From NCBI RefSeq assembly GCF_000425585.1, contig NZ_AUDS01000019.1, positions 62,001 through 126,000 of the forward strand: DNA of 64,000 nucleotides. The letters run 5' to 3'. Under the pieces are notes generated by a model, which did no database searches, was not told the origin of the DNA, and worked only from the letters and a program-made list of their open reading frames with translations. The position numbers were made by a program, and so were the translations under genes. This stretch comes from Terrimonas ferruginea DSM 30193 (GTDB taxonomy: Bacteria > Bacteroidota > Bacteroidia > Chitinophagales > Chitinophagaceae). Shown in pieces: positions 1-64,000 of the stretch. Position 1 is the stretch's first letter. The number at the start of each line of letters is the position of its first letter.

Positions 1-105
1 TGTCATTGGAGGTTCAGCCACATACCCTGAAAATGATTTATCCACCGAGGTAGCACCGATCTCCGAAAATCACCTGACCTGCACACATACGGCAGATGAC
101 CGGTC

Positions 106-119
106 TCATTTGATACCCC
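106..119 (+). promoter_or_regulatory. Candidate Crp/Fnr-type dyad upstream of the Mg2+ ATPase
   Basis: The sequence ATGA-CCGGTC-TCAT is a 4+4 dyad with six central bases, the TGA-N6-TCA spacing typical of Crp/Fnr-family sites. It lies about 20 bp before a -7-like box TAGCTTTA (132-139), which precedes the ATPase start. Similar dyads stand ahead of the other stress-block units (18779, 20826, 24006). Binding is an inference. Confidence 0.4.
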
Positions 120-166
120 GCTTTAATAGTATAGCTTTAGCCATTCAATGAGAAAAAGCAATACCA

Positions 167-2710
167 ATGCCCCTTTCTTCATCACCCCCTTCCGTCGAAC
201 TATTCTGGAGTCTAAGCACAGATGACGTGTTGCGGCAATTAGCCTCCGGCCAGACAGGCTTGTCAGCAGAACAGGCTGCCACGCGGTTAAAAGATTACGG
301 GCCCAATACATTAAAAGCCCGTTCGCATACATCTTCCCTTATCCTTTTCATAAACCAGTTTCGAAGCCCGCTTACATTATTGCTGATCGTTGCCGCTTTA
401 ATTTCCATTGGATTGGCCGATTTTACGGATGCAGTCATTATTTTATTTATTACCCTCGTGAGCAGTTTGCTGGGGTTCTGGCAGGAAAAAGGCGCGGCCA
501 ATGCTGTTGCCGGATTGTTGAAGATGGTTCAGATCAAATGCTGTATCATACGAGACAACGTGGAAGCGGAATTGCCGGTGGAACAGGTGGTGCCAGGTGA
601 TGTAATTGTTTTGAATGCGGGAGATGTGATTCCGGGAGACAGTTTATTGCTCGAGTCAAAAGAACTGTTTATCGATGAGGCAGCGTTTACCGGCGAGACT
701 TTCCCGGTAGAAAAGAACAGCGGGGTAGTGGCGGCAGATGCGCAACTCGCTGCCAGGAGCAATGCGCTTTTTATGGGGTCACATGTTATCAGCGGTACGG
801 CAAAAGCTTTGGTCGTCACAACGGGCAAACAAACAGAATTAGGAAAAATATCTGCCAGGTTAAGAACCAGCATACCGGAAACTGAGTTTGAAAGAGGGAT
901 ACGGCATTTTGGTTACATGCTGATGCAGATTACCCTGATACTGGTGATCATTATTTTCGGTATCAATATTCTGCTGCACCGGCCGGCGCTCGACTCGATC
1001 CTGTTTTCACTGGCATTGGCTGTGGGGCTTACACCACAATTGCTTCCGGCTATTATCAGTATCAATCTATCCATTGGCGCAAAAGCCATGGCCAAAAATC
1101 AGGTGATTGTCAAGCGGCTTTCCTCCATCGAGAATTTCGGAAGCATGAATATTCTTTGCTCCGATAAAACAGGCACCATCACTGCCGGAAAAGTTACGCT
1201 GAAGGATACGTTGGATACAGAAGGAAATCATTCAGAAAAAATATTGCATTACGCCTGGTTGAATGCATCTTTTCAAAAGGGCTTTAAAAACCCCATCGAC
1301 GAAGCGATAAGTGCCAGTTATGCCGGTGATAAAGCCGGATTTACTATTCAGGCAGAAGTGCCGTATGATTTTATCCGCAAAAGGCTTACCGTACAGGTAA
1401 GGAGTGGTCAACAAAACCTGGCTATCACTAAGGGTGCGCTGAACGCTGTGATTAAAGTCTGCGATCGCGCGGAAACAGGCGCCGGCCAGTTGATTCCGCT
1501 GGCTGATAAACTCGCTTCGATCAACGGACAGTATGAAAAACTGAGTGCCGAAGGTTACCGGGTACTTGGCGTAGCTTATAAAAATAGCAGCCAGGCAACA
1601 GATTTTACCAGAAATGATGAATGCGATATGATATTTCTTGGCTTTATCGCTTTGTTTGATCCGCCAAAGCCGGAAGTAAGACAAACGATACTTGATCTGC
1701 GAAACCTTGGTGTGCAACTCAAATTGATTACAGGGGATAATGAGCTGGTGGCACATAGTCTCGCTAAGCAAATCGGTATGGAAGAACCGGTTATACTGAC
1801 GGGAAAACAGTTAAGAGAAATGAGTGAGAGTGCTTTATTCCAGCAGGCGGCGCATACCGATATTTTTGCTGAGGTAGAACCTAATCAGAAAGAACGGATC
1901 ATTTTATCCTTAAAAAAATCCGGCAACGTGGTAGGATTTATGGGGGATGGAATAAATGATGCACCGGCACTCCATGCTGCAGATGTGGGCATTTCCGTTG
2001 ATACGGCGGTGGACGTGGCCAAAGAGGCCGCCGACATCGTATTGCTGAAAAATGGGCTGGATGTGTTGGTGACGGGCATCGTAGCGGGGCGTAAGACTTT
2101 CACCAATACGATGAAGTATATTTTTATGGCCACCAGCGCCAATTTCGGCAACATGTTCAGCATGGCCGGCGCATCCTTGTTTCTCCCATTTCTTCCCTTG
2201 TTTCCCAAACAGATATTACTGACGAATCTGCTGACTGATTTTCCGGAAATGACGATTGCTACAGATAGCGTGGATGCGGTTTCCGTTGATAAACCCCGTA
2301 AATGGGACATTAAATTTATTCAGCGGTTCATGATCGTGTTTGGCATGATCAGTTCGGTGTTTGATTTCCTGACATTTGGTGTGTTGTTACATTTTTTAAA
2401 AGCTGATGAAAAGGTTTTTCAAACGGGTTGGTTTACCGAATCGGTGATTTCCGCTACGCTGATCGTTTTGGTGGTACGTACCCGGTTGCCTTTTTTCAAG
2501 AGTTTGCCCGGCCGGTTGTTGAGTGTCGCCACCGGCGCAGTTATCCTCGTCGTTCTTTCAATTCCGTTTATGCCTTTTGCAACACTGCTGGGTTTTACGC
2601 GATTGCCGGGTATTTTTTATGCTTGGATGTTGTTACTCATAACGGGATATATTGTGATGGCCGAAGTAGCTAAGAAATGGTTTTACAAGCGGGTAGGTCG
2701 TGTGGGCTGA
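167..2710 (+). CDS. P-type ATPase, magnesium-translocating (MgtA-like, class IIIB)
   Basis: 847-residue P-type cation ATPase of the inner membrane, probably importing Mg2+ using ATP. An N-terminal cation-ATPase region (1-60) precedes the first membrane hairpin (about 58-110). The actuator motif TGET is at 175-178, the phosphorylated Asp is D333 in CSDKTGTIT, and the hinge GDGINDAP is near 592. The segment GLTPQLLPAIIS before the phosphorylation site resembles the MgtA signature (GLTPEMLPMIV) and not the PEGLP of Ca2+ pumps, which is why Mg2+ is preferred. TIT in place of the usual TLT in the DKTG motif is a mild variation. It is first in the window; a -7-like box and a Crp/Fnr-like dyad precede it. 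No MgtC-like neighbour is seen. Family assignment is firm; the ion is inferred. Confidence 0.85.
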   Translation: MPLSSSPPSVELFWSLSTDDVLRQLASGQTGLSAEQAATRLKDYGPNTLKARSHTSSLILFINQFRSPLTLLLIVAALISIGLADFTDAVIILFITLVSSLLGFWQEKGAANAVAGLLKMVQIKCCIIRDNVEAELPVEQVVPGDVIVLNAGDVIPGDSLLLESKELFIDEAAFTGETFPVEKNSGVVAADAQLAARSNALFMGSHVISGTAKALVVTTGKQTELGKISARLRTSIPETEFERGIRHFGYMLMQITLILVIIIFGINILLHRPALDSILFSLALAVGLTPQLLPAIISINLSIGAKAMAKNQVIVKRLSSIENFGSMNILCSDKTGTITAGKVTLKDTLDTEGNHSEKILHYAWLNASFQKGFKNPIDEAISASYAGDKAGFTIQAEVPYDFIRKRLTVQVRSGQQNLAITKGALNAVIKVCDRAETGAGQLIPLADKLASINGQYEKLSAEGYRVLGVAYKNSSQATDFTRNDECDMIFLGFIALFDPPKPEVRQTILDLRNLGVQLKLITGDNELVAHSLAKQIGMEEPVILTGKQLREMSESALFQQAAHTDIFAEVEPNQKERIILSLKKSGNVVGFMGDGINDAPALHAADVGISVDTAVDVAKEAADIVLLKNGLDVLVTGIVAGRKTFTNTMKYIFMATSANFGNMFSMAGASLFLPFLPLFPKQILLTNLLTDFPEMTIATDSVDAVSVDKPRKWDIKFIQRFMIVFGMISSVFDFLTFGVLLHFLKADEKVFQTGWFTESVISATLIVLVVRTRLPFFKSLPGRLLSVATGAVILVVLSIPFMPFATLLGFTRLPGIFYAWMLLLITGYIVMAEVAKKWFYKRVGRVG

Positions 2711-2823
2711 GTTGTGTTGGCAGGATAAAAAAAAGAAGTTGTCGGGTTGCTTTGTTCTGATAAAGGAAAAGCAAAAGTCTTAGTTTTGTCCGAACGGATG
2801 TCGTATTAAATTACCGAGCCAGC

Positions 2824-3714
2824 ATGCCCACCATTACACTACGCCGTCACCCGGTGAAATTTTATTTGTTGACTGTTTTCCTTCTTGCATCCCTTTCAGG
2901 ATTAGGGATGTTGTTTATAACCATGCCCAAGTTTCGTGGGGATTATCATCTTGGGAGAGACATTGCCATGGTGTTGGGAATCATGCTCATTCTTTTTGGA
3001 CTTTATACCGCCTGGAAATATGTCAGCAATGCGCCGAAGATTACACTAGATGGGTCCTTTATCGCGTTCAGTTCCCGGATATTTAAACTTTCTGATATCA
3101 AGCGGGTAGAATTTCAAAAGAAAGTAATATTCCCCATGTTGTTTGATCCCCAGACCAGGGCTACTGTTATATATTTCAAGGATGGTCGCCAGGAAAACAT
3201 TTATGAAAATTTTTACACCAATGCAGCTGAAATTAAAGCTCATCTTCACCAATATATACTCGCCGGAAAAGATGGTACAATGGAGCCTGCGGAAGAAAGT
3301 TTTCAGTTATATAGTGGTAATCCCTTTTTTTCATTTCGGGGACTAATATTGTGGTTGGTTTTTTGGTCAGTTCTCTATGCGTGTCTGCATGACGACACCT
3401 CTTATGCCGGAGTCGTATTTGCTGGTTTTTTTTGCAGCCTGTGGGTTGTGCTCAATCGCTGGTCGATGCATTATTTCGAAATTTCTGATAAAGTGATGCT
3501 GGTTAAAAATCATTTGGACCCATTCCTGAAAAGAAGTTATGACTTAGATACTGTTGCGAACGTGAATTATGAAACAAAATCCAGGCAGGCTGAATGTATT
3601 CGTCTGATCTTTAAAGATCACCATGTTGAAGTTTTCCCGGCCGGAACGTTGAATGATAGTACGTGGAGACAATTGAAGGATCGATTGCAACGTGCAGGTA
3701 TTAAAATTCAATAG
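2824..3714 (+). CDS. Membrane protein with two repeated 2-TM plus soluble modules
   Basis: 296 residues with no family I recognise. Two hydrophobic helices (about 13-33 and 47-65) are followed by a soluble segment (70-150) rich in short beta-like stretches. A second helix pair (about 168-207) and a second soluble segment (215-296) follow. The soluble parts share a pattern of aromatic/hydrophobic strands (IAFSSRIFKLSDIKRVEF versus MLVKNHLDPFLKRSYDL), reminiscent of PH-like bacterial domains, so the protein may be an internal duplication. Basic residues precede the first helix, so the N-terminus is probably cytoplasmic. It stands alone between the Mg2+ ATPase and the Crp-family gene, with a terminator downstream at 3800. 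Function unknown. Confidence 0.75.
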   Translation: MPTITLRRHPVKFYLLTVFLLASLSGLGMLFITMPKFRGDYHLGRDIAMVLGIMLILFGLYTAWKYVSNAPKITLDGSFIAFSSRIFKLSDIKRVEFQKKVIFPMLFDPQTRATVIYFKDGRQENIYENFYTNAAEIKAHLHQYILAGKDGTMEPAEESFQLYSGNPFFSFRGLILWLVFWSVLYACLHDDTSYAGVVFAGFFCSLWVVLNRWSMHYFEISDKVMLVKNHLDPFLKRSYDLDTVANVNYETKSRQAECIRLIFKDHHVEVFPAGTLNDSTWRQLKDRLQRAGIKIQ

Positions 3715-3799
3715 CCGATAGTCTCTGAGTTTCATTTAGTCATCTCACATACCCAATGTTACATCTCGCCATCACCCGGCACAACTTGTTTTCCTGTTC

Positions 3800-3828
3800 A
3801 AGACGCCCGGAAAAAAGCGTCTTTTTTA
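3800..3828 (+). terminator. Rho-independent terminator
   Basis: AAGACGC (3800-3806) pairs with GCGTCTT (3817-3823) across a 10-base loop and is followed by a T run. It closes the transcript of the 2824-3714 membrane protein gene. Confidence 0.75.
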
Positions 3829-4002
3829 GTAAAATGAACAGCAGGGCGGACCAAGAAAAATCACCTGTCAACAGTTTAATGGGTTAAATTACCAGCAGGC
3901 ATCCGGTCCTGCAAATGTTTTTCGTGCTACTTTTTGTGTCGTTTGTAGATACACCGGCGGCGAAATACAGCGGCTGATTAACTTTAGATAATAAATACAG
4001 TC

Positions 4003-4617
4003 ATGGAAAGAATACTGTTCGACTACATCGAGAAATACATAACACTTTCTGAAGAGGAAAAGCAGGCTATAATCGACCTCAGCGTTTTTAAAAGGTTTGA
4101 ACAAGATGCCATTTTACTCAGGGAAGGGCAAGTGTTAAACGAAGGTTTCTTTGTGGTCAAAGGATGTATCCGTTGCTATTACATGATCGACGGAGAAGAA
4201 AAAACAACCGCCTTTTATACCGAGGGGGAGATATTCGCGCCTCTTTGCAGCGTCACGGGAGAACCATCGGAGTATTTTGTTGCCTGCGTGGAAGAGACTA
4301 TCCTGGCTGTATCCACTCCGGAAATAGAGCAGATCTCTTTTGAAAAATTTCCGCGGTTCGAATCGTTGTGCCGCATGATATCGGAGGAAAAAGTGGCGAG
4401 GAACCAGGCGACCTTTGATGAGTTCAAAACATCTTCACCTGAACAACGGTATCTTACATTGCTTGAAACACGCTACGACCTGGTACAGCGGGTTCCACAA
4501 TATCAATTGGCCAGTTTCCTGGGCATTACACCGCAATCCCTCAGCCGCATGCGCGGACGATTGCAAAAAAAATCCGGGGACGGACCTGAAACGAATAAGT
4601 TGTATGCGACGCTTTGA
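4003..4617 (+). CDS. Crp/Fnr family transcriptional regulator
   Basis: 204-residue regulator with an N-terminal cyclic-nucleotide-binding-type beta barrel (about 20-115), a dimerisation helix (about 118-145) and a C-terminal winged helix with recognition region QLASFLGITPQSLSRMR (about 168-184). The Cys cluster that binds an iron-sulfur centre in true Fnr is absent, so oxygen sensing through a cluster is not supported. The domain order and length match the many Bacteroidota paralogues annotated as Crp/Fnr. A -7-like TAACTTTA lies at 3979-3986. It is encoded near several TGA-N6-TCA dyads and is a candidate to bind them, but the genome probably holds several paralogues. Confidence 0.88.
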   Translation: MERILFDYIEKYITLSEEEKQAIIDLSVFKRFEQDAILLREGQVLNEGFFVVKGCIRCYYMIDGEEKTTAFYTEGEIFAPLCSVTGEPSEYFVACVEETILAVSTPEIEQISFEKFPRFESLCRMISEEKVARNQATFDEFKTSSPEQRYLTLLETRYDLVQRVPQYQLASFLGITPQSLSRMRGRLQKKSGDGPETNKLYATL

Positions 4618-4663
4618 CCTGCAGGCTGACGAAAATCAGTCTAACTAAGCGCAATAGTTTTTT

Positions 4664-4671
4664 TACATTTG
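4664..4671 (+). promoter_or_regulatory. -7 box of the yjdM promoter
   Basis: TACATTTG matches the Bacteroidota -7 consensus TAnnTTTG exactly and is 18 bp before the chosen start codon at 4690. No clear -33 TTTG is visible at the right distance. Confidence 0.6.
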
Positions 4672-4689
4672 CGGCAAAACGAAAACAGC

Positions 4690-5028
4690 ATGTCCGAAAC
4701 AACACCTTGCCCGCTTTGTAAATCAACTTATACTTACGCAATGGACAATTTGCTGATCTGTCCCGAATGCTGTCATGAATGGAATCCGGAAGAAGAAGCG
4801 CAAACTGCCGGTGCTTTTATCGTAAAGGACAGTAATGGAAATATCTTAAAAGACGGGGATAGCGTGGTGACGATAAAAACACTGCCGGTGAAAGGATCCG
4901 CACAAAGTATCAAAGCCGGTACGAAAGTGAGAAATATCCGGCTGGTGGACGGCGATCACAATATCGATTGCCGCATCGACGGATTTGGAGCCATGTCCCT
5001 CAAATCCGAGTTTGTAAAAAAAGCATAA
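4690..5028 (+). CDS. yjdM: Zinc-ribbon protein YjdM (PhnA family)
   Basis: 112-residue protein of the YjdM/PhnA family. The N-terminal zinc ribbon has CPLC at residues 7-10 and CPEC at about 25-28, followed by the conserved ECCHEW stretch. The C-terminal half is the usual beta domain with [13 protein letters not shown] and the [11 protein letters not shown]-type segment (here [12 protein letters not shown]). The start at 4690 is chosen over an in-frame ATG at 4669, because the latter lies on the -7 box and adds residues not found in the family. The molecular role is not well defined: the old phosphonoacetate hydrolase name (PhnA) is not supported for this family. It is monocistronic, with a strong terminator at 5048. 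Confidence 0.92.
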
Positions 5029-5047
5029 ACATAATGCTGTTTAAAAT

Positions 5048-5074
5048 AAAAAAGGAGCCAGCGGCTCCTTTTTT
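5048..5074. terminator. Bidirectional terminator
   Basis: AAAAAAGGAGCC (5048-5059), loop AGC, GGCTCCTTTTTT (5063-5074): a perfect 12-bp stem flanked by A and T runs. It can end yjdM from the left and the 39-codon gene from the right. Confidence 0.9.
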
Positions 5075-5081
5075 GATGATC

Positions 5082-5201
5082 TTACAGCACGATATACGGA
5101 CTGTCAAATGGGTCATCGTCTTCGCGATGGTCACAGGAGAGTTTCCGGTAATATTTTTTCAATAAACGCCAGGGTTGTTGCAGTTTCTTTTTCATCGTCA
5201 T
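5082..5201 (-). CDS. Small hypothetical protein, basic head and acidic tail (39 aa)
   Basis: Short open frame starting MTMKKKLQQPW and ending DDPFDSPYIVL. Residues 4-20 are strongly basic and aromatic (KKK, RLLKKYYRK). A single Cys-Asp-His (23-25) leads into an acidic run REDDD (26-30). The stop codon sits 7 bp beyond the bidirectional terminator at 5048, the arrangement expected of a real gene. A second ATG at 5195 is an alternative start. The 96-residue gene lies upstream on the same strand, 28 bp away, so they may be co-transcribed. No homologue comes to mind; the call rests on composition and terminator placement. Confidence 0.5.
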   Translation of the reverse strand: MTMKKKLQQPWRLLKKYYRKLSCDHREDDDPFDSPYIVL

Positions 5202-5229
5202 CGTTTTTTAGAAAAAGGAATAAGCAGAT

Positions 5230-5520
5230 TTAGCGGTAATTCATTCCGGCTCTTTTGAACGCTTCTTTCGTCAGGTATTTACAATTCCAGCTCAACTGCT
5301 CCAATGTACAGTCTTTCAGTTTTATGTTAACCGGCAATCCATTGGATAGTTCCATGAACTCGAGTTGAAGAAGCCCCGGGGAATCGCTTTCAGCCGCACC
5401 TTGCAGGGCGTTGAAAATGCTGAGCGCATACTTTTGGTCCCCGCCCAGCGTAAAGCGGGCAAAACTCTGGGGCCCCTCGGGTGTGAGAAGCGTCAGGGAT
5501 ATAAAAAATTCCGTACTCAT
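5230..5520 (-). CDS. Hypothetical protein (96 aa)
   Basis: Soluble 96-residue protein with no signal peptide or membrane segment. It starts MSTEFFISLTLLTPEGPQ and alternates beta-like and helical segments, a compact alpha/beta pattern. A helix centred on KYALSIFNALQGA follows the first strand pair, and the C-terminus (LTKEAFKRAGMNYR) is basic. I recognise no domain. It reads away from fabF, which ends beyond a shared hairpin at 5582, and may be transcribed together with the 39-residue gene downstream. Confidence 0.65.
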   Translation of the reverse strand: MSTEFFISLTLLTPEGPQSFARFTLGGDQKYALSIFNALQGAAESDSPGLLQLEFMELSNGLPVNIKLKDCTLEQLSWNCKYLTKEAFKRAGMNYR

Positions 5521-5581
5521 AACCGCATTTTATCTTCCGTTTAAATCCTATCAGATACAATGCCAGCAATGGATTTGAATA

Positions 5582-5611
5582 AAAAAATGACAGTGGTTAC
5601 TGTCATTTTTT
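5582..5611. terminator. Hairpin terminator 3' of fabF
   Basis: AAAAAATGACAGT, loop GGTT, ACTGTCATTTTTT: a perfect stem with A and T flanks. On the minus strand it follows the fabF stop at 5641. Confidence 0.85.
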
Positions 5612-5640
5612 CAATGGGAGTGTCTGGTTTTCAGTTGCGT

Positions 5641-6882
5641 CTAGGCAAACTTCCTGATGATGGTGGTGGCCGTGTGTCCGCCGAAACCAAAGGTATTACT
5701 CATGGCAAAGTTCACCGTTCTTGGCTGTGCCTTGCCGAGGGTAAGATTGAACGCATCTTTATACCCCGGATCGATATCGGTTGAATTGATGGTAGGCGGT
5801 ACGATGTTTTGCTGTACGGCCATGATGCAGGCAATGGCTTCCACCGCACCCGCCGCGCCCAGTAAATGTCCGGTCATGGATTTGGTGGCGCTGATATTGA
5901 GGTTGGGATGTGGGCCAAAAACTCTTTCGATAGCCCTGAGTTCACTACTATCGCCCAACAATGTAGAAGTGGCGTGTGTATTGATGTAGTCGATATCGGA
6001 AGGATTAATTTCGGCTTCTTCCAGCGCGGCCAGCATGCCGAGGTAAGCGCCTTCGCCATCGGGGTGCGTGCCGGTAAGGTGATACGCATCTGCCGCCATG
6101 CCACCGCCCACGATTTCCGCGAGGATGGGCGCATTGCGTTTAATGGCATGCTCATAACTCTCGAGGATAATAGCGCCGGCACCTTCACCCATTACAAAAC
6201 CATCGCGGGTTACATCAAAAGGCCTGGAAGCCGTTGCCGGACTATCATTGCGCGTGGATAAAGCTTTGGATGAATTGAAGCCCCCGACGCTGCTTTCGTT
6301 GATCGGCGCTTCCGAACCGCCGGTAACGATCATATCGGCCTTGTTCCAGCGGATATAATTAAAGGCATCGATCAGGGCCGTGTTGGAGGTAGCACAGGCT
6401 GACACGGTCGCAAAATTGACGCCTCTCAAACCATATTTTATGGAAATAACGCCGGAAGCGATATCCACGATCATCTTGGGAATGAAGAACGGATTAAAGC
6501 GCGGTGTGCCGTCGCCTTTTACATATTCTTTTACCTGTTCCTCAAAAGTGCCAATGCCGCCGTTGCCGGATCCCCAGATCACACCGATGCGGTTGCGGTT
6601 CAATGTTTCAAAATTGATAGCGGCGTTCTTAACGGCTTCGGCTACGGCAATAAGGGCATACTGCGTAAAGAGATCGTAACGCCGGGCTTCTGATTTTTCG
6701 ATATGATCGAGCGGGTTGAAATTTTTCAACTCGCAGGCAAACTTCGTTTTGAATTTAGCTGTATCGAACCTGGTGATGGGTGCGGCACCGCTGACACCGT
6801 TGGCGAGCGAATGCCAGAAATCTTTTACGTTGTTGCCGATCGGCGTAAGCGCTCCGATACCGGTGATGACTACACGTTTCAT
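5641..6882 (-). CDS. fabF: Beta-ketoacyl-ACP synthase II (FabF family)
   Basis: 413-residue condensing enzyme that elongates acyl-ACP with malonyl-ACP in the cytoplasm. The catalytic triad is complete: C163 in SACATS, H303 in NTHATST, H339 in TGHLLGAAG. The length equals the usual FabF length. Its start is only 3 bp beyond the stop of the upstream SDR gene, so the two are translated from one message starting behind the operator at 7634. Pairing with an SDR under a dedicated TetR, without acpP, fabG or fabD nearby, suggests a specialised or inducible synthase and not the sole housekeeping copy. That reading is inference; the enzymatic family is certain. Confidence 0.93.
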   Translation of the reverse strand: MKRVVITGIGALTPIGNNVKDFWHSLANGVSGAAPITRFDTAKFKTKFACELKNFNPLDHIEKSEARRYDLFTQYALIAVAEAVKNAAINFETLNRNRIGVIWGSGNGGIGTFEEQVKEYVKGDGTPRFNPFFIPKMIVDIASGVISIKYGLRGVNFATVSACATSNTALIDAFNYIRWNKADMIVTGGSEAPINESSVGGFNSSKALSTRNDSPATASRPFDVTRDGFVMGEGAGAIILESYEHAIKRNAPILAEIVGGGMAADAYHLTGTHPDGEGAYLGMLAALEEAEINPSDIDYINTHATSTLLGDSSELRAIERVFGPHPNLNISATKSMTGHLLGAAGAVEAIACIMAVQQNIVPPTINSTDIDPGYKDAFNLTLGKAQPRTVNFAMSNTFGFGGHTATTIIRKFA

Positions 6883-6885
6883 AAA

Positions 6886-7608
6886 TTAGTTTTTAAGTTT
6901 TGCCGAAGCCTCCTGGAATAACGCGTAAACGGCTTTTGTCTGACCAACCGGAATATCAAATTGATCACTTGCTAAAGCTACTAATAAATCGGCGGCGACT
7001 TCCTGCGGAGGGATGCCGTTTTCTCCACCGATGGGCGCTGAAAAATCGGTGTTAACCAATGGAGGCATCAATTCAAAAACACGCACATTGGTGTCGGACA
7101 GTGATTGGCGCAACGATTGGGTATAAAAATGTAAGGCGGCTTTGCTGGCTGCATAGGTTGGCAATCCGGACGAAGGGATCATACTCAGGATGGAAGTGAC
7201 GTTGACAAGAGCTGATTGGGGTTTTTGCTTTAAGGCAGGCAGGAGCAATTGGGTGAAATGAATGATGGCGGTATAATTGGTATTGATTTCCCTGGCGGCA
7301 TATTCGTAATCGTTGGCTGTCTGGCCAGGGGAATAGGGAAAAGCTTCACCGGCATTGTTGATGAGGATATTGAGATCGGGATGATCTTGTTTTAATGTGG
7401 TTGCTATTCTGATGCGATCGTTCTCGATTGAAAGGTCGCCCTGGATGGCAACGGCGTTGGTCAACTGTTGCAGGGCTTTATCGAGCCGTTGCTGGTTGCG
7501 GCCGTTGATGATGACTTTATTACCCTGGGCTGAAAGCAATTTGGCGATGGCGAGGCCGATGCCGGCGGAGCCGCCGGAAATAAAAATGGTGTTTGCGGAA
7601 GTGTTCAT
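6886..7608 (-). CDS. SDR family oxidoreductase (DltE-like)
   Basis: 240-residue short-chain dehydrogenase with a Rossmann fold. The dinucleotide motif SGGSAGIG is at 11-18, NNAG at 84-87, and the catalytic S139, Y152 and K156 (YAASK) are present. GR at 36-37 after the second strand favours NADP(H). The sequence resembles the DltE-type SDRs of Bacteroidota. It is the first gene behind the perfect 18-bp operator at 7634-7651 and is followed by fabF after 3 bp. The context suggests a reductase acting on a lipid or ketoacyl substrate, but the substrate cannot be read from sequence. Confidence 0.88.
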   Translation of the reverse strand: MNTSANTIFISGGSAGIGLAIAKLLSAQGNKVIINGRNQQRLDKALQQLTNAVAIQGDLSIENDRIRIATTLKQDHPDLNILINNAGEAFPYSPGQTANDYEYAAREINTNYTAIIHFTQLLLPALKQKPQSALVNVTSILSMIPSSGLPTYAASKAALHFYTQSLRQSLSDTNVRVFELMPPLVNTDFSAPIGGENGIPPQEVAADLLVALASDQFDIPVGQTKAVYALFQEASAKLKN

Positions 7609-7633
7609 GACTGTAATATTTAATGTTTATAAA

Positions 7634-7651
7634 ATATACCGATCGGTATAT
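7634..7651. promoter_or_regulatory. TetR operator ahead of the SDR-fabF operon
   Basis: ATATACCGATCGGTATAT is a perfect 18-bp palindrome between the tetR stop (7670) and the SDR start (7608). A second copy differing at one base of the 16-bp core precedes tetR itself at 8289. Two matching palindromes around one TetR gene are strong evidence for its operators. Confidence 0.85.
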
Positions 7652-7669
7652 AATTAGTTAAAAAAAAGG

Positions 7670-8263
7670 TTAAGTGGATAATTCTTCTTCGATCATGCGG
7701 CTGATTCTTGTTGCGGCGGTTTTCAGGTATTTGGGATCGTTCATGATCTTGGCCAAAAGGATATTGCCTTCCAGGATGCTGAACAGGAGGGCGGCATACT
7801 CAGCGGAATGAACGTTTTTTTTAAACTCGCCGTTGGCCTGTCCTTTTTCAATCAACTGCTGGATTTTTTTCATAAAACGTTTCATGCTCGACCGTACGGC
7901 GTCGCGCATAAAATGGAGATGATCGTCGGCTTCTACGGCGGCGTTCATCATGGGGCAGCCTCCTTTTTTAAAAACCGTTGGCCAGTTTTTGGCGTAAAAG
8001 CCGGTGCAGGCGAGCAACGCTTCTTTGGCGGTGGAGGTAGAGGCGATGGCTTCGTCGATAGTGAGCCGCAGGAGCGAGCAATTATACTCGAAAGCGGCAA
8101 TAACGAGTTCGTTCTTATCGGCAAAATTGCCGTAGATAGCACCTTTGGTGAGGCCGGTCGCTTCTTGTATGTCGGACAGCGAGGTGTTGTCGTACCCTTT
8201 GATATTGAAAAGGGGTGATGCTTTTTCGATAATGAATTGCCTGGTTTGTGCTGCTTTTGACAT
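7670..8263 (-). CDS. TetR/AcrR family transcriptional repressor
   Basis: 197-residue TetR regulator. The N-terminal three-helix DNA-binding domain (about 5-50) contains LSDIQEATGLTKGAIYGNFADK with the family's G-IY-NF/HF core. The C-terminal ligand and dimer region (55-197) resembles the TetR_C group seen in AcrR/YcdC-like proteins. It lies between two TATACC-GATY-GGTATA palindromes, one in its own promoter and one before the SDR-fabF operon, implying autorepression plus control of that operon. The ligand is unknown; a fatty-acyl or xenobiotic compound would suit the regulated genes, as inference only. Confidence 0.92.
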   Translation of the reverse strand: MSKAAQTRQFIIEKASPLFNIKGYDNTSLSDIQEATGLTKGAIYGNFADKNELVIAAFEYNCSLLRLTIDEAIASTSTAKEALLACTGFYAKNWPTVFKKGGCPMMNAAVEADDHLHFMRDAVRSSMKRFMKKIQQLIEKGQANGEFKKNVHSAEYAALLFSILEGNILLAKIMNDPKYLKTAATRISRMIEEELST

Positions 8264-8273
8264 GATTGGAGGA

Positions 8274-8281
8274 CAAAGATA
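8274..8281 (-). promoter_or_regulatory. -7 box of the tetR promoter
   Basis: Read on the minus strand this is TATCTTTG, an exact match to TAnnTTTG, 11 bp ahead of the tetR start codon. The operator at 8289-8304 occupies the spacer just upstream, a position suited to repression. Confidence 0.7.
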
Positions 8282-8288
8282 GGTGAAA

Positions 8289-8304
8289 TATACCGATTGG
8301 TATA
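8289..8304. promoter_or_regulatory. TetR operator in the tetR promoter
   Basis: TATACCGATTGGTATA, one base different from the 16-bp core of the operator at 7634-7651. It lies immediately upstream of the tetR -7 box and 5 bp from the stop codon of the DUF6169-like gene. Confidence 0.82.
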
Positions 8305-8308
8305 AAAT

Positions 8309-8869
8309 CTATTTCTCAATTTTTTCAGCCCAGCGATTTACCTCCTCAAATGCCGTAAGGGCTAAATGATGCTGTTCATTTTGATTATGAACGATAAGCG
8401 AGTTATAGACTTCCACCCCATCAATTAACGCAATATTGTTGTATTTCGTGTAGTTACCATCGTTATATTGCCTAAACCAATTGTCAAATTTTCTTTTTCT
8501 GGCAAGCTGCTTATTGTCGAGGTTGTCGCAGACATAAACAATAACATTCTCAGCTTCCGTGAGAAAAAGTCTGATTACTTCTGCTATGGTTGCGCCGACT
8601 TTTGGGTCGGGAGGTGAACTGGCTGGGTTGCCTTCGAGCACTTCTAGGCCGAATGAATATGCACGACAGACGATGTGAGGATAATGTTCAAACAAAGTAT
8701 TGTAATCAAGGAAGTAAGTTTTGTATCGTACACCGAGTTTAGTAGTGAACTCAAAGACGTGGTCGTCATTCCTCTTTAATGAATAAAGGTTTGTAGAACT
8801 TATACTGTTTAAGGTCTTTGAGTTTTCCCCCTTTCCTGATGTGTTCATGAATGATTTTTTGATCTTCAA
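8309..8869 (-). CDS. DUF6169-like hypothetical protein
   Basis: 186 residues from the first ATG (8869), or 179 from a second ATG at 8848. From memory the body resembles the Bacteroidota family DUF6169: an opening beta segment (YSLKRNDDHVFEFTTKLGV), a conserved DPKVGATIAEVIRLFL helix, then VIVYVCDNLDNKQLARKRKFDNWF with the CD-D-K-R-WF pattern. No catalytic motif is recognised. Its 5' end overlaps the 54-codon gene by about 80-100 bp in another frame, so the functional start is uncertain. The pair looks AT-richer than its neighbours and sits between the tetR operator and a repeat array, as an acquired cassette might. Confidence 0.65.
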   Translation of the reverse strand: MKIKKSFMNTSGKGENSKTLNSISSTNLYSLKRNDDHVFEFTTKLGVRYKTYFLDYNTLFEHYPHIVCRAYSFGLEVLEGNPASSPPDPKVGATIAEVIRLFLTEAENVIVYVCDNLDNKQLARKRKFDNWFRQYNDGNYTKYNNIALIDGVEVYNSLIVHNQNEQHHLALTAFEEVNRWAEKIEK

Positions 8870-8930
8870 GCATTTTTTTGAAGAAGGGGGCTCCTTTGGA
8901 ATTGATAGATTTATCTGGCGTCTTTTTCAT
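8766..8930 (-). CDS. Small basic protein overlapping the DUF6169-like gene (54 aa)
   Basis: Open frame from ATG at 8930 to TGA at 8766, encoding MKKTPDKSINSKGAPFFKKM and continuing LEDQKIIHEHIRKGGKLKDL. It is helical and basic, with a GGKLKDLKQYKF segment (34-45) that looks like a conserved motif and not random translation. It overlaps the downstream DUF6169-like frame by roughly 80-100 bp, implying translational coupling. Small-gene-plus-partner overlap is typical of toxin-antitoxin modules, but nothing here proves that function. It is only 54 codons long, so the call depends on composition and the coupled layout. Confidence 0.5.
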   Translation of the reverse strand: MKKTPDKSINSKGAPFFKKMLEDQKIIHEHIRKGGKLKDLKQYKFYKPLFIKEE

Positions 8931-9039
8931 AATGAAACAAAGTTACGATCGCAACAAGCCGAAGTCCAAAGGGAAAACACGATAAATCGCTGAGATTTTT
9001 CGTGATAAGACTAAGCGTTTAATAATCGGGCAATAGCAA

Positions 9040-9200
9040 TCGTGAATCGTCAATCGTCAGTCGTCAGTCGTCAATAGTGAATGGTCAATCGTCAGTCGTG
9101 AATGCCCGAAGCTTCGGCCCGAAGTGTCGGGCCTTACACCTTACGCCTTACACCTTACACCTATTACCTATTACTTAAAACTTATTACTTACTACTTACA
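9040..9200. repeat. Composite heptamer-palindrome-heptamer repeat, site A
   Basis: Nine uninterrupted TnGTnAn heptamers (9040-9102) are followed by a GC-rich palindromic segment (9104-9132: CCGAAGCTTCGG at 9106-9117 and CCCGA-agtg-TCGGG at 9118-9131), then ten uninterrupted heptamers of the ACCTTAC/ACTTANN family (9131-9200). The array ends at ACG and the alkD -7 box follows 12 bp later. The 9031-9237 stretch holds no other gene. Reading the array as coding only adds an artefactual N-terminal extension to alkD. Confidence 0.9.
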
Positions 9201-9212
9201 ACGCTCTCTCGC

Positions 9213-9220
9213 TATCTTTG
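9213..9220 (+). promoter_or_regulatory. -7 box of the alkD-like gene
   Basis: TATCTTTG, an exact TAnnTTTG, 17 bp before the ATG at 9238 and just beyond the end of the heptamer array. Confidence 0.7.
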
Positions 9221-9237
9221 GCCCAAACCAACACGCC

Positions 9238-9903
9238 ATGAAAGTCAACGACGTGCTCAAAAAGCTCGAATCACTTGCCAATCCATCCACCCTCAAACAC
9301 AATCTCAAAGCCGGCGCAGGTAATAACCAGTTCGGCGTTAAGATGTGGGATATCCGCAAAGTGGCGGCTGAGATCAAATCCGATCATGCACTCGCCCTCG
9401 ATTTATGGGCCACCGGCAATATCGACGCCAGGCTCGTTGCTATTCTTATTCTTAGACCCAAAGATTTATCCCCTGCTGAACTGGAGAACATGGTGAAATC
9501 AGAAACCTTTTCACAGGTGGCAGATTGGCTCTATTCTCACGTGATCAAAGATTTTCCTGATAAAGAAAAGTTGCGCGAGAAGTGGATGAAGTCCAAAGAC
9601 AAAATGTGTGCACGCCAGGGTTGGAGCCTCACCTCCGGCCGCATTGCCCGCAGTCCGGAAGGCATCGATATTTCCGCCTTGCTCGATCGGCTGGAGAAAG
9701 AAATGCCCAAGGCGCCGCCCGAAGTGCAGTGGACGATGAACAGCGCGTTGGCCAATATCGGCATCCATCACGCTGAACACCGCAAAAGAGCACTCGCTAT
9801 CGGAGAAAAGCTTGGCATTTATAAAGACTACCCGGTTTCCAAAGGCTGCACCTCACCTTATGCACCGATCTGGATCAATGAAATGGTGAAACGTCAGAAA
9901 TAG
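9238..9903 (+). CDS. DNA alkylation repair protein (AlkD-like HEAT repeats)
   Basis: 221-residue all-helical protein of the AlkD-type DNA alkylation repair family, whose characterised members excise bulky or cationic alkyl bases such as N3- and N7-alkylpurines. Recognisable segments are GVKMWDIRKVA near 31-41, an ARLVAILIL repeat near 63-71, WLYSHVIKDF (about 95-104), and ARQGWSLTSGRIA (about 123-135) near the usual active-site Trp/Arg region. The C-terminus has the GIHHAEHRKRALAIGEKLG segment and a SKGCTSPYAPIWI tail. The start at 9238 is set by the -7 box; upstream in-frame codons are repeat DNA. The precise substrate is unknown. Confidence 0.85.
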   Translation: MKVNDVLKKLESLANPSTLKHNLKAGAGNNQFGVKMWDIRKVAAEIKSDHALALDLWATGNIDARLVAILILRPKDLSPAELENMVKSETFSQVADWLYSHVIKDFPDKEKLREKWMKSKDKMCARQGWSLTSGRIARSPEGIDISALLDRLEKEMPKAPPEVQWTMNSALANIGIHHAEHRKRALAIGEKLGIYKDYPVSKGCTSPYAPIWINEMVKRQK

Positions 9904-10003
9904 TTTTGCTATCCTGTCAGCGAACTCAGCTTGCTATGCCCGACCGCTGCTTTGACTAATTGTTTATCTTGCCGCGTCCGTCTGTTACCAACTTTTTATA
10001 CAA

Positions 10004-10684
10004 ATGAAGAAAAAACTCAAATACACGTTCATCATTGTCATTTCGCTGCTCGCACTCTGGGCTATCGGACAGATGACCAATGCTTTTCGTCGCCTCTCTT
10101 CCGGCGGCATCGCCAATTACCCTACGTTTCAGAACCGTGAGGGCTTTTTTGTTTCCAATCTCAAGAAACCGTCCCGCTTCGATTTTATCTGTTATAATGC
10201 CAACAGTGCGCAATTCGGTCGCCATGCCAAACTGTTCCGCTTATGCGGACTCGAAGGAGATAAGATCGAGATCCGCGATGGCCGGTTGTTCGTCAACGAC
10301 GTGGATGCGGACAAGGATCTTTCACTCGCGCACAATTATATACTCGCCGCAAACGAGTGGGAGCGAGTGAAAACGATCGATACCCTGGCCAACCCTTTTG
10401 TCACCAATACAACCTCCGATTCCATCACTACTTATTTATCGGATAAACTCGTTGCCACGCATGGTGTTAAATGCAGGAGATTGACCCTTCCGAAGGACGA
10501 GATCAACAAAGGCATACAGGAGCAATTTAAACAGCCCTGGAACCAGGATCATTTCGGTCCCATCATCGTTCCGGAAGGTAAATATTTTGTACTCGGTGAC
10601 AACCGCGCTTATGCCGAAGATTCCCGTTATACCGGTTTTGTAGATAAAAGCGACTACGTCGCTACCGTATTAGGACGGCGATAA
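10004..10684 (+). CDS. Signal peptidase I homologue lacking Ser and Lys catalytic residues
   Basis: 226 residues of the S26 fold, with one N-terminal membrane anchor (about 7-24) and the rest periplasmic. The late motifs are intact: GLEGDKIEI (82-90), PEGKYFVLGDNR (190-201) and DSR (206-208). The nucleophile box, normally SM-PT, reads ANYPT (37-41), so the catalytic Ser is Ala37 and the Met is Asn38. At the general-base position the usual KR before GLPGD is FR, so Lys is Phe78. Both members of the dyad are therefore missing and the protein should not cleave signal peptides. It may be a structural or regulatory paralogue of an active LepB elsewhere. It stands alone and ends in a strong terminator. 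Confidence 0.85.
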   Translation: MKKKLKYTFIIVISLLALWAIGQMTNAFRRLSSGGIANYPTFQNREGFFVSNLKKPSRFDFICYNANSAQFGRHAKLFRLCGLEGDKIEIRDGRLFVNDVDADKDLSLAHNYILAANEWERVKTIDTLANPFVTNTTSDSITTYLSDKLVATHGVKCRRLTLPKDEINKGIQEQFKQPWNQDHFGPIIVPEGKYFVLGDNRAYAEDSRYTGFVDKSDYVATVLGRR

Positions 10685-10698
10685 TTTTTTTCATTGTA

Positions 10699-10735
10699 AA
10701 TAAGAGAGCCGGCCATTATAGCCGGCTCTCTTATT
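10699..10735. terminator. Bidirectional terminator
   Basis: A perfect 15-bp stem (10699-10713 with 10721-10735, GAGAGCCGGC core, loop CATTATA) lies between the converging signal-peptidase homologue and type IX cargo genes. Confidence 0.92.
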
Positions 10736-10753
10736 TTGTCGAGTTCTGAGCAA

Positions 10754-12532
10754 TTATTTTTTCAGGAATGATTTGCCTGTTTCATTATTCAATCGCAGGT
10801 AATACATACCCGGAGCCATAGCGGGAAGCTGGATTTGCTGCACCGCCTGGGTAATCTTGCCCTGCAGAACGATCTGTCCACCTGGCGTTGCGATGCTGTA
10901 AACAGGTCGCTGCCTGCTTACGCTAACCGGCACTTCGATCCAGATATGACCGGCGGCGGGAACGGGATATAATTTTACGTCAGAGAAATCGCTGTTGTTG
11001 ATCGTAACAATGCTGCTGTGTGTATAGCTGTTGTCTTTATCGACCATTTTCAACCGATAATATAACCGGCTTTCCTGCGACATATCGGCGGTAAACGGAT
11101 GGGTGAAGGTATAAGCCTTTGCACCATTGCCTGCTGCAGACTGAACCGTACCCGCTTTGGCAAATGTGCTGCCATCGGCCGACCACTCCACTTCAAAATG
11201 ACTGAAGGCCGTTTCCCCGGAAGTATTCCAATTCAGTACAGCCGATTCATTTTGCTTTTTGCCCTGGAAGCTTTCCAACTTTACAGGCAAGGTACCTGTT
11301 ACATCATACAAGCGCATGGTCAGCGACCAGGCAGTGCCTGCCGTATTGTAATTCATGGTAATTAAACCATATCCGCCGCTGCCGCCTTCTATGCTCGATA
11401 CGGTAAAAATTCCGGGACGGATATTGGGAAGATAATCCCATTCGTTGTCGTCATATTTGACGTTGTAATAACCGGTTGCAAATGATTGTTTGGCGAGGTT
11501 AACCGTGCCGGTAAAGCTGCGTTGTTCGGCATAAAGGTTTCCGGTGCCGTTGAAGTCATCGGTGCCGTCATATCGCGTACCGATACTTTCATCAGCGGTG
11601 GCGCGGGCATAGTTGCCCCCCGTCTTTCTGTTGACAGCCAGCGCGCCGATATTGTAACTGTTGGTGCCGCGGGCGATGGACGTGGAAAGAATAGCGCCGT
11701 CATAGCCGATTCTTACTCCGCCAATATTGCTTCGCATCAGCGATACCATGTAGTCGCCGTTTGACGTGGCAAACAACTCAAAGCCATCCTGACCATTGGT
11801 CGTCAGCAATTGATAATGGTTGTTGCCGGTAGCGGGCCATGTACGCATCGAGCCGTCGTTGTTGAACATCACACCATGGATACCGGCATAGTAAGTGGTG
11901 TATACAAAAAGGAATGTACCGTTGTTACTTGCTTTGATCTGGCCGCTGTAGTATTGGTTTCCGGAAGGGCTTGGACGGCCCGTGCCGGTTGTTTTCACAT
12001 TGACGATACTGCTTACGGCCACACCGGCTTTAGTAAATACGCGGATCTGGTTGGAGCCATCGCTGGCATAAATGCTGAAAGCGATATCACCATTGGATAA
12101 CTCTGCTGCATCGAGATAGGGATAACCTCCCGGGTAAATACTCATGCCTGTTGAAGTAACCGGCAATATTGTCTGTCCCGCCAGGTTCATGATCGCAAAA
12201 CGCGAATCCGCCAGTAGCAGCAACTGGTTATTGGAAAGGCCAATAACTTTTGCCGCAGTAAAACCCGATAAGTTAGTACTGAAGGTGGTGAGTAAGGTGC
12301 CATCGGTTTTGTAAACACGATAGTTGCCGTTGTTCATCCGGATACCAATCCTTCCATTCGGAAAAATATGGTTGCCCTGTTCGCCGCTGCCCTGTACCTG
12401 TACACTGTTGGTGCTGGCTTCGATAGTGAAGGTGTGGCTCGGCGTGAACTGCGCCGTAGTACGATAAGAGACAAAGAGACTTAGTGAAATGACAAAGCAT
12501 TTCACCCATTTTGTGGGTAGAGATCGGTGCAT
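10754..12532 (-). CDS. Secreted protein with type IX secretion sorting domain
   Basis: 592 residues. An N-terminal signal peptide (about 1-28, ending YRTTAQ) is followed by a long beta-rich region (30-420) with recurring NG/SNG-type loops that look like propeller or repeat strands. A fibronectin-like segment (about 415-510, ending in RLKMVDKD) leads to the C-terminal type A sorting domain (about 515-592): VKLYPVPAAGHIWIEV, then LPAMAPGMYYLRL and a terminal SFLKK. This tail directs export by the Por/type IX machinery and surface attachment. No catalytic motif is seen, so an adhesin or cell-surface role is possible. It is transcribed alone and converges on the terminator at 10699. Confidence 0.85.
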   Translation of the reverse strand: MHRSLPTKWVKCFVISLSLFVSYRTTAQFTPSHTFTIEASTNSVQVQGSGEQGNHIFPNGRIGIRMNNGNYRVYKTDGTLLTTFSTNLSGFTAAKVIGLSNNQLLLLADSRFAIMNLAGQTILPVTSTGMSIYPGGYPYLDAAELSNGDIAFSIYASDGSNQIRVFTKAGVAVSSIVNVKTTGTGRPSPSGNQYYSGQIKASNNGTFLFVYTTYYAGIHGVMFNNDGSMRTWPATGNNHYQLLTTNGQDGFELFATSNGDYMVSLMRSNIGGVRIGYDGAILSTSIARGTNSYNIGALAVNRKTGGNYARATADESIGTRYDGTDDFNGTGNLYAEQRSFTGTVNLAKQSFATGYYNVKYDDNEWDYLPNIRPGIFTVSSIEGGSGGYGLITMNYNTAGTAWSLTMRLYDVTGTLPVKLESFQGKKQNESAVLNWNTSGETAFSHFEVEWSADGSTFAKAGTVQSAAGNGAKAYTFTHPFTADMSQESRLYYRLKMVDKDNSYTHSSIVTINNSDFSDVKLYPVPAAGHIWIEVPVSVSRQRPVYSIATPGGQIVLQGKITQAVQQIQLPAMAPGMYYLRLNNETGKSFLKK

Positions 12533-12699
12533 AGTGGATATTAAAATTTTTACGCGGCGAAGATAGAATAACTACTACGTCAACCGGAGAGAAGTTGCAT
12601 GATAAATATCAAGTAATGAAGAAGTGCGTAATGGTAAATTCTTAGTTGAGTTAAGATGAGGAGTGACGGATAATAAAATAGAATAATCTGTTTACGGTA

Positions 12700-13464
12700 T
12701 TACCGCAGCGTAAATTGATAACCGAGGCTGACAGTAGCGGCACCCGTATTGTTTTTACCGTTCGCGTCGTTTTGCTGAATAGTGATCAATCCGTAATTAC
12801 CGCCGCCTTCAATAAAAACAGCGCCCATCCTGAGTTGGTAACTGATACCCACATGGCCGTTTATGCCCGCATTGACGGGCCGGAGATCCGGTTTGATGTT
12901 TTCGGTATTGTCAAATGATTGAGGCGTTGACACCAGGGGAGTAGTCTGTTGCGCATCCAGGTAAATAATACTGGCACCACTGGTGATATTTTTAGCCGAT
13001 AGTACGATGCTTACAAAAGGGCCCGCTGCAACATATCCCGTAAAATTTTTGCCAAGAGCTAGACGGTATTTGGCTAATGTAGAAAGCATCAGGTAGTTGA
13101 TCTTGGCCACGCTTTTATAGTCGGCATAGAGGTATGGAGGAACTTCTCCGGGGGGAAACATAGCAGTCATATCGGGCGGTACGGCAAATGCCTGGTTACC
13201 GTCCTTCCGGCCGCCTTGCTGCGAGTATTGCAATTGCGGTTGACAAGAAAAATGGTTGGATAAATGAAATTCAGCATGCATGGCAAAGTCGGCACCAAGC
13301 CTCGAACCATAACCGCTGTTGACGGGGTTGGCAGTGCTGCCGGTTGTGAGGTTAGGTATACTCAATCCACCTTTGATACCGATATCGATTCTTTGCTGCG
13401 CCAGCATGTTTTGTGTTCCCAGGATGGTGACGACGATTAAAGCCAGGAAGTATTTCTTTTTCAT
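12700..13464 (-). CDS. Outer membrane beta-barrel protein (PorT-like)
   Basis: 254-residue outer-membrane protein. The start at 13464 gives a clean signal peptide (MKKKYFLALIVVTILG, cleaved after NMLAQ); an upstream in-frame ATG at 13500 would only add a hydrophilic extension. The mature part begins RIDIGIKGGLSIPNL, the typical first strand of the Bacteroidota OMP beta-barrel family, and ends GAATVSLGYQFTLR, a strand with the terminal aromatic/basic pattern used for barrel insertion. About eight amphipathic strands can be traced. The function is unspecified. It lies downstream of ppsA on the same strand (73-bp gap) and may be read through from that operon. Confidence 0.8.
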   Translation of the reverse strand: MKKKYFLALIVVTILGTQNMLAQQRIDIGIKGGLSIPNLTTGSTANPVNSGYGSRLGADFAMHAEFHLSNHFSCQPQLQYSQQGGRKDGNQAFAVPPDMTAMFPPGEVPPYLYADYKSVAKINYLMLSTLAKYRLALGKNFTGYVAAGPFVSIVLSAKNITSGASIIYLDAQQTTPLVSTPQSFDNTENIKPDLRPVNAGINGHVGISYQLRMGAVFIEGGGNYGLITIQQNDANGKNNTGAATVSLGYQFTLR

Positions 13465-13536
13465 GAGAACAGGTTTATTTTTTTCCGGTGATCGCTGCAT
13501 CTGTTGTTCAGCACAAATTCAATATTCGGACACATG

Positions 13537-15966
13537 CTATGGTTGGCCGTTAACGGCTGTGTCAGGTTCAGGCAGGTGTGCTTTACGCATTTCAAGCTCT
13601 GCCTGACAGATGTTGGCGATACCAGCCAGGAGTGCGTCGGGGTTAAAGGAGATACCGGATATTCCCTGTTGCACAAGGAAGGAGGCAAACGCAGGGAAGT
13701 CGCTTGGTGCTTGTCCGCACAAGCCGATCTTGATACCTGCCTGCCGGGCCTTTGAAATAGCCGTGGCAATCATTTCCTTTACAGCAGGATTTTGTTCGTC
13801 GAAGATGGTGCTGATGATGGATGAGTCGCGGTCCACGCCCAATACGAGTTGGGTCAGGTCGTTTGAGCCGATCGAAAAGCCATCGAAGATCCGGGCAAAT
13901 TGATCCGCCTGCAATACATTGGAAGGAATCTCCACCATCATATAGATATCAAGTGAATCATCCTTCTCGCGGTCAAGGCCATTTTTTTGCATCACGGCTA
14001 CTACTTTTTTCGCTTCCTCCACCGTTCGGCAAAAGGGGATCATCACTTTTACATTGGTAAAACCCATATCCTGCCGCACGCGTTTAAGGGCTTCACATTC
14101 CATGGCAAATCCTTCCTGGTAACGCTCATCATAGTAGCGGGATGCACCTCTGAATCCAAGCATCGGATTTTCTTCAACCGGTTCAAAGCTGCTGCCACCG
14201 ATGAGGTTGGCGTATTCATTGGTTTTAAAATCACTGGTGCGAACAATCACCTCTTTTGGATAGAAGGCAGCCGCTATGGTCGCAATTCCCTGGGCAAGCC
14301 GCTCAACAAAATATTGCTTTTTGTCGGGGTAGCCGGATGTAAGTGCTTCGATTCGTTGCCTCGTGACCGGATCAGTGATCTGAGCGGGCCTGATCAGTGC
14401 CATCGGATGTATTTGTACCGAATGAGTGATAATAAATTCCAGTCTCATCAGTCCAACACCATCATTTGGATAGAAGGAAAGTTTAAAAGCCTGATCCGGA
14501 TCACCCACGATCAGCATTACCTGTGTGGAAGCAGGTTTGGTTATTTTCCGGAAGTCGATGTCGCGGGTAGTGTAGTTTAATTTTCCATTGTAGATAAAAC
14601 CTGTCTTGCCTTCGGCGCAGGAGACGGTGATTACATCTCCGTCCTTTATGACTGTTGTGGCATTGCCGGTGCCTACCACTGCAGGCACGCCGAGTTCACG
14701 CGCTACGATCGATGCATGGCTTGTCCGGCCTCCTTTGTTGGTAACGATCGCTGCCGATTTTTTCAATACAGGATCCCAGTCGGGACTGGTGATATCGGTT
14801 ACCACAATTTCTCCAGCCTGTATTTTTTCTGATTCTTCCGGGCTGGCAACGACCCTTGCAATACCGGTTGCAATTTTTTCGCCAACCGCGTTTCCTGTTG
14901 CAATGGGTGTTGTTTTTTCCTGTAACGCAAATATTTTTTGCAGGTAAGGACTTTGCCGGGAGTGGACGGTTTCGGGCCGGGCCTGCACGATGAAAATTTT
15001 TCCGGATACACCATCTTTAGCCCATTCTATATCCATTGGTTTTTGATAATGTTCTTCGATCAGCACACACCAACGTGAGATGTTCATCACCTCTTCATCC
15101 GTCAGAATAAATTGCGTGCGTTTTTCCGCAGGTGTATCGGTATTCACAATCGTTTCGGTGGCACCGGAAATACTGTTATACAGCATGGTCTTCGCCTTAT
15201 CGCCGAGTTTTTTCTGGATAATGGCCAGTTTGTTTTGCCGCAGGGTTGGTTTAAACACGGTATATTCATCGGGTGTCACGGTTCCCTGCACCATGTTTTC
15301 ACCCAGTCCCCATACGCCGCTGAGCGTGACCACATCGCTGAACCCGGACTCCGGTTCGAGGGTAAATGCTACACCCGAACAGGCCAGATCGCTGCGCACC
15401 ATTTGCTGTATGCCCGCAGAGAGTAATACTTTGTCATGAGCGAAACCATTGTCTTCACGGTATTTGATGGCCCTGGCGGTATACAGGGAAGCATAACAGC
15501 GCCGGATGGCGTTGAGTACATTTTCACCGCCGCTGATATTGAGGTAAGATTCATGTTGTCCTGCAAAGCTCGCCTGCGGAAGATCTTCTGCCGTGGCACT
15601 GCTGCGTACCGCTACTGCGGAGGTGCCCGATGTCTGCAATACTTTATATGCGTCCAATACCGCTTCCTGCAATTGTTGTGGCAGGCTGGCTTTAAGTAGT
15701 AACTGCCTGGCCTGCACAGCCGTTTCTTCAAGATTACTATAGGTGATCTTATCAATTTGCGCCATTAGTTTCCGCAGTGGTTCTTTGAGCCGGTTAGCGG
15801 TCAGGAATTCGTCAAAGGCGACTGCGGTAGTAGCAAAACCATCAGGAACCGGGATGCCGCGGGGGGAAAGCCTGGCATACATTTCTCCCAGGGACGCATT
15901 TTTGCCGCCTACTATGCCCACATCATCAATCGTTATATGGGAGAACGGGATCACATAGTTGTTCAT
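13537..15966 (-). CDS. ppsA: Phosphoenolpyruvate synthase
   Basis: 809-residue enzyme converting pyruvate, ATP and water to phosphoenolpyruvate, AMP and phosphate. The N-terminal ATP-grasp domain (about 1-345) starts with VGGKNASLGEM and contains AVRSSATAEDLPQASFAGQ. The central swivel domain has the phospho-accepting His in GGRTSHASIVARELG (near 419). The C-terminal TIM barrel carries the GSNDLTQLVLGVDRD segment and the catalytic Cys in GLCGQAPSD (near 751). The length fits PpsA. It is the last gene of the minus-strand stress block, 9 bp after a universal stress protein gene, linking gluconeogenic supply of PEP to that regulon. Confidence 0.95.
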   Translation of the reverse strand: MNNYVIPFSHITIDDVGIVGGKNASLGEMYARLSPRGIPVPDGFATTAVAFDEFLTANRLKEPLRKLMAQIDKITYSNLEETAVQARQLLLKASLPQQLQEAVLDAYKVLQTSGTSAVAVRSSATAEDLPQASFAGQHESYLNISGGENVLNAIRRCYASLYTARAIKYREDNGFAHDKVLLSAGIQQMVRSDLACSGVAFTLEPESGFSDVVTLSGVWGLGENMVQGTVTPDEYTVFKPTLRQNKLAIIQKKLGDKAKTMLYNSISGATETIVNTDTPAEKRTQFILTDEEVMNISRWCVLIEEHYQKPMDIEWAKDGVSGKIFIVQARPETVHSRQSPYLQKIFALQEKTTPIATGNAVGEKIATGIARVVASPEESEKIQAGEIVVTDITSPDWDPVLKKSAAIVTNKGGRTSHASIVARELGVPAVVGTGNATTVIKDGDVITVSCAEGKTGFIYNGKLNYTTRDIDFRKITKPASTQVMLIVGDPDQAFKLSFYPNDGVGLMRLEFIITHSVQIHPMALIRPAQITDPVTRQRIEALTSGYPDKKQYFVERLAQGIATIAAAFYPKEVIVRTSDFKTNEYANLIGGSSFEPVEENPMLGFRGASRYYDERYQEGFAMECEALKRVRQDMGFTNVKVMIPFCRTVEEAKKVVAVMQKNGLDREKDDSLDIYMMVEIPSNVLQADQFARIFDGFSIGSNDLTQLVLGVDRDSSIISTIFDEQNPAVKEMIATAISKARQAGIKIGLCGQAPSDFPAFASFLVQQGISGISFNPDALLAGIANICQAELEMRKAHLPEPDTAVNGQP

Positions 15967-15975
15967 GATACTTAT

Positions 15976-16806
15976 TTAGTGCTCATGCATGGCAAGGATC
16001 GGTACATGTGTATGTAACACGAGCTGTTTGGAATGAGCGGTGGTAAAAAGCCGGTTAATGAGGCTGTGCTTTTTCGGAATAACGATCAGCAGATCCAGCT
16101 TGTTCTTTTCCGAAAAATCGATGATCGAACTTTCTGTGTGCTGTGTGTGAATAAAGTGATAGAGCGGCGAAAGGTCGGCGAAGAGTTCATTTACATATTC
16201 CGTCTCGGAAATGGTTTCGTTATCAAAAGAACCGGGGCTTTCCGGGCTGGCATGAATGATATGCAGGTCTGCGTTGAACAGTTTTACGAGATCTTTAATG
16301 TCTTTAACGGGAAGTGTTTCGCGCACGTCTTTCAGATCGCAGGCGAGACCGATGTTTTTCATGGGTACAAAAAGGGCATCTTCAGGTATCATGATCAGCG
16401 GCCAGTGAAGTTGTCTGAGGGCTGTAAGCGTGGTGGCACCGAATAAGGTTCTCTCCACGGCCGTTGAATCTCCCGTGCCCATTACTACTGCAAACGGATC
16501 GACGGTGCTGCAATATTTCTCCAACTGCGACTCCACTGTTCCCTGTGCGAGATGTGTATGCACTTCACAGCCGTGCTGCGTTCTGTTAACAACGGCTGTT
16601 TTCAGTCTGACCAATTCTTTTTCGGCGTCTTCCGTCATTACGGAAAAGAACTGCTCCGATACCGGCAGGTCTGAATAGACCAGTGGTAGCGGGGTGACGA
16701 ATAAAATAAACAGGTTGGTATGCAATGCTACGGCAAGATCAGCCGCATAGTTTACAGCGTTCATAGAATCTTTCGTAAAATTGGTCGCAACGAGAATGGG
16801 TTTCAT
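15976..16806 (-). CDS. Universal stress protein, tandem Usp domains
   Basis: 276 residues made of two consecutive UspA domains (about 1-142 and 146-276). Each opens with a beta strand and acidic loop (ILVATNFTKDS; IGLACDLKDV). The first domain has a G-T-G nucleotide-loop-like stretch (VMGTGDSTAVERTLFG), while the second (LLIVIPKKHSLINRLF) lacks the canonical G2xG9xG(S/T) loop. ATP binding by the second domain is therefore doubtful. Usp proteins help cells survive starvation and low energy, but individual roles vary. It is encoded 9 bp upstream of ppsA and 25 bp after the flavodoxin-domain gene. Confidence 0.88.
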   Translation of the reverse strand: MKPILVATNFTKDSMNAVNYAADLAVALHTNLFILFVTPLPLVYSDLPVSEQFFSVMTEDAEKELVRLKTAVVNRTQHGCEVHTHLAQGTVESQLEKYCSTVDPFAVVMGTGDSTAVERTLFGATTLTALRQLHWPLIMIPEDALFVPMKNIGLACDLKDVRETLPVKDIKDLVKLFNADLHIIHASPESPGSFDNETISETEYVNELFADLSPLYHFIHTQHTESSIIDFSEKNKLDLLIVIPKKHSLINRLFTTAHSKQLVLHTHVPILAMHEH

Positions 16807-16831
16807 AAGTTTTTTATTTGTGAGTGGTTTG

Positions 16832-17377
16832 TCAGCCGATAACCGTAGTCATACTTGAGGGCTGCTGCTCTTTTAACAGCCTGCTTATTTCACTGCTGAT
16901 GGCTGCGAGGTGTTCCTTTTTAACATCGTCGTATCCCCGCAGCATTTTTTTATTTTCCCTGCTGGTCCCGGTAAATATGGATGCGATGCGCAGTAGCAGC
17001 CGGTCTTTCCAGGAGAGTTTATTGTAAATGAGTCTGCCGGGAAGATAGAATATGCGGCAGCGGTCGGTGATCTGTTCGGGAAGCGACGAGTTGACGTATT
17101 TCAACAGTGTCTCTTTTTCACTGAGTGGTGTGCCGCTTACGACAAATAGGATGAGTTGCTTTCCATACAACTGGTTAAGGTATTTATTTACCCACCGGGA
17201 GATTTGTAACTTACCGATGTATACACTGCTGCCCATCACCAGCAGCCCTGTCTGTTCGAGTTCATTTGCGTCGCAGGACTCTGCGCGGTATACAGGCAGG
17301 GGAAACTCTTCGGCTAACCATTGAGCATATTGTTCGGTGGCGCCGTATTTTCCCTGGTAAACAATTAAATTTTTCAT
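16832..17377 (-). CDS. Flavodoxin-domain protein (HemG-like)
   Basis: 181-residue flavodoxin fold. The FMN phosphate loop is GKYGATEQYAQWLA (about 8-21), matching the T-G/A-T-x-x pattern of flavodoxins. The second loop is MGSSVYIGKLQ (about 48-58), as in menaquinone-dependent protoporphyrinogen oxidase HemG and related flavodoxin-domain proteins. A positively charged helical tail (about 125-175) is longer than in simple flavodoxins. Heme biosynthesis is possible, but no other hem gene is nearby. Its place among stress and alcohol-dehydrogenase genes suggests electron transfer or redox balance under low oxygen. Confidence 0.8.
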   Translation of the reverse strand: MKNLIVYQGKYGATEQYAQWLAEEFPLPVYRAESCDANELEQTGLLVMGSSVYIGKLQISRWVNKYLNQLYGKQLILFVVSGTPLSEKETLLKYVNSSLPEQITDRCRIFYLPGRLIYNKLSWKDRLLLRIASIFTGTSRENKKMLRGYDDVKKEHLAAISSEISRLLKEQQPSSMTTVIG

Positions 17378-17386
17378 ATAAATGCA

Positions 17387-17623
17387 TTAGTCTTTATCAC
17401 GCCTGATCCGTTGTTTGAAAATAATACGGAAGCGTATCAACTCTGCTATCAGCACGAGCATCCAGATGGCCAGTATGATAAGCAGCCAGTCGGGTACGTA
17501 TGGCTTCATGGATATTTTCCAGCCCAGCCATACGCCCAATACTGCGAGTACAAAGCCTGACACGTGAAACTGGAATCGCTTATAAAGTGCAGCAATTTTC
17601 TGGTAAGAATAGTTACGACGCAT
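17387..17623 (-). CDS. Small two-helix membrane protein (78 aa)
   Basis: Begins MRRNYSYQKIAALYKRF, a basic amphipathic head, followed by two membrane helices (about 22-36 and 45-62) separated by a short loop (KPYVPDW), and a basic tail (FKQRIRRDKD). The layout resembles the short 2TM-domain proteins of Bacteroidota, but the match is loose. It lies in the stress operon, 9 bp before the flavodoxin-domain gene and 48 bp after adh. Function unknown. Confidence 0.7.
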   Translation of the reverse strand: MRRNYSYQKIAALYKRFQFHVSGFVLAVLGVWLGWKISMKPYVPDWLLIILAIWMLVLIAELIRFRIIFKQRIRRDKD

Positions 17624-17671
17624 ACAGGATTGTTTAACAGGTGACAGACTTCTTGCTGACGAACAGTTCCC

Positions 17672-18712
17672 TTATTCGTTTGTCATAATTACTTTAAGCG
17701 ATTTGGTTTCGGCAGCATTGGCGAACGTATCGTAAGCTTTCATGATCTCTGATAATTTAAACCGGTGAGTAATCAATTGCGCCGGTTTAAGTTTGGCTGC
17801 CCCGACTGTTTTCAACAACATCGGGGTGGTGACGGTATCGACCAGGCGGGTGGTAATGGTGATATTTTTAGACCAGAGTGTTTCGAGGTGGAGTTCGGCA
17901 CTTTTGCCGTGTACGCCCACGTTGGCTATCCGTCCGCCGGGTGCAATGATATCCTGGCAAATGCCGAAAGTAGCGGGGATGCCCACCGCTTCGATGGCTA
18001 CGTCAACGCCGGTGCCACCGGTAATGCGGCCGATATTGTCTGCTACATTGTCTTTGCTGTTATTGATGCAATGCGTCGCTCCGAATTTTTTGGCTGTCTC
18101 CAGCCGGTTGGCATCCGGATCGATCATGATGATGGCCGCGGGGGAATAGAACTGTGCGGTAAGCAGTGATGCCAGTCCTATAGGGCCTGCACCCACAATG
18201 GCAACGGTATCCCCGGGATTAACCTGGCCGTTCAATACACCGCACTCAAAGCCGGTGGGGAAAATATCGCTGAGCATGACGAGGGCCTCCTCATCTGCGC
18301 CTTCGGGTATAGGATACAAGCTCGTATCTGCATGCGGGATGCGAACGAATTCGGCCTGTGTGCCGTCGATCGTATTGCCAAGTATCCATCCTCCGTCGGT
18401 ACAATGTGAGTACATTCCCTTACGGCAGTAAGCACACTTGCCGCAGGACGTAATGCAGGAAATGAGTACATGATCGCCTTTTTTGAAATTCGAAACGGAA
18501 GCACCTGTTTCTTCGACAATGCCTACCCCTTCATGGCCGAGCGTTCTTCCCTCGGTAACCGTAGGTACATCACCTTTCAATATATGAAGATCGGTGCCGC
18601 AGATCGTTGTGCTGGATATTTTGATGATTGCATCTGTCGGGTGTAATATTTCCGGTTTGTTTTTTTCATCCCATGATTTTTTTCCCGGTCCGTGATAGAT
18701 AAGTGCTTTCAT
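17672..18712 (-). CDS. Zinc-dependent alcohol dehydrogenase family protein
   Basis: 346-residue medium-chain dehydrogenase. The catalytic zinc ligands appear as C38 and H60-E61. The structural zinc Cys set is C90, C93, C96 and C104 (CGKCAYC then C). The NAD-binding loop GAGPIG is at 174-179, and D197 in MIDPD ends the second Rossmann strand, favouring NAD(H). It is close to the 345-residue zinc ADHs annotated for isopropanol or ethanol in environmental bacteria. It heads the adh-ppsA part of the operon; a TGA-N6-TCA dyad lies about 73 bp upstream. The role may be fermentation or alcohol oxidation under oxygen limitation (inference). Confidence 0.9.
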   Translation of the reverse strand: MKALIYHGPGKKSWDEKNKPEILHPTDAIIKISSTTICGTDLHILKGDVPTVTEGRTLGHEGVGIVEETGASVSNFKKGDHVLISCITSCGKCAYCRKGMYSHCTDGGWILGNTIDGTQAEFVRIPHADTSLYPIPEGADEEALVMLSDIFPTGFECGVLNGQVNPGDTVAIVGAGPIGLASLLTAQFYSPAAIIMIDPDANRLETAKKFGATHCINNSKDNVADNIGRITGGTGVDVAIEAVGIPATFGICQDIIAPGGRIANVGVHGKSAELHLETLWSKNITITTRLVDTVTTPMLLKTVGAAKLKPAQLITHRFKLSEIMKAYDTFANAAETKSLKVIMTNE

Positions 18713-18778
18713 TGATTTAATTTTTCCGAATGTAATGTGATATAACTGCCTGTTTGCTGACCCCTGTTTTAAGGAAAC

Positions 18779-18792
18779 ATGATTCGCATCAG
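18779..18792 (-). promoter_or_regulatory. Candidate Crp/Fnr-type dyad upstream of adh
   Basis: ATGA-TTCGCA-TCAG (plus-strand reading) has the TGA-N6-TCA core. It is about 50 bp upstream of a near -7 box (TACATTCG on the minus strand, 18728-18735), close to the class I activator distance. Confidence 0.4.
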
Positions 18793-18812
18793 GTGTTTCC
18801 GGCTGATAGCGG

Positions 18813-19022
18813 TCAGACGGTTTTCCGCTGGCAGGTACTGATGTGCAGCAGCCGGTAGAGCGGGCAGGTGCCGATAAGACCGGTTAGCAGGAAAACCATG
18901 GCAAGCGCGAGCAGTACGATACCGGCGATTCCGCTGATCACGCCGTTGAGATAAAGGATAACGATGGCTATTGTGATGGCAATACGTATTATGCGGTCGG
19001 CCATGCCCATATTTGTTTTCAT
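18813..19022 (-). CDS. DUF2892 membrane protein (69 aa)
   Basis: Short protein of the DUF2892 (YgaP transmembrane) family. It begins KTNMGMADRIIRIAI, the conserved N-M-G-x-x-D-R-x-x-R head, followed by two helices (about 14-28 and 31-50) and the GTCPLYRLLHIST segment with the family's CPLY motif. Such domains usually occur fused to rhodanese or alone in membrane proteins tied to sulfur or stress physiology; the function of the free-standing form is not established. It sits 36 bp after a universal stress protein gene, on the same transcript. Confidence 0.88.
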   Translation of the reverse strand: MKTNMGMADRIIRIAITIAIVILYLNGVISGIAGIVLLALAMVFLLTGLIGTCPLYRLLHISTCQRKTV

Positions 19023-19058
19023 GATGTATATTTTAAAATGATCCCTTCTGCAGGATGA

Positions 19059-19898
19059 TCAGTAGTGGGAAATAAAGATGGGTTGCGTCATGGTATTGAT
19101 GAGCAGGTCGGCCTGGCTGTGCCGGAAAAAACGGGAGAGATTACTGCGGCCATAGGCACCCATTACGATAAAGGCATTTTTTCTTTTAAAGAGATAATCA
19201 AACAGGCAATAGCCTGCATCGCCTGTCATCGTCTTCAACCCGACTGTCGTATAATGTGGCTGTAGCCAGTCGAGAAAATGCTGTTTGCCGGCGCTGCTCC
19301 ATTCGCCGTCTTGTGTGATGTTGAGCACGGTGGCTTTTTTTTCGCTCAATTCGGGGAAGAGCAAAGTGAATTGCTTGATGGCAAAAGAGGAAGACTTGGT
19401 GCCGTCATAGGTAAATACGATTTCGTCGATGCCTTCGAATGAATCGGGGGCGATGATAACGGGGCATTCCGCATCTTTTAAAACATCCCTGACAAATTCA
19501 GTCGGTGAACCCTCGTACAATTTGTCGAAAGAAGTAGCGGCATCGATAATAATCAGATCTGCGTACCGGCTTTCTGCTATCAGTTCCTTCGCCGGTCTGC
19601 CACTGACCACAAGGCTTTTGCTATGTATTGACTTGCGTTCGCAACAGTTGTGAAACAACTCAATATTTTTCCCGGTCAATGATTTTTTATGCTGAAGGTC
19701 CGTTCCTTTCTCATCGATTTTCCATTCCATTTGCGGCATGCCACCGGTCTCTGTTAACGAAGGTTCTTCGTTTGCTACAAGATTTTCCAGGAAGAAACCT
19801 GTAATGTCAGATTTGGTGAGCCGGCCGATATAACAGGCAAAATCGATGGCCTGCGGATCGGGATTGGTGGCGTCTATTGCCAGTAGTATTCTTTTCAC
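19059..19898 (-). CDS. Universal stress protein, tandem Usp domains
   Basis: 279 residues with two Usp domains (about 1-150 and 155-279). The first starts ILLAIDATNPDPQAIDFA. The second ends in the complete nucleotide loop GAYGRSNLSRFFRHS, matching G2xG9x(S/T), so ATP binding is plausible. The long acidic insert between strand and helix of the first half (about 40-75) is shared with the next upstream gene, indicating recent paralogy. It is followed by DUF2892 after 36 bp. Confidence 0.9.
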   Translation of the reverse strand: MKRILLAIDATNPDPQAIDFACYIGRLTKSDITGFFLENLVANEEPSLTETGGMPQMEWKIDEKGTDLQHKKSLTGKNIELFHNCCERKSIHSKSLVVSGRPAKELIAESRYADLIIIDAATSFDKLYEGSPTEFVRDVLKDAECPVIIAPDSFEGIDEIVFTYDGTKSSSFAIKQFTLLFPELSEKKATVLNITQDGEWSSAGKQHFLDWLQPHYTTVGLKTMTGDAGYCLFDYLFKRKNAFIVMGAYGRSNLSRFFRHSQADLLINTMTQPIFISHY

Positions 19899-19924
19899 GG
19901 GAAAAAAGTTTAGCGTTAATAATG

Positions 19925-20755
19925 TCAGGTATGCTGATGCGCAATGAATACAGGCATGTAATGTTCATTGACGGCTTCTGTTACAAAACTCCTTCGGAAT
20001 AACATGGACAAACCGGACCGGCCGAAAGAACCGGTTACGAGGATGGAATTATTTTTCTCCATCAGCCAACTGGTAAAAAAATCTTTTGAGGGGATTACCA
20101 ACCGCTGCCAGACTGCGTTTTTGAAATGTGCGGAAATGAACTCACGTATTTCGGTTTCGTAGGGCCATTCATTGCCCTGTTGTGGTGTGGCATATACAAC
20201 GGTAGTAGGATTGCCGGCCCATTCTGGAAAGAGGTAAGCAAACTGCTTGATGGCATACATGGCGGAGGCGCTGCCATCATAGGCGATAATATTATTGCCG
20301 GCTTTCATCTTTTTCTCCGGCATCACGATCAACGGACATTCCAGTTCGTGCAGAATATTTTTCAGGTAATAATTGGACAACTCGGTGCCAGCCTGTTTAT
20401 AAAACTCCTGGCTGCTGACGATCAGCAGGTCGGCAAACCGGGATTCTTTTTTTAATTCCGGCAGGGCGAAATTCATGTAAGCCCTGTGTATTTTAAAAGG
20501 GATTTCGTGTTTTTTACAGTAGTCGGTAAAGCGGGAAGTGTTCTGGTGAATCTCCCTGGAGGTGGATTCTTCGGCGGACGGGATCACACTGCCTGCTTCA
20601 TTGCCAACAGAATAACTCCACAGGGCGGAATAATCTACCTGCGGCAGAAACGCTCCCGTAAGAAAGATAGGGGCTTGCTGGTGCAATTGAAAGGCAAAAT
20701 CGAGTGCTGCCTGCGAGTAATGCGTTCCGTCAAAGGCAAGTAAGATCTTTTTCAT
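19925..20755 (-). CDS. Universal stress protein, first gene of the stress operon
   Basis: 276 residues, again two Usp domains, starting ILLAFDGTHYSQAALDFA and ending with a full G2xG9xS loop (GSFGRSGLSMLFRRS) before IAHQHT. It is similar in layout to the 19059-19898 protein, 26 bp downstream. Its promoter region has a -7-like TAGCTTTA (minus strand, 20775-20782) and a TGTGA-N6-TCA dyad at 20826. It therefore probably heads the transcript that runs through DUF2892 and possibly to ppsA. Confidence 0.9.
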   Translation of the reverse strand: MKKILLAFDGTHYSQAALDFAFQLHQQAPIFLTGAFLPQVDYSALWSYSVGNEAGSVIPSAEESTSREIHQNTSRFTDYCKKHEIPFKIHRAYMNFALPELKKESRFADLLIVSSQEFYKQAGTELSNYYLKNILHELECPLIVMPEKKMKAGNNIIAYDGSASAMYAIKQFAYLFPEWAGNPTTVVYATPQQGNEWPYETEIREFISAHFKNAVWQRLVIPSKDFFTSWLMEKNNSILVTGSFGRSGLSMLFRRSFVTEAVNEHYMPVFIAHQHT

Positions 20756-20825
20756 GTCCTGTAGAGTTAGATAGTAAAGCTATTCTGTCGACAGGCGGTT
20801 TCCTATGAGGAGGGGCAGGGAGGGA

Positions 20826-20841
20826 TGTGATATATGTCAGT
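20826..20841 (-). promoter_or_regulatory. Candidate Crp/Fnr-type dyad upstream of the usp operon
   Basis: TGTGA-TATATG-TCAGT resembles the Crp consensus TGTGA-N6-TCACA with two mismatches in the right half. It lies 44 bp upstream of the TAGCTTTA box and directly abuts a heptamer array that begins at 20844. Confidence 0.45.
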
Positions 20842-20843
20842 AC

Positions 20844-21066
20844 CCGTCAATCGTGAATCGTCAATCGTGAATCGTCAATCGTGAATCGTCAATCGTGAAT
20901 AAGTCAATAGGTCAATAGTACTTCATTAGTTCGCCGCCATTGTTGGTGTTGACACCAACAATGAATGCATCCAGACACCTGCAACCTTTCTTCCTGGTTC
21001 ATTTCCTTACGGCCCAGCCTGTGCTTATTTACTTACTACTAAAACTTATTACTTAAAACGGCCGCT
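20844..21066. repeat. Composite heptamer-palindrome-heptamer repeat, site B
   Basis: Eight heptamers alternate TCGTCAA and TCGTGAA from 20844 to 20899. A 26-base hairpin follows at 20938-20963 (CATTGTTGGTGT, loop TG, perfect 12-bp stem). The second array is ACTTACT, ACTAAA, ACTTATT, ACTTAAA (21031-21057), ending in ACGGCCGCT. That boundary overlaps the last codons of the ATPase gene, whose stop is at 21053. No gene lies between 20756 and 21052. Confidence 0.9.
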
Positions 21067-23551
21067 TTCTTTTGAACAATTCTATCCACATTACACTTAC
21101 GAACGCTGTTGCCAGGCAAAGGAGGAAGTTGGTGATACCTATGGGTTGGAGGCCGAATAAGCCACGTACCGGAGGCAGCAGGTGCAACATCAGCAGGAAA
21201 CAAACCGAAGCAAGCACGACGAATATGGCCAGGTTGTTTTTAAACTTTAGCGACTGAAAGATGGTATGGACAGCAGATCTGCCGGTAAAGGTGAGAAATA
21301 GATTGCCGCATATAATGGTGGTGAAAACCGCCATTCTTGTTTCTTCCAGGGCATATCCGCGCGTCATAAATACATAATAGATCAACAAGGTACCGGCCGC
21401 AATGACCAGTCCCTGTACAATACTTATCAGCAATTCACGCCTGGTAAACAATCCCTGGTCTTTGTTACGGGGACCGGCATTTAGTTCTGCGTCACTCACG
21501 GGTTCCCGTTCGAAAAAGATGGAGCAGGTAGGGCCCATGATCAATTCCAGGAAAATGACGTGGACTGGTGTAAAGATGTTGGGAAACCGCCATCCCAATA
21601 TGACGGGCAGGGAGGCTGTAAGCAGGATGGGGATATGAATAGCAAGAATATACCGGACTGCTTTCAGCAAGTTGCTGTAAATTCTGCGGCCTTCGCTTAT
21701 TGCCTGCAGAAACCCGGAAGGATTATCGTCGGTAAGGATGAGATCGGAAGCCTGCCGGGCAATTTCACTTCCTTTCTTCCCCATGGCAATACCGATATCG
21801 GCTACTTTCAATGCGGGGCCATCATTCACGCCGTCACCCGTCATGGCTACTACATTGCCTGCCGACTGTAAGGCTTTGATAACTTTTCTTTTTGCCTCCG
21901 GAAACATCCTTGCGAAAACAGCAGTTGATTTTATCACTGCTGCCAGTGTCGAAGCATCCATCTGCATGATCTCCTCGCCGTTGCGGCAACGCAACGGTTC
22001 TTTTATACCTATCTGTCCGGCAATCTGACTGGCGGTGGTGGCATGATCGCCGGTCAGGATTTTTATCTCAATACCGTCTTCGTAGAGTTTGCGGATAAAG
22101 GCCGGCATTTCTTTACGGGGCGGATCATACAGGGCCAGCAATCCTTCGAATGACCAGTTAAAGTCGTTTTGCTGCGCGGGGAGATGCGAAAGGGAGGCGG
22201 TAGCACTGGCAACGCCCAAAACCCTGTAACCTTTGCTGCTCATGTCGTTCAGTACGGCAGTTACGCGTACCCTGGTTGCCGGATCCAGGTGACACACATC
22301 GAGTATGCGTTCTGTCGCACCCTTTGCCGCCACTACTATTGCTGCTCCATCTTTATAAACGTGGGTCATCATCGGCGGCCTGCCTTCCAGCGGATATTCA
22401 TACACCATTTCCATACGATGATAAACAGAGGTGTCTGTTACGCGCAGATAGGTTTCCATGATCGCTTTCTCCATGGCGTCGAATGGTTCGGCTTCACTGG
22501 CGAGGGCTGCATATAAAAGCAAGCGTTCATATTGTGGAGGAATGGTGTCGGCCGGTTCAATGAGGCTATCAGTTTTAAAATCGTAAAGAATTTTCAACGA
22601 CATCCTGTTTTCGGTAATGGTGCCTGTTTTATCGAGGCACAAAACATTTACTGCACCAAGGTTTTCGAGTATCTGTGGTTGTCGCGTAATAATGCCGGCG
22701 CGGCCAAGCCGGTAAGCGCCGAGGGCAAAAAAGGAACTGAAAGCTACGGGAATCTCCTCCGGTATAGCAGACATGGCGAGGGTTAAAGCGAAAAGCAGGC
22801 TGACGACAAATTGACCGGAATGAAAATAATTAACCAGGAAGATGGCGGTGAAAGCAGCCATGCCGAACAGGGCGAGGTTCCTTACTACTTTACTGACCTG
22901 TTTTTGCAGAATGGTTTTCTGTGTCTGGTAACCCCCGACGGATAGCCCGATCTTGCCCAATATGGTTTCATTGCCGGTAGCGGATACACGCGCCAGGCAC
23001 TTACCGCTGTTGACAAGCGTGCCCTGGTACAATACATTATTGCCGGGTTGTTCATTTTTGATCACGGGTAACGACTCACCGGTAATCGCGGATTCGTTCA
23101 GGGTGAAATCATTTGCCTGAATAACCAACGCATCTGCCGGAACATTTGCCCCTTCCTCCAGCACGATCACGTCTCCCGGCACCAGTTCGGCGGAGGGAAG
23201 GCTTTTAGGCAGACCGTCCCGGATAACGGTCACGGCAGGCCGCGTGAATTCCTGCAGCGCACGTACGGCATGATTGCTGCGAACTTCCTGGTAAACGGAA
23301 ATGGCTGAAATGAGTGCGATGGCCGCCGCCATCAGGATGCCTTCCGCTGTGTTACCCAGTACAAAATAAAGCAGACAGGCAACGATGAGCAGTACCGACA
23401 TCGGCTCCCGGAGTATCGCTACGAGTGTATGTAGCAGCCGCATTTGCCTGCGTGAGCTGATCCTGTTGTCTCCATACTGAAGACGAAGCTCAGCAGCTTC
23501 AGACGACGAAAGACCTGTTACACCGGTCGCTTTGGCTACTTTGCCGGGCAT
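21053..23551 (-). CDS. Cation-transporting P-type ATPase (P2-type)
   Basis: 832-residue P-type pump. An N-terminal cation-ATPase region (1-45) is followed by helices at about 42-85, TGES at 157-160, AIPEEIPVAF at 262-271 (a PEGLP-like variant, typical of P2 pumps), and phosphorylated D307 in CLDKTGTIT. The hinge is TGDGVNDGPALK near 570, and a C-terminal helical region covers about 640-832. Asp-Gly in NDGP replaces NDAP. The ion is unknown; Ca2+, Na+ or K+ are all possible in this branch. It lies downstream of the coiled-coil gene (21-bp gap) and extends the stress block. The class is different from the MgtA-like pump at 167. Confidence 0.88.
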   Translation of the reverse strand: MPGKVAKATGVTGLSSSEAAELRLQYGDNRISSRRQMRLLHTLVAILREPMSVLLIVACLLYFVLGNTAEGILMAAAIALISAISVYQEVRSNHAVRALQEFTRPAVTVIRDGLPKSLPSAELVPGDVIVLEEGANVPADALVIQANDFTLNESAITGESLPVIKNEQPGNNVLYQGTLVNSGKCLARVSATGNETILGKIGLSVGGYQTQKTILQKQVSKVVRNLALFGMAAFTAIFLVNYFHSGQFVVSLLFALTLAMSAIPEEIPVAFSSFFALGAYRLGRAGIITRQPQILENLGAVNVLCLDKTGTITENRMSLKILYDFKTDSLIEPADTIPPQYERLLLYAALASEAEPFDAMEKAIMETYLRVTDTSVYHRMEMVYEYPLEGRPPMMTHVYKDGAAIVVAAKGATERILDVCHLDPATRVRVTAVLNDMSSKGYRVLGVASATASLSHLPAQQNDFNWSFEGLLALYDPPRKEMPAFIRKLYEDGIEIKILTGDHATTASQIAGQIGIKEPLRCRNGEEIMQMDASTLAAVIKSTAVFARMFPEAKRKVIKALQSAGNVVAMTGDGVNDGPALKVADIGIAMGKKGSEIARQASDLILTDDNPSGFLQAISEGRRIYSNLLKAVRYILAIHIPILLTASLPVILGWRFPNIFTPVHVIFLELIMGPTCSIFFEREPVSDAELNAGPRNKDQGLFTRRELLISIVQGLVIAAGTLLIYYVFMTRGYALEETRMAVFTTIICGNLFLTFTGRSAVHTIFQSLKFKNNLAIFVVLASVCFLLMLHLLPPVRGLFGLQPIGITNFLLCLATAFVSVMWIELFKRKRPF

Positions 23552-23572
23552 GGGAATGTTATTGAAGGTGGA

Positions 23573-23953
23573 TTACATCCGTTTTGCCAGGAACCGGTTG
23601 AAATCAGCCCTGAGCGATTTGACAATTTTTTCAAAGGAAACCAGTTCCTGTCCGAGTTGCTCCTGGTCTTTCTTCAATGATACGTTCACCTTTCCCGCAT
23701 GTGCTTTCACATCTTCCGCGCAAAGGTGTACGTAGTCCTTGATGCGGCTGGTATAATCCGCCATGTTGGCTTTTTGTATGTCGAATTGATTCTGAAAATG
23801 CTCTACTTCTTTCAGTACTTCTTCATGAGTGTTTTTGGCAGCTACTTCGGCGAGGCGTTCCTCCAGTATTTCAAGGTCTTCGCGGTAGAAGCCTACAGTG
23901 GCCAGCCATTCATTGGATTTGAGTTCCAGGTTGTTGATGTCGGTGTATGGCAT
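23573..23953 (-). CDS. Coiled-coil hypothetical protein (126 aa)
   Basis: Cytoplasmic, almost entirely helical protein, with heptad-like segments at about 18-60 (WLATVGFYREDLEILEERLA) and 85-120 (LKKDQEQLGQELVSFEKIV). There is no signal peptide and no domain I recognise. The length and pattern suggest a dimeric rod or four-helix bundle. It is encoded 21 bp upstream of the P-type ATPase and is probably co-transcribed with it. A TGA-N6-TCA dyad stands about 60 bp before its start, grouping it with the stress regulon. A partner role for the ATPase is speculation. Confidence 0.7.
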   Translation of the reverse strand: MPYTDINNLELKSNEWLATVGFYREDLEILEERLAEVAAKNTHEEVLKEVEHFQNQFDIQKANMADYTSRIKDYVHLCAEDVKAHAGKVNVSLKKDQEQLGQELVSFEKIVKSLRADFNRFLAKRM

Positions 23954-24005
23954 AAAAAAATAAATTAATTACCAGTGAATGTCGGCAGGTTACTGTTAAC
24001 AGGGC

Positions 24006-24019
24006 ATGAGGTGCCTCAC
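24006..24019 (-). promoter_or_regulatory. Candidate Crp/Fnr-type dyad upstream of the coiled-coil/ATPase unit
   Basis: ATGA-GGTGCC-TCAC has a perfect 5+5 inner palindrome (TGAGG/CCTCA) and TGA-N6-TCA spacing. It lies about 60 bp ahead of the start codon at 23953. Confidence 0.4.
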
Positions 24020-24034
24020 CGCAACAGATGATTG

Positions 24035-24531
24035 TGGTCAATGGTCAATCGTGAATGGTGAATCGTGAATGGGAGTCCGTGGTTCGTGTATTCACGAACC
24101 ATCAGCGGAATGCTGCTTTGGCATTTGATTAGTCAATACTGAGTCATATCACTCTTGGTTCGTGTCCGCACTACATCTGTTCGGAACGTTTATCCCTAAG
24201 AGTCGCTTTTCATTTTTTAACGTAATGGCGGCGTGAGTTAGAAGTTAGCGCCCTTGTTGGTCTCCCGACCAACAAGCAAGCGTCAGGTTGCTTTGACAGG
24301 TTAAGGCCAACTTCGTACATAACTCAGGGGTGAGCAGGCCCGTTCGTTGGTCCGGAGACCAACGGTGGCGTGATGTCGGATTGACAGGTTTTAAAATCTT
24401 CCAAACAGTTGTGGTGTCCTCATGAACCAAAAAAGGAATTTGCGGGTAGCGTAAAGAGTAGCCCGAATGATTCCGGCCACTGTTGGTCAATCTACTACTT
24501 ATTACCTTATACCTTCAGCCTTATACCTAAA
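24035..24531. repeat. Composite repeat region, site C
   Basis: This 580-base intergenic stretch contains no gene. Five TnGTnAn heptamers (24035-24069) are followed by the hairpin TGGTTCGTG-TATT-CACGAACCA (24080-24101), a degenerate partial copy (TTGGTTCGTGTCC, near 24152), the three-hairpin core at 24240-24380 and five ACyTAnn heptamers (24497-24531). The last array abuts the stop codon of the HTH gene at 24533. Confidence 0.88.
24240..24380 (-). repeat. Three-hairpin core element, copy 1
   Basis: The reverse complement of this segment aligns with 33756-33890 at roughly 85-90% identity by eye, with one 5-base indel. It contains CTTGTTGGTC-GGGA-GACCAACAAG and CGTTGGTC-TCCG-GACCAACG hairpins separated by a weaker central stem around GTACGAAG. 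No coding frame is evident. Confidence 0.85.
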
Positions 24532-24532
24532 T

Positions 24533-24742
24533 TTACCACTTCTCCCTGTACTCCAAAATGTCGCCCGGCTGGCAATCCAGCACGATGCAGATCATTTCAA
24601 GCGTACTGAAGCGGATGGCTTTGGCCTTGCCCGTTTTGAGAATGGAAAGATTGGACAAGGTAAGACCTACTTTTTCCGACAGTTCGTTGAGCGACATCTT
24701 TCGCTTCGCCATCATCACGTCGAGATTTACAATTATGGGCAT
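24533..24742 (-). CDS. Helix-turn-helix (XRE/YozG-type) regulator
   Basis: 69-residue single-domain DNA-binding protein. It reads MPIIVNLDVMMAKRKMSLNELSEKVGLT, and the HTH is at about 18-37 (LNELSEKVGLTLSNLSILK). The tail contains CIVLDCQPGDILEYRE, the conserved end of YozG-type Cro/C1 regulators. It is encoded 3 bp after a DUF2975 membrane protein, the usual pairing for this family. A TTTATTG-N5-CAATAAA dyad in front of the DUF2975 gene is a plausible autoregulatory site. Confidence 0.9.
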   Translation of the reverse strand: MPIIVNLDVMMAKRKMSLNELSEKVGLTLSNLSILKTGKAKAIRFSTLEMICIVLDCQPGDILEYREKW

Positions 24743-24745
24743 AGA

Positions 24746-25294
24746 TCAGATGGTTAAATCGTTTTCTTCCTGTAATTCGATACCTCTTTTAAAGATCTGG
24801 CTGATGACCAGCAGCGATACGCCCATAAACAGCCATACATCTGCTCCGTCGAAACGCAAGTGACGCATCTCGGGCATTTTTACGCCTTGTGATACCAGCC
24901 ATTCGGTATAGTTGACGCCGCAATGGGAAAAGACGCCGACAATGAAAGCGAGATAAGCCATGCTTTGAATGAAGCGTGATACGTACCGGTTAAAAGGGTT
25001 GGAGAGGCTTATTTTTTTATCATAAAAAACTTTAATGATCAGGTAGAAAATGGTTGCTTTCAGGCAGGATACGATGACCATGTAAGAGGTTTCGACAATA
25101 AAATGTGAGCGGTCATAGTGATACAGCGGCGAGAGGTCTGCTTTGTCCCAGAAGAAATCTGCCCCGGCGGGATGCCAGAACAGCGTATAGATCATTTTGA
25201 ATAAAATACCGCCGGCTTCGATACACACACCAACAAAGATGACCCACGAGAGGACTTGCAGGAAAGTCAGCATGTGTTTGGTTGTAATTGTCAT
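24746..25294 (-). CDS. DUF2975 family membrane protein
   Basis: 182 residues with four predicted membrane helices (about 10-32, 62-82, 105-128, 150-170), a common layout for DUF2975. A hydrophilic periplasmic loop (about 38-60) follows the first helix. The final segment VLLVISQIFKRGIELQEEND is the family's characteristic end. DUF2975 genes are nearly always followed by a YozG-type HTH gene, as here (3 bp). The membrane protein may modulate the regulator; the signal is unknown. Confidence 0.88.
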   Translation of the reverse strand: MTITTKHMLTFLQVLSWVIFVGVCIEAGGILFKMIYTLFWHPAGADFFWDKADLSPLYHYDRSHFIVETSYMVIVSCLKATIFYLIIKVFYDKKISLSNPFNRYVSRFIQSMAYLAFIVGVFSHCGVNYTEWLVSQGVKMPEMRHLRFDGADVWLFMGVSLLVISQIFKRGIELQEENDLTI

Positions 25295-25331
25295 GGTTTG
25301 ATTTTTAGTTGATGGGGTAAAACTATAAATA

Positions 25332-25350
25332 TTTATTGAAAAACAATAAA
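25332..25350. promoter_or_regulatory. Candidate operator of the DUF2975-HTH operon
   Basis: TTTATTG-AAAAA-CAATAAA is a perfect 7-bp dyad with a 5-base spacer, about 38-56 bp before the DUF2975 start codon (25294), in the AT-rich promoter zone. The downstream HTH protein is the natural candidate to bind it. Confidence 0.5.
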
Positions 25351-25482
25351 AAAAGTTTGATTTTCATGAAAATTCAAAGGTGTGAGACTCAACGTATATG
25401 CCTTAAGTCTTTACGTAACAGTAAGGCAATTGACGCCAGGCTCACCGACAACCCCTGTCATGATATAGCGCCTTCACCTGAC

Positions 25483-25524
25483 GTCTTAAGCCTTACGCCT
25501 TCAACCTTATACCTTTCACCTTAC
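25483..25524. repeat. Heptamer array, site D
   Basis: Six consecutive heptamers of the pyrimidine-rich family (GTCTTAA, GCCTTAC, GCCTTCA, ACCTTAT, ACCTTTC, ACCTTAC). No palindrome or left array is visible, so this is a partial copy. The 25295-25620 gap otherwise holds only the dyad at 25332 and promoter sequence. Confidence 0.75.
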
Positions 25525-25620
25525 CTCTTTCTCAAATTGTCCAACCCAACCCTTCACATCGGCCAGTTTACACCCCGTCATAATTGTTGTTAGAAAATAA
25601 CTTTGACCCAAACTTATTTC

Positions 25621-26109
25621 ATGCAAAATCAGGATTTCACCACTACTGTTGTGGTAAACAATACGCCCGCTGAAGTTTTTAAAGCCGTGCAGAATCCCCG
25701 TGCCTGGTGGTCGGAAGACATCAAAGGCGCAACAGAAAATGTTAATGATCTGTTCGTTTACCAATTCGAAGATATTCATCGCTGTAAAGTCGAATTAACC
25801 GAAGTGGTTCCGGATAAAAAAGTTGTCTGGCATATACTCGATAATGCTTTCAATTTTACCAAAGACAAAACTGAATGGATCAACACCAACGTGATCTTTG
25901 AAATAAGCACAAAAGGCGATCAGACAGAATTGGTGTTCACACACGCAGGCCTCACGCCCGCCGATGAATGCTATGAAGCATGCTACCAGGGCTGGTCACA
26001 TTATATCGGCAGAAGTCTTCGTGATTATATCGTCACCGGTAAGGGCTTACCTAATAAAGGCGGACAGGCGCAGACGGATAAAGAGAGGGATTTGAAAGGT
26101 AGCAGGTAA
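25621..26109 (+). CDS. SRPBCC/AHSA1-like protein
   Basis: 162-residue START-like (SRPBCC) domain protein. It begins FTTTVVVNNTPAEVFKAVQN, the first strand and helix of the helix-grip fold. It contains RAWWSEDIKG and closes with the long helix CYEACYQGWSHYIGRSLRDYI, as in AHSA1-type polyketide-cyclase-like proteins that bind hydrophobic ligands. The ATG at 25621 is preferred to the in-frame TTG at 25603, because the family starts at this strand. The ligand is unknown. It stands alone after a heptamer array. Confidence 0.88.
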   Translation: MQNQDFTTTVVVNNTPAEVFKAVQNPRAWWSEDIKGATENVNDLFVYQFEDIHRCKVELTEVVPDKKVVWHILDNAFNFTKDKTEWINTNVIFEISTKGDQTELVFTHAGLTPADECYEACYQGWSHYIGRSLRDYIVTGKGLPNKGGQAQTDKERDLKGSR

Positions 26110-26201
26110 CAGGCCGTCAAGTAAATAGCCGTAAATCAGCAGGTATTAAGTCAACAAATTTCCATTGCGAAAATTTGCGGCTGTTGAAACTTTTGACTTA
26201 T

Positions 26202-27716
26202 CTACTGCTTCACAAAATCATACGCATCATACTCCACAAATTCATTCGCCCTTAACTCAATGCCCGATACTTTGTTTCCCTGCGTGCGGAATTTTACTTT
26301 AAAAATTCCATACTCGATATTCGTGTATTCAAGAAGCCACTCATTATTATCCATCCAGGAAAGGGTAGCGGTGAGATCGGCATGTCCTTCGAAGCGGATG
26401 AATAACTGATCCGCTTTTTTGCCTGTGCTGATATCGATAGGGCCGTAGATAGGATTGCGATAGGTGCCTGTATAGCTGGAAACGGGAAGTGGCGGTAATG
26501 CTCCTTTCACACGAGCGTGCCAACTGCTGATCTCCTGCAATTGTTCTTTCGCTTCTTTTTGCGCACCCGGTAGTAGTTGCGCACTGCGGTCAACATAAGC
26601 TACGCCGAGATAAGCATCGAGCAGCTGATAACGCAATGCTTCGAAGAAACTCTGGTTGTCGTTGTTGGTAAGGATGGCAATGCCGAGATTTTCCTCCGGA
26701 ACAAAACATACATTACTCACCATGCCCCCCGCACCGCCTGTATGCCAGTAAACCTGCCTGCCATTGTAGTCGGCTGAGTACACACCCAGGCCATATCCGC
26801 GAAAGTGCATCGGGAATTGCAGCGACTTGCGGCTGCCGGTAATGATGTTGACGTCTCTTGTTTTTTGCAGTACTGCAAAAGGCATGATCGTCTTGCCCTG
26901 GTAGCGCCCGCTGTCCAGTTGGAATTGCAGCCAGTGCGAAAGATCGTTCACCGTACTGATGATTGACGCAGCGGGAGCAAGGTTGTCCCACTGATCGTAG
27001 GGCACACGATGCAATTGGTCGCTGTAGCTCGTGGTGTAAGGCCGCGCTACGTTATCCATTTTTTCCATACCTGCCGACAAAGCCGAAGTGCGGGTCATGC
27101 CCAAAGGTCTGAGTATACTGTCCGTTATATAGGCTTCCCATGACAGGCCGGTTACCTTGGGAATGACTTCACCCGCGGTAAGAAAACAGCTGTTGCAATA
27201 GCCGTAATCCTGACGGAAAGGACGTCCGGGTTTCAGCAACCTCATTTTTTGCATGATGGCCGCGCGCGAAAGACTGCTGTTCCAAAAGGTGAAATCTCCC
27301 TGGAATGTTTTGGTGCCGATGCGATGACACAGCATGTCGCGCACGGATACCAATTGCGTGCTGATGCTGTCGTACAAACGGAAGTCGGGAAAGTATTTGG
27401 TCACTTTGTCGTCCAGTGAAAGCTTTTTGCGAAACTCCAATTGTGCCAATGCCGTGCCCGTGAAGAGTTTGGTATTACTGGCGATCATAAAACGCGTATC
27501 GGCATTCACCGGTTCCTTCGTCCCGATGTCGCGCACGCCATAACCTTTCAGCACAACCGTTTTCCCATCTTTCACCACCACCACGGCAAGGCCGGGTAGG
27601 TTCCAGTTGCGCAGGCCGCGTTGTATATAACTGTCGAGACTGTCTTTTACAAAAGAGGATTGTGCATGTGCACAAAAAGAAACACCCAGCAGGCAGGCTG
27701 CAATGAGTTTTTTCAT
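26202..27716 (-). CDS. Serine hydrolase (beta-lactamase class C family)
   Basis: 504-residue exported hydrolase. The signal peptide (about 1-18, FCAHAQ) leads into the beta-lactamase fold: nucleophile S80 with K83 (SNTK), Y173-C-N175 as the YxN element, and HTGGAGG near 347-353 in place of KTG. The C-terminal 110 residues form a separate small beta domain of the kind annotated DUF3471 (GTYRNPIYGPIDI onwards). Family members include D-aminopeptidases, esterases and penicillin-binding-like proteins; antibiotic hydrolysis is not implied. It is 16 bp after the methylmalonyl-CoA mutase gene, so probably co-transcribed. Confidence 0.9.
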   Translation of the reverse strand: MKKLIAACLLGVSFCAHAQSSFVKDSLDSYIQRGLRNWNLPGLAVVVVKDGKTVVLKGYGVRDIGTKEPVNADTRFMIASNTKLFTGTALAQLEFRKKLSLDDKVTKYFPDFRLYDSISTQLVSVRDMLCHRIGTKTFQGDFTFWNSSLSRAAIMQKMRLLKPGRPFRQDYGYCNSCFLTAGEVIPKVTGLSWEAYITDSILRPLGMTRTSALSAGMEKMDNVARPYTTSYSDQLHRVPYDQWDNLAPAASIISTVNDLSHWLQFQLDSGRYQGKTIMPFAVLQKTRDVNIITGSRKSLQFPMHFRGYGLGVYSADYNGRQVYWHTGGAGGMVSNVCFVPEENLGIAILTNNDNQSFFEALRYQLLDAYLGVAYVDRSAQLLPGAQKEAKEQLQEISSWHARVKGALPPLPVSSYTGTYRNPIYGPIDISTGKKADQLFIRFEGHADLTATLSWMDNNEWLLEYTNIEYGIFKVKFRTQGNKVSGIELRANEFVEYDAYDFVKQ

Positions 27717-27732
27717 ACAATCGTATTAATGG

Positions 27733-29289
27733 TTAACGGTATTCACCAAATACATTTCGCAATGTATCGGCAATTTCGCCCAGCGTGCTTTTATTTTCGA
27801 CGGCTTCCACAACGGTAGGCATCATATTCTCACCAGTCACCGCTTTGTCGCGCAGTTGGTTCAGCAAACGATCGCAGGTAGCCTGATCGCGGTCCTGGCG
27901 TAGTTTGCGCAGCTTCTCCGATTGCACCAGCCGGATGGAATCGTCGATCTTGAACACGGGAATAGGCGCTTCCTGGCTTACCTGGAATTTATTCACGCCA
28001 ACGATGATCTTTTCTCCGCTTTCGATATGTTGCTGGTATTCGTAGGCACTGCGTGCAATTTCATCCTGGATAAATCCTTCCTCGATAGCTGACACACTGC
28101 CGCCCATTGCATCTATTTTCTCCATCAGTTGCCAGGCAGCTTGTTCTACTTCGGCCGTCAGTGCCTCCACATAATAAGAGCCGGCCAGCGGATCCACCGT
28201 GTCCGGCGCACCGCTTTCAAATGCCACGATCTGTTGCGTGCGCAAAGCAATGCGTGCTGCTTCTTCTGTTGGCAGGCTCAGCGCTTCGTCGTAGCCATTG
28301 GTGTGCAATGATTGCGTGCCGCCCAGTACCGCGGCCATTGTCTGAATAGTGACGCGGGAAATATTGTTCAGGGGTTGCTGCGCCGTCAAAGTGCTGCCAC
28401 CGGTTTGCGTGTGAAAGCGCAGCATCATCGCTTTGGGATCGGTGGCACCCAGCTCTTTCATGATCGATGCCCACATCTTGCGCGCGGCTCTGAACTTGGC
28501 CACTTCTTCAAACAAATTGTTATGTGCATTGAAGAAAAAAGAAAGCCGTTTGCCAAACACATTGATGTCGAGTCCTTTTTCGAGCGCGGCCTGTACATAA
28601 GCTTTGCCATTGCTCAGGGTAAATGCCACTTCCTGTACCGCCGTACTCCCTGCTTCGCGAATGTGATAACCACTGATGGAAATGGTATTCCATTTTGGAA
28701 CTTCGCGGCTGCACCATTCAAAGATATCCGTGATGATGCGCATAGACGGTTTCGGCGGATAGATATACGTACCGCGGGCTGCGTATTCTTTTAAGATATC
28801 ATTTTGAATAGTACCGGATATTTTTTTCAGATCGGCGCCTTGTTGTTTTGCCAGTGCGGCATACAGGGAAAGCAAAATGAACCCGGTGGCATTGATGGTC
28901 ATCGAGGTCGACACTTCATCGAGGCGGATACCATGGAACAGCGTTTGCATGTCTTCGATACTGTCGATGGCAACGCCTACTTTTCCTACTTCGCCTTCGG
29001 CCAGTGCGTGGTCACTGTCGTAACCGATTTGTGTCGGAAGGTCAAACGCCACACTTAATCCGCTCACGCCTTGCGAAAGCAGGTAGTGATAACGTTTATT
29101 ACTTTCTTCCGCGGTACTGAAACCCGCGTATTGACGCATGGTCCAAAGTTTACCGCGGTACATATCGGGTTGTACGCCACGCGTAAAAGGAAAAGCACCC
29201 GGTTGTGCAGGCTCGCCCGCAGGTATATCGGACGAATGGTAAACCGGCTTAATGAGGATACCGGAATCTGTGTATTTTTCTTCTGGCAT
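27733..29289 (-). CDS. Methylmalonyl-CoA mutase family, large (catalytic) subunit
   Basis: 518 residues containing only the TIM-barrel part of an acyl-CoA mutase, with no cobalamin-binding domain (DxHxxG is absent). It is therefore the large chain of a split enzyme and its B12 subunit must be encoded elsewhere. The substrate-pocket motifs [27 protein letters not shown] and [12 protein letters not shown] correspond to the conserved Tyr, Arg and His regions of methylmalonyl-CoA mutases, not to the RQF type of isobutyryl-CoA mutase. It would interconvert methylmalonyl- and succinyl-CoA. Neighbours (serine hydrolase, small membrane protein) do not include mutA-type partners or MeaB. Confidence 0.88.
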
Positions 29290-29302
29290 AAGTAAGACGG
29301 GA

Positions 29303-29830
29303 TTAGCCCATCAGTTGTTTTGCTTCGTGATTGAGGGCTTCCAGCACCATGTTGTGCACTTCGCCGAGTTTTTGCGCGACCAGCGTTTCAAGAATTTTTT
29401 TATTGAGATCGACGCCTGATGCTTCCGGTGCCAGCGATGCGGCCACGCGGTTGATCAGCATAATATTCTGGTCTTTGAAATTGCGCACGGCTTCCCAGGC
29501 CTGCTGGGTTACATAAATCTGCTGTGAAGCATTGTATTCATATTCCTGGCGTGTGTTTTCTACCAGGACGATTCTCATGTCGTTGGCACTGAGGCCGGGT
29601 TGATTCAATCTGTTGACAAGCGACGGCAGGGCTATGCGTTCGGTAAGCACCACCAGGCGTTCGTAGGCCTGTAGTTGAAGAGGTCTTGACGTGTAGCCGT
29701 CTGCAGATTCACGGGGAGTGGCGGGAGCAGCGGGAGCGGAGGAGGTTTTGGAATTACGGACAAAAAAGGCAGCCACTGCTATCAGCAGGGCCAGGACAGC
29801 AATGATCAGGCTGACGGTTGAAGTATCCAT
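29303..29830 (-). CDS. Membrane-anchored hypothetical protein
   Basis: 175 residues from ATG 29830, chosen because the upstream in-frame ATG at 29872 adds a polar stretch ahead of the natural anchor. One N-terminal helix (about 6-24, [19 protein letters not shown]) is followed by a Pro/Ala-rich linker (30-50). A helical domain follows that begins [27 protein letters not shown] and ends NHEAKQLMG. The [11 protein letters not shown] helix looks like a conserved Bacteroidota motif, but I cannot name the family. It precedes the mutase gene by 13 bp, so it may be part of that operon, and it starts divergently from iscA. Confidence 0.7.
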
Positions 29831-29915
29831 GCAATTATTTTGCTCAAAAATAAGGATTTCAATGGCTTGCAAACATCTGTTAGCCCGCCCGCGGGTGCGT
29901 CACCGGATTTCTTTG

Positions 29916-29923
29916 TATTTTTG
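29916..29923 (+). promoter_or_regulatory. -7-like box immediately before the IscA-like gene
   Basis: TATTTTTG fits TAnnTTTG but ends only 4 bp before the ATG at 29928. If used, transcription would start at or within the start codon, implying a leaderless message. It may also be fortuitous. Confidence 0.35.
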
Positions 29924-29927
29924 CAGT

Positions 29928-30272
29928 ATGGATACACAAGTTGAAGCGCCCGTTAGCCTGACGGCCGGGGCCGTGAAAGAGATCAAAAGACTGATGGCCG
30001 AACCGGGCTTTGACCACAGCCTGCACCTGCGCGTAGGTGTGAAAGGCGGCGGTTGCTCGGGACTTTCCTATGTGCTCGGATTCGATAAAATGGAAGAAGT
30101 GGACCAGCAGTTCACCATAGAAGGCATTCCGTGTACCATGAACAAGGCACATGAACTGTACCTGCTCGGTATACAGATCGATTGGGAAAATGGGCTCAAT
30201 AACCGCGGGTTTACATTTACCAATCCAAATGCCAGCAGTACCTGCGGTTGCGGCACCTCCTTCGCCGTATAA
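29928..30272 (+). CDS. Iron-sulfur cluster assembly protein (IscA/SufA/ErpA family)
   Basis: 114-residue A-type carrier. The three conserved cysteines are C43 in GGCSG and C106/C108 in TCGCG. It includes the family's RVGVKGGGCSG and FTNPNASSTCGCG blocks and has the normal length. It would accept or deliver Fe-S clusters to client enzymes in the cytoplasm. The start at ATG 29928 gives MDTQVEAPVSLT; longer in-frame readings come from the divergent gene's strand. No suf or isc operon is adjacent. Confidence 0.93.
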   Translation: MDTQVEAPVSLTAGAVKEIKRLMAEPGFDHSLHLRVGVKGGGCSGLSYVLGFDKMEEVDQQFTIEGIPCTMNKAHELYLLGIQIDWENGLNNRGFTFTNPNASSTCGCGTSFAV

Positions 30273-30339
30273 CTTGAAATGAGCGCAACCGGCTGAATAT
30301 TCCGGTTGAATGCTTTTCTTTGCGCCTTATTATTCCTGT

Positions 30340-31245
30340 ATGCCTGACCGTATTCACTACACGAATTGTCCCGTGTGCCATTCGGCCTCACTCAAGCCTG
30401 TGCTGAACGCAATCGATTATACCGTAAGCAAAGAATCTTTTGCCGTATGGGAATGCCGGGAATGTACTTTACGCTTTACACAGGATGTGCCCGATAGCAC
30501 GCAGATAGGTCCGTATTACAAATCCGAAGATTATATTTCCCATACCAATACCTCGCGCGGGCTCATCAATAAAATTTACCAGGCCGTGCGTCGCCGCACG
30601 ATCCGCAACAAACGCCGGCTGATTGAGCGTACAACAGGCTTGTCCAATGGTCACCTGCTCGATATCGGTTGTGGTGTGGGAACCTTCCTGCACGCCATGC
30701 AGGAAAGTGGATGGAAAGTGACAGGGCTCGAGCCTGATGCCGAGGCGCGCAAAATTGCGGCTCAATTATACAACCTGCAGGTACAGGAGATAGATGAACT
30801 GGAAAGACTTCCCGCTGCCACTTATGATGTAATTACGCTGTGGCATGTGCTCGAGCACGTACATCAATTGCATGATTATATCGAAAAGCTGAAACAATTA
30901 CTCAAGCCCGGTGGCACCTTGCTTATTGCCGTACCGAACTATACGTCAAAAGATGCGGACACCTATGGTCCTTACTGGGCGGCTTATGATGTGCCGCGTC
31001 ACCTGTATCATTTTTCCCCGGCATCAATAGATCGTCTGATGGCGCAACATGCCATGGAAGTGATAGCGCACAAACCGATGTGGTACGACAGTTTTTATAT
31101 TGCCTTGCTCAGCAGCAAATATAAAAATGGTCAATCCAACTGGATCGGTGCGGCCTGGCAGGGCCTGCGTTCCAACCTGAAAGCATCCGGCGATGTGCGT
31201 CGTTGCAGTTCGGTGATTTACCTGATCCGCCACACCGCTGAATAA
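30340..31245 (+). CDS. Class I SAM-dependent methyltransferase with N-terminal zinc finger
   Basis: 301 residues from ATG 30340 (an alternative ATG at 30310 adds ten hydrophobic residues). The N-terminal region has CPVC (10-13) and CREC (39-42), a probable zinc ribbon. The methyltransferase domain begins with SAM motif I LDIGCGVG (107-114), followed by acidic GLEPD (about 127-131) and the motif IITLWHVLEHV-like stretch (VITLWHVLEHVH). It has the Methyltransf_23 layout seen in cell-envelope and sugar-modifying methyltransferases. The substrate is unknown; no polysaccharide genes are next to it. Confidence 0.88.
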   Translation: MPDRIHYTNCPVCHSASLKPVLNAIDYTVSKESFAVWECRECTLRFTQDVPDSTQIGPYYKSEDYISHTNTSRGLINKIYQAVRRRTIRNKRRLIERTTGLSNGHLLDIGCGVGTFLHAMQESGWKVTGLEPDAEARKIAAQLYNLQVQEIDELERLPAATYDVITLWHVLEHVHQLHDYIEKLKQLLKPGGTLLIAVPNYTSKDADTYGPYWAAYDVPRHLYHFSPASIDRLMAQHAMEVIAHKPMWYDSFYIALLSSKYKNGQSNWIGAAWQGLRSNLKASGDVRRCSSVIYLIRHTAE

Positions 31246-31248
31246 TTA

Positions 31249-32052
31249 TTACTTCCCGATTTCTATTTCGTAAAGCTGCGGCCAGTTTTTACCCGTGATG
31301 TAAGTCTTGTTGGTCGTAGTGTCGTGTGCGATGCCATTGGGGACATCCGCATGCGGATCGTCTGCCTTTACACGATCCCAGATCTGTTGCAGATCGATGC
31401 GACCGACGATGGCGCCGCTTCCCGGTTCGATTTTGAAGATATAAGGATATTGCCATTGATTGGCGTAGATATACCCATCAATATACTCGAGCTCATTGAG
31501 ATTGAAAGATGGGCTGCCTTCCTGCGTTACCATTTGTGTGTGCAGCAACTGGAAGGTGGCGGGTTCATAATAATAAAGGTTGCTGGTGCCATCGGACACG
31601 ATCAGGCTTTTACCGTCGGTGGTAATGCCCCAGCCTTCTGTATTGATGGGGAACTCTTTTACTTTTTTGAAATCCTTTACGGTGTAAGCAAATACTTTCT
31701 TTTCCTTCCAGGTAAGTTGGTAAACAGTATCGTTCAATATGGTGATGCCTTCGCCAAAAAATTCTTTGGGAAGCGTGATGGAGCGTTTTGCTTTACCGGT
31801 AGCCAGGTCTACTTCGAGGAGTTTCGAACTGCCGTAATTGCCAGTGCCTTCATAGAACTGCCCTTTGTAAAAGGTGAGGCCCTGGGTAAACGAGGTGGTG
31901 TCGTGCGGATAATTTTTCAGGATCGCATAGCTGATCGATGCGGGCGCGCTGAGGCCGGGGGTGGGGTTGTTGTTGCCCGGATTTTTCGGTTCGTTGTTGT
32001 TGCACGCAGTGAGCAGTGTGATGAATAAAACGCTATAGAAAAAATATTTCAT
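31249..32052 (-). CDS. Glutaminyl-peptide cyclotransferase, lipoprotein
   Basis: 267-residue enzyme of the plant-type (beta-propeller) glutaminyl cyclase family, which converts N-terminal Gln to pyroglutamate. The start at 32052 yields a lipoprotein signal with LLTAC, Cys at about 17, followed by NNNEPKNPGNNN linker sequence, so it is probably anchored in the outer or inner membrane. Propeller strands repeat around SFTQGLTFYKGQFYEGTGNYG, and TWKEKKVFAY and WGITTDGKSLIVSDGT match the family's conserved blocks. It converges on the methyltransferase gene, with only 3 bp between stops. Confidence 0.88.
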   Translation of the reverse strand: MKYFFYSVLFITLLTACNNNEPKNPGNNNPTPGLSAPASISYAILKNYPHDTTSFTQGLTFYKGQFYEGTGNYGSSKLLEVDLATGKAKRSITLPKEFFGEGITILNDTVYQLTWKEKKVFAYTVKDFKKVKEFPINTEGWGITTDGKSLIVSDGTSNLYYYEPATFQLLHTQMVTQEGSPSFNLNELEYIDGYIYANQWQYPYIFKIEPGSGAIVGRIDLQQIWDRVKADDPHADVPNGIAHDTTTNKTYITGKNWPQLYEIEIGK

Positions 32053-32092
32053 ATTCCTGTTTGTGGATGCAAAGGTAGTGGATGGCAAGAAT

Positions 32093-32202
32093 GTGTAAAT
32101 GTGGAAATATGTAGATGTGCAAATGAAACAGCCATTTCTGTCAATAAAAATTTGGTTTCACATTTCCACATGGCCCCGCCGCAGGCGGGCACATTTCCAC
32201 AT
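32093..32202. repeat. Octamer array with GC hairpin, site E
   Basis: Four octamers GTGTAAAT, GTGGAAAT, ATGTAGAT, GTGCAAAT (32093-32124) are followed by inverted versions CACATTTCCACAT at 32159-32171 and 32190-32202. They flank the hairpin CCCGCC-GCA-GGCGGG (32175-32189). It occupies most of the 32053-32460 gap, in which I see no gene or clear promoter. Confidence 0.75.
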
Positions 32203-32382
32203 TGGCTCTCTGAGCCTCTTTCCCATCGTAGTTTTACTATACGTAAAAATAACCTACTAATTATAAAAACGATTATATTTGATCCATCGCTGACTGCTTA
32301 TTAACAAATTCTTGTACAGCGCCCCTCATCTGAAGTCCGTATCTGTTGACGAATCGAGAACTGTCCACTATTCTGTCTCTCT

Positions 32383-32422
32383 CCAATTCTTCTGAATCCG
32401 TACCAATTCCACTGAATCTCCA
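32383..32422. repeat. 20-bp imperfect direct repeat
   Basis: CCAATTC-nnCTGAATC-nnn occurs twice with a period of exactly 20 bp (32383 and 32403), shortly upstream of the M43 protease gene. The function is unknown. Confidence 0.5.
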
Positions 32423-32460
32423 GGGCAATCCGATTTTTCATCAAAAGACAAATTTCCTCT

Positions 32461-33678
32461 ATGAGACTGGGGATACTTTTCCTGCTGTTCCTTGTATCAG
32501 CAATTGCCGGAGCACAATCATCATCCTGCTTAAGCACTACCTACCAACAGGCACAGGTTTCGGCTGATCCGTTGCTGAAGATCCGTCAGCAGGCGATCGA
32601 ACGTTTTATCAGCGAACATCCCAATGAAGCGGCGCGTGTGGAAGATATGCCGGTGATCAAAATTCCTGTAGTGGTTCATATTCTTTATCATGCTCCTTCG
32701 GAAAATATCAGCGATGCACTGGTGCACCAGCAGATAGCCGAACTCAATGCCTGCTTTCGCCGGCGCAATGCAGATACCAACAATACACCCGCGGCATTCA
32801 GACGTCTGGCCGCCGATTGCGAAATTGAATTTGCCCTGGCTGTTTCTGACCCGCGTAAACGTTCGACCTCCGGCATTGAGCGTAAGTATACACCCGTTGT
32901 TTCCTGGGAAGCGGACGATAAAATGAAACAAGCAACAGAGATGGGTTTGGACGCCTGGGATCCCGCAAATTACCTGAATATCTGGGTCGTGAGCCTCAAA
33001 CGCGGGCTGGGTTACAGCAGCGTGGTGGGTGGTGAAAGTTTCCGCGACGGGATCGTTTTGAGTTTTCCTGCATTCGGCACCAATCGCACCGCTGTGCATG
33101 AAGTGGGCCACTGGCTTGGTCTACGGCATATCTGGGGCGATGCTTATTGCGGTGATGACCTGATAGGCGATACACCCACCCAGAGTAATTTCACTTCAGG
33201 CTGTCCTTCAGGAATACGTTCTACCTGCAACAACGGAGCGGGTGGGGATATGTACATGAATTACATGGACCTCACCGACGGAAACTGCACCAATCTTTTT
33301 ACCAACGGGCAAAAAGAAAGAATGCGCGGACAGTTTGCGCCGGGTGGCCCGCGCGAATCACTGTTACGCACCTACGCGTTCAACCCGCCACTCATCAACG
33401 AAATTCCATTGCCACAGACAGATCCTGCCTGGCTTTATGCAAACGTTTACCCCAATCCAACCACAACAGGTAAAGTGTGGATGGATGTAGCCTTTGATGA
33501 AAGATGGATCGGCAGCGAAATTTCTATTACCTCCATGCAGGGGCAAACTGTGCTGAAGGCTACCGTTAAAATGAAACAACAGGAACTCGATCTTAGCCGG
33601 CTCCGGGCTGGGATGTATTTGCTCACCGCTGTAAGGAAAGACGGACAGAAGTTGCAGCAGAAGATAATACGGCAATAG
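32461..33678 (+). CDS. M43 (pappalysin-like) zinc metalloprotease with type IX sorting domain
   Basis: 405-residue secreted protease. The signal peptide (about 1-19, ending AGAQ) and a short pro-region lead to the catalytic domain. The zinc motif is HEVGHWLGLRH with H213, E214, H217 and H223. Cys pairs (CGDD near 230, CPSGIRSTC near 248-256) follow, and the Met-turn is MNYMD (266-270). The C-terminal part (about 330-405) is a type A sorting domain (VYPNPTTTGKVWMDV, then LSRLRAGMYLLTAV). The protein is exported by the Por system and attached to, or released from, the surface. It is transcribed alone. Confidence 0.92.
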   Translation: MRLGILFLLFLVSAIAGAQSSSCLSTTYQQAQVSADPLLKIRQQAIERFISEHPNEAARVEDMPVIKIPVVVHILYHAPSENISDALVHQQIAELNACFRRRNADTNNTPAAFRRLAADCEIEFALAVSDPRKRSTSGIERKYTPVVSWEADDKMKQATEMGLDAWDPANYLNIWVVSLKRGLGYSSVVGGESFRDGIVLSFPAFGTNRTAVHEVGHWLGLRHIWGDAYCGDDLIGDTPTQSNFTSGCPSGIRSTCNNGAGGDMYMNYMDLTDGNCTNLFTNGQKERMRGQFAPGGPRESLLRTYAFNPPLINEIPLPQTDPAWLYANVYPNPTTTGKVWMDVAFDERWIGSEISITSMQGQTVLKATVKMKQQELDLSRLRAGMYLLTAVRKDGQKLQQKIIRQ

Positions 33679-33685
33679 GAGTGCT

Positions 33686-33995
33686 AAGTATTAAGTAATA
33701 AGTATTAAGTAATAAGTATTAAGTAATAAGTATTAAGTAATAAGTATTAAGTGAATCCGACATCACGCCACCGTTGGTCTCCAGACCAACGGACCTGCTC
33801 ATCCCTTCGTTAGGTACGAAGTAGACCTTAACCTGTCAAATAAACCTGACTCTTGCTTGCTGGTCGGGAGACCAACAAGGGCGCCAACTATAAGTTCTAA
33901 GTAGTAAGTAATAAGTGATTCAGTCGTTGGAAGGTAGAAGTCTTAAGGTGTAGGGATAACTTACAACCTAATACTTACTACTTAATACGGCTGTT
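33686..33995. repeat. Composite repeat, site F, with three-hairpin core copy 2
   Basis: Ten uninterrupted heptamers, nine of them alternating AAGTATT and AAGTAAT, fill 33686-33755. The core element follows immediately (33756-33890; hairpins CGTTGGTC-TCCA-GACCAACG and CTTGCTGGTC-GGGA-GACCAACAAG, plus a central CTTCGT/ACGAAG stem). Then come four TAAGTNN heptamers (33891-33918) and four ACyTAnn heptamers (33959-33986), ending exactly in ACGGCTGTT (33987-33995). No gene is present. Confidence 0.9.
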
Positions 33996-34011
33996 TAACG
34001 TTTGACTTTAA

Positions 34012-34045
34012 AAAAAATCCCCCGCAATTGCAGGGGATTTTTTTT
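34012..34045. terminator. Bidirectional terminator
   Basis: AAAAAATCCCC, loop CGCAATTGCA, GGGGATTTTTT: an 11-bp stem with A and T runs, serving the dienelactone hydrolase gene (minus strand, stop at 34047). Confidence 0.88.
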
Positions 34046-34046
34046 A

Positions 34047-34883
34047 TCAGAAGATCGTTTTGAAGAAAGCTTTCATGTCGTTCCACGAAGCGGTGTCGGC
34101 CGCAGCGTTGTAGCTGATGGGAATGCCAAACTTCTTACCGTTGGCCGTTGCATCAGGATTGGTAAACGCATGCTGCGCACCCGGGTAAGATTTGAATTCA
34201 TAGCTGGCACCCAGTGAATCGAGTTGTTTGCGGAAAGCAGTGATCTCTTCGGGTTTGATGAAGCCGTCGGCTTCACCGTGGCAAACGAGGATTTTTGCTT
34301 TCAATGCTTCTTTGGTGGTGGGGATCACGGGCAGGTTGCCGTGGAAACTTACCACACCATTCAGGTCTTCACCCAGACGCGCAATGTTCAGTACCATCGC
34401 ACCGCCAAAGCAATAACCGATGGCTGCTTTTTTGGAAGCATCGGCCTGCGCATAAGTGAGTGCCTGGTTCAGGGCTGCATCAAAACGTTTTTTCGCCAAG
34501 GGGGCATCTTTATAAAAAGCACCTGCCCACGCGCCCGCAGAATCGGGTGCTTCGGCAACTTTGCCGTTTCCATACATGTCTACCACGAATGCCAGGTAAC
34601 CAAGCTCTGCCAGTTGACGCGCACGGCCACGCACATAATCCGTAACGCCCCACCATTCTGGAATGATCAGCACCACCGGACGTTTGCCTTCAACGGCATT
34701 GTCGTAGGCTACATATCCCTGCATGGAAAGGCTGTCCGATTTGTAGGTTACGTTTTCTCCTTTGATATCTTTTGAGGCCGCCGTTTCAGCAGGTTTGTCC
34801 TGCTTGTTTTCATTATTACAAGCGGTCATTGTAGTCGCTGCCAACGCTATTCCGGCAGCAAACAACAGGCGATTGAATTGCAT
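34047..34883 (-). CDS. Dienelactone hydrolase family lipoprotein
   Basis: 278-residue alpha/beta hydrolase. The lipoprotein signal has Cys22 in TMTAC followed by a short linker. The triad of the dienelactone hydrolase family is visible: C158 in GYCFGG, D206 in GEADGF, H238 in GAQHAF. PEWWGV (75-80) is the usual oxyanion-side motif. The real substrate of such lipoproteins in Bacteroidota is unknown; chlorocatechol degradation is not implied. It is located alone between two repeat sites. Confidence 0.9.
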   Translation of the reverse strand: MQFNRLLFAAGIALAATTMTACNNENKQDKPAETAASKDIKGENVTYKSDSLSMQGYVAYDNAVEGKRPVVLIIPEWWGVTDYVRGRARQLAELGYLAFVVDMYGNGKVAEAPDSAGAWAGAFYKDAPLAKKRFDAALNQALTYAQADASKKAAIGYCFGGAMVLNIARLGEDLNGVVSFHGNLPVIPTTKEALKAKILVCHGEADGFIKPEEITAFRKQLDSLGASYEFKSYPGAQHAFTNPDATANGKKFGIPISYNAAADTASWNDMKAFFKTIF

Positions 34884-34948
34884 AGTTGAGTGTGTTTTTG
34901 TTTTGTAAAGTTAAGGCAAAAGGGAGAAGGCGTAAGGTGTAAGGGGGG

Positions 34949-35089
34949 AACAGCCGTATTAAGTATTAAGTAATAAGTTTTAGGTATTTTTTTGGCGTCT
35001 TTGCGTGAGATCGAAGCTACTAAGCTCAAGTAACCCACGATTCACCATTGACCATTCACCATTGACCATTCACGATTGACGATTGACGA
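34949..35089 (-). repeat. Composite heptamer repeat, site G (reverse orientation)
   Basis: Reading on the minus strand, seven TnGTnAn heptamers (35089 down to 35041), a unique middle segment, and four ACyTAnn heptamers (34985-34958) end in ACGGCTGTT (34957-34949). The whole has the same order as sites B and H but is inverted. The heptamers end one base before the ClC channel stop codon (35091). A further pair of GTAAGG-type units precedes 34949. Confidence 0.88.
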
Positions 35090-35090
35090 C

Positions 35091-36872
35091 TCACTCGTAC
35101 AAATCCGACTGTCTCGACAAAATCTCCCTGTATTTATTAAACAACATCGACTTGGATACAAAACCGCGGAATTTCTTTTCATTATCCAGCACGGGCAAAT
35201 ACCAGCTTTGTGTGATGTCGAATTTCTCCATAATGGTGTGCATGCTTTCCTGGTCGCTGATGGTGGCGGCAGGTTTTTTCAGGAGCGAACGCAACGTGGT
35301 CTTTTCAAAAAGATGCGGTTGGAAAAGTTTTTGCTTGATATCATTCAATTCGATCACACCGGCAAAACGGTCTTTCTGATCATGGACGGCGAAAATGTTT
35401 TTGTCACTGTGTTTGATCACTTCTACCAGTGCCGACAAGGGCTGGTCGATAGCGAGACTCTGATAAGCGGGTTGCAATATATCATCGAGGTTGATGGAGG
35501 TGAGGATGTTTTTTTCTTTTTTATGGGTGAAAATTTGTCCTTCGAGCGCCAGCTTCTTCGTTTCCATTGAGTAGGGCTCATAACTTTTTACAATAAAAAA
35601 AGAAATGGAGGAAACGATCATCAGCGGAATGAATAGTTCGTAGCCATTTGTGATTTCCGCGATCAAAAAGATAGCCGTGAGCGGACAATACATTACGCCA
35701 CTCAGCACGCCCGCCATGCCTACCAGGCTGAAATTGCCTTCCGGTACGCGAAACCAGTTGGTATTGTTGAGTAATTTGGAAAAGGCAAAACCGAGATAGG
35801 AACCCGTGAACAGGGAAGGTGCAAAGTTGCCCCCGTTACCGCCACTGCCAATGGTAATGGCAACCGCAATCGGTTTGAGTAAAAAGATCAGGATCGTAAA
35901 ACAAACAAGTCCCCAATCTCGGCCGAGTAATCCAAATAGTTTCGCTTTTTCGGTGATGGTATCCATTTGTCCGCTGGCCACCACCTTCACGCTTTCATAA
36001 CCTTCCCCGAAAAGAGGGGGGAGTAAAAAATACATGGTTGCCAGCATCACGCCACCGATCAGCGCTTTGGTATACCGATTGATCTTCCAATGCTCGATGC
36101 GGCTTTCGGTGCGTTTGAACAAGCGTGCATAGTACAATGAAACAAAACCACTGGCCACCCCAAGCAGAATATAAAACGGCACATTGTTGTAGTCGAAGGT
36201 TTGCTTGAGTGAAAAGTTGAAAAGAATGGCCTCTTCGAGGATAATCTTTGAACAGAGTACTCCGATAACGGAGGAGATAATGAGCGGGATAAAATAGCTT
36301 ACCAGGGTTTCGGCGAGTAAAACCTCCACCGCAAAGATTACGCCCGCAATAGGCGCATTGAAAATAGCCGAGATACCGGCGGCGGCACCGCAGGCAATCA
36401 ATAAAGACCGCTCCGAATAATTGAGGTCACTGATGCGGCCGAGGTTGGAACCGATGGCGGAACCCGTTGCCACGATAGGGGCTTCCAGACCGGCTGAACC
36501 ACCAAAACCAACGGTTGCAGAACTGGTGATGATATGCTGATAAGTGTTGCGGAGTGGAATGAAAGACGATCTTCGCGCGATCGACCGTAATACCATCGCG
36601 ATACCGCGTTCGATCTGGTCGCCAAAAAAACGGTGAATAATGAATACAGTGATCACCAAACCAACAGCAGGGAAAAATAAATAAGCAAACCGGGAAACCG
36701 GGAGTGTTTCGATCCAGTATTGCAGGTAGTGCACCAGCGTTTTCAATCCCACCGCCGCCATACCCGAAACGAATCCGACCAGTGAGGCAATGATCATCAT
36801 GAATTGTGGCCGTGTGACTTTTTCCCGGAGAAACTGAAGCAAATATTGATACAATTTCTTGAATCCCTGCAT
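35091..36872 (-). CDS. ClC-family chloride channel or transporter with CBS domains
   Basis: 593 residues. The membrane part (about 20-435) has the ClC signature regions: GSAGLEAPIV, with E130 at the position of the gating glutamate (GxEGP in the family), GSGGNGGNFAPSLFTG near 340-355, and AGVLSGVMYCPLTAIF. The cytoplasmic tail (about 455-593) is a pair of CBS domains (LAIDQPLSALVEVI; SMHTIMEKFDITQ) that may bind nucleotides. Retention of the gating Glu suggests Cl-/H+ exchange, but the ion is not proven. Its start at 36872 faces the start of cmk at 36984; the two are divergent and share a 111-bp gap. Confidence 0.9.
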   Translation of the reverse strand: MQGFKKLYQYLLQFLREKVTRPQFMMIIASLVGFVSGMAAVGLKTLVHYLQYWIETLPVSRFAYLFFPAVGLVITVFIIHRFFGDQIERGIAMVLRSIARRSSFIPLRNTYQHIITSSATVGFGGSAGLEAPIVATGSAIGSNLGRISDLNYSERSLLIACGAAAGISAIFNAPIAGVIFAVEVLLAETLVSYFIPLIISSVIGVLCSKIILEEAILFNFSLKQTFDYNNVPFYILLGVASGFVSLYYARLFKRTESRIEHWKINRYTKALIGGVMLATMYFLLPPLFGEGYESVKVVASGQMDTITEKAKLFGLLGRDWGLVCFTILIFLLKPIAVAITIGSGGNGGNFAPSLFTGSYLGFAFSKLLNNTNWFRVPEGNFSLVGMAGVLSGVMYCPLTAIFLIAEITNGYELFIPLMIVSSISFFIVKSYEPYSMETKKLALEGQIFTHKKEKNILTSINLDDILQPAYQSLAIDQPLSALVEVIKHSDKNIFAVHDQKDRFAGVIELNDIKQKLFQPHLFEKTTLRSLLKKPAATISDQESMHTIMEKFDITQSWYLPVLDNEKKFRGFVSKSMLFNKYREILSRQSDLYE

Positions 36873-36983
36873 TCTCTGTGATAACTGGTGAAGGGCAAAG
36901 ATAGGCTGTTGAGGATAAGGACAGGAAAAAATACACTACGAGAACAGGTCTCGCTCTTTTTTTATTATTTTGCCGGCTCATTC

Positions 36984-37670
36984 ATGAAGAAGATTATTGT
37001 TACGATAGATGGTTGGTCCAGTTGCGGAAAAAGCACCCTGGCGCGTCAATTAGCCCGCGAACTGAACTATGTGTATGTAGACAGCGGAGCGATGTACAGG
37101 GCTATTACGCTCTATTTTCTCCGTAATCATATCGACTGGACCGACGAGCGCGAAGTACATAAGGCGCTCGGGGAAATCCACCTCGATTTTCATTTCAATG
37201 AAAAAACACAGAGCAGCGAGATGTATCTCAACGATGAGAACGTTGAGTATGTGATCCGCGACCTGGTGATAGCCGAGAAAGTGAGCGATGTGGCGGCCAT
37301 CCGCGAAGTGCGCGAGTTTGCCGTGGCCCAGCAACAGAAACTCGGAAAGAAAAAAGGGATCGTGATGGACGGAAGGGATATCGGTACAGTCGTATTCCCC
37401 GATGCAGAAATGAAGATCTTCATGACGGCAGACAATGCCGTACGCGTGGAACGCCGTTTCAAAGAATTATATGAAAAAAATCCCAACGTAACCATCGAAG
37501 AAGTAAAGAACAATCTCGAAATGCGCGATTATATCGATTCACACCGCGAAGTAAGTCCCCTGCGTAAAGCGGATGACGCCGTGGTGCTGGACAATACAAA
37601 ACTAACAGAAGACGAACAGTTTAAGCTCGCCCTGGGTTGGATCCACGATAGAAAGAAAGCCGGAAAATAA
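36984..37670 (+). CDS. cmk: (d)CMP kinase
   Basis: 228-residue cytidylate kinase that phosphorylates CMP and dCMP. The P-loop GWSSCGKST (10-18) starts at the third strand of the family. YVDSGAMYRAITL (about 30-42) is the conserved NMP-binding segment, and DGRDIGTVVFPDA (near 128-140) is the signature. The length is typical. ATG 36984 is used because it restores the family N-terminus MKKIIVTIDG; upstream in-frame ATGs lie in the gap with the divergent ClC gene. It ends before a terminator at 37704. Confidence 0.95.
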   Translation: MKKIIVTIDGWSSCGKSTLARQLARELNYVYVDSGAMYRAITLYFLRNHIDWTDEREVHKALGEIHLDFHFNEKTQSSEMYLNDENVEYVIRDLVIAEKVSDVAAIREVREFAVAQQQKLGKKKGIVMDGRDIGTVVFPDAEMKIFMTADNAVRVERRFKELYEKNPNVTIEEVKNNLEMRDYIDSHREVSPLRKADDAVVLDNTKLTEDEQFKLALGWIHDRKKAGK

Positions 37671-37703
37671 ACGAAATAAGACAAGACACCGAACTCATAA
37701 AAG

Positions 37704-37729
37704 AAAAGGGAACCATTGGTTCCCTTTTT
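37704..37729. terminator. Bidirectional terminator
   Basis: AAAAGGGAACC (37704-37714) pairs with GGTTCCCTTTT (37718-37728) across a 3-base loop, between the convergent cmk and FKBP genes. Confidence 0.88.
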
Positions 37730-37751
37730 CGCTATAAGACGATTATAATAG

Positions 37752-38498
37752 TTATTGTTGACTGGCTTTTTTCACCTCAAGCAACTCTACTTCAAAGATC
37801 AGGGCTGCACCACCGGGAATAACGGGAGGGCTGCCTTGCAATCCATAACCAAGATTGTAAGGAATGAAGAGTTTGTATTTGGAACCCTGGTTCATCAATT
37901 GCAAACCTTCTGTCCATCCCGGAATGACACGATTAAGCGGGAAGGAGATGGGTTGTCCGTGTTTGTAAGAGGCGTCGAATTCAGTACCGTCGATCAGCGT
38001 GCCGCGGTAGTGAACGGTAACTGTGTCCTCAGCAGCCGGCTTAGGACCTGAACCCTGGGTGAGTACTTCGTACTGCAAGCCGGTGGAAGTAACTTTTACG
38101 CCGGGCCGCAATTTGTTTTTAGCGAGATAATTCTGACCTGAGTCGATCGCAGATTTGCTTTTTTCTTCCTGCATTTTGCTGGCGTAAGCATTCAGGACCA
38201 TGAACGAAGAGTTTTCGTCGATCAGGGTTGGTTTGTTGTTGAACACATCCTGCATGGCGCGGTTGAGCAAAGTGGTATTGATGCTGGTCATGTTCTGCAT
38301 CTTCAGGGAAGTGGCGATGTTGACGCCCAGTGCATAGCTGGCAGAATCGGAAAGGTTTTTAAGAACGACACCGCCGGTGGCAGGTTTTGCAGCAGGTTTG
38401 GTGGCGGGTTTGGTTGCTGGTTTCTTCACCGGCGTCTTTTGCGCAGCGGCAGAAAGTACGAGACCGGCAGATAAGGTAAAAAGGAATAATTTCTTCAT
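37752..38498 (-). CDS. FKBP-type peptidyl-prolyl isomerase, exported
   Basis: 248 residues. The signal peptide (about 1-19, ending SAAAQ) is followed by a low-complexity Lys/Pro/Ala linker (TKPATKPAAKPAT, 27-41) and an N-terminal helical dimerisation domain (about 45-135). The C-terminal FKBP domain (about 140-246) contains VHYRGTLIDGTEFDASY, GWTEGLQLMNQGSKYKL and the IPGGAALIFEVELLEV end. It would catalyse Xaa-Pro isomerisation of exported proteins, like FkpA or Mip. The KPAT linker is unusual. No neighbours in an operon. Confidence 0.92.
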   Translation of the reverse strand: MKKLFLFTLSAGLVLSAAAQKTPVKKPATKPATKPAAKPATGGVVLKNLSDSASYALGVNIATSLKMQNMTSINTTLLNRAMQDVFNNKPTLIDENSSFMVLNAYASKMQEEKSKSAIDSGQNYLAKNKLRPGVKVTSTGLQYEVLTQGSGPKPAAEDTVTVHYRGTLIDGTEFDASYKHGQPISFPLNRVIPGWTEGLQLMNQGSKYKLFIPYNLGYGLQGSPPVIPGGAALIFEVELLEVKKASQQ

Positions 38499-38591
38499 GT
38501 ACTAAAATTGAATGGCAAAAATATAGTCTGCCTTCCGATTCCGGCGTATAAATCCTTTAATTTTAGCGGCTGTTAACAAAATCACGCGATT

Positions 38592-39029
38592 ATGGACCGT
38601 TTTGTACGTGAATTACAGGTGCGTTGGTCGGATCTGGATCCGAATGTGCATCTGCGTCATTCTGTTTATTACGATTGGGGCGCATTCTGCCGGATCGAGT
38701 TTTTGAATGGATGTGGTCTTACGCCCGCTGTGATGGCCGGTCTATCGATCGGGCCGATCCTGTTCCGGGAAGAAGCCTTATTCAAGCGGGAGATCAGGTT
38801 GGGCGATAAAGTGACGATCGATCTGACGCTGGTGAAAGCCCGCGCAGATTTTTCACGCTGGTCGATCCGTCATGAGATTGTGAAGAATGACGAGACGGTG
38901 GCCGCGATCGTTACAGTAGACGGAGCGTGGCTGAATACAGCGAAAAGAAAAATTGCAATAGCACCGCAACAGGTAGCGGATGTGTTCAACCAGATACCGA
39001 AGCATGAGACGTTTGTGTGGGAGGAATGA
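38592..39029 (+). CDS. Acyl-CoA thioesterase (hot-dog, 4HBT family)
   Basis: 145-residue single-domain hot-dog fold. The catalytic Asp is in the motif RWSDLDPNVH (about 11-20), as in 4-hydroxybenzoyl-CoA and related thioesterases. YYDWGAFCRIEFL (about 25-37) begins the central helix and VTVDGAWLN ends the sheet. Long- or medium-chain acyl-CoA hydrolysis is plausible but unspecified. It is the only gene between the FKBP and exonuclease genes, and is followed by repeat site H. Confidence 0.87.
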   Translation: MDRFVRELQVRWSDLDPNVHLRHSVYYDWGAFCRIEFLNGCGLTPAVMAGLSIGPILFREEALFKREIRLGDKVTIDLTLVKARADFSRWSIRHEIVKNDETVAAIVTVDGAWLNTAKRKIAIAPQQVADVFNQIPKHETFVWEE

Positions 39030-39036
39030 GGGAAAT

Positions 39037-39171
39037 GTGCAAATGTGTAAGTGTGAAAATGTGGAAATGATTGAATAAATAGGCACCTTGGTTCGTGTAT
39101 ACACGAACCAAGGCAGCGAGGGATCGCTGTTATTACTTAAAACTTATTACTCAAAACTTACAACGGCTGTT
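39037..39171. repeat. Composite repeat, site H (octamer-palindrome-heptamer)
   Basis: Four exact octamers GTGCAAAT, GTGTAAGT, GTGAAAAT, GTGGAAAT (39037-39068) are followed by a perfect 28-bp palindrome centred on TTCGTGTATACACGAA (39086-39113). Then come four heptamers ACTTAAA, ACTTATT, ACTCAAA, ACTTACA (39135-39162), ending in ACGGCTGTT (39163-39171), just before the exonuclease stop at 39180. Confidence 0.92.
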
Positions 39172-39179
39172 TCAACTCT

Positions 39180-40544
39180 TCAAAACTTCCTCACACGCTG
39201 CGGGTACTTATCCGCATAACTATGCACCAGGTTGCGGATAAACAAATTCTCTTTATAAGGCGTCAGCATATCGCGTAATTGATCGATATCGCTGATCTGT
39301 ATATCGGAAGCGATATAGCCCATCGCCACAAATTCCCCTTTCCATACCAATATGCAGGATTGCTCCTGTGGTTGCCTTCCTTCTTCCACGATAACAAAAG
39401 AAGGACGTTCTTGCACGGAACGCATGGCTGCCCTTACGCGTTCATTGTAAGTGTACGCATCTTCTTCATGTTCGCAGGCGCCATCGCAGTAGCCGTCTTC
39501 CAGGCCCACGCAACGGTCGTTGCTGGTCTGGATAAAACACAACTTCGGACACAAACGGTATTCCTGTATCAGGCGGCGCAGCAATGTATGGCCTTCGGTG
39601 AGGTAATGGAAAGTATGAACGGCTTCGAGACGGGCTTTGTTTTTTTCAATGATCAACCGCTGATAACCATTGCGGTCCTCATAGGCGAAAATGCCATAAA
39701 GCTGCTCCTGTCTTTTTTGGGAATAGTTATAGATGGGCCAGCGTTTTTTGATTTCCGTTGATTCCAGTATCTGGGCCATTAGTTCGGTTGCACAAGGCTG
39801 GTAGGATATCTGGTGCGTATGCCGGAGAAAATTCTGTTTCTGCCGGCTCTGGCTGTTGTTGCTGAAATGGCTGTTGACCCGGTAGCGGATATTGCGTGCC
39901 TTGCCTACATAGATCACCTTGCCCTTGTCATCATGAAAATAATAAACGCCGGGAGTATAAGGAAGTTGATCAAATTGTTCCTTCGGCACATGTGGCGGCA
40001 GGATCGTTTCCTTGGAGTTCCGTTGCAGACTTTTAAGGATGAATTTTTCTTCATCACGCTGTAATAAATAGGAAAACAGTCTGGCCGTGGCAGCGGCATC
40101 ACCTGCGGCACGGTGACGGTCTTCCAGCGGAATGCCTAATGAATGACATAAATTGCCGAGACTGTACGAAGGAAAGCCCGGCGCCAGTTTGCGGCTCAAC
40201 CGGACCGTACACAGTTTTTTTACCTGCAATTCATATCCGCATTTACTCAACTGGCCCTTGACAAACGGATAGTCGAAGTTGACACTGTGTGCAACAAACA
40301 CACGTCCGTCCAGCAATTGATAAACTTGCTCTGCAATATCTGCAAACGAAGGCGCAGCTTCCACCATTTCATTGGTAATGCCGGTGAGCGCCGTAATGTA
40401 GCGGGGTATGTGCTGATGCGGATTGACAAGTGACTGAAATTGTCCCGTTACCTGCTGGCCATCGTGCAGCATGATGGCTATTTCCGTAATACCATTACCG
40501 GACGCGTACGACCCCGTTGTTTCTATATCCACTATCGCATACAT
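39180..40544 (-). CDS. DEDDh exonuclease fused to GIY-YIG endonuclease (Cho/UvrC-like)
   Basis: 454 residues from ATG 40544, chosen since YAIVDIETTG must begin the fold. The exonuclease domain (about 1-165) has D6 and E8 in DIETTG, a second block HSVNFDYPF (about 95-103), and the terminal HRAAGDAAATA (about 145-155). A GIY-YIG nuclease (about 205-290) follows with PGVYYFHDDKGKVIYVGKA. Residues 290-454 match the UvrC/Cho central region without HhH motifs. Such fusions replace stand-alone Cho-like repair nucleases in several phyla. It would excise lesions or trim damage ends (inference). Monocistronic. Confidence 0.88.
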   Translation of the reverse strand: MYAIVDIETTGSYASGNGITEIAIMLHDGQQVTGQFQSLVNPHQHIPRYITALTGITNEMVEAAPSFADIAEQVYQLLDGRVFVAHSVNFDYPFVKGQLSKCGYELQVKKLCTVRLSRKLAPGFPSYSLGNLCHSLGIPLEDRHRAAGDAAATARLFSYLLQRDEEKFILKSLQRNSKETILPPHVPKEQFDQLPYTPGVYYFHDDKGKVIYVGKARNIRYRVNSHFSNNSQSRQKQNFLRHTHQISYQPCATELMAQILESTEIKKRWPIYNYSQKRQEQLYGIFAYEDRNGYQRLIIEKNKARLEAVHTFHYLTEGHTLLRRLIQEYRLCPKLCFIQTSNDRCVGLEDGYCDGACEHEEDAYTYNERVRAAMRSVQERPSFVIVEEGRQPQEQSCILVWKGEFVAMGYIASDIQISDIDQLRDMLTPYKENLFIRNLVHSYADKYPQRVRKF

Positions 40545-40663
40545 GGTAAAAAAAGCGACAGCTAAGATCGTATTTTCCAAAATAAATTCCTAAAATAATT
40601 AGCAAAATATTGTTTTATAACGGATAAATTTTTTTTCCGGCCTAATCATCAAATCTTTGCGGC

Positions 40664-41608
40664 ATGCAGGATAAGTTCGACATGTTTCGCAACAGGCTGG
40701 AAAAAGTGTACAGGCATCTCTCCAAAACGGCAAAAAGGCAGGGTGTTACCTGCTATCGTCTCTACGACCACGATCTGCCGGAGTTTCCGCTGTGCGTGGA
40801 ATTGTATGAAGACAAATTATATGTTGCCGAGTACAAGCGCCGTCATAACCTGACCGACGAAGAACATGACAACTGGCTTTCGAAAGCGTTACTGGTGTTA
40901 TCGGAGATCCTCAGCGTTCCGGAAGAGCGTATTTTTCTGAAACTGCGTCAGCGCAAACCCGGACGCCTCGGTCAATATCAACGCCTCGAGCAGGCGCGCA
41001 ACGAATGGGTAGTGGAAGAAAACGGTTTGAAGTTTCTCGTAAACCTGAGCGATTATCTCGATACCGGGTTATTCCTCGACCATCGCCTCACACGCATGCG
41101 TGTAAGAGAATTAAGTGAAGGTAAAAAAGTGCTGAACCTTTTTTCCTACACCGGTTCCTTTTCTGTATACGCAGCGGCTGGCGGTGCTACACAGGTTGAT
41201 ACGGTGGATATGTCGCGCACTTATCTCGGTTGGGCGCAACGCAACCTCGCGCTGAATGGGTTTACCGATGAAGACCGTTACCGTTTCATCCCTGCCGATG
41301 TAAAGCAATACCTCCGCGAACCTTCCGATACGTTGTACGATATCATCGTACTCGATCCGCCCACCTTCAGCAACAGCAAACGCATGGAAGACATTCTCGA
41401 TATCCAGCGTGATCATGTTGTGCTGATCAATCAATGCCTCGACCGGCTCAATCCCGGCGGACACCTTTTCTTCAGTACGAACTTCAGAAAATTTGTGCTC
41501 GATACCGAACACATCAATGCCGCTTCGTTTCGCGACATCACGAAGGCGACCACACCGTTTGATTTTGAAGGGCGATTATTCCGCTGGTGTTATTATTTCA
41601 CGAGGTAA
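40664..41608 (+). CDS. rlmK: RlmK-like 23S rRNA guanine-N7 methyltransferase
   Basis: 314-residue SAM methyltransferase matching the RlmK half of the proteobacterial RlmKL fusion, here as a stand-alone enzyme. The SAM motif NLFSYTGSFSVYAAAGGA (about 158-175) and the catalytic block VLDPPTFSNSKRMEDIL (about 228-244) are characteristic. The C-terminal FFSTNFRKFVLD matches the family. It would make m7G2069 in 23S rRNA (E. coli numbering). A near -7 box AATCTTTG lies at 40647. Its stop codon overlaps the end of the convergent lipase gene by 16 bp. Confidence 0.88.
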   Translation: MQDKFDMFRNRLEKVYRHLSKTAKRQGVTCYRLYDHDLPEFPLCVELYEDKLYVAEYKRRHNLTDEEHDNWLSKALLVLSEILSVPEERIFLKLRQRKPGRLGQYQRLEQARNEWVVEENGLKFLVNLSDYLDTGLFLDHRLTRMRVRELSEGKKVLNLFSYTGSFSVYAAAGGATQVDTVDMSRTYLGWAQRNLALNGFTDEDRYRFIPADVKQYLREPSDTLYDIIVLDPPTFSNSKRMEDILDIQRDHVVLINQCLDRLNPGGHLFFSTNFRKFVLDTEHINAASFRDITKATTPFDFEGRLFRWCYYFTR

Positions 41609-42690
41609 TCTTTTTGCAGAAGATGCATATATGCGCCAAACACGTGATGGGTGAAGGGCTTATCAGGATTTTCGGGGTATAATTCATAATACCTGCTGTC
41701 AGGCATGAGGATGATGGGAGACCCTGCACGCATGTAATTGCCATCGTGTACATAGGTGGGTTCTTTCATACCGGGCAGCTCTTTGCGAAGGGCCAGCCTG
41801 AATAATTTTTTCCCAAGATATTTTTCATACTTGCGTTGTGCCTTGCGTGGCTTGCGTTCCATTTTGTTGTAAAGCGTATTGCCGACAAGCCGTACAAAGA
41901 ACTTTTGTTTTTTGATGGTCTTGGGCAGGTTCACAAATACGTTGGTGGGGTTCAGACTGTTGATGGTTTGAATGGAGAAGGGTGTTTCAGGTACCCAGTC
42001 TGCCGCGTTTACCACATTGAAGCCCCAGCCGCCGCGGGTGATAAAATCATAATCGTACGCATAGAACATGTTGCCAGGCTTGGGTGCCGCGCTGCAATAG
42101 GTTTTGAATTTTACATCGGCGGGTAAACGTCCGGCCTGTTGTTCGTAATGCAGGTAGGAGCGGAGCAAAAAGGAGATGGCGCCTCCCTGACTGTGACCGA
42201 AAATGTAAAATTCTTTGATCTTGTTTTTACTGTAATACTCGCGGATTTTATTCGCCACATCGGGTCCGAGATAAGCGAGTGCTACCGTCCATCCCACATG
42301 CACATTGGCTTTGGGATCTGCGGAAAGTTTATAGGAGAATTGCGTAGTGTCATTGAGTTGCAGGCTGCCGGTAGCGGGAATCATGGCCGCATAGAAATTG
42401 GCCAGCCAGCTTGCTTTATCCGCCACTGTTCCTCTTACGTCGATTACGGCCACACCGTCTTCGCGCAGGTACAATGTCCAGCGGTTTTTGAGGCCTACTT
42501 CAGGGGAACGGTATTCGAGATGATAAGGGTCGTGTGTAGTGAGACGGGCTGCTGAATCGGGAATACTCGAGCTGTAAAAAGCAAGCGATAAAAGCTGGGC
42601 GTATTCGCGGGCATCAAAGCCTGGTTGAATGGTTTGGGCATGGCTGCGGGAGAGCAGCAGGCATAAGACAAGGCAGCTGATAAAACGCAT
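41593..42690 (-). CDS. Secreted lipase family alpha/beta hydrolase
   Basis: 365 residues. The signal peptide (about 1-18, ending SRSHAQ) is followed by a class 3-type lipase fold with the nucleophile S167 in GHSQGG, an AVIDVRGTVADKASW segment (81-95) serving as the oxyanion region, and a region near 212-245 (AYDYDFITRGGWGFNVVNAADWVP) with a probable catalytic Asp. A catalytic His is likely near the C-terminus (FTHHVFGAYM). The lipase is probably periplasmic or secreted, and the acyl substrate is unknown. It runs convergent to the RlmK-like gene, overlapping by 16 bp at the stops. Confidence 0.85.
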   Translation of the reverse strand: MRFISCLVLCLLLSRSHAQTIQPGFDAREYAQLLSLAFYSSSIPDSAARLTTHDPYHLEYRSPEVGLKNRWTLYLREDGVAVIDVRGTVADKASWLANFYAAMIPATGSLQLNDTTQFSYKLSADPKANVHVGWTVALAYLGPDVANKIREYYSKNKIKEFYIFGHSQGGAISFLLRSYLHYEQQAGRLPADVKFKTYCSAAPKPGNMFYAYDYDFITRGGWGFNVVNAADWVPETPFSIQTINSLNPTNVFVNLPKTIKKQKFFVRLVGNTLYNKMERKPRKAQRKYEKYLGKKLFRLALRKELPGMKEPTYVHDGNYMRAGSPIILMPDSRYYELYPENPDKPFTHHVFGAYMHLLQKDYLVK

Positions 42691-42752
42691 GAAGAAAATT
42701 TACTTAAATATACGCGGCAAAAGGCTAAGAGGATGCGTGTTTACGCAAAAAT

Positions 42753-42777
42753 AAAGGGCGTACATGGTACGCCCTTT
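42753..42777. terminator. Terminator 3' of mdh
   Basis: AAAGGGCGTAC, loop ATG, GTACGCCCTTT: an 11-bp perfect stem, 23 bp from the mdh stop at 42800 (minus strand). Confidence 0.88.
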
Positions 42778-42799
42778 CGTATAAATATCAGGGAAAAGC

Positions 42800-43729
42800 T
42801 CAGAGGGTTTTCAGCACGTCGTTCATGCTTCTTACCGCGTCGGCGCTCTTGTTGAATTCTGCTTGTTCTGCTTCGTTCAATCCGAAGTCCAGGATTTTCT
42901 CCCAGCCGTTGCGGCCGATGATCACAGGTACGCCCAGGCAGATATCTTTCTGGCCATACTCGCCTTCGAGGGCTACGCAGCAGGTAAACAATTTCTTCTC
43001 ATCGCGCAGGATGCTTTCTACCAGGGCGGCACCGGCCGCACCGGGAGCATACCAGGCAGACGTACCGATGAGTTTGGTAAGGGTAGCACCACCCACCATT
43101 GTATCGGCCACGATTTGTTTTTGCTGATCTTCAGACAGGAACTGTGTTACGGGTACGCTGTTCCAGGTAGCGAGGCGGATGAGGGGGATCATGGTAGTAT
43201 CGCCGTGGCCACCCACTACAACGGCATTCAGATCGGCCGGGCTGGCACCGAGGTGCTGGCTCAACTGATACTTGAAGCGGCTGCTGTCGAGTGTACCGCC
43301 CATACCGATGATACGGTTTTTAGGCAGGCCTGTAGCAGTGAGCGCGAGGTAGGTCATGGTATCCATCGGGTTGCTGATCACGATGAGGATGGCATCCGGA
43401 GAATATTTGAGGATGTTTTCGGCAACAGACTTTACAATACCGGCGTTGGTACCAATGAGTTCTTCACGGGTCATGCCTGGTTTGCGGGGAATACCGGAGG
43501 TGATAACGACTACGTCGCTGCCGGCAGTTTTGGAATAATCATTGGTGCTGCCGGTGATCTTGGTGTCAAAACCCAGCAGTGCCGCCGTTTGCATCATATC
43601 CTGTGCTTTGCCTTCGGCCAGCCCTTCCTTGATGTCCAGTAAAACCAGTTCCGAAGCGAGCTCTTTGCGTGCAATATTGTCTGCACAGGTAGCACCTACG
43701 GCTCCGGCACCTACTACAGTTACTTTCAT
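42800..43729 (-). CDS. mdh: Malate dehydrogenase
   Basis: 309-residue LDH-like malate dehydrogenase, interconverting malate and oxaloacetate with NAD+ in the TCA cycle. The Rossmann loop is GAGAVGATCA (7-16), D32 binds the NAD ribose, substrate arginines are R82 and R88 (IPRKPGMTREE), followed by R151, and the catalytic His is H175 in GGHGDTTM. Arg (not Gln) in the flexible specificity loop favours malate over lactate. It is transcribed alone, with a terminator at 42753 and the composite repeat at 43792 lying upstream. Confidence 0.95.
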   Translation of the reverse strand: MKVTVVGAGAVGATCADNIARKELASELVLLDIKEGLAEGKAQDMMQTAALLGFDTKITGSTNDYSKTAGSDVVVITSGIPRKPGMTREELIGTNAGIVKSVAENILKYSPDAILIVISNPMDTMTYLALTATGLPKNRIIGMGGTLDSSRFKYQLSQHLGASPADLNAVVVGGHGDTTMIPLIRLATWNSVPVTQFLSEDQQKQIVADTMVGGATLTKLIGTSAWYAPGAAGAALVESILRDEKKLFTCCVALEGEYGQKDICLGVPVIIGRNGWEKILDFGLNEAEQAEFNKSADAVRSMNDVLKTL

Positions 43730-43791
43730 GAATCGAAGAATTTATGGAATGAGGAAATTATTTGCGCGGCAAAGATACGCAGGAAGTTAAT

Positions 43792-43988
43792 ACGTCAATC
43801 GTGAATCGTCAATGGTGAATAGTCAATGGTGAATCGTGAATGGTCAATCGTCAATAAATCATCCAACCCCATGGTTCGTGTATTCACGAACCATCCTCGG
43901 GTCTTCAGCAAGGCTTGTGTATTTATTACCTAAACCCCGACTTACTACTTAAAACTTACTACTTAAAACTTACTACTTAATACTCCCT
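43792..43988. repeat. Composite heptamer-palindrome-heptamer repeat, site I
   Basis: Nine uninterrupted TnGTnAn heptamers (43792-43854), the hairpin ATGGTTCGTG-TATT-CACGAACCAT (43871-43894) and seven heptamers alternating ACTTACT and ACTTAAA (43940-43988). The last unit overlaps the stop codon of the thioredoxin-fold gene at 43987. The 43730-43986 gap contains no gene. Confidence 0.92.
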
Positions 43989-44499
43989 AAAGCCCAAACT
44001 TCGCTAACACCTTTTCAATGGGCAATGCGCCCTCCACCACCTCCATCAGTTCCTTCTTGCTATTGTAAAATGCGAGGAAGGGATAGTTTTTCAGATCGAA
44101 ATAAACGGGCAGGAGGTAGTTGACGTCCTTGCCCACTACAATGTTCTTGTATCTGTTGAGGCCGTAGCTGGCAATGTATTCGCGCATACGGTCCAGCGGG
44201 GCCGTAGTGGCCATTACGATCTGGATCTTTTTGAAGCGTTCCATTTCCCGGATAATACCTTCCGTTTCATGCTTGCAGTGCTCACAATCGGGACTGAACA
44301 ACATCAGCAACACAGGTTTTTTGCGGGCAAAATCTTCCCGGGTGAATCTGGTGGTGCTGTCCGGCAACAACAACTGCAACGGCAGGTTTTGCGGAAACCG
44401 TTTGTACGGCGGACGCGCTATGTCGACGCTGTCTGTTTGTGCTGCAAGCCCCTGCATGAGGCTGGTAATCATCAGCAGCAGGACAAGATATCTCTTCAT
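43987..44499 (-). CDS. Thioredoxin-fold (TlpA-like) exported protein
   Basis: 170 residues from ATG 44499 (an upstream in-frame ATG at 44517 adds MLFLCR ahead of the natural signal sequence). Signal peptide about 1-20, ending GLAAQ. The domain contains KPVLLMLFSPDCEHCKHE, with the CEHC redox pair at about 74-77, then an alpha/beta thioredoxin core ending with YPFLAFYNSKKELMEVVEGALP. The cis-Pro is likely in KNYPF. The redox partner is unknown; cytochrome maturation or periplasmic reduction is possible. The stop codon is embedded in a heptamer array. Confidence 0.85.
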   Translation of the reverse strand: MKRYLVLLLMITSLMQGLAAQTDSVDIARPPYKRFPQNLPLQLLLPDSTTRFTREDFARKKPVLLMLFSPDCEHCKHETEGIIREMERFKKIQIVMATTAPLDRMREYIASYGLNRYKNIVVGKDVNYLLPVYFDLKNYPFLAFYNSKKELMEVVEGALPIEKVLAKFGL

Positions 44500-44562
44500 C
44501 CTGCAAAGAAACAGCATTCAGCCACCGGGCGTCATTTAAATGCTAAAAAAGAATGCAAAAAA

Positions 44563-44607
44563 TTTGCCTATCTACGAAATATTCGTAATCTTTACGAAAA
44601 CTTCGTA
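44563..44607 (+). promoter_or_regulatory. Promoter with two BlaI-type operators
   Basis: A -33 TTTG at 44563-44566 is followed after 19 bp by the -7-like TAATCTTTA at 44586. Two perfect dyads TACGAA-ATA-TTCGTA (44573-44587) and TACGAA-AAC-TTCGTA (44593-44607) overlap the promoter. Their centres are 20 bp apart, about two helical turns. The downstream BlaI homologue at 44615 is the obvious repressor. Confidence 0.85.
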
Positions 44608-44614
44608 GATTTAT

Positions 44615-44971
44615 ATGGAACGTTTAACCACACAGGAAGAAGAAACGATGCTCGTGATCTGGCGTACAGGAGAAGGAAACATCAAGGCTTTTATGGAGCA
44701 GATGTCCGATCCGCCTCCTTACACCACATTGGCATCCACCGTCAAGAACCTGGAAAAGAAAGGTTATTTGCAAAGCCGGCTTATCGGTAATACTTATCTC
44801 TACAAGCCGGCTATTGACGAGGACGATTACAAAAAGAAATTCATGGGCACGGTGGTGCGTGAGTATTTCGACAACTCCTATAAGGAGTTGGTGAACTTTT
44901 TCGTAGAACAGAAAAAGCTCAGTGCCAAAGAGCTCAAAGAGATACTGCAGATGATTGAAAAGGGAAAGTGA
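44615..44971 (+). CDS. BlaI/MecI/CopY family transcriptional repressor
   Basis: 118-residue winged-helix repressor: QEEETMLVIWRTGEGNIKAF forms helix 1 and 2, YTTLASTVKNLEKKGYLQS is the recognition region (about 37-55), and the C-terminal half (about 75-118) is the dimerisation helix pair. Two identical half-site dyads sit in its promoter, consistent with autorepression. It is followed after 27 bp by an M56 metallopeptidase gene. In BlaR-type systems the membrane peptidase triggers cleavage of the repressor. The inducing signal is unknown here. Confidence 0.93.
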   Translation: MERLTTQEEETMLVIWRTGEGNIKAFMEQMSDPPPYTTLASTVKNLEKKGYLQSRLIGNTYLYKPAIDEDDYKKKFMGTVVREYFDNSYKELVNFFVEQKKLSAKELKEILQMIEKGK

Positions 44972-44998
44972 TCTTTTCATAATTAAATTATTTCTTGC

Positions 44999-46501
44999 AT
45001 GTCAACCTTGTTGTTGTATTTGCTGAAGCTGTCATTATCGCTCGGCGTGATGTACATTTTTTACCGCCTGGTATTGCAGCGCTTCACCTTTTACCGTCAT
45101 AACCGCTGGTACCTGTTGTTGTACTCGATGGTTAGTTTTCTTATTCCATTGATCGACCTCACCGATTTGTGGTCGCCGTCTTCACCGGGTATGCAGCAGG
45201 TAAAAGAATGGGTGCCTCCTGTAACACAGTATGCACGTCCTGCCGCAGAAGCCGCCGGCCTCAGCACCTGGGTCATGGGCCTGTTGGTTGCCGTAAGCCT
45301 GTTTCTTTTGATACGTATCTGTGTCCGTTTATGGTCGCTCCGGCAATTGCGCAGCAAAGCTTCGCTGCTGCGAGATGGGCAGGTGAAAGTGTACCAGGTG
45401 GAAGAGCCGATCGCTCCTTTTTCTTTCGGCAATGCCATTTATATCAATCAGCATCAACATACCGCCGGTGAGCTGGAGAATATATTGCGGCACGAGTTTG
45501 TGCATGTCCGCGAACGTCATACGGTGGACATGTTATGGGCAGAATTTCTATGCCTGATCAATTGGTACAATCCTGCCGCCTGGCTGATCCGGAAAGCTAT
45601 CCGTCAAAACCTGGAGTTCATTGCGGATAACCGTGTGCTGGCCACCGGTGTTGATAAAAAAGAGTACCAGTACCTCTTGCTGCAGGTGCTTGGTCAGCGA
45701 CCTGTACCGGCAGGCATTTCCTTCAATGTCTCTTCACTTAAAAAACGTATAGCCATGATGAACAAAAACAAAACAGCAAGGGCACATTTGTCCTGGTTCC
45801 TGCTACTGTTACCGGTAGCCTCCATCGTCTTACTTTCTTTCCGCAGCAACTGGCCGCCGGCAAAAACGACTATTGCGATAGCACCCGCATGGCCGCTTAC
45901 AGACACGGTGCCCAAGGTGAAAGAAGTAAGAGTTCAGGAAAAAGCATTTAAAAAACCGGCGGCTAAAAAATCAGCCAAAGAGCCGGTAGTTAAAGAGGTG
46001 CGTTTCAAAGCGCCGAAAACGCAACCTGCAAAAACGGAAACCATTGAGATCGTACCTGTAAAAGAAAAAACAACAACGCTGCAATTGGCACCCGTCGAAA
46101 AGAAAAAAGAGACCCTCGAAATCACGCCGGTCAGGGAGAAAAAAGTGCCGGCAGAGAAAATGAAAACCAGGGAGAGGAAGGTCCAGGAGATCGAGATCAT
46201 CGAAACGCCCGTGAAAAAAAGTAAAGCGGCGAAACTGCCCACGGAACAGCAATGGGAGAAAGCTGCTGCCGATAAAAAAGAAAAACGCGTAGTGGCGGCC
46301 GACAAGCAGATGAAACAGGTATACACAGGCAACGTTGCATACACCAATGGTAGAGTGACATTGATGTCCGACTCGGTTGTCATTACCAAGACCGGCGATG
46401 CCAAAAACGGAACGTACCAGATGCGCGCCGACCATATCCGCGTGATCCCGGTGGAGCATACATCCAAAGATGCACCGGCACCTGCCCCCAAATTGAAGTA
46501 G
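44999..46501 (+). CDS. M56 (BlaR1-like) metallopeptidase with long charged C-terminus
   Basis: 500 residues. The N-terminal half has membrane helices (about 5-22, 32-50, 83-102 and 258-275) with a cytoplasmic zinc protease loop. The motif HEFVH is at about 161-165, followed by LCLINWYNPAAWLIRKA. The protein probably senses a periplasmic signal and cleaves the BlaI partner. The sensor part is not a penicillin-binding domain. It is a low-complexity Lys/Glu/Pro stretch (about 295-430), then a short repeat-like segment near 440-487 (VYTGNVAYTNGRVTLMSDSV) that resembles an OstA/LptA-type strand. Confidence 0.82.
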   Translation: MSTLLLYLLKLSLSLGVMYIFYRLVLQRFTFYRHNRWYLLLYSMVSFLIPLIDLTDLWSPSSPGMQQVKEWVPPVTQYARPAAEAAGLSTWVMGLLVAVSLFLLIRICVRLWSLRQLRSKASLLRDGQVKVYQVEEPIAPFSFGNAIYINQHQHTAGELENILRHEFVHVRERHTVDMLWAEFLCLINWYNPAAWLIRKAIRQNLEFIADNRVLATGVDKKEYQYLLLQVLGQRPVPAGISFNVSSLKKRIAMMNKNKTARAHLSWFLLLLPVASIVLLSFRSNWPPAKTTIAIAPAWPLTDTVPKVKEVRVQEKAFKKPAAKKSAKEPVVKEVRFKAPKTQPAKTETIEIVPVKEKTTTLQLAPVEKKKETLEITPVREKKVPAEKMKTRERKVQEIEIIETPVKKSKAAKLPTEQQWEKAAADKKEKRVVAADKQMKQVYTGNVAYTNGRVTLMSDSVVITKTGDAKNGTYQMRADHIRVIPVEHTSKDAPAPAPKLK

Positions 46502-46556
46502 CCTGCGCTAATTTTCAAACTAACACATTACCAAATCAGCCCCGCATTTTTTAGAT

Positions 46557-46588
46557 TTTGCGGTTAAAAGGGCAGACCCTTATCTTTG
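46557..46588 (+). promoter_or_regulatory. Promoter of efp
   Basis: TTTG at 46557-46560 and TATCTTTG at 46581-46588 are separated by 20 bp, a full match to the Bacteroidota -33/-7 layout. The start codon is 36 bp downstream of the -7 box. Confidence 0.8.
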
Positions 46589-46623
46589 CCTCCCCGAAAT
46601 TTTCCGGGATCAAAATCGCAATT

Positions 46624-47190
46624 ATGGCAACTACCTCAGATATCAGCCGGGGCATGATCATCAAACTCGATGGCAGCCTTTATTCTATCGTAGAATTCGG
46701 TGAAAACAAAACTGCCCGCGCAGCCGCCAAAGTATGGGCCAAGCTGAAAGGTGTAGACAACAACCGCTCCATTGAAAAAACATGGAACTCCGGTGACAAT
46801 ATCTACCCCGTGCGCGTGGAAAGAAGAGCGTATCAGTTTCTTTACAAAGACGACTCCGGCTACAACTTCATGGACAATGAATCGTTTGAGCAGGTAGCAC
46901 TTGCCGAAACACTGATCGATGCTCCCCAGTTCCTGAAAGACGGACAGGAAGTAAGCGTGCTCATCAACACCGAGACTGAACAACCGATGAGTGTTGAATT
47001 GCCTGACAAGATTGTATTGCTGGTAACCTACGCAGAGCCGGGACTGAAAGGCGACACCGCCACCCGTACCCTGAAGCCTGCAACCGTGGAAACCGGCGCT
47101 TCCGTAAGCGTACCTTTGTTTGTAAACGAAGGCGAACTGATCCGGGTGAATACCAAAACCGGTGAATACGTTGAACGCGTAAAAGAATAA
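46624..47190 (+). CDS. efp: Elongation factor P with arginine at the loop tip
   Basis: 188-residue EF-P with KOW/N-terminal domain (1-63), OB domain II and C-terminal OB domain III (VNTKTGEYVERV). EF-P relieves ribosome stalling at polyproline. The tip of the beta3-beta4 loop reads GENKTARAAAKV with R32 at the position of the modified residue (Lys34 in E. coli, Arg32 in Pseudomonas), and counted from KLKG the spacing is identical to the rhamnosylated class. The N-terminal side of the loop is two residues longer. ATG 46624 is set by the promoter at 46557. No epmA/B or earP homologue is in the window. Confidence 0.93.
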   Translation: MATTSDISRGMIIKLDGSLYSIVEFGENKTARAAAKVWAKLKGVDNNRSIEKTWNSGDNIYPVRVERRAYQFLYKDDSGYNFMDNESFEQVALAETLIDAPQFLKDGQEVSVLINTETEQPMSVELPDKIVLLVTYAEPGLKGDTATRTLKPATVETGASVSVPLFVNEGELIRVNTKTGEYVERVKE

Positions 47191-47207
47191 TTACCCCATA
47201 TTTATTG

Positions 47208-47245
47208 AAAATGGCCTGAAAACAACTGATTTTAGGCCATTTTTT
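47208..47245 (+). terminator. Terminator 3' of efp
   Basis: AAAATGGCCTGAAAA and TTTTAGGCCATTTT form a stem interrupted by one mismatch, with a T run downstream. Confidence 0.75.
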
Positions 47246-47349
47246 ATTGTTTTTGGCGAAAATTAGGGTAAAAATGATCTGCGAATCCTCTATTGCCCCT
47301 ATCTTAGCCATCCTTTTCTTTAAATAAAATACCTGTTAAATTGAAACAC

Positions 47350-47838
47350 ATGGACTTTAAACAGATCCAGGAGTTGATCAAAATGGTCAACAAATCAAAT
47401 ATCGGTGAGGTGACCATCGAGCAGAAGGATTTCAAGGTAACTATCCGGCAGAAAGAAGACAATATCACGCAAGTGGTAGCTGCCCCGGCTCAGATGGCCG
47501 CTCCGGTATACGCACCTCAGCCTGCCGCTCAGAGCCAGCCGGTAACAGGAGCCGCCCCTGCCAGTGAAAAACCCAAGGCCGAAGCACCTGCTTCCAACCT
47601 GGTAACAATCAAGAGCCCGATGATCGGTACATTCTACCGCAAATCATCTCCCGACAAACCTTCATTCGTTGAGCCCGGCGACGAGATCACACCCGGTAAA
47701 GTAGTGTGCATCATCGAAGCCATGAAACTCTTCAATGAAATCGAAAGCGAAATAAGCGGTAAAGTAGTAAAAGTGCTGGTAGACGACGCCTCTCCGGTGG
47801 AATACGATCAGCCACTGTTCCTGGTTGAACCTGCTTGA
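47350..47838 (+). CDS. accB: Acetyl-CoA carboxylase biotin carboxyl carrier protein
   Basis: 162-residue BCCP. An N-terminal helical region (1-40) is followed by a Pro/Ala-rich swinging linker (AAPAQMAAPVYAPQPAAQ, about 44-61, continuing to 80). The biotinyl domain (85-162) has K126 in EAMKL as the biotin attachment site. It carries CO2 to acetyl-CoA in fatty-acid synthesis. The start at ATG 47350 is preferred over the in-frame TTG at 47341. It is followed by accC after 65 bp, the usual accBC operon; accA and accD are elsewhere. Confidence 0.95.
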   Translation: MDFKQIQELIKMVNKSNIGEVTIEQKDFKVTIRQKEDNITQVVAAPAQMAAPVYAPQPAAQSQPVTGAAPASEKPKAEAPASNLVTIKSPMIGTFYRKSSPDKPSFVEPGDEITPGKVVCIIEAMKLFNEIESEISGKVVKVLVDDASPVEYDQPLFLVEPA

Positions 47839-47903
47839 TAAAGCAAGGCTAAACAACCAAGACAGCGATTTACTATTTCATCTTTTTATTTATTCAACAC
47901 ACT

Positions 47904-49241
47904 ATGATCAAAAAGATATTGATTGCCAACCGTGGTGAGATCGCCCTGCGCGTCATTCGTACCTGCCGGGAAATGGGTATCAAAACGGTGGCCGTCTATT
48001 CTACCGCTGATCGCGACAGCCTGCATGTTAAGTTTGCCGACGAAGCAGTTTGTATCGGCAAACCACAGGGAAGCGATTCTTACCTCAATATTCCTCATAT
48101 CATGGCCGCGGTGGAAATCACCAACGCCGATGCCATACATCCCGGTTATGGTTTCCTTGCCGAGAATGCAAAGTTTGCCAGCATCTGCAAACAACACGGC
48201 ATCAAGTTTATCGGGCCCACGGCTGACATGATCAGCAAAATGGGCGACAAGATCACCGCAAAAGATACCATGATCAAAGCCGGCGTACCCGTGGTACCCG
48301 GTGGCGAAGGACTGCTGCAAAGCGTGGAAGAAGCCCGTGGCCTTGCACGCGAAATGGGGTACCCCATTATCCTCAAAGCTACTGCCGGTGGCGGTGGTAA
48401 AGGGATGCGCATCGTATGGGAAGAAAGTGAACTGGAAAAAGCCTACGATACTGCAAAAGCGGAAGCCGGTGCCGCCTTCAAGAACGACGGTATCTACATG
48501 GAAAAATTTGTGGAGGAACCCCGCCACATCGAGATCCAGGTAGCCGGCGACCAATACGGCAACGTTTGTCACCTCAGCGAACGCGATTGTTCTATCCAGC
48601 GCCGTCACCAGAAACTCGTTGAAGAGTCTCCTTCTCCTTTCATGACCGATGAACTCCGTGCACGGATGGGGGATGCCGCCAAGAAGGCTGCTTCCGCTAT
48701 CAATTACGAAAGCGTAGGCACCGTCGAATTCCTGGTAGACAAACACCGCAATTTCTACTTCATGGAAATGAACACGCGTATCCAGGTAGAACACTGCGTA
48801 ACAGAAGAAGTGATCAACTTCGACCTTATCAAAGAACAGATCAAGATCGCCATGGGTGAGCGCATCTCCGGCAGCGATTATATTCCCCAGATGCATTCCA
48901 TCGAATGCCGTATCAATGCCGAAGATCCGTACAACGATTTCAGACCTTCACCGGGCAAGATCACCACATTGCACCAGCCAGGTGGCCACGGTGTACGGGT
49001 AGACAGCCACGTGTATGCAGGTTATGTGATCCCGCCATACTACGACTCCATGATCGGCAAATTGATTACGGTTGCCCGCACACGCAACGAAGCCATCGAT
49101 ACCATGTACCGCGCACTCAGCGAATATGTAATCGAAGGTGTCAAGACTACTATTCCGTTCCATCTGCAGTTGATGCAGGACGAACGTTTCCGCAGCGGCG
49201 ACTTTAATACCAAATTCATCGAAGGATTCAAATTGCAATAA
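47904..49241 (+). CDS. accC: Acetyl-CoA carboxylase biotin carboxylase subunit
   Basis: 445-residue biotin carboxylase, carboxylating the BCCP biotin with bicarbonate and ATP. The N-terminal biotin carboxylase domain begins [20 protein letters not shown]. The glycine loop GGGGKGM near 162-168 and the catalytic region [10 protein letters not shown] (about 285-294) are intact, and the C-terminal domain ends KFIEGFKLQ. The length is typical. It is second in the accBC operon and ends before a perfect palindromic terminator at 49263. Confidence 0.96.
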
Positions 49242-49262
49242 TTGTTTCCTGCATGATAAAAG

Positions 49263-49290
49263 AAAAGCGACCTGTACAGGTCGCTTTTTT
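49263..49290. terminator. Bidirectional terminator
   Basis: A perfect 26-bp palindrome (AAAAGCGACCTGT/ACAGGTCGCTTTT) follows the accC stop and converges on the YwqK gene. Confidence 0.9.
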
Positions 49291-49322
49291 GTTAACGTGA
49301 CGGCAGCTTCAGGGGTTGGTTT

Positions 49323-50096
49323 TCACGAAAAGTCTTTTCTGAATTGCTTTTGCCCCTGCTTATAAACAACGATATAAAGAAGACGGTTATTGATGTCATA
49401 GTATTTCCATTCACGATCACGCTGTCCGTGATGATAAGCGCCCGTGCCACGCTCGGTGCGGTCCGTTGACCATTCGACCCATATACCGTCGCGCAAGCCA
49501 TTTTTATAATAACCCGAATCCAGCAGTGCACCATTGTCTGCATAGTTGAGGTATTGTCCATGCAGCACACATTGTGCAAACACTGGTATGTAGCCGATAT
49601 GATTGGTGATATTACTGGTAACGATGTCGCGGAGCGTGGCACCTGTAGCCGAACGTTGAAATGATTTGTCGGGATGCAGACCGCGGAGTTCGGCACCCGA
49701 ACGTGTACGTGCCAGTCTGGTTAGCGGATATAACGGATGCTTCACTGGTTTGCTGAGTTCTTCCCTGATGCGCGACCATTTCACATAAGAATAGTTGCGG
49801 ACGTGGCGCACCTGGCCATTCTCATACCAAGTTTTCCATTCACCATCGGGAATGCCTTTTTCGAGGCGGCCTTCATCACATTTCTTTCCGGAAGCATACC
49901 AGCTTGTCCAGCTACCGTGCAATTTGCCATTGCGCGTAATGCCGCGGTAAAGCGGGTGACCTGCTTCATGGTGGGCAAACAAAACGGAGTCTTCAGAGAC
50001 AGGAGTGGCCTCTTTGATATCGGCAAGATGAAACAACGGCTGGCTTCGCGTATGCAGAGAAGCCGCTGTAACCAGTACGAATAGAAACAGCTTCAT
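49323..50096 (-). CDS. YwqK-like MORN-repeat protein, exported
   Basis: 257 residues. A short signal peptide (MKLFLFVLVTAASLHTRSQ) is followed by repeated YxNG/YxxGKxxGxW strands (for example NGKLHGSWTSWYASGKKCDEG and GIPDGEWKTWYENGQVRH). The set resumes near the C-terminus (NGLRDGIWVEW, HHGQRDREWKYYD). These resemble the YwqK-type MORN variant often annotated as a toxin-antitoxin antitoxin. Between the repeat clusters (about 110-180) is an unusual basic segment. There is no toxin partner beside it, so the annotation as an antitoxin is not supported here. Confidence 0.75.
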   Translation of the reverse strand: MKLFLFVLVTAASLHTRSQPLFHLADIKEATPVSEDSVLFAHHEAGHPLYRGITRNGKLHGSWTSWYASGKKCDEGRLEKGIPDGEWKTWYENGQVRHVRNYSYVKWSRIREELSKPVKHPLYPLTRLARTRSGAELRGLHPDKSFQRSATGATLRDIVTSNITNHIGYIPVFAQCVLHGQYLNYADNGALLDSGYYKNGLRDGIWVEWSTDRTERGTGAYHHGQRDREWKYYDINNRLLYIVVYKQGQKQFRKDFS

Positions 50097-50212
50097 ATGC
50101 AGGCAATTGAAAAAATGTGCTAATCAGTTCTTCTTCTAAACCTGCGGCAAAGATAATGCTTAAACTGACGCTTGTTCGTACAGTGATTTTTGTCGATAAA
50201 ACGTATGCACGC

Positions 50213-50253
50213 AAAAAGCCCGGAACAATCGTCAAATGACAATCATTCCGGGC
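50213..50253. terminator. Terminator 3' of the beta-barrel gene
   Basis: GCCCGGAA (50218-50225) pairs with TTCCGGGC (50246-50253) with an inner GTC-AAAT-GAC stem. The A run at 50213 becomes the T run on the minus strand, so it terminates the gene at 50292. Confidence 0.8.
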
Positions 50254-50291
50254 AGGAGTTGAAATAAATCTAAAGCAGTTGGCTATTTTTT

Positions 50292-51362
50292 TTAAAATGA
50301 CAACACGGCTGCTACGAGAACACTGGTGGCAGATTTGGTGCCTGCGCCATTTTTGTCGGTAAAAATATCTTCACTGGCGTTATCGAAACGGATCTCGGGG
50401 ATCAGCGTAAGCGAGCTCACTTTGAAATTGGCCGACAGGGTAGTGGCGAATATGTTGCCGCCCGCGGCAGCGCCGGAGAACGTTTTCAATTGGTTGTCGT
50501 CATTGAAATATTCGCCGCGAAGGGTGAGCCCAAACCATGGTTTCGGATCTACATTCAGGTAAAGCGCCGAACCCCACCAGCTTTTGGAACTGGTATTCTT
50601 TACACCATCCCAACCGTTTACAAACGCAACGGTGCCGTTGTAACCGATGGAGAATTTGTCGCTGAATTTTGCGGTGACCACGGCATCGACCTGGTTGCTC
50701 TTGGTTGTGTCGGGAGCTTTACCGCCTACATAGTTCAGGTACACGCTCACTTTGTCGCCGGCATAAGCGTATTGCGCAAGCGCAAATTTTTTGTTGATCT
50801 GATCCTCCGGTACCACACGGTAATCGGTAGCGTTGGCTATCCCTGCCATGAATGAATGTGCACCTTTTGTTACCTGCGCTTTAAAACCGGTATGACCGAA
50901 AGGTCCGTTGGTAAACATATACGACATGCTGTAGTTGCGGTTGACCTGCGGATCCAGCACTTCGTAACCCACGTGCGTACCCCAGGTGCCCAATGAAAGC
51001 GTCAGCCATTCTGCAGGAGTATACGTTACATAAAGTTGTTTGATCGCTGCAGTGATTCCATCATCGGTATAAGCAAACTCTTTTGCACGCGGACCAAAAC
51101 CAAGATCAACGACTGCACCGATCTTATCGCCTTCGTAGGTGGCTTTGATGCTTCCCATTCCCAATGCAAACGAATTATGTTTGCCGGTGAAACTGGTGAA
51201 GCTGTTGGCGGCTGTTTTTGCAAAATCATATTTGTAATAGCCATCGACCGAACCGGAAAAAGTAAGTGGGGATTTCTTTTCTTCTACAACTGTTGAGTCT
51301 TGTGCCATAGCTGCCGTAAAGGGCATGAGGATGACCGATGCTAAAATTTTTTTTCTTAACAT
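50292..51362 (-). CDS. Outer membrane beta-barrel protein (porin-like) in the nitrogen block
   Basis: 356 residues. Signal peptide about 1-20 (ending AAMAQ). The remainder is a long series of amphipathic beta strands with short turns (SGSVDGYYKYDF, SLGTWGTHVGYEV, FVNGWDGVK), ending SATSVLVAAVLSF, the terminal aromatic residue needed for barrel insertion. The N-terminal SVDGYYKYDF resembles porin-like outer membrane proteins of Bacteroidota. Its place downstream of amt on the same strand suggests it admits ammonium or small nitrogen compounds. That is inference; no substrate residues are known to me. Confidence 0.8.
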   Translation of the reverse strand: MLRKKILASVILMPFTAAMAQDSTVVEEKKSPLTFSGSVDGYYKYDFAKTAANSFTSFTGKHNSFALGMGSIKATYEGDKIGAVVDLGFGPRAKEFAYTDDGITAAIKQLYVTYTPAEWLTLSLGTWGTHVGYEVLDPQVNRNYSMSYMFTNGPFGHTGFKAQVTKGAHSFMAGIANATDYRVVPEDQINKKFALAQYAYAGDKVSVYLNYVGGKAPDTTKSNQVDAVVTAKFSDKFSIGYNGTVAFVNGWDGVKNTSSKSWWGSALYLNVDPKPWFGLTLRGEYFNDDNQLKTFSGAAAGGNIFATTLSANFKVSSLTLIPEIRFDNASEDIFTDKNGAGTKSATSVLVAAVLSF

Positions 51363-51389
51363 TGTGGTTGGTTTTTTTTATTAGAAATG

Positions 51390-51431
51390 GGTACAGCACG
51401 GACTTGTGTCAGAAGTCCAATGTGCTGTACC
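51390..51431. other. Nested hairpin between amt and the beta-barrel gene
   Basis: GGTACAGCAC (51390-51399) pairs with GTGCTGTACC (51422-51431), enclosing a second stem GGACTT/AAGTCC. A T run follows on the plus strand (as in a terminator for rightward transcripts). On the minus strand the A run lies before it, so it may act as a processing or attenuation stem in the amt-porin mRNA. Confidence 0.6.
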
Positions 51432-51463
51432 TTTTTTTGCAACAGGCAAAATGCTTTGCCGTC

Positions 51464-52879
51464 TTATTCTTTCACGATCTCTATTTCCTTATGTATTGTT
51501 TCGGTAACTGTCAGCGAACCGTTGGTGCCGTTGACAATAAGATGTCCCTGGAAATATTTTTCGTCATGTTGTGAAGCATCGAGGCCGGACTCTTCTTCCT
51601 GTTCGCTTACGCGCATCGGCATCACCCAGTTGATCACTTTAAAGAGAATAAAGGAAACGATGAAGCTGTAGCTGACGGCCACGACCATGCCTACGAGTTG
51701 AATGGGGAATTGTGATTTGAACAACGCAGACTCGCCGGGGGCGGTCATACTGAATACGCCTGTCAGCAGCATACCAGTCATGCCTCCGAGACCGTGGCAG
51801 GCAAATACGTCCAGCGGGTCATCGAGTTTTGTTCTGTGTTTGAGTATTTCTGCTACGTAATTGGAAACGATAGCGGCAACAAAGCCTATGAAGATGGCTT
51901 GTGGAACGCCTACAAAACCGGCAGCGGGAGTGATGGCTACCAATCCTACAACCGCACCGATGCAGAAGCCAAGCACGGAAGGTTTTTTACCGCGGACAAC
52001 ATCGAAGAACATCCAGGCGAGGCCGGCAGCGGCCGCAGCGGTATTGGTAGTGGCAAAAGCATACACGGCCAGTGAACCGGCCCCGACAGCACTACCGGCA
52101 TTGAAACCAAACCAGCCAAACCAGAGCAGGCCGGTGCCGATGAGCACATAGGGAATGTTGGCAGGAGAACTGGCTGTCTTGTTTTTGCGGGGTTTGAGTA
52201 CCAGGGCGCCTGCGAGGGCGGCCATGCCCGCAGAAATATGCACAACTGTACCGCCGGCAAAATCCTGTACGCCCCATTGGAACATCAGGCCTTCAGGGTG
52301 CCAGGCCATGTGTGCAAGCGGAGCATAAACCAATACGCCGAAAAGTACAATGAACAGGGTGTAAGAACTGAAGCGGATACGTTCGGCTACAGCACCTACT
52401 ACGAGACCGGGAGTAATAATGGCAAACATCAGCTGGAAAAAAGCAAACAGCGGGAGGGGAATAGTAGACGCCAGTGGCCAGGGCTCCCCGTTCATTACAT
52501 TCTTAAAGAAAAAGAATGTGGAAGGATCACCGATAATGCCATTGATCGATTTGCCGAAGCAAAGGCTGAACTGAACTACTACCCACAGCACAGAAATGAT
52601 ACCCGCCGACACGGTGCTTTTGATCATGGTTGATAAAACGTTCTTGCGACCGACCATGCCACCGTAGAAAAAAGCCAGGGCGGGGGTCATCAGGAATACG
52701 AACGCGCAGGACACAAGCATCCAGGCAATGTCACCGCTGTCGTAAGTGTACTTGGGAGCTCCGTTTTCAACAACCGAGGAAGGATCAAAGGCGGTTCCGG
52801 GCGTAACGAAGATGGCGGCCACGGCCACCACCGTCAACACCAGGAAGGGGGCGATTTGCTTGATGCTTAGTTTGGGCAT
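51464..52879 (-). CDS. amt: Ammonium transporter
   Basis: 471-residue Amt channel. The PALAFFYGG motif (66-74) and the twin histidines H214 (GGTVVHISAG) and H362 (FACHGLGGMTGM) are present. D206 begins the Asp-Phe-Ala-Gly block, and about eleven helices span the protein. The N-terminal leader (about 1-30) may be cleaved. A charged C-terminal tail (about 425-471, EQEEESGLDASQ...) is longer than in AmtB. No glnK gene is adjacent, which is uncommon. It lies between the beta-barrel and glutamine synthetase III genes, supporting ammonium uptake for assimilation. Confidence 0.95.
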   Translation of the reverse strand: MPKLSIKQIAPFLVLTVVAVAAIFVTPGTAFDPSSVVENGAPKYTYDSGDIAWMLVSCAFVFLMTPALAFFYGGMVGRKNVLSTMIKSTVSAGIISVLWVVVQFSLCFGKSINGIIGDPSTFFFFKNVMNGEPWPLASTIPLPLFAFFQLMFAIITPGLVVGAVAERIRFSSYTLFIVLFGVLVYAPLAHMAWHPEGLMFQWGVQDFAGGTVVHISAGMAALAGALVLKPRKNKTASSPANIPYVLIGTGLLWFGWFGFNAGSAVGAGSLAVYAFATTNTAAAAAGLAWMFFDVVRGKKPSVLGFCIGAVVGLVAITPAAGFVGVPQAIFIGFVAAIVSNYVAEILKHRTKLDDPLDVFACHGLGGMTGMLLTGVFSMTAPGESALFKSQFPIQLVGMVVAVSYSFIVSFILFKVINWVMPMRVSEQEEESGLDASQHDEKYFQGHLIVNGTNGSLTVTETIHKEIEIVKE

Positions 52880-53080
52880 AGTGCTTTTTTTTAAATAATA
52901 AATATGTATAATATTAAAATAACATTATGAATTTAAACTATTGTGCTATTAACGCCTGTTAGTTTTGATAAAATTGCCTAAAAATGTGTAAAAAATTCAA
53001 CAAATGCCAAAACAAAATTGATATTATTTAAAATTTTAATTAGATTAAAGAAAACGCATATATGGGTATTTTCCAATAAA

Positions 53081-53104
53081 AAACCCCGCTCAATGGCGGG
53101 GTTT
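53081..53104. terminator. Terminator 3' of glutamine synthetase
   Basis: AAACCCCGC, loop TCAATG, GCGGGGTTT: a 9-bp stem with A and T flanks after the glnN stop at 53126 (minus strand), separating it from amt. Confidence 0.88.
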
Positions 53105-53125
53105 CGTAATTTATTATCCTGACTA

Positions 53126-55315
53126 TCAGCGCAGGAACAGCAACTCGCGGTACTTCGGCAGATACCACTCGCGGTCATCTACCAGTAATTCGAGCTTATC
53201 CACATGATAGCGGATCTCATCGAAGAAAGCGTCCTTCACCTGGCTTTGGTAAGCAATAGCCTTTGTGCGGGTGTCTTCCATGGCGTTACAGATCTTACGG
53301 GCTTCAATCATCTTCTCCACCAGGTCGCTGGCTTTGTTGATGTGCTCGGAGATCTTGTTCAGGATTTGCACCTGGTTGCTGTAAGCGGATTCGGACAAAC
53401 CTGCAGCTTTGAGGCCATTGATGTTTTTCACCAGCAGGGTTTGGTAACGGATGGCTGGCGGCAGTATGTGGCTGGTAGCCAGTTCGCCCATGACGCGGCT
53501 TTCGATCTGCACTTTCTTGATGTATTTCTCCAACTCAATCTCATGACGGGCTTCCAACTCGGCATGTGTATAGATTTTGTTGCTTTCAAACAGGTGCTTG
53601 GCTTTTTCAGTAACCATGGCATCCAGTGCGAGCGGAGTTGTTTTAACGTTGGGCAGTCCTCTTCTTTCGGCTTCCTTCGCCCAGTTTTCGCTATAGCCGT
53701 CGCCTTCAAACAATATTTTTTCGCTGGCTACGATGTACTCGCGGATCACGTGCATGATCGCGATTTCTTTTTTATCACCTTTCTCGATCAGCGCATCAAC
53801 GTCTTTCTTGAATTGACGAAGCGTTTCGGCCATGATCGTATTGAGTACGGTCATCGGGTTGGCACAGTTGGCAGAAGAACCTACAGCACGCAATTCGAAT
53901 TTGTTACCGGTGAATGCAAATGGTGATGTACGGTTACGGTCGGTGTTATCCATCAGCAGTTCAGGAATGCTCTTGTGGATATCGATCTTCAGCATGCTCT
54001 CATCCTGCTCGTCGAATTTATCACCTACACGCTCTTTTACATCGTTGAGTACTTTGAAGAGGTATTGGCCGATGAATACGGAGATGATGGCAGGAGGCGC
54101 TTCGTTGGCACCGAGACGGTGATCGTTTGGTGCAGAAGCGATGGAGGCACGGAGAATATCGGAGTAGTCATGTACTGCCTTGATCGCATTCACGAAGAAG
54201 GTAAGGAACATGAGGTTGGTCTTCGGAGTTTTGCCCGGAGCCAGCAGGTTAACACCGGTGTCGGTGGCCATGCTCCAGTTGTTATGCTTGCCGCTGCCGT
54301 TTACGCCGGCGAATGGTTTTTCATGTACCAGCACACGCAGGTGGTGACGGCGCGCTACGCGGTCCATCACGTCCATCAGCAGTGAGTTGTGGTCCACGGC
54401 CACGCTTACTTCTTCGAAGATAGGCGCGCACTCAAACTGTGCGGGGGCTACCTCGTTGTGACGTGTGCGCAGCGGAATGCCAAGCTTGTAAGATTCGGTT
54501 TCAAAATCGCGCATGTAAGCATATACGCGCTCGGGAATAGAGCCAAAGTAATGGTCTTCCAGTTGCTGGTTGCGCGCTGAGTTGTGTCCGTATACAGTAC
54601 GGCCACACAATACGAGGTCGGGGCGTGCATTGAACAAGGCTTCGTCCACCATGAAGTATTCCTGTTCCCAACCGAGGGTGGCAGTTACTTTGGTCACATT
54701 TTTATCGAAATAATTACATACATCTACTGCAGCGCGGTTCAACGCTTCCAGTGCTTTCAGCAATGGTGCTTTATAGTCGAGGGATTCTCCTGTATAAGAA
54801 ATGAAAATGGTCGGAATGCAAAGCGTCTTGCCCTGGCCGATGTCCATGATAAACGCCGGTGACGAAGGGTCCCAGGCCGTGTAACCGCGGGCTTCAAAAG
54901 TAGCGCGCAGGCCACCATTGGGGAAGGAAGAAGCGTCAGGCTCCTGTTGGATCAGTGCATCTCCTTCAAATTGTTCGATCGGAGTGCCATCGCTTTTCAA
55001 GGTAAAGAATGAGTCGTGCTTTTCTGCCGTGGTGCCGGTGAGTGGCTGAAACCAATGCGTAAAGTGTGTAACACCTTTGCTTTCGGCCCAGGCACGTACG
55101 CCGTTGGCAATCTGGTTGGCCATAGCGCGGTCGATCTTCTGGCTTGCCTTGATCGAAGCCAGCAGGCTCTTGTATGCCTCGTCGCTCAGAAACTCGCGGG
55201 CTGTCTTAAGGGTAAAAACGTTGCTCCCGAAAATGGCTGTGATCTTGCTCGATCCTTCCACCTTCGTCTCCGGAGCAGTAGAGATGTTGGCGATAGCATT
55301 AAAGCGAAGTGACAT
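53126..55315 (-). CDS. glnN: Glutamine synthetase, type III
   Basis: 729-residue GSIII, characteristic of Bacteroidota and cyanobacteria and longer than GSI. The start at 55315 gives MSLRFNAIANIS; a longer in-frame reading adds Cys-rich sequence not typical of the family. Signature blocks are the substrate region TATLGWEQEYFMVDEALF (about 222-239), HEKPFAGVNGSGKHNNWS (about 341-358) and TSPFAFTGNKFELRAVGSSANC (about 468-489). It makes glutamine from glutamate, ammonium and ATP. It is separated from amt by a terminator, so it is transcribed apart but sits in the same nitrogen block. Confidence 0.94.
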   Translation of the reverse strand: MSLRFNAIANISTAPETKVEGSSKITAIFGSNVFTLKTAREFLSDEAYKSLLASIKASQKIDRAMANQIANGVRAWAESKGVTHFTHWFQPLTGTTAEKHDSFFTLKSDGTPIEQFEGDALIQQEPDASSFPNGGLRATFEARGYTAWDPSSPAFIMDIGQGKTLCIPTIFISYTGESLDYKAPLLKALEALNRAAVDVCNYFDKNVTKVTATLGWEQEYFMVDEALFNARPDLVLCGRTVYGHNSARNQQLEDHYFGSIPERVYAYMRDFETESYKLGIPLRTRHNEVAPAQFECAPIFEEVSVAVDHNSLLMDVMDRVARRHHLRVLVHEKPFAGVNGSGKHNNWSMATDTGVNLLAPGKTPKTNLMFLTFFVNAIKAVHDYSDILRASIASAPNDHRLGANEAPPAIISVFIGQYLFKVLNDVKERVGDKFDEQDESMLKIDIHKSIPELLMDNTDRNRTSPFAFTGNKFELRAVGSSANCANPMTVLNTIMAETLRQFKKDVDALIEKGDKKEIAIMHVIREYIVASEKILFEGDGYSENWAKEAERRGLPNVKTTPLALDAMVTEKAKHLFESNKIYTHAELEARHEIELEKYIKKVQIESRVMGELATSHILPPAIRYQTLLVKNINGLKAAGLSESAYSNQVQILNKISEHINKASDLVEKMIEARKICNAMEDTRTKAIAYQSQVKDAFFDEIRYHVDKLELLVDDREWYLPKYRELLFLR

Positions 55316-55475
55316 ATGTGTATTGTGTTTTTTACAAAACAAACACAATTAAGACAATAAGCCAATTTTTTTTGAGGCTAGGCCTGAATTTTAGTGAAAA
55401 ATCAATAAAATCTGCCAAAAATATCCGATCAAATGCATTTAAAACGACCGTTTGTGTTGAAAAACTTAATATATT

Positions 55476-56750
55476 TTATTTTTTAATATTTTTCCCTGTC
55501 CATTCATTCAGCCTGCTCCAATCGATGCCTGCAAGTATGGGCGTTACCATCAGCGGAAACAGAATACTCCTGTACCGTACAATGGCGCCAAGGTTATTTA
55601 CACTGAAGCCGATTGCTAATAATAATGTACCTGAAAAAAACACGGTGAACCACAAAAAGCTGTTCATCCGCAGACCGGCTACCGGAAAAGCGATCAGCAG
55701 CAGTACCAGCAGCCACAAGAGTGTGATCTCTGCGGCGGCTGCCATCGACAGGATGTGATTGGCATCGGTCGGCAACGGCCGCATGGCCGACAGGAAGATC
55801 GCCTGCGGTATATTAATGATAAAACTCCAGGGATTGGGTTCCAGTATGCGTGTATCGATGGAGGTACTTCCCTTCAAAGCAAGAAAGGCTGCCTGTTTGT
55901 CCACCACCGCCTGCGGAAAATCGAGCCGCGCATCTACATAACGCATCGTGAAGAACAATACCATGCATACGCTGTAAAAAGTAACGAACACAAGCCATGC
56001 GCGTTTCGGCCTGCGCGACGCAAGCCACCAGGCTGCCAGTGCAGGCAGCAGGATCGCCAGCACAAAATTGCGTAGTGTGAGCAGCAGCAGTAAGCCCAGC
56101 AGTATCGTTAGTATACGGCCGGCGCCCCACCGGTTATCGCGCAGCCCGAAGTAAAAATGATACACCACCAGTCCGATGCCCAGCGCAATGGCACCTTCTT
56201 TATGGATACCGCTCGACCAGTAAAGAAAGGACGGTAAAAGAAAGCTGCCGATCATCACCGCGGTTTTTTGTTTGGGAAATACATCCATCATTACGCGGTA
56301 AATGGCAATAGGTCCAAACAAGGTGAGGAAAGAATAGAAAATGACATTGATATAATAATTACCAAAGCTGAAGATGTCGAAAAGAGAAAGGATTTTGGCA
56401 AACACATTTCCCTTCAGGTCATTCCAGTACGAATCGGCAGAACCGAAAAAGCTGTCCACACCACTGCCGTGGTAGGGATCGCGGAAGAGATTGGTGAAAT
56501 ATTCATGCGGGTTGGTCTTCAGTATCTCGTATTCGAGCAAGCCGTTCCGGTGGTGTGCCCAGGTATCGAGCATTTGCGCCGTGTCCCCATAATAAATACC
56601 CATCCACCCGTAGAAAATGCCTGTCATTACTTTGAGCAGCAACAGGATTACCAACTGCGGATTGCTGAGGCCGGAACCGCGGAAAAAACGTACGGCAGTT
56701 ACCAGCCAGGCAAATAATACCAGGTACGCAGCAAATAGAAGATTCTCCAA
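55476..56750 (-). CDS. Polytopic membrane protein (424 aa)
   Basis: Eleven or so hydrophobic segments, starting ENLLFAAYLVLFAWLVTAVRF and ending with a short cytoplasmic tail (WSRLNEWTGKNIKK). A long loop (about 68-115, containing NPHEYFTNLFRDPYHGSG) precedes the second helix set. The basic RRPKRAW and the RTLRNFV-type loops suggest a cytoplasmic face. The layout is like Wzy/O-antigen ligase or GT-C-type membrane enzymes, but no motif confirms that. Translation must start at TTG (56750), because an in-frame stop lies just upstream and the next ATG is residue 42. Divergent from purL. Confidence 0.7.
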   Translation of the reverse strand: MENLLFAAYLVLFAWLVTAVRFFRGSGLSNPQLVILLLLKVMTGIFYGWMGIYYGDTAQMLDTWAHHRNGLLEYEILKTNPHEYFTNLFRDPYHGSGVDSFFGSADSYWNDLKGNVFAKILSLFDIFSFGNYYINVIFYSFLTLFGPIAIYRVMMDVFPKQKTAVMIGSFLLPSFLYWSSGIHKEGAIALGIGLVVYHFYFGLRDNRWGAGRILTILLGLLLLLTLRNFVLAILLPALAAWWLASRRPKRAWLVFVTFYSVCMVLFFTMRYVDARLDFPQAVVDKQAAFLALKGSTSIDTRILEPNPWSFIINIPQAIFLSAMRPLPTDANHILSMAAAAEITLLWLLVLLLIAFPVAGLRMNSFLWFTVFFSGTLLLAIGFSVNNLGAIVRYRSILFPLMVTPILAGIDWSRLNEWTGKNIKK

Positions 56751-56834
56751 TGATTGATTTTAGTGCGCGCAAAATAGAGATTATTATCGGGAAAAAAGTG
56801 GATAACGGATTCTTTCAAATGGCCCGATCCGTTG

Positions 56835-56842
56835 TACTTTTG
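56835..56842 (+). promoter_or_regulatory. -7 box of the purL promoter
   Basis: TACTTTTG matches TAnnTTTG; a near -33 (TTTC at 56813) is 18 bp upstream. The start codon is 44 bp downstream of the box. Confidence 0.65.
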
Positions 56843-56885
56843 CGCCGTCTTACACCTTGGCATTCACTCCTAATATCAATCATTC

Positions 56886-59117
56886 ATGGACGTAACAGTA
56901 AAAACGGCACAGCAACTCCGGTTAACCGAAGAAGAATTTGAGCTTATCAAACAAAAACTTGGCCGCACGCCGAATTTTAATGAGCTCTGCGCTTTCTCCG
57001 GTATGTGGAGCGAGCATTGCAGTTATAAGAACTCCATTAAATGGCTTAAGACGCTTCCGCGCGAAGGCGGTCGCATGCTGGTAAAAGCAGGCGAGGAGAA
57101 TGCCGGTCTGATGGATATCGGAGACAACCTAGGCGTTGTATTTAAAATAGAATCGCATAACCACCCTTCTGCCATTGAGCCTTTCCAGGGCGCGGCAACC
57201 GGCGTCGGTGGTATCCACCGCGATATTTTTACCATGGGCGCACGTCCGATTGCAGCCCTCAATTCACTTCGTTTCGGCAAACTCGAAGAGGAAAAAACAC
57301 GTCACCTTCTTGCAGGGGTAGTACACGGCATCGGTCATTACGGCAACTGCTTCGGTGTACCTACAGTTGGTGGTGAAATATATTTCGATCGTTGTTATCA
57401 TACCAACCCGCTGGTAAACGCGATGAGCGTAGGCACGGTGGAAGCCGGTCAGACCGTGTCGGCAATAGCTGAAGGTGCCGGCAATCCCGTGATGTTTGTG
57501 GGCAGCGCGACAGGTAAAGATGGTATAGGCGGTGCGTCGTTCGCATCGGCCGACATCACTGCCGAAAGCGTGCAGGAATTACCCGCCGTGCAGGTAGGTG
57601 ATCCTTTCCAGGAAAAGAAATTGCTCGAAGCCTGCCTGGAAGTGATCCGCACCGGCGCCGTGGTAGGCATGCAGGACATGGGTGCTGCAGGTATCATCTG
57701 CTCCACCGCAGAGATGAGTGCAAAGGGAAATGCCGGCATGCGCATCGATCTGGATAAAGTACCTACGCGCCAACCCAACATGAAAACATGGGAACTGCTG
57801 TTGAGCGAAAGCCAGGAGCGCATGTTGCTCGTGGCACACAAAGGCCGCGAAGCAGAAGTACAAGAGGTATTTGAAAAATGGGATCTTCCCTGCTCCGTTA
57901 TCGGCGAAGTAACCGACGACGGGCTGTTGAAGTTTTATATGAATGGTGAACTGGAAGCCGAACTTCCGGCACAGGACCTGGTGCTGGGTGGTGGTGCTCC
58001 GCAGTATGACCGCGAATACAGGGAGCCGGCGTATTTCCAGAAAATTGCTGCATTCAAACAGGAAACCGTACCGGTGCCGGCAGACCTGCGGGTAGTGGCA
58101 GAACAGCTTATCAGCCTGCCGTCCATCGCGAGCAAGCGCTGGATCTATCAGCAATACGACAGCATGGTTGGTACGGTCAATACCTCCACCAATGCTCCTT
58201 CCGATGCGGCAGTTGTTGCTGTTAAAGGCACAAAGAAAGGTATCGCCATTACCACAGATTGCAATAGCCGTTATGTGTATGCCGATCCTTATAAAGGTGC
58301 GATGATCGCGGTAAGTGAAGCCGCACGTAATATTGTCTGCAGTGGTGGTCAGCCGCTCGGGGTAACCAACTGTCTCAACTTTGGCAACCCTTATGATCCT
58401 GAAGTATATTATCAATTCGTGAATGCCATCAAGGGAATGGGAGAGGCCTGCCGTCGTTTCGACACGCCGGTAACCGGCGGTAACGTAAGTTTCTATAACC
58501 AGAACCCGGATGGTCCTGTTAACCCGACGCCAACAATCGGTATGGTAGGTCTGCTGGAAGACATCAGCCGAAAGATGACGCTCGACTTCAAAGAAGAAGG
58601 AGATGTGTTGTTCCTGCTTGGCCGCAGCACCAATGACCTGGGTTGCTCGGAGTACCTGCATAACGTGCACGGCGTAACGCATTCACCTGCGCCACATTTC
58701 GAACTGGAAGAAGAAGCGGCGCTTCAGCAAAAACTGGCGGCGTTAATCGATCAGGATCTCGTTCGTTCTGCGCACGACGTAGCGGAAGGAGGATTGTTTG
58801 TGACGCTTTGTGAAAGTGGTTTCTCCAATGGGCTGGGCTTTTCGGCACTTTCTCCGGATTCGCTGCGCAAAGATGCATGGTTGTTTGGGGAAGGACAGAG
58901 CCGGGTAGTCGTGAGCGTGGCACTGGGACAGGTACCTGCATTTGAAAAAGCCCTGCAGGGATTCAGTGCAGAAAAAATCGGTGTGGTTACCTCCGGTGAT
59001 GTGTTGATCGACGGAGAATTCTGGGGAACGATCACCAGTTGGAAAGACAGATATGATACGGCTATCGGCAACCAGTTGCGCAAAGAAGATGCTGCGGGTG
59101 CGCTGGGAGCACTTTGA
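56886..59117 (+). CDS. purL: Phosphoribosylformylglycinamidine synthase subunit PurL
   Basis: 743-residue small-type PurL, which converts FGAR to FGAM with glutamine and ATP and needs PurQ and PurS (not seen here). The N-terminal region begins [19 protein letters not shown]. It contains [16 protein letters not shown] with the substrate-binding His, the [31 protein letters not shown] block, and a second half (about 400-743) with [15 protein letters not shown]. Ends before a terminator at 59144. Divergent from the membrane protein gene, sharing the promoter region. Confidence 0.95.
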
Positions 59118-59143
59118 TAAAAATAGCAGGTAAAATAAAAAAG

Positions 59144-59169
59144 AAAGAGTCCGCCTGAGCGGACTCTTT
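59144..59169. terminator. Terminator 3' of purL
   Basis: AAAGAGTCCGC, loop CTGA, GCGGACTCTTT: an 11-bp perfect stem, facing the convergent fasciclin gene. Confidence 0.9.
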
Positions 59170-59193
59170 GCATTATGCACGACCACAAATTCT

Positions 59194-59802
59194 TTACTTT
59201 TTCGGCATCATTACGCCGTCGATTACATACGTTACGCCATTGCTGGAAATAACATCGGCGATAGTGATGTTGGCCTTTCCACCTTTGGCATCAGAAACAG
59301 CCCATTTGCCGTCCTTGTACCAGATGGTCAGTTCTTCGCCCTGTACTGTTTTCAGCTTTTGACCGTCTTTCAAATCGGTGGATTTGTAAGAACCGGGAAC
59401 GACGTGATAGGTCAGTACGTTGCTCAGTTTTGCTTTGTTTTCGGGTTTCAACAGGTTATCAACGGTGCCGGCGGGGAGTTTTCCAAATGCTTCATTGGTG
59501 GGAGCAAATACAGTGAAGGGGCCTGCTCCCTTTAATGTTTCAACCAATCCTGCTGCTTTAACGGCTGCCACTAATGTGGTGTGATCAGCAGAGTTCATGG
59601 CATTATCAACGATGTCTTTTGAAGGAACCATGTTGGCGCCGCCAACCATTACACCTTTTTCTTCGGGCATTGGGGCGGGTTCCATTTGTGTGTTTTTGGT
59701 AGCGGTGTCATCAGTTTTTACGGTATTGTCCGCCTCATTGTTACAGGCAACCATGAGCAGAGCCATCATACCGGGGGCGAGCAAACGCAGATTTTTTGTC
59801 AT
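59194..59802 (-). CDS. Fasciclin-domain lipoprotein
   Basis: 202 residues. The signal peptide ends in the lipobox LLMVAC with Cys20, followed by an acidic linker. A single FAS1 domain (about 65-202) carries the two conserved segments TLVAAVKAAGLVETLKGAGPFTVFAP and the YVIDGVMMPKK end. Fasciclin domains mediate adhesion or act as surface-linked binding modules; no ligand is known for bacterial forms. It is a monocistronic gene with a composite repeat upstream. Confidence 0.9.
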   Translation of the reverse strand: MTKNLRLLAPGMMALLMVACNNEADNTVKTDDTATKNTQMEPAPMPEEKGVMVGGANMVPSKDIVDNAMNSADHTTLVAAVKAAGLVETLKGAGPFTVFAPTNEAFGKLPAGTVDNLLKPENKAKLSNVLTYHVVPGSYKSTDLKDGQKLKTVQGEELTIWYKDGKWAVSDAKGGKANITIADVISSNGVTYVIDGVMMPKK

Positions 59803-59859
59803 AACTATGATTTTAGGTTATTTGTTCTCCTACATACGAAGCGGGAAGGATTTTGGTTT

Positions 59860-59971
59860 TTGTCAATAGTGAATAGTGAATAGTGAATAGTGAATAGTGA
59901 ATAGTGAATGGTGAATGAGTCAATAACCCACTTACTACCTACTACCTAATACCTATAACTTAAAACTTAAT
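59860..59971. repeat. Composite heptamer repeat, site J
   Basis: Eight TnGTnAn heptamers (59860-59915; six consecutive identical TAGTGAA) are followed directly by six ACyTAnn heptamers (59930-59971) with no palindrome between. The right array abuts the -7-like region of proC (start 59986). Confidence 0.88.
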
Positions 59972-59985
59972 TACCTTTAGGCATT

Positions 59986-60780
59986 ATGGGAAAAAAGATT
60001 GCCATCATTGGCGGAGGAAACCTCGGATCAGCTATCGCCGAAGGATTGTTGCACGGAAAATTCAGCAAACCCTCGGAAATTACTGTAACCAAACGTAATA
60101 CGTCCACCTTGCAGGGGCTCAAGAAAGCCGGGGTGCAGGTAACTTCTGACAACCAGGCCGCCGTGCGCGAATCCGAAGTAATCATTCTGGCCGTAAAACC
60201 TTTCCAGGTGGCCGAAGTATTAGGAGGTATTAAAAAGGAACTTACTTCAAAAAAAATACTCATCTCCGTTGTTACGGGTGTGCTAATCAGTGAAATGGAA
60301 GAAGTGGTAGGTAAGAAGCTCCCGTATTTCCGTGCCATGCCCAACACGGCGATAGCCATCCGCGAAAGCATGACCTGTATCTGCAGCCGTCAGGCCGATG
60401 CCGATACGGTCGGTTATGTAAATGATCTTTTCCGCAACCTCGGCGAAGTGGTGACCATCGATGAAAAACTGATGGAAGCCGCTACGGTACTTGCCGCCTG
60501 CGGCACTGCCTTCGCCATGCGTTATATCCGTGCTAATATCCAGGGAGGTATTGAAATTGGTTTCGATGCCACAACCGCCTCGCTGATTGCCGCCCAAACC
60601 GTGAAAGGCGCCGCGGAACTCTTATTGAAAAAAGGCACACACCCTGAACACGAGATAGATAAGGTAACCACCCCCAAAGGCTGCACCATTGCAGGACTCA
60701 ATGAAATGGAACACCAGGGATTCAGCTCTTCGCTGATCCGGGGCGTTGTGGCCAGCTATAAAAAAATTGCCAGGGACTGA
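59986..60780 (+). CDS. proC: Pyrroline-5-carboxylate reductase
   Basis: 264-residue NADPH-dependent reductase, the last step of proline synthesis. The dinucleotide loop GGGNLGSAIAEGL is at about 8-20, PNTAIAIRES at about 118-127 aligns with the conserved PN block, and the C-terminal helical dimer region (about 160-264) contains TTPKGCTIAGLNEME, the ProC signature. It is transcribed alone, between the repeat and the DUF3857 gene. Confidence 0.95.
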   Translation: MGKKIAIIGGGNLGSAIAEGLLHGKFSKPSEITVTKRNTSTLQGLKKAGVQVTSDNQAAVRESEVIILAVKPFQVAEVLGGIKKELTSKKILISVVTGVLISEMEEVVGKKLPYFRAMPNTAIAIRESMTCICSRQADADTVGYVNDLFRNLGEVVTIDEKLMEAATVLAACGTAFAMRYIRANIQGGIEIGFDATTASLIAAQTVKGAAELLLKKGTHPEHEIDKVTTPKGCTIAGLNEMEHQGFSSSLIRGVVASYKKIARD

Positions 60781-60841
60781 CCTGTAAAAAAACACCACCG
60801 ATCTTTAAGCCGTTCTTATTCACAAACCACCAACTATCGCT

Positions 60842-63800
60842 ATGCGTAATTTTTTTTGCGTCCTTTTGTTAGTCACCTGCTCTTTAGTAGCAAAAGCCGG
60901 AGATTATGAAGATGCCTGGAAGGCACTCAACCGCAACGACAGAAAAACAGCCCGCTCTCTGTTAGAAAAAGCACTCAGGGATCCGGCCTCCGCCTCCGAC
61001 GCTTACCTCACTTTACTTTTTTTAAATTCTTTTGATGGCACGGAAAATACGGGAGATGATTTCCGTAACCAGGTAGCCGATAAACTTAAAGACCCCTCTG
61101 CTTACCTCTACGCGCTGTGGTTCAATAACGCTGTACTCGGGCCTTACGGAAAAAAGAGAGTTCGTGCGCAGCAGGACATGCTGGAGTATGTGCTTAAAAC
61201 GCCGTCGCTTCATCCTTCCCTGAAAGTGGCAGGTCATTATGTAAAAAGTACGCATTATCTGTTTGCAAACCAGTTTGAACAATCCGATCGCGAACTCCGC
61301 GAAATGGAAGTGGTGAGAGACTGGCAACTTACCGGACCATTTGAAAACCTTGCCGGTACCGGTTCGTTCAAATCACATGGTCCGCTGGAAGATGCCAGGC
61401 CCGATGCAACTTTTGTATCGCTGACCAATGCCCGCGTTCAATGGTTCACTCCGTCGGTGCTCACCGCAAGAGCCTGGATTAATCTCGATTCTCATTTTCC
61501 CGGATCAAGGGCGCTTTATTACGGGCAATCATTTATCGAAGCTCCCGCGGATATGGAAGTAATGCTCAATGTTGGCTCTACCGGCTCTGTAAAAGTTTGG
61601 GTAAACGATCAACTGGTAATATTTGAACCGCGTGAATACGAAACGGAACTCGATTATTACCGGGTACCCTGCCGCTTGCAAAAAGGTTACAACCGGATAC
61701 TGGTACAACTGGGTGTCAATCAGCTTTCGGTCCGCAACTGGTTGCTCCGCTTTACCGATATGTCTATGCAACCGGTCAAAGGACTCAAGGCGCAGGCATC
61801 CTACCAACCTTATACAAAAGCAACCGGTGCCATGCCGGAGCGCGTGCCGCACTTCGCCGAAGTTTATTTCAAACAAAAAATCGAAAGGGAGCCCGCAAAT
61901 ATTGTTAACTACCTGCTCCTTTCGCAAGTATACCTGCGAAACGGACGTTCTTTTGAAGCACGACACCTGATTGAAAACATTATTGCGAAATATCCCGGCA
62001 ACGCACTGCTGCGGTTTGAATTGACGCAATCACTGCTCCGGGAAAATAACCGCACGCTGGTATCGAGAGAGGCCGAATGGTTCAAGGAACATGATGCCGA
62101 TTGTTACCTCGCCCGCAGCCTCCGCTTTCGTGAAGCCATCAATGAAGAGAGGTACGACGATGCAGGCGCGCTGCTGGACGAAATGATCGCCGCATATGGC
62201 GAGAGCGAAAGCCTTATCAACGAACGCATCAGTTTGCTGGGGAAACGCGAGAAATATGACGAGATGATAACGCAGGTGCAGAAAGCGTATGAACGCTATC
62301 CGCAAAACACATCGTTCATAAAGATGATGTACGCTATCAAAAAAAATGCAAACAAAGATTTGAAAGGCGCTGCACAGCTCTATGAAAAATTTCTGAAAGA
62401 CAATTTTGATTATAGCATATCGAAGACACTGGCAGAAGAGTATATCGAACAAGGCGATAAGAAGAAAGGAGAGAAGCTGCTCGCCCAACTGCTGGAAAGA
62501 TTTCCTTCGGAAGCGGCGCTGGTAACCGATCTGGTAGATTACCATTTTTCACAACAGGATTATAACAAAGCGCTGCAATACGCAGAAACCGCATTGAAGT
62601 TAAGTCCTTACAACGCGGTGCATTGGAGTAATAAAGCCGTTGTATTGGAGCAAATGGGCAAAAAAGACGATGCCGCCGCCGGTTACCGGCAGGCCTTGTT
62701 CTACGATGCTAAGCAATACGACAGTCGCAAGAAACTGCGCACACTTCGGGGAGAACCGGAACTGACAGGTTATTTTCCCAAATATGACCCTTATGAAATA
62801 ATCAGGAAATCGGAAAAAAACGAGTTGTCGACCGATTATAATTTTTCTTACCTGCTCGATGAAAAACAAACTATTCTTTACGGCGACGGGGCGGTGGAAC
62901 AATACACCACGCTGATTATCCGCATCCATACAGACAAGGGCATCGACAACTGGAAAGAAATTGACCTTTCATATAATGACAACACGCAGAATTTCCAGAT
63001 TGAAAAAGCGGAAGTGATCAAGAAAAACGGAAGCAAACAGGCCGCAGAAACAAACGGTAACCAGGTTGTATTCACCTCTCTGCAGAAAGGAGATGCAATA
63101 TATGTGCGCTACCGTACACAAGACTTCTCCCGTGGCCGGCTGGGCCGCGAATTCTGGGACAGTTATTGCCTTGGCGCATTCCAGCCCAGCAGCGAAGCGA
63201 GGTACAGCATACTGGCTGAAAAAAATGTAAAGTTTGATCATAAAATGGCGCACGCTGAGGTGAAACCGCAGATCAGCGAAAAAGGGGATTTTACACTGTA
63301 TGTATGGGAACTGAAAGACCAGCCGCCATTGAAAGAAGAACCTTATATGCCCGCATCGGTGAATGCTGCACCGACGATTCATATATCCACGTTGCGTGAC
63401 TGGAATCAGGTGGCTGAATGGTACAGCGACATCAGCCACGTATTTGCAGATGGACAATATGAATTGCAGGAAGTTTTTAAAGAAATATTTCCGCAACCAT
63501 ACGCAAAGATTCCCGAGTTGACGCGCGCGCGTATGATCTACAATTATATCGAAAAAAATATCCGTTACAGCCATGTGCCCTTCCGGCAGTCGGCATTTAC
63601 GCCACAGAAGATCAGCACCGTTTTGAACACACGTCTCGGCGACTGTAAAGATTTGTCGAGTCTTTTTGTAGCACTGGCCGATATGGCCGGACTGAAAGCG
63701 AATATGGTATTGGTCAATACCCGCGACAATGGTACAAAAGATACTTATCTACCCGGTGTGGAATTCAATCACTGTATCGTGCTGTTGCAGGCCGGCGGAA

Positions 63801-64000
63801 AACCTTACTATATAGAACTCACCGATAATGACATGCCGTTTGCCAGCCTGCCTTACAACCTGCCAGGCGCTTCGTGTCTGGTGATACCATCGAAAAGCGG
63901 CCAGGGTATTGTATCACAGCTAAAACCTGTTGAGGCGCTGAACCGCACACCCGACAAAGTGCGCAGGACCACCGATGTTTCGTTTGACGGAGCCGATATG
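60842..64000 (+). CDS. DUF3857 and transglutaminase-like protein, exported (cut by the window end)
   Basis: The open frame runs off the right edge (1053 codons visible, no stop). The signal peptide (MRNFFCVLLLVTCSLVAKAG) is followed by TPR-type helices (about 25-110), a PA14-like stretch beginning DWQLTGPFENLAG (about 160), more TPR helices (about 340-650) and the DUF3857 beta domain (about 680-800, with WKEIDLSYNDNTQNFQIEKA). A transglutaminase-like domain has Cys near 935 in LGDCKDLSSLF and His near 976 in VEFNHCIVL. Family members are cell-surface proteins of uncertain role. ATG 60842 gives a proper signal sequence. Confidence 0.87.
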   Translation, partial: MRNFFCVLLLVTCSLVAKAGDYEDAWKALNRNDRKTARSLLEKALRDPASASDAYLTLLFLNSFDGTENTGDDFRNQVADKLKDPSAYLYALWFNNAVLGPYGKKRVRAQQDMLEYVLKTPSLHPSLKVAGHYVKSTHYLFANQFEQSDRELREMEVVRDWQLTGPFENLAGTGSFKSHGPLEDARPDATFVSLTNARVQWFTPSVLTARAWINLDSHFPGSRALYYGQSFIEAPADMEVMLNVGSTGSVKVWVNDQLVIFEPREYETELDYYRVPCRLQKGYNRILVQLGVNQLSVRNWLLRFTDMSMQPVKGLKAQASYQPYTKATGAMPERVPHFAEVYFKQKIEREPANIVNYLLLSQVYLRNGRSFEARHLIENIIAKYPGNALLRFELTQSLLRENNRTLVSREAEWFKEHDADCYLARSLRFREAINEERYDDAGALLDEMIAAYGESESLINERISLLGKREKYDEMITQVQKAYERYPQNTSFIKMMYAIKKNANKDLKGAAQLYEKFLKDNFDYSISKTLAEEYIEQGDKKKGEKLLAQLLERFPSEAALVTDLVDYHFSQQDYNKALQYAETALKLSPYNAVHWSNKAVVLEQMGKKDDAAAGYRQALFYDAKQYDSRKKLRTLRGEPELTGYFPKYDPYEIIRKSEKNELSTDYNFSYLLDEKQTILYGDGAVEQYTTLIIRIHTDKGIDNWKEIDLSYNDNTQNFQIEKAEVIKKNGSKQAAETNGNQVVFTSLQKGDAIYVRYRTQDFSRGRLGREFWDSYCLGAFQPSSEARYSILAEKNVKFDHKMAHAEVKPQISEKGDFTLYVWELKDQPPLKEEPYMPASVNAAPTIHISTLRDWNQVAEWYSDISHVFADGQYELQEVFKEIFPQPYAKIPELTRARMIYNYIEKNIRYSHVPFRQSAFTPQKISTVLNTRLGDCKDLSSLFVALADMAGLKANMVLVNTRDNGTKDTYLPGVEFNHCIVLLQAGGKPYYIELTDNDMPFASLPYNLPGASCLVIPSKSGQGIVSQLKPVEALNRTPDKVRRTTDVSFDGADM

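Follow-up and report, generated by a model that had tools for sequence, protein, structure and literature searches.

The efp locus

The window analysed here, the whole stretch of 64,000 nucleotides from Terrimonas ferruginea DSM 30193 (Chitinophagaceae), carries a gene for translation elongation factor P (EF-P), with a peptidase gene upstream and an accB-like and an accC-like gene downstream. The features are as follows.

44999..46501, + strand: BlaR1-type M56 peptidase, upstream neighbour of efp (PF05569)
46624..47190, + strand: efp, encoding an arginine-tip elongation factor P of 188 aa (open reading frame, curated model and Pfam)
46705..46746, + strand: codons of residues 28–41, NKTARAAAKVWAKL, the beta3-loop-beta4 stretch (invariant in 18/18 aligned family members)
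46717..46719, + strand: codon CGC of Arg32, the loop tip (multiple alignment)
47350..47838, + strand: biotin carboxyl carrier protein (accB-like), not a modification enzyme; downstream neighbour of efp (PF00364)
47904..49241, + strand: accC-like biotin carboxylase, downstream neighbour (PF00289, PF02786, PF02785)

The efp reading frame runs from an ATG at 46624 to a TAA stop at 47188–47190. Its product scored over the cut-off of the curated model TIGR00038 (206 bits, cut-off 185.8) and carries PF08207, PF01132 and PF09285, the three EF-P Pfam domains. A profile search of the host genome (4.69 Mb, estimated completeness 99.99%) returned this gene as the sole match; the preliminary description of this DNA had allowed for a paralogue with a canonical loop that performs the function, and no second EF-P was found in the genome. 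A structure prediction of the window EF-P from a 36-row family alignment had a mean pLDDT of 50, too poor for use, and no relatives came from a scan of viral contigs made to obtain more diverse EF-Ps.

No functional link between the upstream M56 peptidase and efp is seen. Positions 44615–46501 hold a BlaI/BlaR1-like pair, the peptidase of which has a long tail rich in Lys, Glu and Pro. Downstream, the ATG at 47350 was taken as the start of the accB-like gene; the ORF list has a TTG at 47341 upstream of it, and PF00364 falls on residues encoded from 47353. Genes of accB and accC size also lie 3′ of efp in 8/8 named loci examined (ORF sizes only). No modification gene linked to efp turned up in the window (Pfam), in the eight named loci (ORF sizes) or in a loose biotin-motif scan.

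Arg32 tips a loop of canonical length

The tip loop of the window EF-P comprises seven residues, K29-T-A-R32-A-A-A35. In multiple alignments Arg32 aligned gap-free with Lys34 of E. coli EF-P (loop KPGKGQA) and with the arginine of the Shewanella and Pseudoalteromonas factors (loops RSGRNAA and KSGRNAA), and so stands at the loop tip where EarP-type EF-P has its arginine. This had been the central claim of the preliminary description, whose comparison was with Pseudomonas EF-P, which has the arginine rhamnosylated by EarP. Its count of eight residues between Arg32 and KLKG had to be corrected to seven. The longer loop that it had considered was likewise not borne out; E. coli EfpL, by contrast, has a loop two residues longer than that of the window EF-P. 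The observation is confirmed, and the interpretation attached to it, that the lineage either modifies arginine by another route or uses an unmodified factor with a longer loop, is partly supported.

The arginine loop is a family trait

All 186 family genomes that yielded the loop or an EF-P had K-T-A-R32 (195 sampled, spanning 101 genera). The 186 comprise 165 genomes identified by an exact degenerate-codon pattern of the loop, taken as genome-level matches rather than placed one by one inside efp, and 21 identified by EF-P search; a reversed control pattern matched no row among those displayed. These 21, out of 30 pattern-negative genomes, all keep N-K-T-A-R32 and differ by small changes after it (A33S, A34G, V37I/L, K40R). 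The nine family genomes with no EF-P match, three of which are at least 90% complete, were excluded from the 186. For G475, G531 and G551, family genomes without an EF-P match at 97–100% estimated completeness, an assembly gap is likely, since the loop occurs in further genomes of these genera; loss is possible.

Residues 28–41, including Ala31, were identical in 18/18 aligned family members, among which overall identity to the window protein goes down to 70%; the loop is therefore no chance feature. In a named-genome scan, the loop stretch of the best 80 of 554 confirmed relatives read NKTARAAAKVWAKL in 78 and NKTARAAAKFWAKL in two. These best 80 were labelled mostly as Chitinophagaceae (Niastella, Flavihumibacter, Segetibacter, Puia, Terrimonas, Niabella), and some were metagenome bins with wider or unexpected labels, Sphingomonadales in two cases.

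Outside the family, 201 EF-Ps were read across the order and the phylum (121 and 80 in two sets), and KTAR was found in 0/201. These cover 123 of the 124 non-family order genomes with a match; the remaining one, G309, has a match without the loop. The arginine loop is a family trait and no local oddity. The tips of 52 order EF-Ps outside the family were lysine in 50, arginine in one and glutamine in one, and those of 69 EF-Ps outside the order, which are better-scoring matches and not evenly drawn, were lysine in 43, asparagine in 25 and arginine in one. The expectation that most Bacteroidota factors carry lysine in a KPGKG-type loop is only partly right: the 25 asparagine-tipped factors show that the phylum is far from uniform in its use of lysine.

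The asparagine tips read NPGNW or TPGNLR (L009, L014, L018–L021, L024–L026, L030 and others). Arginine tips of other kinds occurred in 4/201 outside EF-Ps: KPARG, with the proline at –2 kept, in L076 (G353) and L314 (G370), two genomes of one genus, and QTGRG, without proline at –2, in L291 (G397) and the second-copy L106 (G196), which belong to different families. No EarP was found in these four genomes. Five genomes of family f3 (G080, G099, G122, G138, G214) have two or three EF-P matches each, and one G214 copy (L139) has the lysine loop RTPGKGG. In L087 (G348) an aberrant loop, KMQQRRP, stands in place of KPGKGxA, perhaps through a frameshift pair or an assembly error.

Origin of the loop

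The descent of the gene apart from its loop was examined in a quick maximum-likelihood tree built on 111 sequences after thinning, with the alignment columns of residues 26–42 removed. Thinning left at most three rows per order family and at most two per other family, L076 and L106 being retained in every case; L291, L249 and L250 were added, and L087 and L067 (long N-terminus) were left out. The 20 family rows consist of the 18 aligned members plus L249 and L250, the tree being made without the best 80 of 554 named loci and 19 other family loci. Duplicates L032 and L053 were dropped from the loop reading, and L087 from the order profile used in the multiple alignments.

In this loop-free tree the family grouped as a single clade (SH-aLRT 99) among the other members of its order, with the lysine-type families f52 and f65 as neighbours (join support 87). 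The order itself was not monophyletic, with a few rows of the same class falling among it, and the positions of EfpL and the EarP-type factors were unsure (long branches). Since the family lies as one clade within its order, a lysine-type gene was re-tipped once, at the family base, as judged from the sampled tree. Acquisition of the whole gene from an arginine-type lineage was considered and is out, the non-loop part being closest to the order and grouping inside it. Outside residues 27–42 the window EF-P is identical to lysine-type L050 at 99/172 positions, to T. thermophilus EF-P at 66/166 and to the EarP-type pair at 56/169 and 53/170; within 27–42 the corresponding values are 5/16, 8/16, and 7/16 and 9/16.

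Among 62 positions conserved in both the family and the remainder of the order, 7/13 in residues 26–42 differ between the two, vs 1/49 elsewhere (Fisher p 2.5e-5, a guide only, the rows being related). The seven changed positions all lie within residues 28–39. This comparison used the thinned set of the tree, with 39 order rows, in which position 32, with arginine in two, missed the conservation filter. The Arg32 codon, read in 119 loci (some of them one genome under two names), was CGT in 62, CGG in 29, CGC in 14, AGG in nine and AGA in five; the use of five codons shows that selection, rather than recent copying, maintains Arg32.

Known modification enzymes

EF-P is usually described as requiring a tip residue with a long, modified side chain. 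Searches for earP, epmA, ymfI and rhamnose (rml) genes had been proposed in the preliminary description. EarP (TIGR03837) was detected in 0/195 family genomes at E 0.001, the window genome included, and in 0/296 phylum genomes, in agreement with the earlier placing of this factor outside the EarP lineages. As the built-in control genomes of this search were silent, two plasmid records that carry earP next to efp served as controls. The model scored 496 and 412 bits on them, while the window genome, searched alongside together with three named genomes of the family, gave no match, nor did those three. In both control records earP adjoins efp, unlike the arrangement at the Chitinophagaceae loci.

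EpmA (TIGR00462) was over its cut-off in 0/149 order genomes, 18 of which are Chitinophagaceae. Matches below the cut-off occurred in all 149, most of the best in frames of ~500–600 residues, which fits lysyl-tRNA synthetase. Similarly, YmfI (NF047420) was over its cut-off in 0/18 family genomes and in 1/149 order genomes, namely G419, which belongs to another family and has a lysine tip (241 bits vs 238); matches below the cut-off in all 149 fit related short-chain reductases.

The outcome for the rhamnose pathway was mixed. RmlD was over its cut-off in 139/195 family genomes, including the window genome (319 bits), and below it in 56/195, where weaker relatives are still present. Ten of the genomes below the cut-off are near-closed (G017, G469, G509, G516, G538, G544, G548, G579, G584, G602), selected by us for a completeness of ≥99%, a contig count of ≤20 and a best RmlD E above 1e-60, and all ten have the arginine loop. 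Because these ten keep the loop, a need for dTDP-rhamnose in every member of the family is improbable, unless the weaker RmlD relatives (E ~1e-50) substitute.

Relation to known EF-P types

No published work on Chitinophagaceae EF-P was found in the literature searched, which was mostly outside subscription journals. An Arg32 EF-P without EarP is not seen here for the first time: Thermus thermophilus, Deinococcus radiodurans and Borrelia burgdorferi are already reported as such (PMC4739656), and the window protein agrees with them in having an arginine tip and no EarP. Thermus EF-P (1ueb) shares with it the arginine tip, the seven-residue loop, K36 and the A-K-V-x-A-K run that follows the tip; it too lacks a proline at –2, and EarP is reported absent there. 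It is unlike the window protein in having G31 and L30 in place of A31 and T30. The addition made here is a large new lineage with its own strictly kept loop which, as read from its sequence, lacks both the EarP-type Gly31 and the lysine-type proline at –2 and glycine at –1.

EarP-type factors (Shewanella and Pseudoalteromonas in our alignments, Pseudomonas and Neisseria from papers) also have an arginine tip, a seven-residue loop and no proline at –2, which arginine-type loops are described as avoiding (PMC6544042); they differ in combining Gly31 with earP, whereas the window EF-P has Ala31 and its genome no EarP match. The lysine-type KPGKG factors of other Chitinophagales families are encoded by the orthologous gene and fall in the same length class, but have a lysine tip, proline at –2 and glycine at –1, and F36, R38 and T39 in place of K36, W38 and A39 in Chitinophagaceae. 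A beta-lysylated EF-P would have a lysine tip, a –2 proline and EpmA; here R32 and T30 occupy those positions, in an order where the EpmA search was negative.

How Arg32 may act

On balance we favour the reading that Arg32 acts unmodified, as a tip of the Thermus kind, in the sole, vertically inherited EF-P of these bacteria. The lysine tip was swapped once, at the family base of the sampled tree, for the seven-residue arginine loop KTARAAA. Arg32 would work bare, as proposed for Thermus, and might contact tRNA, with the co-fixed K36 and W38 perhaps helping to hold the loop. In T. thermophilus, Arg32 is described as lying near the peptidyl transferase centre and touching tRNA C75 and 23S C2064/C2065, a contact offered as an adaptation to the absent modification (PMC2821294). 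A bare arginine of this kind is the simplest mechanism. The constancy of K-T-A-R32 and the failure to find EarP, EpmA or YmfI in the genomes searched, together with the precedents of Thermus and of EfpL, whose Arg33 is reported as unmodified by mass spectrometry in E. coli in a loop two residues longer (PMC11611912), was counted in its favour. So were the RmlD-below genomes that keep the loop, the lack of a linked modifier, and Ala31, the corresponding P. putida variant, G31A, being rhamnosylated in vitro at <1% of the wild-type rate (PMC6544042).

For some other factors, however, an unmodified arginine does not suffice in a loop of seven residues. The arginine-type factors of P. putida and S. 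oneidensis, when unmodified, are reported as inactive or inhibitory in E. coli, the bare N. meningitidis factor as weak in its own host and deleterious in E. coli (PMC4739656), and E. coli EF-P K34R as having ~20% activity vs 50% with unmodified lysine (PMC6544042). By analogy with P. putida, where G31 is termed crucial for function (PMC6544042), Ala31 would need compensation.

The poor performance of bare factors in E. coli also speaks for a new enzyme, fixed at the base of Chitinophagaceae, that modifies Arg32 with another sugar, an acyl or a methyl group, which we hold to be a real possibility though well short of an even chance. The strict retention of K-T-A-R32 and the failure to find EarP, EpmA and YmfI in the family genomes searched favour it too, and the extreme conservation of the loop would suit the recognition site of an enzyme beyond the known models. 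On the other hand, no candidate gene lies beside efp, and bare arginine tips have precedents. A fuller version of this proposal, on which we would place somewhat less weight, has a new arginine modification and its own enzyme gained at the family base, the near-invariant KTARAAAKVWAKL hairpin serving as recognition site, and the QTGRG and KPARG tips elsewhere in the phylum (also without EarP) representing further uses of such a route.

With none of the three tested modification enzymes found and a near-rigid loop in a sample of 101 genera, the family offers a natural test of bare arginine, and poses the question of whether a bare arginine in a loop of normal length can do the job of EF-P. If it is insufficient, Chitinophagaceae are a place to seek a new protein modification. 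Modification by a new enzyme, if true, would be the more important result.

Rhamnosylation of Arg32 by a diverged or replaced EarP appears unlikely. RmlD is over its cut-off in 139 of the 195 genomes, and T30, like the corresponding residue of EarP-type loops, is not proline. Yet no EarP match was obtained at E 0.001 in the family, the ten near-closed genomes below the RmlD cut-off keep the loop, and EarP acts on G31A only very slowly in vitro. Ala31 is nevertheless no bar to rhamnosylation, because overproduced EarP is reported to have modified all P. putida variants in vivo except the R32 ones, G31A fully (PMC6544042). The presence of RmlD in the window genome, and the weaker relatives that might substitute for it elsewhere, are a further counterpoint to a bare Arg32. 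For the G31A result in vivo and the weak RmlD relatives, we weighed EarP-like rhamnosylation up and the unmodified arginine down.

A loss of activity at polyproline stalls, with other factors taking over, would fit the seven order-conserved positions changed within residues 28–39, but is very improbable, since the new loop is strictly conserved while synonymous change is free, which decay would not give. Least probable of all is that the window protein is an EfpL (YeiP) that replaced EF-P: E. coli EfpL shares an arginine tip within the short motif TARxAA, but the model scores (TIGR02178 97.5 bits, cut-off 264.05; NF003392 113, cut-off 216; against 206 for TIGR00038) and the loop-free tree, which sets the family within its own order, refute the identity, and the window protein lacks the two-residue extension and the conserved proline three before the tip, having Lys29 there. 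EfpL is described as mostly co-occurring with beta-lysylated EF-P, and as distributed in Gammaproteobacteria, Thermodesulfobacteria, Acidobacteria and the Planctomycetes group (PMC11611912).

An unmodified and a rhamnosylated Arg32 differ in computed peptide mass, by 146.058 Da, and a modification at this residue can be expected to impede trypsin. Trypsin would release TAR and AAAK around the tip, both too short to see; for the chymotryptic loop peptide GENKTARAAAKVW the computed MH+ is 1401.760 bare and 1547.818 rhamnosylated.
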